A stretch of 41,742 nt of DNA from Nitrospira sp. (GTDB lineage Bacteria > Nitrospirota > Thermodesulfovibrionia > Thermodesulfovibrionales > SM23-35), in assembly GCA_016873615.1 (NCBI GenBank), contig VGWX01000013.1, positions 1 through 41,742 of the forward strand. Direction: 5' to 3'. Below the pieces are notes generated by a model. That model had not been told where the DNA came from and did no database searches. It saw only the letters and a program-made list of their open reading frames with translations. Of the stretch, positions 1 through 41,742 are shown piece by piece. The position numbers were made by a program, and so were the translations under genes. Each line of letters starts with the position of its first letter. Position 1 is the stretch's first letter.

Positions 1-139
1 TATTTTTGAAATCAATTAAGACTCAATCTTGCATAAAATAGTGCACAGAGGAAATTATAAAAACCGATAGATTCTCTTTTATTATCAATATGTTTCTCCG
101 TGCTCTCTGTGGTTAATTACATTATTCGGGTTAATTAAT
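1..139. repeat. AT-rich intergenic edge with short inverted repeat
   Basis: No gene is visible here. The stretch holds the words gtgcacagaggaaat (42-56) and tttctccgtgctctctgtgg (91-110), which are partly inverted relative to each other. This resembles the short intergenic 'CTCTGTG' type repeat seen dispersed in many bacterial chromosomes. It lies downstream of the PilZ gene, so it could act as a weak transcript end, but no clean hairpin plus T-tract is seen. Confidence 0.3.
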
Positions 140-550
140 TTACAGCATCGCTATGCGTTTGTCTTTATACGGCTGGGGCCATTTATTGGCATTAATAAGC
201 CAGATGAGATGTTCCATAAGTTTTGGTTGATTAACAATATTAGGCTCATCATCAAAAATAATTCCTGTAAGATACATATTCTGAAACTTTTTCTGCCAGT
301 CGACTTTACCGGATATATTATCTTCCTGCATCTTTCCGGCTTTATCGATAAAAGATATCTTGATATTTACTTTCTTGCCCTTCCCTATCGGTTTAGAAGA
401 ATATAGCCCCAGTCCTGAAAACGAAATATTTGCGATGGTTGAATCAACGATTATCTGTTGTTTTGGAACTGTAACTGTGGCGCTCCCGAAAAACTGATAC
501 CTCTGCCATTGACGGACATCTTCAAAACTCTTTTTCATTTTCATGCTCAT
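140..550 (-). CDS. PilZ domain protein
   Basis: A 136-residue protein that is essentially one PilZ domain, the c-di-GMP-binding fold. It has an arginine-containing N-terminal segment (RQWQRYQF, about 13-20), the downstream box NISFSGLGLYSS (about 42-53) in place of the usual D/NxSxxG, and a beta-strand-rich body. The usual RxxxR motif is present as RQWQR. There is no signal peptide and no membrane segment. It is the last gene of the minus-strand array and starts 20 nt after the stop of the small metF relic. A moderate Shine-Dalgarno (AAAGGA) lies about 9 nt before the ATG. The role, c-di-GMP-dependent control of motility or surface functions, is a family inference; no target is indicated by its neighbours. 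Confidence 0.75.
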   Translation of the reverse strand: MSMKMKKSFEDVRQWQRYQFFGSATVTVPKQQIIVDSTIANISFSGLGLYSSKPIGKGKKVNIKISFIDKAGKMQEDNISGKVDWQKKFQNMYLTGIIFDDEPNIVNQPKLMEHLIWLINANKWPQPYKDKRIAML

Positions 551-570
551 TCTTTCAATTCCTTTTCATA

Positions 571-669
571 TTATAGCAGAGCTGCCTTTTCCATTATAAG
601 AGGCGCTTTTTCTTCCATACCGACAGCCATAATATGGACTCCGTCACAGATGCTCTCGTGAAATGACAT
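571..669 (-). pseudogene. internally deleted metF relic (32 codons)
   Basis: A 32-codon reading frame that starts 13 nt after the purD stop. It has a perfect AGGAGG (675-680) five bases before the ATG. The last 25 residues match the C-terminus of the two MetF proteins in this window: GVHIMAVGMEEKAPLIMEKA here, compared with GVHIMAIGWEKRVPMVLEEA and GIHIMAVAWEDIVPVIVERA. The first residues, MSFHES, resemble the start MGFREA of the nearby MetF. The simplest reading is a metF copy that lost about 250 internal codons but kept its ribosome site, start and end. It could still be translated as a small peptide, but it cannot be a reductase. Confidence 0.7.
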
Positions 670-682
670 TGTATCCTCCTCA

Positions 683-1984
683 TTATTCCTTGCCGATATC
701 TGTTCTGTAACGCATTCCATCAAAATGGATTTTTTCTATATTTGCATATGCTACGGTTCTCGCATCCTGAAGTGTATTTCCTCTGCCGACAATATGGAGA
801 ACTCTGCCGCCGTCTGTAACCATGCCTTTTGTCTCTGAATTGCTTACGCCGGCAAAAAAAATCTTGCAATCAGGATCTTGAATATTTTCAAGTCCGGAAA
901 TGGGATACCCTTTTCCATAACGCGCAGGATACCCCGGATACCAGCCTTTGCTCCTGCCGTGTTTCATCTGTTTCGTCCTGCCGGCTGCGGCTACTACATC
1001 GCAGTAAAAATCCTGGCTCCATTCTGCCCTTTTCTCGCTTAGCACCCCGTTAATGATCTGAAAACTGATATCAGTCAACGGTGTCTTTAGCCTTGGAAGT
1101 ATTACCTCGGCTTCCGGGTCACCGAAACGTACATTTGCCTCAAGGAGATGAGGGATGTCACCAACCAGCATAAGGCCGCAGTAAAGTATTCCCTTATATG
1201 GAACACCTTCCTTTTCTCTGAATCCCTTTATTAAAGGCATGGCAACCTTTTCACATACCAGTCTGGTAAGTTCATCGCCTTCAAGGCGATGGGGAGAATA
1301 TGATCCCATACCGCCGGTGTTCAGACCCTCATCATTGTCATAAGCCCTTTTATAGTCCTGGGCAACCGGCATGGGCGCCAATGCATCTCCATCTGTGAAA
1401 ACAAAAAAGGATATTTCAGTGCCGTAAAGTCTTTTTTCTATTACTACCTTCTGACCGGCTTCTTCAAAGACTTTCTCGACCATCAAATGATTTATGGCAT
1501 TAATTGCATCTTTTGCATCCGAACAGACAATCGAACCTTTTCCCTGTGCCAGACCATCAGCCTTAACAACAACAGGATATTTAACATATTCGATGTAGTC
1601 CTTTGCCTTTTCAGGGTTATCAAAGACTTCAAACTCTGCCGCCGGCACACCGATCTCCCTGCATAACATTTTTGTATAAGCCTTGCTTCCTTCAAGGATA
1701 GCAGCCTTCCTCTGAGGTCCTACAATAGGTATTTTCTCTGATGCAAACAGATCAACAATACCTTTTGTCAGAGGGCTTTCAGGACCGATAAAGACAAGGT
1801 CTGCTTTTTCTTTCTTCGCAAGTTCGAGAATCTCTTCATTCGTTCTTGCATTTTCACATCTGACGTCAAGCGCTATCCCTGCATTCCCCGGAGTACAGAT
1901 TACCTCCTTCACATTCGGGTCGTTTTTAAACTGCCAGGCAATCGAATGACCCCGGCCGCCGCTGTCAACAACGAGAACTTTCAT
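683..1984 (-). CDS. purD: phosphoribosylamine-glycine ligase (GARS)
   Basis: Catalyses the ATP-dependent joining of glycine to 5-phosphoribosylamine, the second step of purine synthesis. The 433 residues match the usual length of a monofunctional PurD. Visible features are the N-terminal loop MKVLVVDSGGRGHSIAWQF, the ATP-grasp region (VVVKADGLAQGKG around 140-152) and the conserved NTGGMGSYSP (about 222-231), followed by NVRFGDPEAEVILPRL. The N-loop has GGRGHS where many PurDs have GGREHA. It stands at the end of the C1-folate array, which is sensible because purine synthesis consumes formyl-folate. A repeat-rich gap of about 150 nt separates it from the upstream DUF2520 gene. Confidence 0.95.
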   Translation of the reverse strand: MKVLVVDSGGRGHSIAWQFKNDPNVKEVICTPGNAGIALDVRCENARTNEEILELAKKEKADLVFIGPESPLTKGIVDLFASEKIPIVGPQRKAAILEGSKAYTKMLCREIGVPAAEFEVFDNPEKAKDYIEYVKYPVVVKADGLAQGKGSIVCSDAKDAINAINHLMVEKVFEEAGQKVVIEKRLYGTEISFFVFTDGDALAPMPVAQDYKRAYDNDEGLNTGGMGSYSPHRLEGDELTRLVCEKVAMPLIKGFREKEGVPYKGILYCGLMLVGDIPHLLEANVRFGDPEAEVILPRLKTPLTDISFQIINGVLSEKRAEWSQDFYCDVVAAAGRTKQMKHGRSKGWYPGYPARYGKGYPISGLENIQDPDCKIFFAGVSNSETKGMVTDGGRVLHIVGRGNTLQDARTVAYANIEKIHFDGMRYRTDIGKE

Positions 1985-2029
1985 AATACATTAAACCTTT
2001 CTAATACAAACGAATTAATTAAAGTTCAA

Positions 2030-2114
2030 TAAAATCTCCCCTAACCCCTCTTTACCAAAGAGGGGAATACAAGAAATCTCCCCCTTTGGAAAAGGGGGAT
2101 GAAGGGGGATTTTA
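2030..2114. repeat. dispersed C/T-rich double-hairpin repeat
   Basis: Intergenic sequence between the DUF2520 gene and purD. It contains two tandem hairpins, CCCCTCTTT-acc-AAAGAGGGG and ATCCCCCTTT-type/AAAGGGGGAT-type arms, nested within outer arms AAAATCTCCCC...GGGGGATTTT. This is the look of a common dispersed intergenic palindromic repeat rather than a classical terminator, because no clean T-run follows on the transcribed (minus) strand. It may nevertheless attenuate transcription into purD. Confidence 0.6.
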
Positions 2115-2133
2115 TAAACTTATACAACAAACA

Positions 2134-3018
2134 TTATTTATTACGTTTGTATTTATTAAATAATGCAACTATCTTTTGAGCATCGTTCTTCTTCAACGTA
2201 CTTTTTTCAATTGCTATTTTCACTGTATACCTGCCAAGTTCAGAATATAGTTTTAACATATTATTTCGATTTTTTGATATAGCTTTTAAATGGTCTTCAA
2301 CAACATTTGTGTCTCCTCTTGAAATAGGGCCTGTAAGGGCTAAAGGTATGCCAAGGGTCTCGATATTCTTTACCGTACCTTTTATCAATGGTATAAGGGC
2401 AGCAAGAGAATCCTTTCTTTTGATGCCTGCTGCCTCAAACAACTCCAGACCGAAAGCAACAGTGGCTACCAGGAAATTAGATGCTGCAACAGCACCTGCA
2501 TGGTAGAGGGCCTTTTTATTTACCTTAAGGGTTATCTCCTTCCCATTGAGAGAAGTGACTATTTCCCTTGCAACTGAAAGCGCAGTTTCATCTCCTTCTA
2601 TGCAGAAGTAAGAACCTAAAAGGCTTTTAACAGCCTCTTTTACATTTGCAAGGCTTTGAAGTGGATGTATGGAGGCAATATATGCACCATTTTTTTTTGC
2701 TGATCTCAAAATATCTGACGGCAATGCTCCGCACGTGTGAAAGACTATAGTTTCAGGATTGAATCCACTTTCTGAAGCAATTTTCTTACAGGTATCTTCA
2801 ATAGCATTATCCGAAGTTGTGATAAAAACGATATCTGCTTTCTTAGCAACAGCAACGAGATCTGTCGAGACATCTCCTTCTCCAATGAATTTCTTTGCCT
2901 TCTGAGCTGATTCCAGGGTTCTGCTGGCTATACCGGCAATATCATATCCGGCTTTCCTGAGGAGATATCCGATAGCAGTTCCAACAACACCTGCGCCTAT
3001 AATTGAAATTTTATGCAT
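2134..3018 (-). CDS. Rossmann-fold/DUF2520 protein
   Basis: A 294-residue protein when started at the ATG at 3018 (MHKISIIGAGVVGTAIGYLL). That start puts the glycine-rich NAD(P)-binding GAGVVG at residues 8-13 and leaves 25 nt after the metF stop. An upstream in-frame ATG inside metF would add 25 unlike residues and is rejected. The N-terminal half looks like ketopantoate- or F420-dependent-type reductases (SRT after beta-2, HTCGALPSDIL, SIHPLQS). The C-terminal half is the all-helical DUF2520 region (HAGAVAASNFLVATVAFG, LTGPISRGD). The substrate is unknown. Placement behind metF is shared with many anaerobes (family knowledge), but a folate role is only inference. Confidence 0.8.
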   Translation of the reverse strand: MHKISIIGAGVVGTAIGYLLRKAGYDIAGIASRTLESAQKAKKFIGEGDVSTDLVAVAKKADIVFITTSDNAIEDTCKKIASESGFNPETIVFHTCGALPSDILRSAKKNGAYIASIHPLQSLANVKEAVKSLLGSYFCIEGDETALSVAREIVTSLNGKEITLKVNKKALYHAGAVAASNFLVATVAFGLELFEAAGIKRKDSLAALIPLIKGTVKNIETLGIPLALTGPISRGDTNVVEDHLKAISKNRNNMLKLYSELGRYTVKIAIEKSTLKKNDAQKIVALFNKYKRNK

Positions 3019-3043
3019 TATCTGCCTGGAGGATATCCTTCCC

Positions 3044-3919
3044 TTACAGTCCAGCCTCCTCCAGGACCATGGGAACCCTTTTCTCCCAGCCAATAGCCAT
3101 AATATGAACTCCCTGACATAAATGCTTCATTCCCTTAATAAGCTCAGCAGCTATTTTGATGCTGGTTTTGACCTTATCCTTTGTCTCTTCCATTTCTTTA
3201 ATGAAATGCTCAGGAACAAATACACCTGCCACATTTTTATTCATAAACCTGGCCATACCGGCTGACTTGAGCAGAATGATCCCGCCCAATACCTGCGTTT
3301 TAAAACCTTCTGCCCGTTTTATAAATTTTTCGAAAAGGTCTAAATCATATATTCCCTGGGTTTGAAAGAATTTTGCACCTGCTTCAATCTTCTTTTCCAT
3401 TTTGATGATCTGCATATCCAATGCAGCTTCGTTGTCAGCCCCTGGATTTACTACCGCCCCTGGAAAAAAGGCCGGAGCGCCCTTAAGCTGGTTTCCCGTC
3501 ATATCAAAACCTTCATTAAGCCTGCTTATTACTCTTAACAGGCTCACAGAATCCAAATCAAAAACAGGCATTGCATCAGGGTGATCTCCTAAGGTCGGAT
3601 GATCCCCGGTCAATGCCAACACATTCCTGATGCCTAAAACCCAGGCGCTTAACAGATCGGATTGAAGCGCCAGCCTGTTTCTGTCCCTGCACGTCATCTG
3701 GAATACAGGATCAATTCCTCGATCTATTAGGAGATGACAAACTGCCATGGAGCCCAATCGCATGACAGAACTTTGAAGATCAGTAACATTAATGGCATCC
3801 ACCTTTCCTTTAATAAGATCTGCATCTTCCAGCAAACCATCTATCTCCGTTCCCTTAACAGGCCCTATCTCCGCCGTGATAAGGAACTTGCCGGAATCTA
3901 AAGCCTCTCTGAATCCCAT
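3044..3919 (-). CDS. metF: 5,10-methylenetetrahydrofolate reductase, second copy
   Basis: Reduces methylene-H4folate to methyl-H4folate in the methyl branch of the Wood-Ljungdahl pathway. The 291 residues form a short MetF TIM barrel, with the N-terminal ITAEIGPVKGTEID carrying the catalytic-type glutamate, then INVTDLQSSVMRLGS, LALTGDHPT and FQTQGIYDLDLFEKFI, and the conserved tail GVHIMAIGWEKRVPMVLEEA. It is a paralogue of the metF at 8797-9714. It is preceded by its own metV, but the two genes are separated by about 210 nt containing an inverted-repeat element. MetFs of this class have no direct NAD(P)H site of their own and depend on MetV and further partner subunits (family knowledge). 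Confidence 0.92.
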   Translation of the reverse strand: MGFREALDSGKFLITAEIGPVKGTEIDGLLEDADLIKGKVDAINVTDLQSSVMRLGSMAVCHLLIDRGIDPVFQMTCRDRNRLALQSDLLSAWVLGIRNVLALTGDHPTLGDHPDAMPVFDLDSVSLLRVISRLNEGFDMTGNQLKGAPAFFPGAVVNPGADNEAALDMQIIKMEKKIEAGAKFFQTQGIYDLDLFEKFIKRAEGFKTQVLGGIILLKSAGMARFMNKNVAGVFVPEHFIKEMEETKDKVKTSIKIAAELIKGMKHLCQGVHIMAIGWEKRVPMVLEEAGL

Positions 3920-3969
3920 ATCGTCATACTCCTTTTATTGACTCCTTCTTTAATCCAAAAAATGTAATT

Positions 3970-4125
3970 GACGGCAGGCATATGTGCAGCAAAAGCGCTT
4001 GTGCAGCACCTTTGTGAGAGCTTTAATGACCCGGAAAACGTGTACGTTTTCATTCTTAGCGTTTTAATACCATACAGACGCAAATTCTGCGTTCAAGAGA
4101 TTTTGATGCATATGTGCCTGCCGTC
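3970..4125. repeat. 156-bp inverted-repeat-bounded element
   Basis: The gap between metV and metF is bounded by near-perfect inverted ends, GACGGCAGGCATATGTGC (3970-3987) and GCATATGTGCCTGCCGTC (4108-4125). Inside are the self-complementary segments AAAACGTGTACGTTTT (4033-4048) and a GCAAAAGCGCTTGTGC-type palindrome (3987-4004). No convincing protein is encoded. Its length and end structure resemble the 157-bp element at 19471-19627. It could be a MITE-like insertion or a folded RNA segment of the metV-metF transcript. Confidence 0.55.
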
Positions 4126-4128
4126 TTT

Positions 4129-4788
4129 TTATCCAAATGCATTTTTTGGGTTAACCAGCTTTCGGGGATGAACCGGCCTTGTCTTTGGCTGAGACATCCC
4201 CTTTAAAAGATTAATTAGATTTAGTTTTCCCAGACGTGCGTATATCTGTTGCCATACACATGGATTATTCTTTGAAACCTCACATAATCCACCCTTTGAT
4301 CCGCCGCAGGGACCATTGATGAGACTCTTAGCGCATCGCGCTACCGGACATATCCCGCCTGTCCTGTCGAGAATGCAGTCTCCACAGGCTGCACAAGCCT
4401 CAATCCATGTGCCCTGTCCATCTGAAACTCCGATAAACGTGGTATTCATAGCCGGTAAAATATGTATACCTGCCAGTCTCTCAGCAACACCCTGTACCCC
4501 GGCGCCGCAGGCCATTGACAGGATTGCGTCATAATTGGAAGCCTCATCTTTTATCTGATCAATAAATTCAGGGTCGCACTGTCGTAATATTGTCTTTTCT
4601 CCTGCAATAATCTCATTCCTTTCCAATCTCCCTGCCATTCTGAGGGCAGAAGCCAGCAGTTCAACCTGTCTCTCGCCGCCGCTCATGCAGACTGTCACAC
4701 AAGTGCCGCAACCCAAAACCATAACCTTTTTATAATCCCTTAGCATATTCTCTATCTCTTTAAAGGGCTTGAGTTCTGCAACAATCAT
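4129..4788 (-). CDS. metV: MetV, zinc-binding partner of MetF (second copy)
   Basis: A 219-residue homologue of the MetV subunit (MTHFR C-terminal, zinc-binding domain family) that accompanies short MetF in acetogens and sulfate reducers. Cysteine-rich signatures are GCGTCVTVCMSGG near residue 26 and CAACGDCILDRTGGICPVARC, followed by NGPCGG (about 131-165). It starts MIVAELKPFKEI, as does its paralogue at 9953. The ATG overlaps the stop of the upstream flavoprotein by 4 nt (ATGA), which indicates translational coupling and a shared complex. Electron flow from the flavoprotein through MetV to MetF is inferred from this arrangement. Confidence 0.9.
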   Translation of the reverse strand: MIVAELKPFKEIENMLRDYKKVMVLGCGTCVTVCMSGGERQVELLASALRMAGRLERNEIIAGEKTILRQCDPEFIDQIKDEASNYDAILSMACGAGVQGVAERLAGIHILPAMNTTFIGVSDGQGTWIEACAACGDCILDRTGGICPVARCAKSLINGPCGGSKGGLCEVSKNNPCVWQQIYARLGKLNLINLLKGMSQPKTRPVHPRKLVNPKNAFG

Positions 4789-6803
4789 GTTTTCACCTTC
4801 TTCCCAGTGCGTAATGGATTTATACCTAAGGCATGAAGCTTATTTCTGAAATTATGGAAATCTTCTTCTGATATTATATCCAGTCTATCAGCGCCTATGC
4901 CGATTTCGTTTAATATCTTTTTAGCGCTTTTAATATGACTTTTTGACCATTGATTTCCATCCCTGAAACGACATTCGTCGTTCTTGCACATATGTATTAC
5001 TACACCATCAACTTCCAGTTCAAAAGGATAAATGAACTGGTGCTCATCCATGCGGCCTGTACAAAATTTTCCCAGCCAGCATACTTCATCTTCGTCGAAT
5101 GGCGGACCTATAGGTGAACCGTACCGGCAATAAAATCCTATTATCAGTATTTCCGGTGTTTCCTCCCTGGCAATATCTACTGCCTTTTCTAACTCAGCAC
5201 GATTATTTTCTTTTGCTTCAAGTTGTAATATGATTGCAGAAGCCGGACATTCTGATGCGCAAATTCCACATGCCTGGCATTGGCTTATATCAATTTCAGC
5301 TATTTCTTTGCCTGGAAATGGTATTCCATACGGACATATACGGACACAGTTAAGACAGGCTGCACAATTATCTGCAACAACCGCGCCAGCGCCGCAGTTT
5401 AGGCAGCGCTGTGCCTCCATGACTGCTTGATCCTTGCTATATCCTAAATCCACTTCATCAAAATTAGTGATTCGTTCTTCTACCTTCAGAGCAGGCATCT
5501 TCTGTCTTTCTGATTTATTAATCAGCTTCACTATACCATCATCAAGCTCTTTCAAAGCCATAAAATTTTTTTCCTCTTTATCAGGCATGGTGCGAAAGTA
5601 ATGATGGAGAGCTTCAGCTACTCTTCTTCCTGATGCTATAGCTTCGATAACACTCTGAGGTCCGCTCACAACGTCACCTGCTGCGAAAACATCATGAATA
5701 TTTGTTATGCCGGTATAATCCTTTACCAGGACCGTGCCACTTCTGCTTATATTCAAACCGCTTTCTTTTAACACTTCTGCATCCGGCATATAACCAATCG
5801 CCAGGATAACGGTATCTGCTGTAATTTCAAATTCTGAATTCTCTATCGGTACCGGTCGACGCCTTCCCGATTTATCCAAATCACCAAGCTGCATCTTTAT
5901 AAATCTAACGCTTTGAACTTTTTCATTACCTGAAAATTCAACAGGCGCTGCCAGATATATAATTTTTATTCCTTCTTTTTCCGCATGCTCAACCTCTTCG
6001 GGGCCTGCCGGTATCTCATCCACTGTCCGACGATATACTATAGTCACATCAGAAGCTCCCAAACGAACAGAGGTACGGGCTGCATCAATTGCAGTATGAC
6101 CTCCTCCAATGACTGCAATATTTTTTCCTAACCGGGGTTTGTGGCCTCTGCTGACTTGTTTAAGAAATTCGACTGCAGCGATGACGCCGTTCAGTTCTAC
6201 CCCATTATATTTTGGCAATAAACTTTTTTGACTCCCCACAGCTATAAATACAGCCTGATAATCTTTAAGAAGCTCCTCAAGAGTAAAGTCTTGTCCGAGA
6301 GATAAACCGGTCTTAGCTTCAACGCCAAGCGCTAATATATTATCAACCTCTTTTTTAACTAAATCCTTTGGAAGCCTGTAATCAGGAATCCCCTGGCTCA
6401 GCATTCCCCCAAGCACATGCTGCGAGTCAAAAACCGTGACCCTGTAACCAAGTAATGCAAGGTCATGTGCTGCAGTTAAACCGGCCGGGCCGCTTCCTAT
6501 TACCGCAATCTTTTCTTCATAAGAATTCTCCGGTATTTCAATTAATTTGAGCCCCAAAGTTTGATCTGAAGCAAATCGCTTAAGCTCCCTTATTGAAATC
6601 GGCTCATCGATCTGAGCACGCCTGCATGCTTTTTCACACAACCTTGTGCAGATTCTCCCGCATGATGAAGGGAATGGATTCACCTGACGGATAATCCTGA
6701 TTGCTTCTTCCACATCACCTTTTGCTATTGCAGAAACATAACCACGCACATCTGTATGAATCGGACATGCTGCCTGACACGGGGGTACGGCTTTATCATT
6801 CAT
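4785..6803 (-). CDS. NfnB/GltD-like flavoprotein fused to MvhD domain
   Basis: A 672-residue electron-transfer protein. Domains in order: a GltD-type N-terminal Fe-S segment (CQAACPIH near 9, then CGRICTRLCEKAC near 49-61); an FAD site IAVIGSGPAGLTAAHDLALLGY (about 108); an NAD(P) site IAVIGGGHTAIDAARTSVRLGA (about 224); two ferredoxin-type [4Fe-4S] motifs CAACLNCVRICP and CQACGICASECP (about 480-522); and a C-terminal MvhD-like domain ending MCKNDECRFRDGN. It probably passes electrons from NAD(P)H to the second MetVF pair. Overlap with metV supports one complex. The MvhD domain has Cys where the stand-alone MvhD at 10636 has Sec. No strong Shine-Dalgarno precedes the chosen ATG. Confidence 0.88.
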   Translation of the reverse strand: MNDKAVPPCQAACPIHTDVRGYVSAIAKGDVEEAIRIIRQVNPFPSSCGRICTRLCEKACRRAQIDEPISIRELKRFASDQTLGLKLIEIPENSYEEKIAVIGSGPAGLTAAHDLALLGYRVTVFDSQHVLGGMLSQGIPDYRLPKDLVKKEVDNILALGVEAKTGLSLGQDFTLEELLKDYQAVFIAVGSQKSLLPKYNGVELNGVIAAVEFLKQVSRGHKPRLGKNIAVIGGGHTAIDAARTSVRLGASDVTIVYRRTVDEIPAGPEEVEHAEKEGIKIIYLAAPVEFSGNEKVQSVRFIKMQLGDLDKSGRRRPVPIENSEFEITADTVILAIGYMPDAEVLKESGLNISRSGTVLVKDYTGITNIHDVFAAGDVVSGPQSVIEAIASGRRVAEALHHYFRTMPDKEEKNFMALKELDDGIVKLINKSERQKMPALKVEERITNFDEVDLGYSKDQAVMEAQRCLNCGAGAVVADNCAACLNCVRICPYGIPFPGKEIAEIDISQCQACGICASECPASAIILQLEAKENNRAELEKAVDIAREETPEILIIGFYCRYGSPIGPPFDEDEVCWLGKFCTGRMDEHQFIYPFELEVDGVVIHMCKNDECRFRDGNQWSKSHIKSAKKILNEIGIGADRLDIISEEDFHNFRNKLHALGINPLRTGKKVKT

Positions 6804-6834
6804 TTTGATTATTTTTTTTGTGCAAGATTCGGGT

Positions 6835-7884
6835 TTATCCTACGGGAAGCAGAACGGTAAATGTGGTGCCCTTCCCTACCTCACTTTCTACATAGATAGA
6901 GCCATGGTGGACCTCCACAGCGCCTTTGACAATAGAAAGCCCTAAGCCTGTGCCGCTAATATTTTTTGTCATCTCAGATCTCACACGGTAGAATTTATCA
7001 TAAATGTGCGGGATATCCTTGCTTTCAATGCCTATGCCGGTGTCTGAAACTTTTATCAGGATGTCCTGTCCTTTTTTCAACACCTCCATGGCGATCTGTC
7101 CGCCGGACGGCGTATACTTTATGGCATTACTGATGAGATTGATAAACATAGCCTCCATGCTGCTTTTGTTCCCATTAATCAAGGGAAGGCTATCCTCAAT
7201 CGAAATCCGAAGGGAAATATTTTTGTCCTGGATTTGGGGTTGCATCACATCAACACTTCTTTCCAGAATTTCAGGGAGATACACAGGTTCGATCTGGGTC
7301 AGATATCCACCTTCTTCGATATAGCAAACATCCAGAATATCATTAACCAAATTCGTCATACCCTTTGTTTTGGCTTTGATCTTTTGAAGTAAATCTCTTT
7401 GCTTCTCATTGAGCGCTCCGGCTATTCCATCGATCAGGATTGATGTCTGAAGTAATGTAGAGCTTAACGGGGACTTTAATTGATGAGAAACCATGGATAA
7501 GAAATTCGACCTGACCTTGTCTATAGCGCTGATCTGCGCCACATCATGGAGCAGTGTTACAGATCCAATAAGCAACCCCGTCCCATCCCTGACAGGATTG
7601 ACATGAATCCTGAGCCTGGTACTATCAAAGTCTATAAGACATATCTCCTCTGTATGATATGGCACATTCATCGATAATGTCTTTCTTATAAGTCTGACCA
7701 TCTCTTCATTTTTAATGTGCTCCTGGACTTGATGGCCTAATGCATCCTTTCCTTTTATGCCCAGCAAGGCTTCAGCCTTTTGGTTATAAAGGATGATATT
7801 GCCCAGCCCATCGGTAACCAGCAGCCCATCAGACAGACTGTCAATTACGGCATTTAATGATTCTTTCATTACTCTATAAGGCAT
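6835..7884 (-). CDS. cytoplasmic PAS sensor histidine kinase
   Basis: A 349-residue kinase without membrane segments. An N-terminal PAS domain (SLSDGLLVTDGLGNIILYNQ, about 17-36) is followed by the H-box FLSMVSHQLKSPLSS with the phospho-accepting His near residue 134. Next come the N-box NLISNAIKYTPSGGQ and the ATP-lid motifs DTGIGI and GTGLGLSIVKGAVEVHHG. It ends the cassette of two receiver-only regulators. Its location between two metFV modules suggests it senses something linked to C1 or redox state, but no ligand can be read from the sequence. Confidence 0.92.
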   Translation of the reverse strand: MPYRVMKESLNAVIDSLSDGLLVTDGLGNIILYNQKAEALLGIKGKDALGHQVQEHIKNEEMVRLIRKTLSMNVPYHTEEICLIDFDSTRLRIHVNPVRDGTGLLIGSVTLLHDVAQISAIDKVRSNFLSMVSHQLKSPLSSTLLQTSILIDGIAGALNEKQRDLLQKIKAKTKGMTNLVNDILDVCYIEEGGYLTQIEPVYLPEILERSVDVMQPQIQDKNISLRISIEDSLPLINGNKSSMEAMFINLISNAIKYTPSGGQIAMEVLKKGQDILIKVSDTGIGIESKDIPHIYDKFYRVRSEMTKNISGTGLGLSIVKGAVEVHHGSIYVESEVGKGTTFTVLLPVG

Positions 7885-7906
7885 ATATCTTTCATATAAT
7901 AAAGTT

Positions 7907-8311
7907 TCAGGGGTTTTTACTCATCGAAATTCTGAATAGATTTTCTACTCTATCTACCAACTCAATAGGTTCTATGGGTTTGGGAACATAGTCATCAGCC
8001 TCGATCCTCATGCCCATTTCCTTGGTATATTTTGACGTAGGAATAGCTTCCCCTACTCCTGTCAATAACAGAATGGGGATGTGCCTGTATTTGGGGTCAG
8101 CTTTAAGCTTAGCGCATACTTCATAGCCATCCATTTCAGGCATCATGACATCTAAAATAATTAAACCGGGATCTTCTGTTTCGACTTTTTTAAGCCCTTC
8201 TCGCCCATTACAGGCTACCATTACATCATAAGATTTACTTTCTAAAATAAGCTTAACAGCTTCCACAAAATCTGCATCATCATCAACCAACAAGATATTC
8301 TTTCCACTCAT
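7907..8311 (-). CDS. receiver-only response regulator
   Basis: A 134-residue CheY-like protein. It has acidic residues near the N-terminus (LLVDDDADF), the phospho-acceptor in LIILDVMMPEMDGYEV (Asp near 54), the switch Thr in ILLLTGVGE and the conserved Lys in DDYVPKPIEP. It has no output domain, so it must act through protein contacts or as a phosphorelay intermediate. An AAGGAG lies 6 nt before the ATG. It sits 22 nt before the histidine kinase and 10 nt after a second receiver. Confidence 0.93.
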   Translation of the reverse strand: MSGKNILLVDDDADFVEAVKLILESKSYDVMVACNGREGLKKVETEDPGLIILDVMMPEMDGYEVCAKLKADPKYRHIPILLLTGVGEAIPTSKYTKEMGMRIEADDYVPKPIEPIELVDRVENLFRISMSKNP

Positions 8312-8321
8312 CTCTTTCTCC

Positions 8322-8723
8322 TTAAGCTTTGCCTGCCTTCTTGAGGACTTTTCCTATGCGATCTAACAAGACAGTATGCTCGATAGGTTTCTCTACATAA
8401 TCATCAACATCAAGTTGTACACCTGTTTCTAATTCATAACGGCGCCTGCTGGCATCTTCCCTTACACTGCTCAGAATGATGATGGGTATATGGGCGTATT
8501 TAGACCATCGCGGATCTTTCAGTTCTTTGCACACTCCAAAACCGTCCAGTCTGGGCATGAGGAGATCCAGAATCATTAAATCAGGCTTTCCCTCTTTGAG
8601 CGTATTCAGCCCATCGATCCCGTCCTGAGCAGTGACGACCTTATAGCCATTAGCTTCAAGAATAAGGCTGATAGCTTCCCGGATTTCCGGGTCGTCATCA
8701 ACAACCAATATCTTTGCACTCAT
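8322..8723 (-). CDS. receiver-only response regulator
   Basis: A 133-residue CheY-like receiver when started at the ATG at 8723 (MSAKILVVDDD), which has a strong GGAGGA a few bases upstream. A start seven codons earlier would swallow this ribosome site. Phospho-acceptor Asp lies in MILDLLMPRLDGFGV, the Thr/Ser position is in IIILSSVRE, and the Lys in DDYVEKPIEH. It is a close paralogue of the next gene, sharing the DDYVxKPIE segment, so the pair probably arose by duplication. It likely accepts phosphate from the kinase at 6835-7884. Confidence 0.92.
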   Translation of the reverse strand: MSAKILVVDDDPEIREAISLILEANGYKVVTAQDGIDGLNTLKEGKPDLMILDLLMPRLDGFGVCKELKDPRWSKYAHIPIIILSSVREDASRRRYELETGVQLDVDDYVEKPIEHTVLLDRIGKVLKKAGKA

Positions 8724-8796
8724 AGTTCTCCTCCTTATACCCAAAACTCAATACAAAAGTATGGGCGGGGTTACCCATCCTCCACTCCATACTCTA

Positions 8797-9714
8797 TTAT
8801 AGTACTGGTCTCGGCAGCAAGCCAGCCCTCTCTACAATGACAGGGACTATATCTTCCCAGGCCACAGCCATAATATGGATACCGTGGATGCTATTCATTT
8901 CTTTAAGTTGCTCAATAATCTCAAGGGCTATTTTTACTCCTTCATCCTTAGCAACCTTGGCCTCCTCCATACGGGTAACTATCTCATCCGGCACACTAAT
9001 TCCTGAGACATTATCCTTCATATAACGAGCCATTCCCACAGACTTTATGGGTATTACGCCGGCAAGAATATGAACCTGTTTATCCAATCCCTCATCTCTC
9101 ACTATCTCCATCCATTTGATAAATTTTGCCACATCAAAGACAGCCTGTGTTTGAATGAAGTCTGCACCAGCCTTTACCTTCTTGGCCAATCTTTTGACCC
9201 TGTACTCAATGGGATCAGCAAACGGGGTTTCAACCGCCCCAATATATAATGGAACCTCTCCGGATATGTCCTCGCCGCAGATAAATTTTTTTTCATCCCT
9301 CATCTTCTTCAAAGTCTGAACGAGCTGTATCGAATCAATATCATAGACCCCTTTAGTCGTCGGATGATTTCCGAATCTTTGATGGTCACCTGAAAGACAC
9401 AGGATATTTCGGATTCCCAGGGCAACTGCACCCAGGATGTCACTTTGGATAGCAATCCGATTTCGATCCCTAACCACTATCTGCATTACAGGATCAATCC
9501 CTATCTCCCTTAGAAGGATACAGCCGCTGCAGCTCGACATGCGGACAATGGCTGTCTGATTGTCCGTTACGTTCATGGCATCACAATAAGTTTTAAGGAG
9601 TTCACCTTTCCTCTGGACGACTTTTGCTGAGGCGCCTTTTGGGGGTCCTACTTCAGCAGTTACCGCAAAATGGCCACTTTCTAAAACTTTTTCAAGATTG
9701 CTTCCACTTTTCAT
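8797..9714 (-). CDS. metF: 5,10-methylenetetrahydrofolate reductase, Hdr-linked copy
   Basis: A 305-residue short MetF with VTAEVGPPKGASAKV at the N-terminus, MNVTDNQTAIVRMSS, LCLSGDHQRFGNHP, DFIQTQAVFD and the family tail GIHIMAVAWEDIVPVIVERA. It follows metV, mvhD and hdrABC in the same direction. This is the arrangement of the MetFV-HdrABC-MvhD methylene-H4folate reductase described from Moorella. In that setting the MetF half carries the flavin that reduces the folate while Hdr/Mvh subunits supply electrons (family knowledge). Separation from metV by about 238 nt of repeats is unusual for such a tight complex. Confidence 0.93.
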   Translation of the reverse strand: MKSGSNLEKVLESGHFAVTAEVGPPKGASAKVVQRKGELLKTYCDAMNVTDNQTAIVRMSSCSGCILLREIGIDPVMQIVVRDRNRIAIQSDILGAVALGIRNILCLSGDHQRFGNHPTTKGVYDIDSIQLVQTLKKMRDEKKFICGEDISGEVPLYIGAVETPFADPIEYRVKRLAKKVKAGADFIQTQAVFDVAKFIKWMEIVRDEGLDKQVHILAGVIPIKSVGMARYMKDNVSGISVPDEIVTRMEEAKVAKDEGVKIALEIIEQLKEMNSIHGIHIMAVAWEDIVPVIVERAGLLPRPVL

Positions 9715-9770
9715 TTTTACTATACTCCTGCCTTATAATTAGTGTCTGTTTATAAATTAAGTTTTACGCA

Positions 9771-9906
9771 ATCCGTCATTCTCCGACTTGATCGGGGAAT
9801 CCAGTATTTTCAATAGGTTCTGGATTGTCATTCCGGCTTGTCCGGAATCTTTCCGATAGCTTCACAGAAGGATTCCCGACGCGCTTCGCTTGCGGGAATG
9901 ACAGTA
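9771..9906. repeat. triple-hairpin dispersed intergenic repeat
   Basis: The gap between metV and metF holds three consecutive small palindromes: ATTCTCCGA...TCGGGGAAT, ATTCCGGcttgtCCGGAAT, and ATTCCCG...CGGGAAT. The units share the word GTCATTC or GGAATGAC. This is the typical form of short palindromic repeats that multiply in intergenic DNA. It interrupts what should be a co-transcribed metV-metF pair and could affect relative expression. Confidence 0.65.
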
Positions 9907-9952
9907 TTCGACTTTTTCTATACATTTATACACAGATTCCAATTAGTTTTTC

Positions 9953-10633
9953 TTATTGTCCTTCAATGTCCTTTATATGCTCCAGCACTACCCGGCGGGG
10001 TCCGCCGTATGTGGCAGTGGACCAGTTCCGCAGCGGCTGAATCTCATACAGCTTTTCCAGAGCGCCGAGCTTTTTCATCCTCTCCACGATCAGATACCAG
10101 CCACAATCCACATCCTGGCTTATCTCGCACTTGCCTTTATTAGTGCCACCGCAGGGCCCGTTCATAAGAGATTTTGCGCAGCGGGCAATTGGACATATCC
10201 CGCCGGTCAGGTGAAGGATACAATTCCCGCATCCTGCGCATAATTCAACAAATATGCCTGCCTTCGGAACAGCCCCAAAGAACTGTGTATTGATTCCTGG
10301 AAACACCGGGATATCGCCAATTCTTTCAGCGAGGAAGTTGACCCCTACGCCGCAGGCCGTTGAGAGCACTACATCGTTGGTCTTAATATCCTCCATCATA
10401 GGATCGAAAAACTCCGGTTCGCAGTGTCTTTCGATCGCAGCATGTTTAACCTCCATGCCTATACCTTCCTGTATAGCCTTCATCCTGATTAAGGAAGCAA
10501 GTATCTCTGCCTCCTTGCCTCCACCTGCATGACAGATTGCTACACAAGTGTTGCAACCGAAGACAAGTACCTTCCTGAAGCTCTTGATCATCTCCCAAAT
10601 TTCTTCAAATGGTTTCTGCTCACCAACAATCAT
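9953..10633 (-). CDS. metV: MetV, zinc-binding partner of MetF (Hdr-linked copy)
   Basis: A 226-residue MetV started at the ATG at 10633 (MIVGEQKPFEEIWEM). That start has AAGGAG nine bases upstream and matches the paralogue's N-terminus; a longer in-frame start 16 codons earlier lies inside mvhD and is unlikely. Cysteine-rich motifs are GCNTCVAICHAGGG near 26 and CAGCGNCILHLTGGICPIARC plus NGPCGG (about 130-165). The start lies only 2 nt after the mvhD stop, so the two are translationally coupled. MetV is expected to bridge MetF and the HdrABC-MvhD electron module. Confidence 0.92.
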   Translation of the reverse strand: MIVGEQKPFEEIWEMIKSFRKVLVFGCNTCVAICHAGGGKEAEILASLIRMKAIQEGIGMEVKHAAIERHCEPEFFDPMMEDIKTNDVVLSTACGVGVNFLAERIGDIPVFPGINTQFFGAVPKAGIFVELCAGCGNCILHLTGGICPIARCAKSLMNGPCGGTNKGKCEISQDVDCGWYLIVERMKKLGALEKLYEIQPLRNWSTATYGGPRRVVLEHIKDIEGQ

Positions 10634-10635
10634 TT

Positions 10636-11148
10636 CTATCCACTCCTTTTCATACCGCTTCGCCTGCATACTGCAAACCATATAGGTGAGGGCCCGAGTT
10701 TACGAATTCTTTCAGTGAATTCTGTACAGATCTCAGCCCACATAGGTCCCATGGCAGCGGACAAGTTATACATTTCAAGGCGCTCAGGATCAATGCCCAC
10801 CCTGGACAACAGATTTTTTGTATACTTAATCCTTCTTGCTGCGTATGTATTACCTTCCAGGTAATGACATTGCTCTTGCAGTCAGCCTGCCGCAAAAATA
10901 CCGTCTACTCCCCTCTCGAATGCATGAAGGATATGGATATAATCCAGCTTGCCTGTACAGGGAAGTCTTATAATTTTCACATTCGATGGATACGAGAGTC
11001 GCATTACTCCAGCCAGGTCTGCTGCAGCGAAGGCGCAGTAATGACATGCAAATGCAAGGATATTCGGTTCCCAGTCAGGCGGCGTCTCGTGAGGCTTCTC
11101 TATGGAATGAACCTCTTCTTGCACTCCCGGCTCTGCAACTTTAACCAT
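10636..11148 (-). CDS. mvhD: MvhD, selenoprotein with in-frame TGA
   Basis: Reads as 170 residues if the TGA at 10882-10884 (codon 89) is decoded as selenocysteine; without readthrough it gives an 88-residue stub. Both halves are in the same frame and together form a full MvhD. The front half has ILAFACHYCAFAAADLAG and IRLPCTGKLD. The TGA falls in the motif AAG-Sec-LQEQCHYLEGN, where family members carry Cys or Sec, and the fused MvhD domain at 4785 has MCKNDECRFRDGN. MvhD holds a [2Fe-2S] cluster and links HdrA to its electron source. A GGGAGA lies about 9 nt before the ATG. It sits between hdrA (36 nt) and metV (2 nt). Confidence 0.9.
10839..10881 (-). promoter_or_regulatory. bacterial SECIS-like hairpin of mvhD
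   Basis: Immediately after the TGA the transcript can form CUGC (10881-10878) pairing with GCAG (10842-10839), and above it UGU-bulged C-AUUACC, loop UGGAA, GGUAAU-ACA. The apical loop lies 23-27 nt after the UGA and contains two G residues. This agrees with the distance and loop character of bacterial SECIS elements bound by SelB. The six upper base pairs are perfect. Confidence 0.75.
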
Positions 11149-11184
11149 TACTCATTCTCCCATGTTCTTCTATAAAAAATAATA

Positions 11185-14100
11185 TTATTTCACCGTCTCA
11201 CATTCAACTGCAGCGTCTATCATGGCCAGTATCTGGTCGTCACGGAAGCTGTTTACCTGAAAAGCCTTGGCCGGACAAATGCCGGCACAGATCCCGCATC
11301 CATGACATTTTACTTCGTTATGAGCGACTTTTCCTTCCTCATCAATATATGGTGAATCAAACGGGCATACCCTGAAGCAGCTCAGGCAGGACATGCACAG
11401 GTCTTTTCTATGTTTGGCGATGATCCCTGAAACAGATAGATGATCTTTGGAAAGAACAGTGCCGGCTCGGCCTGCTGCAGCCAATGACTGACTGATGGTT
11501 TCGTCAAGATTCTTTGGCGCATGAGCCAGACCTGAGACAAAAATGCCTTCGCTCGGGAAGTCAACAGGACGAAGTTTCACGTGCGCCTCCAGGAAATAGC
11601 CGTCAGGGTTACGGGTTATCTTATACATTTCACCGATTTTGTCGGTTGTTGGGTGCGGCCTGAGCCCGGTCGAAAGGACTAACCAGTCTGCATCCATTAC
11701 TAAGTCCTTGTTCAGCATGTAGTCCCATGTCTTTATCCTGAGCCTTTCACCTTCTCTCTCGACCACTGGTTTTTTATCTACCTCATAGCGGACAAAAATC
11801 ACACCTAAATCACGTGCCTGCTTGTAATAATTTTCACGCAGCCCGTACGTTCTGATGTCTCTATAAAGTATGACCACCTGCGCTTCGGAGTTCCTCTGCT
11901 TAATGGCGACTGCGTTCTTAATTGCATCCTGGCAGCATATGCGTGAGCAGTACTGGTTCGGTTCTTCGCGAGATCCCACGCACTGGATCATAACAAAGCG
12001 CCCGCCGGATTTCGGCTTCTCACCCATAGCAAGCTTCTTTTCCAGTTCCCGCTGTGTAATAACATGGCCGCTTTCTTTATAGAGATATTCAGCCGGCTCA
12101 TATTCAATGCCGCCGGTGGCCAGTATTATAGCTCCATGTTCTATTTTGGTTCCGTCAGTAAGGGTTGTTTTGAAGTTGCCTACAAAGCCTTCAGTTTTCT
12201 TAACCTCAATGCCGGTATATACCTTAATGCGCTTATGGGCTTGAACCTGTGCTATCCTTGATTTCAGAAATTCCTGAACATCATTTCCTTCCAGTGTATG
12301 GTAAAGGTTTCTCAAAAGTCCCCCAAGCTCTTTTTCTCTTTCTATGATACTGACCTGGAAACCCTGGTCGGCAAGTGAAAGCGCTGTAGTCATCCCTGCG
12401 ATTCCGCCTCCGATGACCATAGCTGCTGGTGTGACTCCCACGGTATCTGTCTTAAGCGGCTCAAGAAGCCTGGCCTTTGCTATCGCCATTTTTACAATCC
12501 TGATTGCCTTCTTTGTCGCTTCTTCTTTATGTCCCATATGACACCAGGAGCATTGCTCACGGATATCAGCAAGATCGAACAGATACTTGTTCAGACCCGC
12601 ATCGCGAATAGTATCCTGGAACAAGGGCTCATGGGTTCTTGGAGTACATGAAGCCACCACCACCCGGTTTAAGTTGTTTTCCCTCACCGCCTGTTTTAAC
12701 ATTTCCTGGCTATCCTGTGCACAGGCATAAATCATGTCGGTAACATAGACAACTCCGGACAGGTCTTTAACTGCTTCAAACACTTTATCGATTTCCACAG
12801 TTGAAGCTATATTGATCCCGCAGTGACAAACGAAAACACCGATCCTGACTTCTTCATCAGTAAGATCCTTCTCGTCAGAAAGTTCTTTGGCGATAGTCTC
12901 GGTCCCGCGGGCTTCGCCAAGAAGCGCCATTGCTTCACCAGCCACTGCGCTTCCCTGCATCACTGTTTCAGGGATGTCTTTTGGACCCTGGTAAGCGCCT
13001 GTGACAAAGACACCTTCACGGGAGGTCTGCACAGGCTGTAATGGAGACGTCACAGGAAAACAGTATGAGTTTGTATCTATGCCGAATATCTTTGCGAACT
13101 TCACCGCATCCTTATGCGGCTCAAGTCCGACAGACAAAACAACCATGTCAAAAATATCATCAATAAGCTTTCCGCTTTCGGCTGCATAGCGCAGAAGCAG
13201 ATCCCCTGTGCCAGGCTCTTCCCGGATCGTAGAAATCATTGCACGCTGATAACGAACATTGTATTCGTTCTTTGCGCGCTCAACATACTTATCGAAGTCT
13301 TTCCCAAATGCCCGCATATCCATAAAGAAAATAGTAGGTTCTATTTTCGCATCGTGCTCCCTTGCAATAATCGCCTGCTTGGTTGCATACATACAACACA
13401 CGGATGAGCACCATGGATTTGCATTGCGAGGGTCCCTCGATCCTACACACTGAATCCATGCAACTTTTTTCGGATGCTTTCCGTCAAATGGACGTTTTAT
13501 CTTTCCCTTATACGGACCTGATGCAGAGAGAATACGTTCGAACTGGATTGAGGTCACAACATTTTTCCATCTGCCGAGTCCGAACTCGCCCCTTACCTTT
13601 GCATCATACCTGTCCAGTCCCGGACAGAGAATGATCGCACCAACATGCAAATCGATCTCTTTGCCATTATCTTCAAAGTTTATGGCTCCGGCCTTGCAAG
13701 CCTTTTGGCAAAGGCGGCAACGGCCTTTTTTGAAATAAAGGCAATTATCTTTATCAATAGCCCTGGTATTAGGCACAGCCTGGGGAAACAGCGAATAAAT
13801 AGCTTTACGCACTGTGAGCCCCTGCTCGAACTCGCTAAGTACTTTTTTAGGGCATTTCACTTCGCAGTCTCCACAGCCGGTACATTTATCAGGATCCACA
13901 TAGCGCGGAGCACACTTTACTTTGACCCTAAAATCCCCCGGCTTACCCTCAACCGATACAACCTCTGCCAATGAATGGATATCAATGTTCAGATGTCTGC
14001 CCACCTCCACCATCTTGGGAGAGATCATGCACATAGAGCAGTCTCCTGTAGGAAAGGTCTTATCAAGCATTACCATGGTCCCGCCAATGGATGGGTCCTT

Positions 14101-14220
14101 CTGAACCATATGCACTTTAAACCCGCTGTCAGCAAGATCAAGCGCAGCCTGCATCCCGCCGATACCGCCACCCACGACCAGTACAGAACCTTTTTTTAGA
14201 GAAGAAGCCTTCTCATTCAT
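11185..14220 (-). CDS. hdrA: HdrA, double-module flavoprotein
   Basis: A 1011-residue HdrA-type iron-sulfur flavoprotein, longer than the single-module form. The first FAD module has VLVVGGGIGGMQAALDLADSG (about 14), GDCSMCMISP (about 59) and a ferredoxin-type CTGCGDCEVKCP (about 112-123). A second FAD module begins AMVIGGGIAGMTTALSLADQG near residue 600. The C-terminus has two [4Fe-4S] motifs, CMSCLSCFRVCP and CHGCGICAGICP. In heterodisulfide-reductase-like complexes HdrA is the proposed electron-bifurcating subunit. Its ATG overlaps the hdrB stop by 4 nt, and the selenoprotein MvhD follows it. Together with MetFV it probably reduces methylene-H4folate, with a second acceptor not visible here. 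Confidence 0.95.
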   Translation of the reverse strand: MNEKASSLKKGSVLVVGGGIGGMQAALDLADSGFKVHMVQKDPSIGGTMVMLDKTFPTGDCSMCMISPKMVEVGRHLNIDIHSLAEVVSVEGKPGDFRVKVKCAPRYVDPDKCTGCGDCEVKCPKKVLSEFEQGLTVRKAIYSLFPQAVPNTRAIDKDNCLYFKKGRCRLCQKACKAGAINFEDNGKEIDLHVGAIILCPGLDRYDAKVRGEFGLGRWKNVVTSIQFERILSASGPYKGKIKRPFDGKHPKKVAWIQCVGSRDPRNANPWCSSVCCMYATKQAIIAREHDAKIEPTIFFMDMRAFGKDFDKYVERAKNEYNVRYQRAMISTIREEPGTGDLLLRYAAESGKLIDDIFDMVVLSVGLEPHKDAVKFAKIFGIDTNSYCFPVTSPLQPVQTSREGVFVTGAYQGPKDIPETVMQGSAVAGEAMALLGEARGTETIAKELSDEKDLTDEEVRIGVFVCHCGINIASTVEIDKVFEAVKDLSGVVYVTDMIYACAQDSQEMLKQAVRENNLNRVVVASCTPRTHEPLFQDTIRDAGLNKYLFDLADIREQCSWCHMGHKEEATKKAIRIVKMAIAKARLLEPLKTDTVGVTPAAMVIGGGIAGMTTALSLADQGFQVSIIEREKELGGLLRNLYHTLEGNDVQEFLKSRIAQVQAHKRIKVYTGIEVKKTEGFVGNFKTTLTDGTKIEHGAIILATGGIEYEPAEYLYKESGHVITQRELEKKLAMGEKPKSGGRFVMIQCVGSREEPNQYCSRICCQDAIKNAVAIKQRNSEAQVVILYRDIRTYGLRENYYKQARDLGVIFVRYEVDKKPVVEREGERLRIKTWDYMLNKDLVMDADWLVLSTGLRPHPTTDKIGEMYKITRNPDGYFLEAHVKLRPVDFPSEGIFVSGLAHAPKNLDETISQSLAAAGRAGTVLSKDHLSVSGIIAKHRKDLCMSCLSCFRVCPFDSPYIDEEGKVAHNEVKCHGCGICAGICPAKAFQVNSFRDDQILAMIDAAVECETVK

Positions 14221-15092
14221 ATCAGTTTCAACTCCGTTAATAGCCCGAAAGGATCTATGAAATGCCTGTCAAGCTGCATCTCATTTGGGCTGAAACCCAT
14301 TGCAATGCCCAAGAGTTCGGTTATAAAATAAACTGGCAACCTCTTCTGTATCCCATATTTTTCACCAACCTGTTCCTGATATGCATCCATGTTGAGCTGG
14401 CACATGGGACAGGTAGTAACAAAGCAGTTGGCTCCTCTTGCTACAGCATCATGAAGTATTCTGGACATAAGGAGCAAAGATGTATCAGTATCATTGATTA
14501 CTGCTGAAGCCCCGCAGCAGTCTGTTTTGTAACTCCAGTCAATAGGCTGCGCTCCAATGATCTTGCAGACGATCTCCATTCCCTGCGGATTTTCCACACT
14601 GTCTGGAATTTCCACATCACAGGGAAACCGCGTCAGCAGGCAGCCATAATAACATGCAGGTTTAATCCCCTCTAAATTCTTTATTGACTTTTCAGCTATC
14701 TCGCCGGAATTTGCTTTAGAAACAAGAACCTCGAGTATGCTCGATATCTTTATCTTACCTTCAGCCTTTTTAATAAGCTCTGCATTTATTGTATTCTTTA
14801 GTCCTGGATCGTCTGCGAGCTTCTTCTGGGAAACTATCATCCGGCTGTAACAGGATGAGCATGGAATTACTATTTCAGCCAGCCCGCTGGCATCTGCAAT
14901 GCCAAGGTTTCGCGCCGGCAATGCTATGGCCAGGAAGTCATCTGTCTTGCCGGCTGATGTTGCGCCACAGCAGTTCCAGTCTTCAATCTCTTTGAGCTCA
15001 ACCCCCATCCGCCTGAACACCATCCTGCTCTGGATATCATAAAGCTCGGAAGAAGCATGCAAAGAACATCCCGGGTAATATGCTATTTCCAT
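14217..15092 (-). CDS. hdrB: HdrB, CCG-domain subunit
   Basis: A 291-residue subunit B of heterodisulfide-reductase-like complexes. Two CCG cysteine motifs are intact: YYPGCSLH ... NCCGATSAG ... PCSSCYSRM in the N-terminal half, and CYYGCLL ... DCCGASAV ... TCPMCQLNMD in the C-terminal half. These bind non-cubane [4Fe-4S] clusters in the archaeal enzyme (family knowledge). In bacterial MetFV-Hdr complexes the true disulfide substrate is uncertain. It is coupled to hdrA by a 4-nt overlap and lies 40 nt after hdrC. Confidence 0.95.
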   Translation of the reverse strand: MEIAYYPGCSLHASSELYDIQSRMVFRRMGVELKEIEDWNCCGATSAGKTDDFLAIALPARNLGIADASGLAEIVIPCSSCYSRMIVSQKKLADDPGLKNTINAELIKKAEGKIKISSILEVLVSKANSGEIAEKSIKNLEGIKPACYYGCLLTRFPCDVEIPDSVENPQGMEIVCKIIGAQPIDWSYKTDCCGASAVINDTDTSLLLMSRILHDAVARGANCFVTTCPMCQLNMDAYQEQVGEKYGIQKRLPVYFITELLGIAMGFSPNEMQLDRHFIDPFGLLTELKLI

Positions 15093-15132
15093 AATATACC
15101 TTTAATTTTTTTTATACGGAGCATAGACAACC

Positions 15133-15750
15133 TTAGCGATCCACAGACTTTTCCCTGGCCTTTGCATAAAGCCTCTTAATCTCGGAAAGTCCCTTGATCT
15201 TATCCAGTTTGAAATGCAACCGTTTCTTCTTCATCATCGAAATGCCCAGTTTGGCCCGGTCTTTTATTTTATCAACGATTGCTCGCCAGCCACCACCGCG
15301 TTTCAGTTCACTTCTGGTATTCTGTATTTCATAGAGACTCATAAACTCCAGTTCATTAACCCGGCCAAAGTGGGAAGCTGAAGTTAAAAAGGCATTGTGA
15401 AATGCAGCTACTTTGGGATTCAGTGGTTCAATATGGGCTTCTTTTGACATTTGTTTCAGTATCTCGTTAATTCTTGCTGTCTGGATATTATTCGGACAAC
15501 GCGTGCCGCAGGTATAACAGGCTACACACTTCCAGACCAGAAGATTATTAAAAGCCTCATTCTTTTCACCTAAAAGGATCATTCTGATCAGGCGATCAGG
15601 CGTAACCCCGGTTTCATCACCGACAGGACAGCCGGCCGCACACCGTCTGCACTGATAACAGGCCAGTACATTCTGACCTGACCGATCCATAACCTCTTGC
15701 AGCAGAGGCTTTGAGATTTCCGGCTTAAACACAACAGATTGTGAAGACAT
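15133..15750 (-). CDS. hdrC: HdrC, ferredoxin-like subunit
   Basis: A 205-residue subunit C with two [4Fe-4S] motifs, CYQCRRCAAGCP (about 31-42) and CVACYTCGTRCP (about 75-86), which transfer electrons between HdrA and HdrB. The C-terminal 70 residues are basic (KKKRLHFKLDKIKG) and may contact the partner subunits. It is the first gene of the hdrCBA-mvhD-metVF run and follows folD by 24 nt, so it is likely co-transcribed with the folate genes. Confidence 0.94.
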   Translation of the reverse strand: MSSQSVVFKPEISKPLLQEVMDRSGQNVLACYQCRRCAAGCPVGDETGVTPDRLIRMILLGEKNEAFNNLLVWKCVACYTCGTRCPNNIQTARINEILKQMSKEAHIEPLNPKVAAFHNAFLTSASHFGRVNELEFMSLYEIQNTRSELKRGGGWRAIVDKIKDRAKLGISMMKKKRLHFKLDKIKGLSEIKRLYAKAREKSVDR

Positions 15751-15774
15751 ATTGTTAGTCGGGGTTCTTTAAAT

Positions 15775-16638
15775 TTACCTTGCCTGTTTTTTTGCCGACT
15801 GTACCGTGTTGTACATCAGCATCGCTATAGTCATCGGGCCTACACCACCCGGCACCGGCGTTATTGCACTGGCCTTTTCTTTTACTGTTTCAAAATCTAC
15901 ATCTCCTGCCAAACCGGTTTCAAGCCTGTTTACTCCAACATCAATTACCACAACACCTTCTTTCACCATATCGGCAGTGATGGTCTTTGGCTTGCCGGCG
16001 GCTACGATTAATATGTCTGCTCTTCTTGTATGAGATGCAATGTCTCTTGTTCCTGTATGACATATTGTTACAGTTGCATTTGCCCCTTTCTTGCTTCTTT
16101 GAATTAACATATTTGCAATAGGCTTTCCTACAATATTGCTTCTTCCGACAACAACAACTTCCGCGCCGTCTGTCTCTATCCCGGATCTTATTAAAAGCTG
16201 CTGGATGCCATGTGGTGTACAGGGAAGATAATCAGGCGCTCCGAGCATCAATTTTCCGACGTTAACGGGATGGAAAGCATCTACATCTTTCCCTGGTTCG
16301 ATTGCATACAGAACTTTGGTTTCGTCAAAGTTTTTTGGCAATGGCAGTTGTACTAGTATTCCATGAATTTTCGGATCTTTATTAAGCCTTTCGATAATAG
16401 CTAAAAGTTCCGTTTCAGTTGTAGCCGCAGAAAGATTAATACGTTCAGAATATATTCCGAGTTCTTTACATGTTTTTTCTTTTACCCCAACATATACTTT
16501 TGATGCCTCGTCTTCGCCAACAAGAATAGTAGCTAATCCAGGTATAATATTATTTTCCTTTAGGTTAGCTATCTCTACTTTAAGTTCTTCTTTAATTTTT
16601 TTGGATATTTCTGATCCTTTGATAAGTGTAGCTGACAT
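15775..16638 (-). CDS. folD: FolD, methylene-THF dehydrogenase/cyclohydrolase
   Basis: A bifunctional enzyme of 287 residues that interconverts methylene-, methenyl- and formyl-H4folate using NAD(P). Conserved elements are KTCKELGI with the preceding YVGVKEK (the catalytic Lys region), VQLPLPKNFDE, DVDAFHPVN, PCTPHGI and the nucleotide-binding VVVGRSNIVGKP (about 160-171), then the tail PVPGGVGPMTIAML. In this operon it supplies methylene-H4folate to the MetFV modules immediately downstream. An AAGGGGA-like ribosome site precedes the ATG. Confidence 0.96.
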   Translation of the reverse strand: MSATLIKGSEISKKIKEELKVEIANLKENNIIPGLATILVGEDEASKVYVGVKEKTCKELGIYSERINLSAATTETELLAIIERLNKDPKIHGILVQLPLPKNFDETKVLYAIEPGKDVDAFHPVNVGKLMLGAPDYLPCTPHGIQQLLIRSGIETDGAEVVVVGRSNIVGKPIANMLIQRSKKGANATVTICHTGTRDIASHTRRADILIVAAGKPKTITADMVKEGVVVIDVGVNRLETGLAGDVDFETVKEKASAITPVPGGVGPMTIAMLMYNTVQSAKKQAR

Positions 16639-16680
16639 TGTCCTTTCCCCTTTCTTAATTAAGCTAATTACTGACAGGAA

Positions 16681-17244
16681 CTAATCTCTCTTCTTGATCA
16701 GTTCCAGCAATTCATCTCTTGTGGATTGTTTGGTCCTGAATATGCCCCTGACAGCTGATGTTACTGTGCGTGTTCCAGGCTTTTTAACGCCTCTCATGCT
16801 TATGCACAGATGTTCCGCGTCGACAATGACCATAGAGCCTTTCGGTTTCAGTTTGTGCATTATCAGATCAGCAAGTTGTGTAGTTAAACGTTCCTGAACC
16901 TGCAATCTTTTGGCAAGCACCTCAACTGCTTTGACGATCTCGCTCAGGCCGACAATTTTACCGCCGGATGGAATATAAGCCACATGAACCCTCCCGATAA
17001 ATGGTATCATGTGATGCTCGCATACGGAATAAAAAGGAATATCTTTTAAAAGAACCATTTCGTCATGGGTTTCGCCTTCGATAGCTTTAAGGAGTTCTTC
17101 AGTAGGTGTTTCAAGACCTGAAAAAATCTCTTCATACATCCTTGCCACACGCTCAGGTGTCTCTTTAAGCCCTGAACGTTCAGGATCCTCGCCGATGCCT
17201 TCGAGGATCATCCTTACGCCTTTTTCGATCTTCTTTAAGTCCAT
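16681..17244 (-). CDS. folE: GTP cyclohydrolase I
   Basis: Catalyses the first step of folate (pterin) synthesis from GTP. The 187 residues contain the zinc and active-site motifs [20 protein letters not shown] (about 73-92) and [20 protein letters not shown] (about 145-164), plus the N-terminal [16 protein letters not shown]. It is a type IA enzyme of normal length. It heads the long minus-strand C1 array, which makes sense in an organism that needs much folate for the Wood-Ljungdahl methyl branch. Confidence 0.95.
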
Positions 17245-17388
17245 ATCATTATTATACTAAACGTGATAATTTTGGCACATTTTAGCATTTGCGATATTTT
17301 TATGTCAAAACTCATAAGAATCTTTTCAGTAATGCATCAGTATAAACCGGAGATTATCAGGAATTCATGTTTTTATCGGAAAGTATAT

Positions 17389-17955
17389 TCAGCTTATTCT
17401 TATGACCCTTTTATCAGTAACAATTATATCCACCTTAACATCATGTTCTTCCGGAGTGATTGAATCTACTATCTGTTCTTCATACGCAATGGCGATTACC
17501 GGTATTTTCTTTTTTCTCTCAGCAAGCAGGGAATCATAATAACCGGCTCCGTACCCAAGCCTGTTTCCGGAATAATCAAATGCAGCCCCTGGTATAATAA
17601 CAAGATCGATATCATCAATAGAAACGATCCTTTCATCCGGCACAAACGGTTCAGGTATTCCCATAAACCCTGCATTTAATTCCTTCATATCTTTTAATTC
17701 ATAAAGCAGAAGCCTGTGCCCCTTTTTGTAAACCCTGGGAAGTATAAGATTCTTGCCTGTTTTGAGTGTCTGCTTTATCATGCTGTGCGTCTCTACTTCT
17801 GACCTGAATGACGCATAGAAAAGTATTTTTTTTGCATCAAGAAATTCAGAAAGAGTGTATAGCGAATTTCTGATAAGCAAATCTTTTTCTGCTTTTATGG
17901 CATGAGGAATCTGATCCCTTTTTGACAGGATTTTTTTCCTTATGGCTTTTTTCAT
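17389..17955 (-). CDS. ygfA: 5-formyltetrahydrofolate cyclo-ligase
   Basis: A 188-residue enzyme that converts 5-formyl-H4folate to methenyl-H4folate with ATP, rescuing a dead-end folate. Signatures are the basic N-terminal start (KKAIRKKILSKRDQIP), YASFRSEVETHSMI, LILPRVYK, and the C-terminal loop NRLGYGAGYYDSLLA, followed by AIAYEEQIVDSI. It is another folate gene near folE/folD but separated from them by a 144-nt gap (17245-17388) with no evident feature. Its ATG overlaps the stop of a short transporter-tail ORF. Confidence 0.94.
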   Translation of the reverse strand: MKKAIRKKILSKRDQIPHAIKAEKDLLIRNSLYTLSEFLDAKKILFYASFRSEVETHSMIKQTLKTGKNLILPRVYKKGHRLLLYELKDMKELNAGFMGIPEPFVPDERIVSIDDIDLVIIPGAAFDYSGNRLGYGAGYYDSLLAERKKKIPVIAIAYEEQIVDSITPEEHDVKVDIIVTDKRVIRIS

Positions 17956-18113
17956 CAGATTTTACCTGCAATTAAAACAACCGCATACATAAGATATAAT
18001 ACTCCTCCGAAAAGCATTGTATAAGGTGTAAGTCGTTTTCTGAAAACTATTTCCATGAGAACCACCGATGCTGATATAAGCGCTATTAAATATGAGTATA
18101 CCTTTGATAAGAC
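17955..18113 (-). pseudogene. transporter C-terminal tail remnant (EamA-like)
   Basis: Immediately after the TAG that ends the stress-protein pseudogene, the same frame stays open for 52 codons. It encodes two hydrophobic segments flanking a short polar loop: YLIALISASVVLMEIVF, RKRLTPYTM, then LFGGVLYLMYAVVLIAG. The order resembles the last two helices of EamA/DMT transporters (LTPYT followed by GGVL). The only internal ATG (18056) gives 33 residues. The TGA overlaps the ATG of the cyclo-ligase. This looks like the 3' end of a transporter gene whose front was deleted, though a functional membrane microprotein is not excluded. Confidence 0.5.
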
Positions 18114-18646
18114 CTACTTTGAAGAAAGAACATCCTTTAATTCCAGGGCTGTTTTCAATGCCGTCCCGGACATATCAGAGAAATCAATTGGACAGAGAAT
18201 TTTCTTAATATGCACGGAGCCGGTTTTTAAAGTCTCTGACTTTGAGCCGCGTACAACCAGCATGGGCATCTTCAGGCTTTTAATAAGTTTTTCAGAACTG
18301 CTCCTCCTGATTGCATGCGATACAAAACCGAGAACAAGCATATCCGCGTCTGTCTTTTTTGCTGCTGCCTGAAATGATTCCTGAAGCCTTCCAACCAATA
18401 ATTTCAGTTGTTGAACTGATGCCGCTATCACTCAATTGTTTTTTCAGTTCCTCAATTTTCTCCTCTGCAACCTTTTTTTCTTGTTCTATATATGGCATGA
18501 GATACGCCGGTGGTGTTGTCAGGTAGTCGATTACGTAGAGAATATTTACAGAAGCGCCAAATATCTTTGCAAAATGAGAGGCATACGCAAGCACGCTCTG
18601 AATCTCTTCCAAAATCAATGCCTGCCAATATTTTTTCTATTTTCAT
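18114..18646 (-). pseudogene. frameshifted universal stress protein (UspA family)
   Basis: The UspA start MKIEKILAGIDFGRDSE is in one frame. The next part (VLAYASHFAKIFGASVNILYVID) needs a shift near 18598. The third part (VGRLQESFQAAAKKTDADMLVLGFVSHAIRR) needs another near 18400. Each is explained by one extra base. After the first Usp domain a second begins (VHIKKILCPIDFSDMSGTALK) but ends after about 30 residues at a TAG. A working tandem Usp of about 280 residues is therefore broken at three points. Sequencing error could explain the shifts but not the truncated second domain. It lies 8 nt after the CooC-like gene. Confidence 0.8.
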
Positions 18647-18654
18647 AATCTGAA

Positions 18655-19428
18655 CTACAACTCTCTCTCCATGTTTTTCTTTAAATCCCTCACTGCATTG
18701 ACTGTTTCGCTGGAATAGAGATACGGGGAAAAGCCTTTCATATCAGCCTCCATAATGGCATGATTAAAGGCAATTGACCCGAGAAATTCAATCCCTTTTA
18801 TATTGTCCTTTATAAAGGAGATATCTTCAGGCCCTCTTACTTTATTTGCAACGACAAATACTTTGCGTACGCCAAGACCGTTTGCCATTTTAAAAACTGT
18901 CTTTGCTGTCTGCAGGCTCCTCTGGCCTGGTTCAACAACCACTATAAAAACATCAACAGACTCTGCAGTCCCCCTTGTGAGATGTTCTATGCCTGCCTCC
19001 ATGTCAACAATAACCACTTCACTCCTGTCAACGATAAGATGTTTCAGCAGGCTGCGCAAGAGTACGTTTTCCGGGCAATAACACCCTGATGCTGCAGCCT
19101 TTAACTTACCCATCGTCAGAAGAGTAATCCCTTTCAGCCGATAGCCTATGCCTTCAGGAAGGTCATCTACCTTTGGATTCATCTTGTATATACCGCCTGT
19201 TTTTCCCGGTCTTGTCCCTGTCCTTTCCTCAATAAGATCCGCCATATCTGCTATCGGTCTGATTTTTTCTGCCTCTTCTATTGGAATACCGAGGGCAGAT
19301 GCGAGGTTTGCGTCAGGGTCGGCATCAACAGCAATAACCCTTTTACCTTCTTCTGCATAAATATGGGCCAGCAAAGATGCAAGCGTAGTCTTGCCGACAC
19401 CGCCCTTCCCTGTTATTGCTATCTTCAT
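18655..19428 (-). CDS. cooC: CooC/AcsF-like nickel-insertion ATPase
   Basis: A 257-residue MinD/ParA-type P-loop ATPase. The Walker A motif is GKGGVGKTTLAS (about 7-18), the switch region is VDADPDANLASALG, and the Walker B-like segment is VVIVDMEAGIEHLTRGT. The DMEAG/EHLTRGT segment and a cysteine pair (GCYCPEN, about 117) are typical of the CooC family, which loads Ni into carbon monoxide dehydrogenase. The CODH/ACS genes are not in this window, but the methyl-branch genes here make that role likely. Other MinD-like maturation ATPases remain possible. Confidence 0.85.
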   Translation of the reverse strand: MKIAITGKGGVGKTTLASLLAHIYAEEGKRVIAVDADPDANLASALGIPIEEAEKIRPIADMADLIEERTGTRPGKTGGIYKMNPKVDDLPEGIGYRLKGITLLTMGKLKAAASGCYCPENVLLRSLLKHLIVDRSEVVIVDMEAGIEHLTRGTAESVDVFIVVVEPGQRSLQTAKTVFKMANGLGVRKVFVVANKVRGPEDISFIKDNIKGIEFLGSIAFNHAIMEADMKGFSPYLYSSETVNAVRDLKKNMEREL

Positions 19429-19470
19429 AAGATATTATTCAAACGTTGCAAAAGATTTTTTTGATAACGA

Positions 19471-19627
19471 GGGCAGGTATGCTGAAAAAGGCCTGTAGCA
19501 ACTCCTTATAGACATATGGAATGGCCTGCCAGCCTTCTGCCGTAATATACAAACTGTGATATTTGCAGTCATGTGTATTATAAAAGAATTCTCGTTGCAT
19601 TACAGGGTTTTTTCAGCATATCTGCCC
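19471..19627. repeat. 157-bp long imperfect palindrome
   Basis: Intergenic between hisB and the CooC-like gene. The left arm GGGCAGGTATGCTGAAAAA (19471-19489) and right arm TTTTTTCAGCATATCTGCCC (19608-19627) are inverted. Complementarity continues inward through CCTGTA/GCAAC against GTTGCATTACAGG and further into AT-rich arms. The whole could form one long hairpin. Length and terminal motif resemble the 3970-4125 element. No coding capacity is seen. Confidence 0.6.
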
Positions 19628-19653
19628 TTGCTTTAAACAACTAATGGAATTAC

Positions 19654-20244
19654 TTAACCCAAAACCCTTTTTGTTGAAGGCACACCCTTAACTCTCGGAT
19701 CAACAACTACCGCCTGTCTGAGCGCTCTGCCTAATGCCTTGAAAATCGCTTCTATTATGTGATGTGTATTTCTGCCATAGGGAGACATAACATGGAGGGT
19801 TATACTGCTGTTGCTCGCAAATGCCTGGAGAAAGTCCTCGATAAGATCAGGTTCAAAATTCTTTATCTTGCTCTTCTTCGGTATCTCGACTTTATACACC
19901 AGATAAGGTCTTCCGCTGATATCGATACTTACCATGGCAAGCGCCTCATCCATAGGAACGGCTGCCTGACCATATCTTGTAATCCCCTGCATATTTCCAA
20001 GCGCCTCTTTCATAGCTTTACCGAGCACAATGCCTATGTCTTCAACAGTGTGATGAAAGTCTATATCTATATCTCCCTTTGCTTTTATCCTCATATCAAG
20101 AAGCCCGTGCTTGCTCATTAATGAAAGCATATGATCAAGGAACGGGATGGAAGTGTCTATAGCATATTTACCCTCACCATCAAGATTTAGACTCAGCCTG
20201 ATATCCGTCTCTTTTGTTTTTCTCTCTACCTTAGCTGTTCTCAT
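19654..20244 (-). CDS. hisB: imidazoleglycerol-phosphate dehydratase
   Basis: The histidine-synthesis step converting IGP to imidazole-acetol phosphate. The 196 residues are a monofunctional HisB with both metal-binding repeats, [11 protein letters not shown] (about 63-73) and [20 protein letters not shown] (about 160-179), and the starting [20 protein letters not shown]. It is followed upstream by hisC, 16 nt away, forming a small his operon fragment. The rest of the pathway is not in the window. Confidence 0.96.
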
Positions 20245-20260
20245 TTATACCTCATGTTTT

Positions 20261-21292
20261 TTAACTATCCTTCAATGCCTTAAGAAATAGTATGTTTTCC
20301 TGCGGGGTGCCGACAGTCACCCTGAGACAACCATCAATAATACCTTTCATGTTTCTTACAAGCACTCCCCTCCTGAGAAGGTTATTGTAAACCATATCAG
20401 GGTCATTGACTCTGAACAATATAAAATTTGCCTCAGATGGATATGGCCTTATGCCCTTTATTTTTAAAAGTTCCTTAAATAGCTTACCTCTCTCTGAAAT
20501 GATGGATTTTATATGTCCTTTCAATAATGTCTTCTTTTTAATAACCTCAGCAGCAATGGCCTGTGAAAAAGAATTGAGATTGAATGGCAGCCTCACCTTG
20601 TTGACCTCATTGATTATCTCTTCCCTTGCTATCAGGAAACCCACCCGCAGACCTGCAAGCCCTATCTTGCTTAATGTCCTCATGATGATAAGGTTTTCAT
20701 AATCATTGAGAAAAGGGATAAAACCTCTTTCGCTCGCGAACGGCTGATATGCCTCATCAACCACAACAAGAGATGTTGATGAGCCTGCCTCGATAATTTT
20801 CAGTATATTTTCTGTGGAAAAACAGTTGCCGGTAGGATTATTCGGTGTGCTTAAAAAGATCAGCCCCGGTTTTTCTCTGCGTATTCTCATGAGTATATTC
20901 CGACTATCAAGGTCGAATTCTTCATTGAGCGGAATCGCAATCCTTTTTTCCCCGAGCGCCTGAGAGATTATGCCATACATTAAAAAAGTAGGAACCGGAT
21001 ATAAGACAGGGCCACCAAATGTGGTAACAAGCTGATAAATCAGCTCATCTGATCCATTGCCCTGGAGGATGTTTTCAGGTTTTACTCTGAATTCCCTTGC
21101 AATAAGTTCCCTGAGACCTCTTGCTTCAGGATCAGGATATCTGTTTGTCTTTATAGACTTCACCGTCTTGAATGCATCCGAAAAACTATAAGGGCTTTCA
21201 TTTGCGTCAAGTTTCACTTTGCAGGGGATATCCTTTGCAGAGTAAGCTCTCAAAGAAAACACATTCGGTCTAACGAATTCCCTGATGTTCAT
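20261..21292 (-). CDS. hisC: histidinol-phosphate aminotransferase
   Basis: A PLP enzyme of fold type I, 343 residues, that transaminates imidazole-acetol phosphate. Key segments are KLDANESPY (substrate/N-terminal arm), NILQGNGSDELIYQL, LSTPNNPTGN, VVDEAYQPFA (Asp contacting PLP) and the PLP lysine in RTLSKIGLAGLRVGF (about 209). It directly precedes hisB, the enzyme before it in the pathway. The start gives the usual N-terminus, with 21 nt to the upstream metallo-hydrolase. Confidence 0.95.
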   Translation of the reverse strand: MNIREFVRPNVFSLRAYSAKDIPCKVKLDANESPYSFSDAFKTVKSIKTNRYPDPEARGLRELIAREFRVKPENILQGNGSDELIYQLVTTFGGPVLYPVPTFLMYGIISQALGEKRIAIPLNEEFDLDSRNILMRIRREKPGLIFLSTPNNPTGNCFSTENILKIIEAGSSTSLVVVDEAYQPFASERGFIPFLNDYENLIIMRTLSKIGLAGLRVGFLIAREEIINEVNKVRLPFNLNSFSQAIAAEVIKKKTLLKGHIKSIISERGKLFKELLKIKGIRPYPSEANFILFRVNDPDMVYNNLLRRGVLVRNMKGIIDGCLRVTVGTPQENILFLKALKDS

Positions 21293-21313
21293 AGCAAAAG
21301 AATTATACCATTA

Positions 21314-22081
21314 TCAGACGGTAAGCGTATCTCCGTCGTGCAGAAGCCTGATGTTATTTATTTTCAGCCTTTCGATCTGACAGCCTATTGATTTAAAATA
21401 CTGAGGTTTTGGATGGGTGATGTAGATGCGTTCAGGCATGCTTTTCATCCTCATGAGCTCCTTTTTCAATAACTCAGGGGTCAGATGTCCTGTCTTTAAC
21501 GCAAGCTCATTCATGCTGTTTGGAAAAGATACATCGATAATAAGACAGTGGATCTGTTTGTGCTTCATCTTTTCCCATGTCTTCGGACAGGGTCCTGTAT
21601 CCCCCGTATAGAAGAACCGCTTACCGTTTTTGTCTTCAACCAGATAGCCGACAGCAGGAACAGTATGATTTACTTTATGGGGGGTAATCAAATATCCGTT
21701 TATTGCAATTCCCCTGTCAACCTTCAGTCCCTGCAGGTTGAGTATGGCATTAGCAGGATTCGGGATGATCGTAAAGTCCGGCCATACAGAGCTGTTAAAG
21801 AGATGTTTTTTGATCGTTTTGATAACAGGGGAAATACTGAAGATTGTTATCTGCTGTTTCTTTTTACCAACGATTATGTTATCAGCGAGGAACGGTATGC
21901 TCCGGATATGATCAAGATGGGCATGGGTAATGAAAATGCTTCTGATCTTCATCTGTGCCTGTTCATCAAGGATGTTGGTGATACTCCCAGCATCAAAAAG
22001 TATTTCATCATCGAGGAGAAAGCCGGGTGCATTATGTCCCGGGAATTCAGCGCCCGAACAGCCGATAACCTTGATTTTCAT
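21314..22081 (-). CDS. metallo-beta-lactamase-fold hydrolase, class-II PDE-like
   Basis: A 255-residue MBL-fold protein with the metal motif THAHLDHIRSIPFLADN (about 52-68), the later GDTGPC (second-metal Asp), a predicted ligand His in HLTPELL and THPKP near the C-terminus. The THAHLDHI segment followed by a small-residue stretch recalls class-II cyclic-nucleotide phosphodiesterases, which share the fold with RNase Z. RNase Z is less likely because no exosite arm is visible. The next gene upstream is a cyclic-nucleotide-binding/GAF sensor, so degradation of a cyclic nucleotide is plausible but unproven. Confidence 0.8.
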   Translation of the reverse strand: MKIKVIGCSGAEFPGHNAPGFLLDDEILFDAGSITNILDEQAQMKIRSIFITHAHLDHIRSIPFLADNIIVGKKKQQITIFSISPVIKTIKKHLFNSSVWPDFTIIPNPANAILNLQGLKVDRGIAINGYLITPHKVNHTVPAVGYLVEDKNGKRFFYTGDTGPCPKTWEKMKHKQIHCLIIDVSFPNSMNELALKTGHLTPELLKKELMRMKSMPERIYITHPKPQYFKSIGCQIERLKINNIRLLHDGDTLTV

Positions 22082-22177
22082 ATGTAGCTATTTTATAAAT
22101 ATCAAACGGCAATATCAATACCTGTTATTTGGTCCATCTCTGAACAGTAAAGGCAATTTTTCAGTTCTGTATTAATA

Positions 22178-23050
22178 TCAGCCCAACATATCCAGCATGG
22201 TAGCGTGCATGAGAACTTCATCGGCAACATTCCTGAGCCTTGAAAAATTCATTGCGTTTTCGATCGCTATAGACGCATACAAGGCTATAAAGCGTAATAA
22301 ATTTAAATCTTCAATGGTGAACAGGTTTTCTGAAATCCTGCTCATATTTATTACTCCAAAATGTGTGTTCCTGCCTTTGATGGGAACGCAGAGAACAGAA
22401 TTAATGTCTGCTGACCCTTTTTTGTATCTTGGATCCATTGAAACATTATTGATTAGTTCTGCCCTGCCGGTTTTCAGAACGTCCCCGGCTATCCCTTCAC
22501 CTGCGTTCAGCTTTGTCTTTGGATTCCACTCTGTTCCAAAAGCTGCCTTAATTAGCAGCGCCTTTTCCTCATCACTGTAAAGCATGATCGACCCATTGTC
22601 AGCTTTAATGAAGTTTTTTGCTTCTTCCAGAATAAAACTACATGTCTCATCAACATTTACAAAGATCTGCAGGATATCTATCTTGCTTTTTCTTAGTTTT
22701 GTAAACTCTTCATCGAGCCTTCTTATCCTCCTGCTCATAGATTCGAGAGTTTTAAAGACCAGTGTTGGGTCTCTGTCTATTGTTTGGAAAAGTTTTTTCT
22801 TATCTATGCTTAAGATCCTCGCTTCATCCAAAGCTCCCGCAGTTGCTGAACGGGGCAGCCTGTCGAATAAAGCCATCTCTCCAAAAATTTCACCGCTCCC
22901 GAGAGTAGCAATCGTTATGTCTCCTGAAGGAGTCTTTTTCGTTATTCGCACCCTGCCTGACTGGATAACATACATCCTGTCACCTTCATCCCCCTCCTTG
23001 AAGATAAATTCCCCTTCACCATAAACTCTACCGAGTTCGCCGTCTTTCAT
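22178..23050 (-). CDS. cyclic-nucleotide-binding plus GAF domain protein
   Basis: A 290-residue soluble sensor without a DNA-binding or catalytic domain. The N-terminal cNMP-binding domain (about 5-115) shows GEFIFKEGDEGDRMYVIQSG and the phosphate-binding cassette FGEMALFDRLPRSATA. A helical linker leads to a GAF domain (about 135-275; NGSIMLYSDEEKALLIKAA, GEGIAGDVLKTGRAELI, SVLCVPI). It may integrate a cyclic nucleotide with a second small ligand and act through protein partners. It ends about 97 nt before the PDE-like gene. Confidence 0.88.
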   Translation of the reverse strand: MKDGELGRVYGEGEFIFKEGDEGDRMYVIQSGRVRITKKTPSGDITIATLGSGEIFGEMALFDRLPRSATAGALDEARILSIDKKKLFQTIDRDPTLVFKTLESMSRRIRRLDEEFTKLRKSKIDILQIFVNVDETCSFILEEAKNFIKADNGSIMLYSDEEKALLIKAAFGTEWNPKTKLNAGEGIAGDVLKTGRAELINNVSMDPRYKKGSADINSVLCVPIKGRNTHFGVINMSRISENLFTIEDLNLLRFIALYASIAIENAMNFSRLRNVADEVLMHATMLDMLG

Positions 23051-23062
23051 ATTAGACCACTA

Positions 23063-24373
23063 TCATATCCGAATACATCCTTTAAATATATCAAAAAACA
23101 TGGGGAAATTCATTGCTCTGCGAAATATGTCTTTGTACAGTTCGTTGCCGGTAAACATATCCCAGAGGACAGAGCTCAGTATCTTCTGAGAGGATGGCTC
23201 AAGCTGTTCTTTCTGAACAACCCTGAACATGCTTTTATTTAATGCTTTATGAACCTTGAATGCATCTGTTACTGCAAAGAGAACTTTTCCAAACTTGTTA
23301 TCGATTATGATATTTCTGTAGACAGGATAATATTCTTTCTGAAAATGCTGTTTACTCACACCATGAAACACAGCAGTTTTTGCAGCAGCCTTACCCATAA
23401 TATAAGCAGCGCCGAGCCCATCCTTAAAGAGCCTTGTTGATCCTGCATCTCCGCATAAGATTACCCTGTGGTTGAATGGAATTTTTGGCGCTCTCACATT
23501 CATTTTAGGCAAACACCTGCAATTGACTTTATAGGTTTCTGTCTTTGGAAGGATCGATTTTACAACCCTGTTATCGAGGAAATTGTTAACTGTATTCACG
23601 ACGATATCCTTCCCTAATATACAAACCGTCACATAAGTGCCTTTAGGAATCATTGCTGCAAATTTTACGCCTTTGATCGGGAGAAGAAACAAATGAACTG
23701 AGTTTCCAAAATATTCTGTTATGGCGCTACTGTGCGTACTGATCTCTGCAATTGCCGCTGTAACAGTCTCCGGCCTTCTGTATCCGAACCCCATATCCTC
23801 GAATATTTTGTATGTCCGGCTCTTTACACCTATAGCCCCAACTGCAAGATCAGGTTCCTGGATCCTCTGTCCCTTAGCAAAGAGGACGGGCCGTATATTG
23901 TTATATTCGATTCTGTCAATCTTTAAGGGATTATGAATCGCTCCTTCACTGACTGCCAGATCAAGGAGGAATCTATCAAAGCTTTCCTTGCCCTTTCCGA
24001 TTATCCCCTTCGGTCCTCCTCCTCTGTATACCGTAGCTATGGTTTTTTCATGAGACGGTGTTCCAATAAATACATTCCCATGATCCGTGTAAAGCCTGTA
24101 GGAATTGATACCCCTCTGTACGAGTGTCTCGGGAAGATTTATACCCTCAACAGCCAGTGTCTGGACAAGAAGTTCAGAGATTAGACCTCCGCATCTGTTA
24201 CAACCACGGGGGCCGTCTTTTGTAAAATCTTTGGGTTCATAGATAGTGACATTAAGCTCTTTCCCGATCATCTTTGCCATCTTTAGCGCAAAGATGCTGA
24301 AGAAAGATCCAGTAGGGCCTCCGCCTATAACAGCAATCTCCGAGCCGTTTTCCAAAACATACGGATCGGCCAT
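23063..24373 (-). CDS. geranylgeranyl-reductase-like FAD oxidoreductase
   Basis: A 436-residue flavoprotein with the N-terminal FAD site EIAVIGGGPTGSFFSIFALK (about 12-31), a CNRCGG motif near residue 58, a central GKGKESFDRFLLDLA and the second FAD motif VILCGDAGSTRLFKDGLGAAY (about 305-325). This is the pattern of the GGR/para-hydroxybenzoate hydroxylase group, where such enzymes reduce polyprenyl double bonds. The N-terminal CxxC pair is an extra metal- or redox-type site. Substrate cannot be told. It lies 12 nt before the cNMP/GAF gene and so is probably in the same transcript. Confidence 0.8.
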   Translation of the reverse strand: MADPYVLENGSEIAVIGGGPTGSFFSIFALKMAKMIGKELNVTIYEPKDFTKDGPRGCNRCGGLISELLVQTLAVEGINLPETLVQRGINSYRLYTDHGNVFIGTPSHEKTIATVYRGGGPKGIIGKGKESFDRFLLDLAVSEGAIHNPLKIDRIEYNNIRPVLFAKGQRIQEPDLAVGAIGVKSRTYKIFEDMGFGYRRPETVTAAIAEISTHSSAITEYFGNSVHLFLLPIKGVKFAAMIPKGTYVTVCILGKDIVVNTVNNFLDNRVVKSILPKTETYKVNCRCLPKMNVRAPKIPFNHRVILCGDAGSTRLFKDGLGAAYIMGKAAAKTAVFHGVSKQHFQKEYYPVYRNIIIDNKFGKVLFAVTDAFKVHKALNKSMFRVVQKEQLEPSSQKILSSVLWDMFTGNELYKDIFRRAMNFPMFFDIFKGCIRI

Positions 24374-24448
24374 AATATCCCCCCAAAACGCGCTGATTTT
24401 TTTAATTATTTACTTATAAAGCCTTGTTATTTGTCAAGTAAGATGTGA

Positions 24449-24477
24449 AAGGGGCGGACTTTAAATGTCCGCCCCTT
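24449..24477. terminator. hairpin, probable transcription terminator
   Basis: A perfect 11-bp stem, AAGGGGCGGAC and GTCCGCCCCTT, with a 7-nt loop, located 15 nt after the htrA stop. The T-run on the transcribed (minus) side is short (TTT then CACATC), so it may be a weak intrinsic terminator or an RNA-stabilising end. Confidence 0.65.
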
Positions 24478-24491
24478 GATCTAATGAACTA

Positions 24492-25952
24492 TTATTTATC
24501 CGAAAGGGTGATGTAGAGAGATGACCCGCCTCTGAACACAAGAAGCAGGATATCGCTTTCCGGTTTTATTCTGGAGACAACTTTCTCATATTCCACGACA
24601 TTGGTTATCTTCTGTCTGTTTATCTCCTGTATCACATCTCCCTGAAGAAGCATTGTGGCAGCATTACTATCCTCATCGACATCTGAAACAATAACCCCTT
24701 TCAGTTTCTTGGGAAGCCTGAGTTTACCGGACATTTCGAGTGTAAGCTCCTGTACAGACACCCCTTTCAAAAGGTTGTTATATTCGGCTTTTGAGGATTT
24801 CTGCATATCTGCGGGCAATTCACTTATAGTAGCCTTCTTTATTTCCATCGTGTTTTCCCTGATAATCTTCAAACTTATTTCCTTGTTAGGCGGTGTATTG
24901 GCAACCATGTTGCGTAATTGAGTCGGTTCTTCGATCTTTTTCCCATCAAACTCAATTATTACGTCTCCCCTCTGCAAGCCTGCTTTTTCTGCAGGACCGC
25001 TCTCAACAACGTCCCCGACAAGAACTCCTTTCTCCTCTTTAAGATTGAACTGTTTTGCAAGATCCGGGGTTAAGCTCTGTATCGTCACTCCAAGCCATCC
25101 TCTTGTCACCTTTCCTTTGGTTCTCAGGCTGTCCATAACTGTCTTTGCCATATTCGTCGGCACAGCAAAACCGATTCCCTGATAACCTCCGCTTGTGCTG
25201 AAAATGGCGGTATTAATACCGACGAGTTCTCCTTTGACATTCACCAGCGCTCCTCCCGAATTACCTGGATTTATCGCAGCATCTGTCTGTATGAAATCCT
25301 CATAATCAGCAATACCCACATTAGCCCTTCCAACAGCGCTTACTATGCCCATTGTCACTGTCTGACTTAAGCCGTAAGGACTCCCGATCGCAAGCACTGT
25401 CTCACCAACTCTCAATGCATCGGAGTCTCCCCATTTTATCGTAGGAAGGTTATCAGCCTCTATTTTTATAATACCTATATCTGTCATAGCATCATTACCG
25501 ACAATCTTACCTTTAAATTCCCTCTTGTCTGAAAGCGTTACCTTTATCTCATCAGCGCCCTGAATTACATGGTTTGCCGTCAAGATATACCCCGTCGGAT
25601 CAACAATCACACCAGAGCCGAGGTTTGCGGATTTGCGTTCCTTCGGCATCTTGAACTGATCTCCGAAAAATCTCCTGAAAAAAGGATCATCAAGAAATGG
25701 ATTCGCGCCGCCCTGTGTCTTTACTGTTTTTGTTATTGATATATTTACTACAGCAGGTCTCACTGCGCCAACAAGTTCTGCAGTCGCCTGACCAATCTTT
25801 GATAACATATCCATTGACTGCTGAGAAATTTCTGAATTACCTGCAAAAGAGTATGTCCATGCTCCGCAGCTGAGTAAAACGATCAGTCCTGAAATAAGCA
25901 GTGCCTTTACTGAAGTTATAAACGACCCTTGCATCTTTCTCTTTAAAAACAT
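24492..25952 (-). CDS. htrA: HtrA/DegP periplasmic serine protease
   Basis: A 486-residue envelope protease/chaperone. A basic start and hydrophobic stretch (ALLISGLIVLLSCGAWTYSFA, about 17-37) form the signal peptide. The catalytic triad is visible: His in ILTANHVI, Asp in AMTDIGIIKIE, Ser in INPGNSGGALVN. Two PDZ domains follow (RGWLGVTIQSLTPDL from about 290 and KGVSVQELTLEMSG from about 395). Length and order match DegP/DegQ. It is transcribed alone, with a hairpin at its end, and divergently from the YchF-like gene. Stress induction is expected but no sigma-E-type promoter was identified. Confidence 0.94.
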   Translation of the reverse strand: MFLKRKMQGSFITSVKALLISGLIVLLSCGAWTYSFAGNSEISQQSMDMLSKIGQATAELVGAVRPAVVNISITKTVKTQGGANPFLDDPFFRRFFGDQFKMPKERKSANLGSGVIVDPTGYILTANHVIQGADEIKVTLSDKREFKGKIVGNDAMTDIGIIKIEADNLPTIKWGDSDALRVGETVLAIGSPYGLSQTVTMGIVSAVGRANVGIADYEDFIQTDAAINPGNSGGALVNVKGELVGINTAIFSTSGGYQGIGFAVPTNMAKTVMDSLRTKGKVTRGWLGVTIQSLTPDLAKQFNLKEEKGVLVGDVVESGPAEKAGLQRGDVIIEFDGKKIEEPTQLRNMVANTPPNKEISLKIIRENTMEIKKATISELPADMQKSSKAEYNNLLKGVSVQELTLEMSGKLRLPKKLKGVIVSDVDEDSNAATMLLQGDVIQEINRQKITNVVEYEKVVSRIKPESDILLLVFRGGSSLYITLSDK

Positions 25953-26106
25953 TTTACCTCCTGTTATTATATTTAGTAATATATTTTACTATAAAACTTA
26001 TGATATTTTTATCAAGATGCAAGTTTGCTCCTGATAATATCCACATAAAGATCACAAGAATTTCATAAGCAAGACCGCTTTAAATTCTACGGAAAGGAAA
26101 TATTAA

Positions 26107-27186
26107 GTGAAAGTTGCGATTATTGGTTTATCCAACTCAGGGAAGACAACGGTATTTAATGCCCTAACTGGGCAAGATATTGAGACCACAATTTATTCGA
26201 CAACCTCCGGGGAACCAAATATAGGTATCGTTAAAGTCCCGGACATCAGGGTTGAAAAGCTTGCTGAGATATACAAACCGAAAAAATACACGCACGCCAC
26301 GATTGAATATATCGATTATGTCGGGCTCACAAAAGGCGATCTTAAACAAAACAGGAAGGTCTTTGATCTTATAAAAGATGCTGATGCCTTAGTCCATGTT
26401 GTAAGGACATTTGAAGACGACTCAGTTATCCATTCAGGCGGGAGCATAGATCCTTTACGGGATATAGGTACAATAGAACTTGAATTGATCTTTGGCGATC
26501 TTGAGCTTATTGAGAAACGCCTCGAAAGGATGGAAGACGGCAAGAAGCGCGGAAAGAAGCCTGATGAATCAGAAAAAAAACTTTTACTGAAATGCAAAGA
26601 TTTTCTTATGAAAGAAATTCCATTAAGAGCTGTGGAATTCAACGAAGAAGAGCATAAGGCAATGAGGTCTTTTCAATTTTTATCCACTGTGCCGGAGATT
26701 GTTTTGCTGAATATCAATGAAAGGGATCTGAATACCAATCAGCCAAAAGATATTCTGTCGTCCATCTCTGCGAATTATCCGTCACTTCCTGTTTTAACAT
26801 TATGTGGAAAAATTGAGATGGAAATCTCTCAGCTGACAGACGACGAGAAAAAACCATTTCTTGATGAGCTCGGGATTGACGAACCCGCATCGAATAAACT
26901 GGTACATACCTGCTATGCAATCCTCGGCCTGATCTCATTTCTGACTCTTGGTGAAGATGAAGTACGGGCATGGACGATCAGAAAAAATACTCATGCCCTT
27001 GCTGCTGCCGGAAAAGTCCACTCTGACATTGAGAGGGGATTTATCAGGGCTGAGGTCATCTCATTTGAAGATTTCATGTCTGCCGGAAGCATGCATGCTG
27101 CAAGAGAAAAAGGTATTCTGAGGCTGGAAGGAAAAACATACAAACTGAAGGACGGGGACATAATCAATTTCAGATTCAACATCTAA
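26107..27186 (+). CDS. ychF: YchF/Obg-family GTPase
   Basis: A 359-residue P-loop protein of the YchF group. G1 is GLSNSGKTTVFNAL (about 7-20), the G3 region is IEYIDYVGLTKGD, and the NxxE element in LLNINERD replaces the guanine-specific NKxD. This is why YchF proteins prefer ATP in other bacteria (family knowledge). The C-terminal TGS-like domain has VRAWTIRKNTHALAAAGKVH and ends in DGDIINFRFNI. The start codon is GTG with AAAGGAAA about 8 nt upstream. It may act on the ribosome. It converges on the next gene with only 7 nt between the stops. Confidence 0.9.
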   Translation: MKVAIIGLSNSGKTTVFNALTGQDIETTIYSTTSGEPNIGIVKVPDIRVEKLAEIYKPKKYTHATIEYIDYVGLTKGDLKQNRKVFDLIKDADALVHVVRTFEDDSVIHSGGSIDPLRDIGTIELELIFGDLELIEKRLERMEDGKKRGKKPDESEKKLLLKCKDFLMKEIPLRAVEFNEEEHKAMRSFQFLSTVPEIVLLNINERDLNTNQPKDILSSISANYPSLPVLTLCGKIEMEISQLTDDEKKPFLDELGIDEPASNKLVHTCYAILGLISFLTLGEDEVRAWTIRKNTHALAAAGKVHSDIERGFIRAEVISFEDFMSAGSMHAAREKGILRLEGKTYKLKDGDIINFRFNI

Positions 27187-27193
27187 CTCAATA

Positions 27194-27988
27194 TTATTCT
27201 TCTTTTGCCGGTTTCTGGTTGAAGATTTTCTTCCTGTCCATTATTTCTCTGTAAATAAATGGCTTTGTGCTTTTTGGAACTTCAGGGGCAGCATATAGTT
27301 CCTTAAGGTCATTCATCTTCATATTCTTCAGAAAATGCACGACCAGCGAGAGTGATGCGTGATTGTTCCTGATGAGCGACCACTGCACATCATATCTGCA
27401 TGACCACTTTTTGTGTTTTGCGATCTGATGAACAACATGTGTTGCCGTATTTTTCATGTTGAGGACTTTGCATATGATACCCTCGGTCATGGAATAACTG
27501 TCAAGACAGATGGCGACAACCTCCTTCATGCCGTCTTCCAGGAGCTTCATTAGGATATTGCTGCTCGCCCTTTTTGCAAGTGTCATTTTGATCCCCAGAG
27601 GCATCGAAAGTATCTTTTCATTGATGATAGACTCTGCCCTCATCCTCACATTCACGGATATTTGCTGATTCCTGGCCAGGTCGGCGAGATCAAAAATCCT
27701 CAAGGTTTTCAGTAGGCTGAGCGATATGCCTTGAGGCGTCTTTTGATTTTTGCATAAAGCAAGGGCAATGCGGTAACTTTCCTTCCATCTCTTGTCAAGA
27801 GATAGCGATTCGAGTATCTCCGTGCTTATATTCCGTCTGCCTGCAAGAATCACTGCGAGGTCTTCCGTAAGATTGCTGTTGTAAATAAGATTCGCAATAA
27901 CCCTTGGGGAAGGATGATACACAAGCAGCTTCAACTCTTCATTATTGGCAGTATATGCAAGTTTAATCTCTTTTTCAAAATTCTTCAT
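27194..27988 (-). CDS. helical-repeat protein of unknown function
   Basis: A 264-residue soluble protein that I do not recognise. It is rich in Leu, Ile and Lys and made of repeating pairs of helices of about 20-30 residues (for example HPSPRVIANLIYNSNLTEDL, RNISTEILESLSLDKRW, DSYSMTEGIICKVLNM). This suggests a HEAT-like or DUF2336-like scaffold. There is no signal peptide, no catalytic motif and no metal cluster. It converges with the YchF-like gene and has about 105 nt to the divergent Fe-S/VTT gene. A protein-protein interaction role is only a guess from the fold. Confidence 0.6.
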   Translation of the reverse strand: MKNFEKEIKLAYTANNEELKLLVYHPSPRVIANLIYNSNLTEDLAVILAGRRNISTEILESLSLDKRWKESYRIALALCKNQKTPQGISLSLLKTLRIFDLADLARNQQISVNVRMRAESIINEKILSMPLGIKMTLAKRASSNILMKLLEDGMKEVVAICLDSYSMTEGIICKVLNMKNTATHVVHQIAKHKKWSCRYDVQWSLIRNNHASLSLVVHFLKNMKMNDLKELYAAPEVPKSTKPFIYREIMDRKKIFNQKPAKEE

Positions 27989-28093
27989 GTTCTATTTTAC
28001 TCAAAGTGAAAATATAGATGCTTTCTATATCTCTCCTGATAAGTATAGATATTTAATATTAGATTTATAGGTTTTATTTGTATAAATTAAAAT

Positions 28094-29932
28094 ATGATTA
28101 CGGAAATATCTTCTTTAGCACATTCTGGCATTTCATCTCTTCAGCGGGAAATAAATCTCATCTCTGAAAAGTGCATCAACTGCAAGCTTTGTCAGAAGGA
28201 ATGCGAATTTCTCAGAAGATACGGAAAGCCCAAAGAAATCGCTGACTCTTATGATCCTGCTGATACCAGACATCAGGGAATGCCATTTGAATGCAGTCTC
28301 TGCCGGCTCTGTGCCGCTGTCTGCCCGGTCAAGATAAATCCTGCAGATATGTTTTTTGAAATGAGAAAAGAGACGGTTCTTCGTGGAAACGGAAACTACG
28401 CCGAACATGATGGAATTCTTGGGTATGAGAAACGTGGAACTTCACAAAAATATACCTTTTACAGCATACCTGAAGGATGCGATGCGATATTCTTCCCCGG
28501 CTGTACTTTACCCGGGACAAGGCCTGACAAAGTACTAAAGCTTTTTGAACATATGAAAAGAACTCTTCCCACACTCGGGATTGTCCTTGACTGCTGTACA
28601 AAACCTTCACATGACCTTGGCAGGGAAAATCACTTTCACGTAATGTTCCAGGAGATGAAAAATTATCTTTTCGAGCATGGTGTTCGGAAGGTCATTGTTG
28701 CCTGCCCTAATTGTTATAAAGTCTTCAGGAAATATGGCGATGAACTCTCTGCCAGTACCGTTTATGAGTTTATGGCGCAGCACGGCGGGCCTGATACAGC
28801 AAGCATTAATGGAGCTGTCAGTATTCATGACCCATGTGCCCTCAGGTTTGAAGAACCTGTTCATTCTGCAGTAAGAGCTCTGGCTTTCAGGAAAGGATTG
28901 TCGATTGAAGAAACACCCCATAGCAGAGACAAGACACTCTGCTGTGGCGAAGGCGGAGCTGTCGGATGTCTATCGCCTGATCTGGCAAAAAACTGGGGTC
29001 TTCTCAGAAAGAAGGAGACAAATGGAAACAGGATTATTACCTATTGTGCCGGCTGTGCAAATTTTTTAAGTTCATTAGCTCCAACCAGCCATATCCTCGA
29101 TCTCTTGTTTGAGCCGGAAAAAACTATGGCTGGAAAAGTTAAGGTTTCCAAAGCTCCATTCACTTATCTGAACCGTTTAAAACTGAAAAAACAACTGAAG
29201 AATATGTCCAACGGTGCATTGACCCGTGAAAGAACATTTACCGGAGGAAAAGAGAATAATAAAGGAGGCATGCTAAAGCGTATTCTTTTCCTTTCGATTA
29301 TCATTGCAGCTATCTTTGCCATACGCATTACCGGTGCAACCCGTTATTTGGAAGAAGATACACTCAGAGCGCTAATACAGGGTTACGGTGCATTAGCCCC
29401 ATTGATTTATATGATGGTGTATACCGTAGCGCCTTCCCTGTTTTTGCCCGGCCTTCCCATCACCATTGCAGGAGGTATACTGTTTGGACCATTCTGGGGT
29501 GTTGTATATACCATAACAAGTGCAACAATTGGAGCCTGTGTGGCATTTCTTATATCACGCTATGTTGCAAGGGACTGGATAGCTGGGAAATTGAAAAGTC
29601 CCAAATGGCGGAGGCTCGATCAGGGAGTGGAACAGCATGGCTGGAAAATTGTTGCATTTACCCGATTAATCCCGCTGTTCCCTTTTAATCTCCTGAATTA
29701 CGCCTTTGGTCTTACAAAGATTAATTTCCTGCACTATGCGATAACAACTTTTATCTGTATGCTACCGGCCTGTATTGCTTTTATTGTTTTTTCAAGCTCC
29801 CTGCTCGATTTGATTAAAGGGAGAGTCTCACCGGAATTTTTAGTTGGTTTATTGTTAATTATTATCGTTTCGTTGATACCCCTGTTCTACAACCGCTATA
29901 AATCGAAAAAAGGAATAAATGATCCTTTATAA
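28094..29932 (+). CDS. CCG iron-sulfur protein fused to VTT membrane domain
   Basis: A 612-residue fusion. Residues 1-385 form an Hdr/glycolate-oxidase-like protein: CINCKLCQKEC and CSLCRLCAAVCP for two [4Fe-4S] clusters, then two CCG-type motifs (FFPGCTLPG ... DCCTKPSH ... CPNCYKVF; HDPCALR ... LCCGEGGAVG ... CAGCANFL). From about 394 a SNARE-associated/TVP38 (VTT) membrane domain follows, with SLFLPGLPITIAGGILFGPFWG, FTRLIPLFPFNLLNYAFGL and several membrane helices. Soluble redox sites would thus be tethered to the cytoplasmic membrane. The substrate is unknown. A TATAAA lies 7 nt before the ATG and no Shine-Dalgarno is seen. The downstream exported protein gene follows 18 nt later. Confidence 0.85.
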   Translation: MITEISSLAHSGISSLQREINLISEKCINCKLCQKECEFLRRYGKPKEIADSYDPADTRHQGMPFECSLCRLCAAVCPVKINPADMFFEMRKETVLRGNGNYAEHDGILGYEKRGTSQKYTFYSIPEGCDAIFFPGCTLPGTRPDKVLKLFEHMKRTLPTLGIVLDCCTKPSHDLGRENHFHVMFQEMKNYLFEHGVRKVIVACPNCYKVFRKYGDELSASTVYEFMAQHGGPDTASINGAVSIHDPCALRFEEPVHSAVRALAFRKGLSIEETPHSRDKTLCCGEGGAVGCLSPDLAKNWGLLRKKETNGNRIITYCAGCANFLSSLAPTSHILDLLFEPEKTMAGKVKVSKAPFTYLNRLKLKKQLKNMSNGALTRERTFTGGKENNKGGMLKRILFLSIIIAAIFAIRITGATRYLEEDTLRALIQGYGALAPLIYMMVYTVAPSLFLPGLPITIAGGILFGPFWGVVYTITSATIGACVAFLISRYVARDWIAGKLKSPKWRRLDQGVEQHGWKIVAFTRLIPLFPFNLLNYAFGLTKINFLHYAITTFICMLPACIAFIVFSSSLLDLIKGRVSPEFLVGLLLIIIVSLIPLFYNRYKSKKGINDPL

Positions 29933-29950
29933 CAAAATCAAGGAGGAAAC

Positions 29951-30688
29951 ATGTTCAGTCAGAAGTTGAGCAAAAGTAAATTTGCAAAGGGAGCAATTAC
30001 CGGTATCTGTATCTTGGGTCTTTTTTTAGTAAACGGATTAAATGTATTCGCCGTTGACAAAGAAAAAGGCAAAGTTACAACCACGCAAAAAACATCATCA
30101 GTTGAATCACAGAATTTACCAAATAAGGAAAATCCTCTCTTGATAGATGAAAAAGGGAAAAGGGTTCTAATTTACACAGAAGTGCATGAGATGAATGTTC
30201 ATCAATCTAATGTGCACTGGGGGATAGTGTTCAAGGACGGCAAATTTCAGGACAGGGCAATTCTAAGGGCTTATTCCAATCATCTTGCATTTCACGATGC
30301 CCTTCTTAAAATCGGCGCAAAACCCGGCAACAATCTCACGAAGGATACCGTGGGGAAACACGTTGAAGGAGATACCCTTGACATAAAAGCTACATGGCCC
30401 GGACTCGGGAAAGAGCTCTCCCTGAACGATATCTTTGTTGACGAGAAAGGAAAACCTTTTACCATTAAATTCGGAGGCAACAGGAAGGCATCGGAGGAAA
30501 AGAACACCGGATGCATCACCTGCCTCGAAAGCTGCTGGATATCCATTTCAAGCAATGCGAATTATCCGCAGACAGGATCGATAAAGAGGTTCCTCAGTCC
30601 GAATTCGCATTTCAAGGGAAATGCAAATGTCCTTCCGGAAGACGGGAAACCGGTTATGCTCATTTACAAGGTAGCAAGCGCAAAATAA
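29951..30688 (+). CDS. exported YdjY-domain protein
   Basis: A 245-residue protein with a basic start and a hydrophobic segment (about 13-34) ending VFA, consistent with a Sec signal peptide, then a Lys/Thr-rich linker to about residue 60. The main domain matches the YdjY type: HWGIVFKDGKFQDRAILRAY, HLAFHDALLKIGAKPGNNL and a late CITCLESCW. Cysteines in CxxCxxxC spacing could bind a metal or cluster outside the membrane. A strong AAGGAGG lies before the ATG. It is 18 nt behind the Fe-S/VTT fusion, suggesting one operon and a shared extracytoplasmic redox job, which is inference. Confidence 0.75.
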   Translation: MFSQKLSKSKFAKGAITGICILGLFLVNGLNVFAVDKEKGKVTTTQKTSSVESQNLPNKENPLLIDEKGKRVLIYTEVHEMNVHQSNVHWGIVFKDGKFQDRAILRAYSNHLAFHDALLKIGAKPGNNLTKDTVGKHVEGDTLDIKATWPGLGKELSLNDIFVDEKGKPFTIKFGGNRKASEEKNTGCITCLESCWISISSNANYPQTGSIKRFLSPNSHFKGNANVLPEDGKPVMLIYKVASAK

Positions 30689-30890
30689 TCCAAGACTTCC
30701 TAAGACGGCTTGGAGCCTGTGTTGTAATTGTAGTCGCAGGCGATCCGCCGAGGCGGAAAGTTTGCGGCTAAAATATTCTGAACCTATAAAGAAGCCCGGG
30801 GATAAAGGCTTTCCATCGGATTTTGCCGACGAATTACCAAAAATATAGAAAGCATACTCATTTTTTTATAATCTTTTTTTGTAACAAACC
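30689..30890. other. intergenic region without a gene
   Basis: About 200 nt after the YdjY-like gene with no protein signal. A compact palindrome CCGCC-ga-GGCGG lies at about 30743-30754 and may help end the upstream transcript. The segment ACGAATTACCAAAAATATAG near 30830-30849 recurs in slightly altered form (ACGAATTACCCAAAAAATAT) near 31109-31128, so the small-ORF unit is bracketed by imperfect direct repeats. Confidence 0.5.
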
Positions 30891-30918
30891 TTGACAATCT
30901 CTAAAAATATGATACATT
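30891..30918 (+). promoter_or_regulatory. sigma-70-type promoter for the 33-codon ORF
   Basis: A perfect -35 TTGACA (30891-30896) and a -10 TACATT (30913-30918) are separated by 16 bases. The predicted start is near 30925, giving a leader of about 47 nt to the small ORF at 30972. A strong GGAGG precedes that ORF. The surrounding DNA is AT-rich. Confidence 0.6.
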
Positions 30919-30971
30919 GAGATTATAGGTAATAGCTATGGACTTTCGTATATTAAAGGAGGTGAAAAAAC

Positions 30972-31073
30972 ATGAAAACCATAAGCAAAAAAACGCTTGA
31001 GAGAGAGGCTTCTTTTTGGACCAGTCTAAAAAAGGTTATGAAGGAAATTCCCGGCAAGGCATGCCACAAATGA
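30972..31073 (+). CDS. 33-residue small protein, unknown
   Basis: A short ORF with a very good translation signal (AAAGGAGG about 7 nt before the ATG), a promoter just upstream and a strong terminator about 50 nt after the stop. The peptide is basic, starts MKTISKKTLEREASFW, and ends IPGKACHK with a single Cys three residues from the end. It is not hydrophobic and has no signal sequence. It lies two genes upstream of a radical SAM/methyltransferase fusion, so a modified-peptide precursor is imaginable but unproven. It could also be a leader peptide for a small RNA of about 240 nt. I recognise no family. Confidence 0.45.
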   Translation: MKTISKKTLEREASFWTSLKKVMKEIPGKACHK

Positions 31074-31120
31074 AAGGCCTGAAAAAGCTAAAGTTGCTGG
31101 TCAGGCAACGAATTACCCAA

Positions 31121-31167
31121 AAAATATGGCAGACAATATATGAAAAACATGTGTTCTGCCATATTTT
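31121..31167 (+). terminator. strong intrinsic terminator of the small-ORF unit
   Basis: A 13-bp perfect stem, AAAATATGGCAGA (31121-31133) and TCTGCCATATTTT (31155-31167), with a 21-nt loop, runs directly into a T-run on the plus strand. The A-rich left flank would also allow termination in the other direction. It isolates the 30891-31167 unit as an independent transcript. Confidence 0.8.
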
Positions 31168-31352
31168 TATTCAGGGTATTAACTCTCAACGAACCTGAAT
31201 TGCCCCTTTTGGTTCATTTATAACTTCTCCGAATCTCATCGTTTGCTTGATAGATATTTTCTATAAATAAGGTATGTTCAATAACTTATAACTATTTGTT
31301 TTATCTATTTAATTCATAAAGAATATTACTGAGAGAAAAACAGAAGGTCGTT

Positions 31353-31544
31353 ATGACAATATACGCAATTATAACGTTTCATAGCACTCATTTTGCTTTA
31401 AAAGCTAAAAAGGTTTTGGAAAAAAGTGGAAAACCATTACTGATTATGGTTAGTACTGCAGAGTCACGGTATAATGTCATGAGATTTAGATTTATTGCAT
31501 ATTCTGGAACAGAAATCGATAATGGAAAAATTATTAAACATTGA
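31353..31544 (+). CDS. DUF3343-like (putative Se/S carrier) protein
   Basis: A 63-residue protein beginning MTIYAIITFHSTHFALKAKK, close in pattern to the DUF3343 start (YxxTFxSTHxALxAEKxL). The second half, LIMVSTAESRYNVMRFRF, aligns in length with the family segment LIPVPRELSSSCGLALRF, but the SSCG cysteine is replaced. DUF3343 is described in Pfam as a putative selenium/sulfur carrier. An AAGG lies before the ATG. It ends 69 nt before the better ArsS start, in the same direction. Loss of the Cys means carrier chemistry is doubtful here. Confidence 0.55.
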   Translation: MTIYAIITFHSTHFALKAKKVLEKSGKPLLIMVSTAESRYNVMRFRFIAYSGTEIDNGKIIKH

Positions 31545-31613
31545 GACGATATGTTTGACAATCAAAAGAATGTTCTTGATAATACAGCAGAAACCATGAA
31601 AATAGGAGGAACA

Positions 31614-33605
31614 ATGACTGTTATATGGGCAAATGATAAAATCAGCAAGACAGAAATTCAGACCATCCAAATCAATCTTGGGAACAAGTGCAATCAGAGC
31701 TGTTGCCATTGCCATATAGTCGCTTCACCAAATGGTAAAAAGAATATGGAAGAATCTGTAGCACGAAAAATTCTCTCAAAGCTCTTGGATATCAATACCG
31801 GGGTTATAGAGTTTACAGGAGGAGCGCCGGAACTTAACCCGAATCTTGAGCTGTTTCTCTCCGAACTTGGAAGGCACGGCAGGCAAACAATGGTGAGAAC
31901 GAATCTGACTGTACTTGATATTCCTGAATATTCTTTTTACATTGATTTATACAGGCGTTACAATGTGAAGATCATAGCTTCCCTTCCAAGCTGCTTTCAA
32001 GATATCACGGACCAACAGAGAGGCAAAGGGGTTTTCAATAAAAGTACAAAGGTCCTTCAGACACTGACCTCGATCGGATATGGATCCGGCGATTTGAGCA
32101 TAGACCTCGTCTACAATCCCGACGGAATGTATCTGCCCCCTTCCGAGAAGGAATTAGAAAGGGATTACAGAAAGCTCCTGAAGGAGATGTACGGTATTAC
32201 CTTCAACAGGCTCGTAACCATTACAAATACCCCTATAGGCGGTTTCAGGAGATACCTCCTGACCCAGAACAAATACGATGATTATATGAAAATGCTCGTG
32301 AATAATTTCAATCCCGAGACTTTGAATAGCATCATGTGCAGACGACTGCTCTCCATAGATTATAAGGGTTATGTATATGACTGCGACTTTAACCTTGCCC
32401 TCGGAATAAGGGTTAAGGGCTATGAAAACAAAAGATTTTGGGAGATAGACTTTGATAAATTCAATCCCGAGATAACCTGCGGCGAGCACTGCTATGCCTG
32501 TACCGTGAACCAGGGAAGCAGTTGCCACGGGGCATTGATAAAAGAGGATATGGAATTTGACGTGAAAGGGACAGTGAAGCACTATTATGGTTCCGAGTTA
32601 AAAAGCACATCGGATCTGAAGACTAACGCATGCTGCACGCCGGATTCACTTCCCTCTCATATCAAAGAAGTAATGCCATATATAGCTGAAGAAATCAAAC
32701 AGCGATACTATGGCTGCGGTTCTCCTGTCCCGCTCGTACTCAGTGGTCTGAAGGTACTTGATATAGGATGCGGAACCGGAAGGGACTGCTATATTTTTTC
32801 AAAGATGGTGAGAGAAGAAGGTTTTGTCTCTGGGATTGATATGACCGAGAACCAGATTGAAGTTGCCAAGAAGTATCAGAATGAACAGGCTGCGAGATTT
32901 GGTTACACAAAGCCGAACACGGAGTTCATTCATGACTATATCGAAAACCTTGAAAAGCATTTTCCTGTGAACTCCCTTGACCTGATCGTATCAAATTGTG
33001 TAGTAAACCTCATTGAGAACAAAGACAACCTCATGCATCAGGTTTTCAGGATTCTGAAAGACGGTGGAGAGTTCTATTTTTCGGATATCTATGCCGACAG
33101 GAGAGCGCCGGATCATATCAGAAAGAACCCTGTTCTCTACGGTGAATGTCTGGGAGGGGCTCTTTACTGGAAGGATTTCGAGAGGATCGCGAGGAGGGCA
33201 GGGTTTACCGATCCACGGGTAGTCTCAAAAAGAGTCGTCGATATATCGAATGAAGAGATAATAAAACTTATAGGGAATATCTCTTTCTATTCCATAACCT
33301 ACAGGCTATGGAAAATCGAGGGGCTTGAAGATGCCTGTGAAGATTACGGTCATGTCGCTATATACAGAGGAGGGATTCCGGAATCACCCTTTAAGTTGCC
33401 CCTCGACGGTGACCACGTCTTTGAAAAAGATAAGCCGGAAAGAGTCTGCGGCAATACAGCGCTCATGCTTTCTGAGACCAGGTTTTCTTCTTACACCGAG
33501 GTTATCGGAAGCTTCACACAGCACTTCGGGCTGTTCGGGAGTTGTGGTACACCAAAAAGTCAGGAGCAAAGTCAGGAGAATCAGGGAGGTTGCTCGTGTC
33601 GCTAA
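31614..33605 (+). CDS. arsS: ArsS-ArsM fusion: radical SAM plus arsenite methyltransferase
   Basis: A 663-residue bifunctional protein. The ATG at 31614 has AGGAGG five bases upstream and is preferred over an in-frame ATG at 31551 with no ribosome site. Residues 1-330 are the ArsS radical SAM enzyme: CNQSCCHC (CX3CX2C, 26-33), EFTGGAPELNP, RRLLSIDYKGYVYDCDFN and a Cys-rich CGEHCYACTVNQGSSC. Residues about 335-663 are ArsM: NACCTPDS, YYGCGSP, the SAM site VLDIGCGTGRDCY (about 379), SNCVVNL, YGECLGGALYW and a CysCys-type tail. Conserved ArsM cysteines are present. ArsM methylates As(III) and ArsS adds the 5'-deoxyadenosyl group in arsenosugar synthesis. Confidence 0.93.
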   Translation: MTVIWANDKISKTEIQTIQINLGNKCNQSCCHCHIVASPNGKKNMEESVARKILSKLLDINTGVIEFTGGAPELNPNLELFLSELGRHGRQTMVRTNLTVLDIPEYSFYIDLYRRYNVKIIASLPSCFQDITDQQRGKGVFNKSTKVLQTLTSIGYGSGDLSIDLVYNPDGMYLPPSEKELERDYRKLLKEMYGITFNRLVTITNTPIGGFRRYLLTQNKYDDYMKMLVNNFNPETLNSIMCRRLLSIDYKGYVYDCDFNLALGIRVKGYENKRFWEIDFDKFNPEITCGEHCYACTVNQGSSCHGALIKEDMEFDVKGTVKHYYGSELKSTSDLKTNACCTPDSLPSHIKEVMPYIAEEIKQRYYGCGSPVPLVLSGLKVLDIGCGTGRDCYIFSKMVREEGFVSGIDMTENQIEVAKKYQNEQAARFGYTKPNTEFIHDYIENLEKHFPVNSLDLIVSNCVVNLIENKDNLMHQVFRILKDGGEFYFSDIYADRRAPDHIRKNPVLYGECLGGALYWKDFERIARRAGFTDPRVVSKRVVDISNEEIIKLIGNISFYSITYRLWKIEGLEDACEDYGHVAIYRGGIPESPFKLPLDGDHVFEKDKPERVCGNTALMLSETRFSSYTEVIGSFTQHFGLFGSCGTPKSQEQSQENQGGCSCR

Positions 33606-33654
33606 GAGAAGGGTGCTATGACAGAATAATGATTACCGCATATCAAGGAAAACG

Positions 33655-34476
33655 TTGAACTATATGAGGGAATTTGCAGGAGAAACAATCGGCACTTTTC
33701 TCTTGGTCTTTTTCGGGTGTGGTTCTGTTGCTGTAACGGTATTGTTTTCCGCTCATGTTGGTCTTTTTCAAGTTGCTGCTGTATGGGGGATCGGGGTAAC
33801 ACTCGCGATTTATGCTACGCGACATCTTTCCTGTGCTCATCTGAATCCTGCTGTGAGCATAGCCATGGTTGTGGGAGGACGCATGTCTATCAGAAAGCTT
33901 CCTGTCTATCTTGGGGCACAATTTTTCGGGGCTTTTGTAGCAGCAATAGTTCTCTATGCCCTGTTTTCAAGCTCCATAGCTCAATATGAAACGATCCACA
34001 ATATTGTTCGGGGCATGACAGGGTCTCACAAGACCGCCATGATATTTGGCGAATTCTATCCAAACCCGGGAGCGGGTATCTCGGCATCTGTTTCTACTAT
34101 TAACGCTTTCTTTGCTGAAGCAGTGGGGACCTTTGTTCTCATTTCTCTGATTTTTTCTCTAACCGAAGGGTGCAACGTCGGCAGACCTGACGATTCTCTG
34201 ACGCCGCTCTTTATTGGACTGACCGTAACGGTAATCATATCCATCATTGCGCCTTTAACCCAGGCAGGTCTGAATCCGGCAAGAGACCTTTCGCCGCGGC
34301 TTTTTGCATATTTGGCAGGTTGGGGAAATGCAGCTTTTCCCGACAGTCATTATGGTTTGCTTACTGTATATGTATTTGGTCCAATCTCTGGCGGGATTCT
34401 ATCATCATTGGTGTTCACGAAACTTATCAAGCCCCTTATGAATACTAAAGAAAAATCTAATTGTGACTGCCGTTGA
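33655..34476 (+). CDS. aquaglyceroporin (MIP family)
   Basis: A 273-residue channel with six membrane helices and both half-helix motifs: LNPAVS (about 63) and LNPARDLSP (about 207). The Asp after the second NPAR and the following LFAYLAGWG match the glycerol-facilitator subgroup (GlpF, AqpS) rather than pure water channels. Such channels pass As(OH)3 and methylated arsenicals. Its position 49 nt behind the ArsS-ArsM fusion supports arsenic or organoarsenical transport. The start is TTG at 33655 with AAGGA five nt upstream; an ATG three codons later is an alternative. A Cys-rich C-terminal end (SNCDCR) is present. Confidence 0.88.
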   Translation: MNYMREFAGETIGTFLLVFFGCGSVAVTVLFSAHVGLFQVAAVWGIGVTLAIYATRHLSCAHLNPAVSIAMVVGGRMSIRKLPVYLGAQFFGAFVAAIVLYALFSSSIAQYETIHNIVRGMTGSHKTAMIFGEFYPNPGAGISASVSTINAFFAEAVGTFVLISLIFSLTEGCNVGRPDDSLTPLFIGLTVTVIISIIAPLTQAGLNPARDLSPRLFAYLAGWGNAAFPDSHYGLLTVYVFGPISGGILSSLVFTKLIKPLMNTKEKSNCDCR

Positions 34477-34481
34477 TATAT

Positions 34482-36374
34482 TTAAATATTGCATATAATT
34501 CTTGATGATAAAAATCGTTTTTCATCGGTTCGCCTGGTGATTTTATTTGAATCAAGGTATTCGAGAAAAGGAAGAGCATATTTTCTTGAAGTTCCGAGTA
34601 TCTCCCTGAATTCTGATACAAGCATTTCGGTTTTTCTGCTGGAAAAGTCTTTCAAAAGTTCAATCATCCTTTTATAAACAGAAGATGTTATATAAAATGA
34701 ATCGTTTATCCTCATAAGGCTGCCTTCTTTGACCATGAGCTTCAATATTTCAGAGAGGTATTTTTGATCTGCTCGCAGGGATTGAGATAATTCTTCTACT
34801 GTTAAAGGCTGAAATCCGGCATTTCCGAGAATTTCAAACATAGTTGCTCTGAGAGTTTCGTCTTCTTTTGACAATGTGATATTAAAAGTAAGGAGTCTTA
34901 CAATGTCTCTGTCAACAATTACGCCTTCATGTGCACTAATCATCTGGTCAAAAAGTTTCGGTTTAAGGTGACTGTGACTTCTGAGTTCTTCTTTCTGAAT
35001 TCCAGGCTTCAAAGGATTTCTTTCGTGAAAATCCTGTAATAATTTTTTTACAATTTCTCGAAAAGAATCAAAAGTAGTTTTATGAATCAAGATGCTCTCA
35101 AACTGCTTAACAGTTCCTTCTTTTTTTAAAGATTCTATAGCTTCCTTTATAGATTCAAAATCTGCACTAACCCATCCCGCTATCAAAGATGCATTAATAC
35201 CTTGTATCCCGGACCGTTTAACCTTCACTGATATTTTTTCAGTGAGTATCCCTGTTTCGAATATCTTCAGGTCTTCTATGCTTTTTTTATGACTCATTTT
35301 ATGTGAAGAAGGATCGCAGACTTCACCCCCTCCAATTGTTTCTACAGGAGAGAACCTCCTGATAATATACCTGTCTCCAGACATGGCTATAATATGCTCC
35401 TGAAGCCTGAACTGGCAGTAGCAATTTTCACCTGCCTTGATCTCATTTCTGCCATAAAGCACCACTCTCGCCATAACCTCCGATGTGCCTACGTGGAGAT
35501 GGATAAGGTCTCTGCTTTTCAATGGCGGCACATTTAAGAGTAATTCCAATTTTGCATCGATCATCTTAGTCGGGCTAAATCTTTCAGGCATTACAACACA
35601 ATCGCCCCTCTTTAATTCATCTTTATCAACTCCCTGAAGATTCATCGCAACTCTCTGGCCTGCATACGCTGTCTTTATAGATTTGCCATGGCTGTGAAGC
35701 CCCCTGACTTTACTCTTGATGCCACTCGGCAGTATCTCCACAACATCTCCAACCGATATGCTTCCTGAGAAAGCCGTTCCTGTAATAATTGTTCCGAATC
35801 CCTTCAGTGTAAAAACCCTGTCAATTGGAAGTCTATACAGACCTTTTGCTGATTTCGGCTCCACTTTCAGCGCCGTTTCCCTGATCTTTTCCTTCAACAG
35901 GTCAATCTTAAAGAGTGTTTTTGATGAAACAGGCACGATTGCTGCTTTTTCAAGAAAAGTTCCTTTTACAAACAGTCGTATATCATCTTCAACAAGATCA
36001 AGCCAGTCTTTCTCAACAAGGTCGACCTTTGTAAGAGCAATAAGCCCTGATTTAATCTTGAGAAGGTTGCAGATATGAAGGTGTTCACGACTTTGAGGCA
36101 TAATCGATTCATCTGCAGCAATAACAAAGAGAACAATATCTATTCCACCTGCGCCGGCGAGCATATTTCTGATGAGCCTCTCATGTCCGGGCACATCAAC
36201 AATCCCGACAGTGAGTCCGTTGGGATATAGAAGGTCTGCAAAGCCGAGATCAATAGTCATACCACGATCTTTTTCTTCCTTAAGCCTGTCAGGATCGATA
36301 CCTGTCAAAGCCTTTACAAGAGCGCTCTTCCCGTGGTCGATATGTCCTGCTGTACCAAGAATTACATATTGCAT
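34482..36374 (-). CDS. selB: selenocysteine-specific elongation factor SelB
   Basis: A 630-residue translation GTPase that delivers Sec-tRNA to UGA codons marked by a SECIS. N-terminal EF-Tu-like motifs are [16 protein letters not shown] (about 10-25), the switch [17 protein letters not shown] and TKVDL. Middle domains include [19 protein letters not shown]. From about residue 370 to the end lie the winged-helix domains that read the SECIS hairpin (for example [42 protein letters not shown]). It starts 27 nt downstream of an unusual Sec-like tRNA. selA and selD are not in the window. Confidence 0.96.
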
Positions 36375-36401
36375 ATTCTTGAGAATAGTGAGATAATTTA
36401 C

Positions 36402-36495
36402 TGGAGAGGGGTAGTGGGAGTTGAACCCACCTTAATCCTGTACGGATAATTCACTGGTTTTGCAGACCAGGCGGGGCCCCGCCCCGTTACCCCTC
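36402..36495 (-). tRNA. tRNA(Sec)-shaped tRNA with Cys anticodon GCA
   Basis: The 94-nt minus-strand RNA folds with an 8-bp acceptor stem (GAGGGGTA/TACCCCTC), a long GC-rich D stem (CGGGGC/GCCCCG with a tiny loop), the anticodon arm CTGGT-CTGCAAA-ACCAG, a long variable arm of about 23 nt (TTATCC...GGATTAA), a 5-bp T stem (GTGGG/CCCAC with TTCAACT) and an encoded TCCA end. The 8/5 branch and long variable arm are the hallmarks of bacterial tRNA(Sec). The anticodon is GCA instead of TCA and the discriminator is U73 instead of G73, both being cysteine identity elements. It sits directly upstream of selB, where selC is expected. Confidence 0.88.
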
Positions 36496-36515
36496 AAATA
36501 TAATTATATATTGAT

Positions 36516-36545
36516 ATTATGAATATATCTAATTGATATTGTCTA
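36516..36545 (-). promoter_or_regulatory. probable promoter of the tRNA-selB unit
   Basis: On the minus strand a -35-like TAGACA (36545-36540) and a -10-like CATAAT (36521-36516) are separated by 18 bases. Each matches the sigma-70 consensus at five of six positions. The predicted start falls about 12 nt before the tRNA 5' end (36495). AT richness makes chance matches likely. Confidence 0.4.
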
Positions 36546-36594
36546 TATGTTGATTTTTATGCATAAGAACAATATATAAGTGGGAGAAAGAATA

Positions 36595-37383
36595 TTAGTT
36601 AGAAAGATGTTTTTTTATTAATTTTTCAGCTTTTTCCAGAGCAATTTCTTTAAAAAATCTTTTTATAGCTTTTTCGTTCAAGATCACACTGCCGTTGAAT
36701 TCCTGATAATTTTTACTGAGAACACATTCAAGCTGTTGATCGCCTTCGTCCCATTGTTGGCCTACGATTGACTCTACCTCTTTTCCTGACTCTATATTTC
36801 TTATCGGAAGAAAGAGTTCTATATCGAATCTCTTCAGGAGATTTATGTAGGCATCTAATGAAATCCCTATTTGATTAATTTTGATCTTGCCGTCATGAGA
36901 TTCTCTTTCTCCCCCTATTATCAGCTTACAATGCAACTTCCTTGCAATGGGAATCCGTATTGCATGAAAGTAGAGGTGGCAACCTAAACAGGGAGAATAA
37001 AATTCAAGTATTTTGAAAAGATGGGATATATATCTTCCGCACAATGTCCACCAGAGCTTTGGAGAACCTAAGATAACCGGTGCATATACTTTTATATTCT
37101 TTTTTTGTAATCTATCTTTCAATTCCTTTATCTTTTCAAAAGGTATATCCCAGTTGCCATATTCTGTTCCGGTATATGCTATTGTAGGCATGATTGCTTG
37201 AATATGTCGTAATTCACACGCCTGAATAACAGCAGCAATACTGTCCCTTCCGGCTATTTCAGCTATAGCTAAATCCGCAATTTCTCTGATTTCATTAACT
37301 CTTGATTCCGGGAGCATCCATTCAGGGAAATCTGACATTAGCTCCGGTTTATTGCTTAAAATCTCAAGATATCTTTTTTCCAT
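36595..37383 (-). CDS. PP-loop-like ATP-pyrophosphatase family protein
   Basis: A 262-residue protein that I recognise only at superfamily level. An early IAGRDSIAAVIQA (about 43-55) resembles the PP-loop (SGGxDS) of N-type ATP pyrophosphatases, with R in place of the second G. A later PCLGCHLYFHAIRIPIARKL (about 130-149) places a CxxC near the expected second half, as in tRNA-thiolation or queuosine-type enzymes. RxxK-type basic residues near the C-terminus could bind RNA. It sits 5 nt after apgM and upstream of the Sec-like tRNA and selB. A nucleotide- or tRNA-modifying role is a guess. Confidence 0.55.
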   Translation of the reverse strand: MEKRYLEILSNKPELMSDFPEWMLPESRVNEIREIADLAIAEIAGRDSIAAVIQACELRHIQAIMPTIAYTGTEYGNWDIPFEKIKELKDRLQKKNIKVYAPVILGSPKLWWTLCGRYISHLFKILEFYSPCLGCHLYFHAIRIPIARKLHCKLIIGGERESHDGKIKINQIGISLDAYINLLKRFDIELFLPIRNIESGKEVESIVGQQWDEGDQQLECVLSKNYQEFNGSVILNEKAIKRFFKEIALEKAEKLIKKHLSN

Positions 37384-37388
37384 ATTTT

Positions 37389-38687
37389 TTATAATTTCAA
37401 TGGTTTGTAATTGCCGGGATAATAAGGCTGATCAAGCGGCGTATCCATGAGTCCCTGCATCTTGGCCCTGTCAAGAAAATTAAGAATCATACACATCAGT
37501 TCCCTTCCCTTAAGCACACCCAATGATCCTTTGGCACAGGCTATCTCATTGAAATACCCGACCTCATCCCTTCTCACGTATTTACCAACCATTGCAAGAG
37601 GCACTGTTTCGCCGGTATGTATCATAGTTCCGGAACTTGCGGTTGAATGGTCTGCAGTAACAACAAGTAAAATTTCTTTGTCCGCTATTATTTCGTTGAC
37701 TGCAACAGACATAGCGCGATCAACAGCTTCAATAACTTCTTTTTTATACCTTGGGTTCTTTGTGTGTCCGGCCTCGTCAGGCATCTTTGTATGTACATGG
37801 ATAAAATCATAATCGCGTGCATCCTTTGCATATCGTAGGCGGTATTTTAAATCTTCCTCAACATTGCCGGTATCTTTAACTTTTGTCGTGTCCATTCCAA
37901 GCTCTTCACAGAGCCCCCAATAAATAGCGCCTGAAGAGATTGATAACCCTCTCATTCCCCACTTTTCGATGAAGGGTGTCAACTGCCTTCTTTTACCCGC
38001 CCTTTGTGTAACAAGGGCATTCACCGGGGGGAGATTATGTGATATGCGGCTCTTGTTTATCTGATGATTGGAAAGTGTTTGATGGCACCAGATAAGGTAA
38101 TTATTCAAAGCCGCTGCTGTCTTTTTGGAGGACAGAGATGTTCTCTTCTGAAACGTCGGCAAAATCTCCATTACAGGTCTGCCTTCATAAATCGGATCTG
38201 AGTCACTAATCGCAGCTGTTACATTACCGCTGAGAATAAGGAACCCGTCAATGCTATTGGCCGATATCAACTGAATTTTAATTTTATCTGTCTCGAAAGA
38301 TTCTATAGATGTCTTCAGTTCCATAGACTCCTTATACGGGATATCAGGACGACCCCACGTCAGAATAAGATTATTACTCTTATGATCAACACTGCATAAA
38401 TGACACAGGATGGCAACATCCTTTTCACTCACAAGAATACCTTTTCCCTTTGCCTCGATATAGCCTCTTCCTGGGAATTCTTCCAGTTCATATCCAAAGA
38501 TTATAAAATGAGCTGTTTCGCTCGACATGGGAATTCCTTGCAGCATGGTATGAAATAAACCGTTCATCCCTAAAGAAGAGAGGTAATCAAGATTAGGCGT
38601 ATAGGCTTCATGAAGAGGTGTTTTACCTCCGAAACATTCCTGACCCCGATCTCCGATTCCATCTAAAATTACTAAAATACATCGCAT
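37389..38687 (-). CDS. apgM: archaeal-type cofactor-independent phosphoglycerate mutase
   Basis: A 432-residue alkaline-phosphatase-superfamily enzyme of the ApgM group, interconverting 3- and 2-phosphoglycerate. The N-terminus LVILDGIGDRG carries the first metal Asp, SSETAHFIIFGYELEEFPGR the active Ser/Thr region, and FIHVHTKMPDEAGH and VVTADHSTASSGTMIHTGE the remaining metal ligands. Length is near the usual 400-430. Bacterial carriage of this archaeal-type enzyme is common in deep-branching anaerobes. The family also includes phosphonate-related paralogues, but the metal-ligand set here favours ApgM. Confidence 0.85.
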   Translation of the reverse strand: MRCILVILDGIGDRGQECFGGKTPLHEAYTPNLDYLSSLGMNGLFHTMLQGIPMSSETAHFIIFGYELEEFPGRGYIEAKGKGILVSEKDVAILCHLCSVDHKSNNLILTWGRPDIPYKESMELKTSIESFETDKIKIQLISANSIDGFLILSGNVTAAISDSDPIYEGRPVMEILPTFQKRTSLSSKKTAAALNNYLIWCHQTLSNHQINKSRISHNLPPVNALVTQRAGKRRQLTPFIEKWGMRGLSISSGAIYWGLCEELGMDTTKVKDTGNVEEDLKYRLRYAKDARDYDFIHVHTKMPDEAGHTKNPRYKKEVIEAVDRAMSVAVNEIIADKEILLVVTADHSTASSGTMIHTGETVPLAMVGKYVRRDEVGYFNEIACAKGSLGVLKGRELMCMILNFLDRAKMQGLMDTPLDQPYYPGNYKPLKL

Positions 38688-38768
38688 AAATATTTATACC
38701 AGATAATACCTTAATTCATCTAATAGATATAATATATGCTTAATTAGGTGTATATTGATAATCTCTAT

Positions 38769-38797
38769 TTGACACAAATATCAAACGGACATAATAT
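38769..38797 (+). promoter_or_regulatory. promoter giving a leaderless PHP transcript
   Basis: A perfect TTGACA (38769-38774) and TAATAT (38792-38797) with 17-base spacing place the transcription start at about 38804, which is the A of the PHP gene's ATG. No Shine-Dalgarno is present before that ATG, consistent with a leaderless mRNA. Confidence 0.45.
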
Positions 38798-38803
38798 TTA
38801 AGT

Positions 38804-39397
38804 ATGATTATTGATATGCACGTCCATACTCGTTTTTCACCCTGCAGCGTTATCAGGATAAAGAATCTGCTTGCACGGGCTCGCGAAACCGGCATCGATG
38901 GAGTATGTATAACTGACCATGATACAATAGCCTCGAAGCATGAATTTGAAAAACTGTCCGATACATATGGAATCTGTTTCATAATAGGGATGGAATATAC
39001 TACAACCAAAGGTGATTTTCTTGTATTTGGAACTTTGGAAAATATCCCCCGGCATATGGGAATAAATAGTCTTATCCAATGGGCGCAAAAGGAAAACGCT
39101 GTCGTAATTCCCGCCCATCCTTTCCGCAAAAGCAGGCCTGTTCATCTTCCTATCTTGAGATCTTTTAACATTATTGAATGTCTGAACGGAAGGAACCATG
39201 ATTTCGAAAACGAGGCATGCTTGCAATGGATAAAAGAACATGGTAACGGCGTAAAAAATATCGGCGGAAGCGATGCCCATAGCCTTGATGAGATAGGCAG
39301 AATAGTAACTGTTTTCGAAAATAATATTTACAGCGTTGAAGCATTAATCAGCGAATTGAAATATGGCAAATATGCCCCTATGCAAAGATATGATTAA
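38804..39397 (+). CDS. PHP-domain metal-dependent phosphoesterase
   Basis: A 197-residue protein with a complete-looking PHP metal site: MHVHTRFSPCS at the start, ITDHDTIAS (about 40), the metal-type Glu in GMEYTT, IPAHPF (about 103), and the late GGSDAH (about 159). It resembles stand-alone PHP phosphoesterases (YciV/TrpH-like), which act on small 3',5'-bisphosphates or short RNAs. It stands alone and converges on the HAD gene. Substrate unknown. No ribosome-binding site is visible. Confidence 0.88.
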   Translation: MIIDMHVHTRFSPCSVIRIKNLLARARETGIDGVCITDHDTIASKHEFEKLSDTYGICFIIGMEYTTTKGDFLVFGTLENIPRHMGINSLIQWAQKENAVVIPAHPFRKSRPVHLPILRSFNIIECLNGRNHDFENEACLQWIKEHGNGVKNIGGSDAHSLDEIGRIVTVFENNIYSVEALISELKYGKYAPMQRYD

Positions 39398-39457
39398 TTG
39401 ATTCTCTCAGCTTTATCTGCTGTTGCCCCTCAAAATACAAATTATATTAAAGACACC

Positions 39458-39928
39458 TTATACTCTCAGTGTTGCGATAAGCCTTTTTGGTTTGAGAAGC
39501 AGGTCAATTGCGTCTATTGGTGATTTAATAAATATCGTTGAAGCTTGAAGCGCATTAACCGAACATCCCTCTTTCAGACAGACAACAATGCCTACTCCTG
39601 CCTTTTTAAGCATTCGGGCGTCATTATTTCCATTACCTAAAGCAACAACTTTCTCCGCACCGAGATCTAATACATATTGTTCCTTCTGAAATATATGCCT
39701 CTCTCCTTCAAGAATTTGCAGCGTACAGTTTACACCCTTGAGTTCCTGTTGTGCACGGCCGAAGGTGTCTGAGGTTAATACATGTATCTTGAGTTTTTCT
39801 GAAAGCTCATTGAGTTTTTCAATCACTCCAGGCAACACCTTACCATCCTCAGAAAGTGTGCCTGAGAAATCGGTTACAAAGTGTTCGAGTTCGAGGAATC
39901 CAAACCCTGGGATATCAAGCTTAACCAT
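39458..39928 (-). CDS. HAD-family soluble P-type-ATPase-like phosphatase
   Basis: A 156-residue protein equal to the catalytic core of P-type ATPases without membrane helices. Motif I is TDFSGTLSEDG (second acid replaced by Ser, as in this subgroup's DxTGT-like motif), motif II is VLTSDTFG and motif IV is ALGNGNNDARMLKKAGVGI. It belongs to the group annotated 'soluble P-type ATPase', whose substrate is uncertain. It converges with the PHP gene. Confidence 0.85.
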   Translation of the reverse strand: MVKLDIPGFGFLELEHFVTDFSGTLSEDGKVLPGVIEKLNELSEKLKIHVLTSDTFGRAQQELKGVNCTLQILEGERHIFQKEQYVLDLGAEKVVALGNGNNDARMLKKAGVGIVVCLKEGCSVNALQASTIFIKSPIDAIDLLLKPKRLIATLRV

Positions 39929-40057
39929 AATTTCCCCTGAATTATTTTACCAGTATTATAGCTAATATTTATATTTGATTGACAGTCAAAGTCTCATTGA
40001 CTAAGGTTGGTTGTTTTTGTTAACGTAAGAAATTAATCTTAGTGTTCAGGAGCATAT

Positions 40058-40600
40058 ATGCCAAAAAAACAGATTATGAAGGCCAAGCAGACAAAGGCTA
40101 AACAGACCGTGAAAGCAACCAAAAAAACAAGGGTTGAAAAGCAATCTATGATAACAAAAAAATTAAAATCTAATTCTAAACCAATTACTGCAACAAAAAC
40201 CGCAGCAAAAAAACCGGCGGGAAAAACGACAAATATAACAGCAAGGGATAAAAAATTGCAGGAGATAAAGAAGAATCTTTTATCTCAAAGAAAGGACCTT
40301 TTAATCGGGGCTATTGAGGCGCTGAACGAACTCCCCGGTCAAACTGTCTTCCCTGACCTCGGTGACCAGGCAACAGCCGAGATCGACAGGAATTTCATGC
40401 TGAGGTTAAAGGGCAGGGAACGTAAGCTACTGAAAAAGATTGAAGATGCCATAGAAAGAATAAATCAGGGTGTATTCGGCATATGCGACAAATGCGGAGA
40501 GGAAATAAACATAAAAAGACTTGAAGCAAGACCTGTTACAACCATGTGCATAGAATGCAAGACGTTACAGGAAGAGGAAGAGAAGCTTAGAGAAAGGTAA
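40058..40600 (+). CDS. DksA/TraR-family zinc-finger protein with Lys-rich N-tail
   Basis: A 180-residue protein. The first 70 residues are an extremely basic, Lys/Thr/Ala-rich tail (repeated KAKQT, KATKK, TAAKKP), recalling histone-H1-like tails. The remainder is a DksA coiled coil followed by the zinc finger CDKCGEEINIKRLEARPVTT-MC-IEC. DksA proteins bind the RNA polymerase secondary channel with ppGpp (family knowledge). The coiled-coil tip contains FPDLGDQATAEIDR, with the acidic tip residues only partly conserved. CAGGAG precedes the ATG. The basic tail suggests nucleic-acid contact. Confidence 0.85.
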   Translation: MPKKQIMKAKQTKAKQTVKATKKTRVEKQSMITKKLKSNSKPITATKTAAKKPAGKTTNITARDKKLQEIKKNLLSQRKDLLIGAIEALNELPGQTVFPDLGDQATAEIDRNFMLRLKGRERKLLKKIEDAIERINQGVFGICDKCGEEINIKRLEARPVTTMCIECKTLQEEEEKLRER

Positions 40601-40625
40601 AACCATTCAATTTTATATGAAAAAG

Positions 40626-41521
40626 CTATCCCCTTATTTTCAGGCCGTATTTATCTCTTAAAGCATCCCCAAGTATATTGAAACAAAAAGCCGTAAGCGC
40701 AATCATAATCCCGGGATAAAAAACCATCCACGGAGCAGACGAGATATAAGCCCTGTTTGCATTGATCATGGAACCCCATGTTGCTGTCGGGGGCTGAACG
40801 CCTAATCCTAAAAAACTCAACGCTGCTTCCGTCAATATATACCCGCCCATTTTCATCCCCGTTATTACAAGCAGAAGCGGTATGCATTGAGGCATTAGGT
40901 GTACAAGCTGTATCGAATTTTCCGCCAAAATATCCCGAGCAGATCCCGACAATGAGCCCTATCACCATTGATAAGACTGCAGCAGCTATTGCCGTACACA
41001 TTGAGATCCTGCCTCCATACAGTATCCTTGCGAGCATATCCCTTCCATTAGCATCCGTGCCTAAAGGATGTTTAAGACTCGGGGATTCCTTGAGACTGTC
41101 AAGGTCTATAATGTCAGGATCATATGGTGTTATAAAAGGTATCTTTTTTTATTGCAGAAGCAAACCCAAAGAACAAACCTACAGGAATCGCTATTATCAT
41201 GGCTCCGAATGCAAGTCTTAGGGTGTTGGGAAATTTCAGAACAAGGTCATCAAATACTTTTCTGTTTGTATAATACGAACGCCCGAATTCTCCCTCAAGG
41301 AGGAGTTTTACATAGCCCATATACTGTATCAGAATATTTTTATCGGTACCAAGTTCTCTTCGTATCTTCTCGATAACCTCCGGCTGCGCACGTTCCCCGA
41401 CCATGCTTAATACAGGATCACCCGGCAACGCCTTTGTGAGCGTAAAAGTCAGCAGTGTAATGCCGAAGAGGAGGGGGATAAGGAGAAGAAGCTTTTTGAT
41501 CAGATAGGATGTAATATGCAC
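40626..41521 (-). pseudogene. collapsed dipeptide/oligopeptide ABC permease genes (dppB-dppC)
   Basis: The 5' third of a DppB-type permease (MHITSYLIKKLLLLIPLLFG to FGFASAIKKD, with FRKVFDDLVLKFPNTLRLAFG-type core) ends in a TGA after 133 codons. It passes directly, in another frame, into DppC sequence (FITPYDPDIIDL, HPLGTDANGRDMLARILYGG, GYFGGKFDT). About 90 further codons, including the EAA loop, are then missing at about 40905, with a frame change. The end is recognisable (ILTEAALSFLGLGVQPPTATW to LRDKYGLKIRG). Two deletions plus frameshifts rule out a working transporter. Confidence 0.85.
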
Positions 41522-41563
41522 TCCTCAATAATTAACTGCCTGCATTTTTATTTCCCAAACTTA

Positions 41564-41742
41564 CTATTCTCTGACTTCATAAACCTTCAACACCTCGTCA
41601 CCATAGTGATTGATAACTTTCACGGCGATTTTGCCTTTTGAGGGCATTGGGAAGGGTCTGCTTTTGGTGGAGTAGAGTGTTGACCATGCTGATTCGTCTA
41701 TTTCTGCACGGAGGGCTTTTTTGAGCTTTTCATATGGTTCGT
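41564..41742 (-). CDS. C-terminal end of a probable DNA methyltransferase (partial)
   Basis: The last 58 codons of a gene that begins beyond the window. The tail ends with SRPFPMPSKGKIAVKVINHY and GDEVLKVYEV. I recall this ending from site-specific adenine DNA methyltransferases of type III (Mod) systems, but with so short a piece this is tentative. The gene lies upstream of the dppBC remnant on the same strand. Confidence 0.5.
   Translation of the reverse strand, partial: EPYEKLKKALRAEIDESAWSTLYSTKSRPFPMPSKGKIAVKVINHYGDEVLKVYEVRE

Follow-up and report, generated by a model that had tools for sequence, protein, structure and literature searches.

The selC* tRNA(Cys), which carries U73 and mostly a GCA anticodon, is known from Firmicutes, Thermodesulfobacteria, Nitrospirae and Proteobacteria, and in two delta-proteobacterial orders a second selB lies downstream of it (PMC7609411). 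A bulged A51a in the T stem, resulting in an 8/4 structure, is stated for these tRNAs and is dispensable for charging, while a cysS* without the anticodon-binding domain is a feature of the Desulfobacterales (PMC7609411). In Desulfotomaculum nigrificans, a tRNA(Sec)-like tRNA(Cys) with a GCA anticodon decodes selenocysteine (Sec) UGA codons with cysteine, and is delivered by SelB and not by EF-Tu (Vargas-Rodriguez et al. 2018, via PMC11415595).

The locus described here was found in a stretch of 41,742 nucleotides, analysed at its full length and referred to as the window. Its tRNA is of this known but little-studied kind, selC* tRNA(Cys)/tRNA-ReC, and the latter name, which we take to be that of the tRNA(Sec)-like tRNA(Cys) of D. 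nigrificans, is used in what follows. The link to the Mukai/Soll work, drawn in the original prediction for this DNA by way of Mukai and co-workers, was right. On the other hand, two features were not found described before, i.e., a family-specific duplication of SelB (SelB*) with changes concentrated in the SECIS-binding domain, and a linkage between the tRNA and selenium genes that extends over the order.

Anatomy of the tRNA gene

The same 94 nt of the window (Table 1) are identified as tRNA-Cys(gca) by ARAGORN and as tRNA-Sec by Rfam (RF01852, 54.1 bits, gathering score 47). In the stem reading, the acceptor stem GAGGGGTA/TACCCCTC is paired at 8/8 positions and the T stem GTGGG/CCCAC at 5/5, which makes an 8/5 branch, while the D stem CGGGGC/GCCCCG has 6 bp, as in tRNA(Sec), and closes a D loop of just 3 nt (GGG), TGGT being found in most relatives. 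The anticodon stem has the usual 5 bp, with the loop CTGCAAA. These results agree with the tRNA(Sec) body claimed beforehand (8-bp acceptor, 5-bp T stem, extended D stem, and long variable arm), and the cysteine anticodon and U73 that had been read on it were seen again by ARAGORN and in the stems. The UCA anticodon and G73 of the canonical tRNA(Sec) are absent from this tRNA, which has GCA and U73 instead, though its body passes the RF01852 threshold. A tRNA(Sec) body with cysteine identity elements is confirmed, and the tRNA is probably charged with cysteine.

The bulged A51a of the 8/4 structure is not present, as the T stem is fully paired (5/5) in the window tRNA and in nearly all of its orthologues. 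Forms of the 8/5 type are reportedly mentioned in the abstract of Mukai 2017 and, since charging does not require the bulge, its presence is treated here as the mark of a subtype.

Table 1. Position of the tRNA-ReC type gene, its parts and the adjoining selB* in the window
Feature	Position	Strand	Basis
tRNA-ReC type gene, tRNA(Sec)-like tRNA(Cys), 94 nt	36402–36495	−	ARAGORN, Rfam RF01852, stem analysis
Acceptor stem, 5' strand GAGGGGTA	36488–36495	−	Partner of TACCCCTC, 8-bp stem
Anticodon GCA	36461–36463	−	ARAGORN, stem analysis
Long variable arm, 23 nt, weak 4-bp helix	36431–36453	−	Stem analysis
T arm GTGGG-TTCAACT-CCCAC, 5 bp, without bulged A51a	36414–36430	−	Stem analysis
Acceptor stem, 3' strand TACCCCTC	36406–36413	−	8/8 pairs with the 5' strand
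U73	36405	−	Stem analysis
Encoded CCA	36402–36404	−	Stem analysis
Promoter-like site TAGATA-17-TATAAT, just 5' of the tRNA	36503–36531	−	Consensus scan only, weak
SelB*, 630 aa: GTPase, D2, D3 and winged-helix domains	34482–36374	−	TIGR00475, 368 bits; Pfam SelB-wing_2, wing_3

Selenium and cysteine machinery of the host genome

The window belongs to a 2.9-Mb draft genome of 216 contigs, 99.98% complete. Elsewhere in this genome there is a canonical tRNA(Sec) (C84:978-1071, 71 bits; UCA, G73), which answers a question that the original prediction had raised, and a separate ordinary tRNA(Cys) is also present. The genome encodes SelA and a second SelB (G000:C135:2373-4238) with 69% identity to that of the window, together with a short piece of SelB at the edge of a contig, which looks like strain variation. 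The truncated cysS*, without the anticodon-binding domain, is absent from this genome, as the sole CysRS above the cut-off is full length. Two formate dehydrogenase (FdhA) genes have an in-frame UGA as their Sec codon at the expected site (ARYUHSASLAGL and ARIUHSATVAAL).

This inventory bears on the reading of the tRNA as a sense-codon tRNA(Sec), serylated, converted by SelA and inserting Sec at UGC/UGU codons, as in Aeromonas salmonicida. The precedent (PMC11415595), the presence of SelA and the tRNA(Sec)-like D arm would suit such a function, but it is very improbable given that the tRNA(Sec) and tRNA(Ser) genes observed here have G73 and not U73, that a normal tRNA(Sec) with UCA is available, and that the Sec codons of FdhA are UGA.

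Conservation and distribution of the tRNA

The pattern of a GCA anticodon and a long variable arm, which occurs once in the window and in 0/100 shuffles, was searched for in 396 genomes of the phylum and matched in 66 of them. The stems led to the acceptance of 51 loci, including that of the window, in 49 genomes and 13 families; given the single occurrence in the window and the 50 further hybrid loci, the pattern is not due to chance. This count of loci is a lower bound, because the pattern overlooks very long variable arms, and three further members of the tRNA-ReC class (L196, L197 and L224) lie outside it. Two of these, L224 (genome G036) and L197 (G127), both at around position 1500, have very long variable arms, with RF01852 spans of 123 and 128 nt, respectively, and are missed by ARAGORN. 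Their genomes appeared to have tRNA-ReC only, as no tRNA(Sec) was found in either, but this was rejected because SelA is present in both, and their tRNA(Sec) is treated as missed or unassembled. The third, L196, is present in G188, an incomplete assembly (81% complete) that yielded no SelA, SelB or tRNA(Sec). Most of the weak RF01852 matches in 24 genomes were the tRNAs for Ser, Leu or Trp.

U73 is found in all the accepted loci (L154, which has a 6-nt T loop, was judged by eye), and the encoded CCA in all except one decayed copy, L140. The 8-bp acceptor is kept in the orthologues, with double-sided changes at several pairs, such as TA/CG at pair 7 and AT/GC at pair 8, and the pairing of the anticodon stem is also retained through two-sided changes. 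The opal form, i.e., UCA with U73, was found in 0/230 genomes of the class. A sequencing or assembly error in an ordinary selC, the outcome that the original prediction had named as its refutation, might be suspected in a draft of so many contigs, but the separate canonical tRNA(Sec) and the same hybrid at 50 other loci contradict it; as the anticodon is GCA and never UCA, with a constant U73, the relatives refute it, and its probability is next to nil.

Two near-identical tRNA-ReC genes with similar neighbours (L158 in G155 and L168 in G021) were found in genomes from different families of the class, which reflects either horizontal transfer or contamination. In a search for phage carriage of the tRNA, no exact match was found in IMG/VR.

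Genomic neighbourhood

A selenium gene lies within 6 kb of the tRNA at 29/51 loci, being yedF (TIGR03527) at 19 of the 51, the LysR_Sec_metab regulator (NF040786) at 15, and selB at six. At several loci, yedF directly follows the tRNA on the same strand, while selB is nearby at the window locus, and yedF is not. A neighbourhood of 12 kb covers about half a percent of a genome of this size, so the linkage is far above what would be expected by chance, although the related genomes are not independent. Given the selenium-gene linkage and the ordinary tRNA(Cys) already in the genome, it is extremely unlikely that tRNA-ReC, despite its GCA anticodon and its ARAGORN label of tRNA-Cys, is a spare cysteine isoacceptor served by EF-Tu, all the more so because an 8-bp acceptor weakens the binding of EF-Tu and marks tRNA(Sec) for SelB (PMC7609411).

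At the window locus, the tRNA is placed directly upstream of selB, as first reported: the start of SelB, at 36374, is on the same strand and follows the tRNA by 27 nt. A consensus scan, which is weak evidence, found no terminator-like site between the two genes. This arrangement, with the tRNA in the selB* leader, would be compatible with a decoy or regulator, in which a cysteinylated or uncharged tRNA titrates SelB, or a leader tRNA controls the expression of selB*. Such a role is nevertheless quite improbable, as most of the orthologues do not adjoin selB, and nearly all of them have the complete and constrained anticodon stem, GCA, U73 and the encoded CCA.

Other neighbours were also recorded. 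A double-cubane-cluster reductase (NF040772) and its activase lie beside tRNA-ReC at seven loci (e.g., L138, L144, L148 and L165). Near the window locus, an ArsS radical SAM protein (TIGR04167) is fused to an ArsM-like methyltransferase (31551-33605, forward strand); the ArsS family has selenoprotein members, and the window copy is open, without an in-frame TGA. Directly upstream of the tRNA, on the same strand, there is an open reading frame of 262 aa (36595-37383, reverse strand), for which no relative was found in Pfam, NCBIfam or the PDB. Its motifs GRDSIAA and CLGCH weakly suggest an enzyme of the PP-loop type, and its AlphaFold model, made with no relatives as input, was uninformative (pLDDT 36).

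The duplicated elongation factor

Six SelB genes adjoin tRNA-ReC (one each in G000, G102, G106 and G148, and two in G149) and, in a tree without the delta-proteobacterial selB*, they group as a single clade (100/98), nested among the SelB sequences of their own family (100/99 and 96/88). This nesting indicates a duplication inside the family, and the sequences point to the origin of SelB* within this family of Nitrospirota. The original prediction had made a comparison with delta-proteobacteria; the relatives here are Nitrospirota, and the SelB copy came, as far as the tree shows, from within their family. One of the copies, at locus L148 of G149, encodes a truncated SelB* and adjoins a tRNA with a damaged T stem, which together indicate that it is decaying.

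An altered Sec pocket, the site described in PMC5059743, was considered for SelB* and ruled out, as residues D180, R181 and R236 (E. coli numbering) are identical, and Y42 is F in all. The divergence of SelB* was then assessed at the columns conserved in 48 canonical SelB, a change being counted if it was present in at least two SelB*. The columns changed number 14/35 in winged helices 3-4 versus 13/189 elsewhere (Fisher, 2e-6), and 0/35 winged-helix 3-4 columns are changed in the canonical SelB of the family members. The winged helices of SelB (domain IV) bind the SECIS (PMC8124441), and these changes could reflect either a re-tuned specificity for the hairpin or simply a relaxed constraint.

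This pattern, and the single clade derived from a duplication within the family, are what would be expected of a private, orthogonal channel, in which a SelB* with an altered or re-tuned SECIS-binding domain would insert cysteine at its own hairpin-marked codons (UGA or UGC/UGU), ignored by the normal SelB. However, the relaxed constraint would yield the same pattern, the tRNA occurs without SelB* in most relatives, and both the target genes and the altered hairpin are hypothetical, which leaves such a channel as a rather doubtful proposal. If it were true, hairpin-directed decoding in the cell would be done by two systems, with Sec served by one and cysteine by the other, and SelB* with its changed SECIS-binding domain poses a testable question, namely whether cysteine has its own hairpin-directed elongation factor.

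Probable insertion of cysteine at selenocysteine sites

The function that we consider fairly probable for tRNA-ReC, a selC*-type tRNA(Cys), is the insertion of cysteine at selenocysteine sites as a back-up, by way of SelB or SelB*. The support obtained directly from this set of genomes is the anatomy of the tRNA, its conservation, its co-occurrence with the Sec machinery, the selenium-gene linkage and the SelB duplication. In such a back-up, the housekeeping CysRS would charge the tRNA through U73 and GCA, and the 8-bp acceptor and the tRNA(Sec)-like body would keep it off EF-Tu and hand it to SelB or SelB*. SelB* would then deliver the Cys-tRNA at codons marked by a SECIS, for the most part the UGA of selenoproteins (the two formate dehydrogenases among them), and a cysteine variant of the selenoproteins would be made as a safeguard when Sec-tRNA is short. 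Most relatives with tRNA-ReC have a single SelB, which both tRNAs would have to share together with its SECIS elements, so that the same SECIS would be the natural target.

The G34-A3 mismatch may be tolerated because the SECIS anchors SelB, and non-cognate decoding driven by SelB and the SECIS is known in E. coli (PMC3834832). The original prediction had regarded G34 as a poor reader of opal codons, a view that does not hold, given that the tRNA-ReC of Desulfotomaculum, with GCA, reads Sec-UGA as cysteine (PMC11415595). On the other hand, a GCA anticodon is a perfect match for UGC/UGU, so the target may be a codon other than UGA, and the divergence of the winged helices, which speaks against a back-up at UGA, hints that SelB* may read other hairpins.

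If this use of cysteine at Sec codons is by design, a single gene would provide a Sec or a cysteine enzyme according to the selenium supply, which would be a programmed ambiguity of the code. The order-wide conservation and the selenium-gene linkage provide an evolutionary argument for its use in nature, beyond reporters in E. coli.

Comparison with known systems

Like the tRNA-ReC of D. nigrificans, the window tRNA has a GCA anticodon and a tRNA(Sec)-like structure, and it coexists with a canonical tRNA(Sec), with charging by cysteine expected. It differs in coming from another phylum and in being linked to yedF and LysR_Sec and, within a single family, also to a duplicate of SelB. A second selB immediately preceded by a tRNA(Sec)-like tRNA(Cys) with U73 is an arrangement shared with the selC*/selB* of the Syntrophobacterales and Desulfobacterales (Mukai et al. 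2017, via PMC7609411). Unlike the delta-proteobacterial selC*, however, the window tRNA is fully paired as 8/5 without the bulged A51a, has GCA and not UCA, and is not accompanied by a truncated cysS*, while SelB* appears to have arisen in this family of Nitrospirota, according to a tree without the delta-proteobacterial selB*.

The tRNA(Sec) with a cysteine anticodon of A. salmonicida (Mukai et al. 2016, via PMC11415595) also combines a tRNA(Sec) body with GCA, but it inserts Sec at UGC, whereas the window tRNA has U73 and occurs alongside a tRNA(Sec) with UCA. Neither is the window tRNA an allo-tRNA, a type with a 12-bp acceptor branch (8/4 or 9/3) and serine identity, as it is 8/5 with U73. 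Finally, MM1309 of the archaeon Methanosarcina mazei, a SelB-like protein, binds Cys-tRNA(Cys) (PMC4329189), and SelB* would be another SelB paralogue linked with Cys-tRNA. However, it was the ordinary tRNA(Cys) that was used in the tests of MM1309, and SelB*, unlike this archaeal protein, is a complete SelB of the bacterial type that has winged helices.
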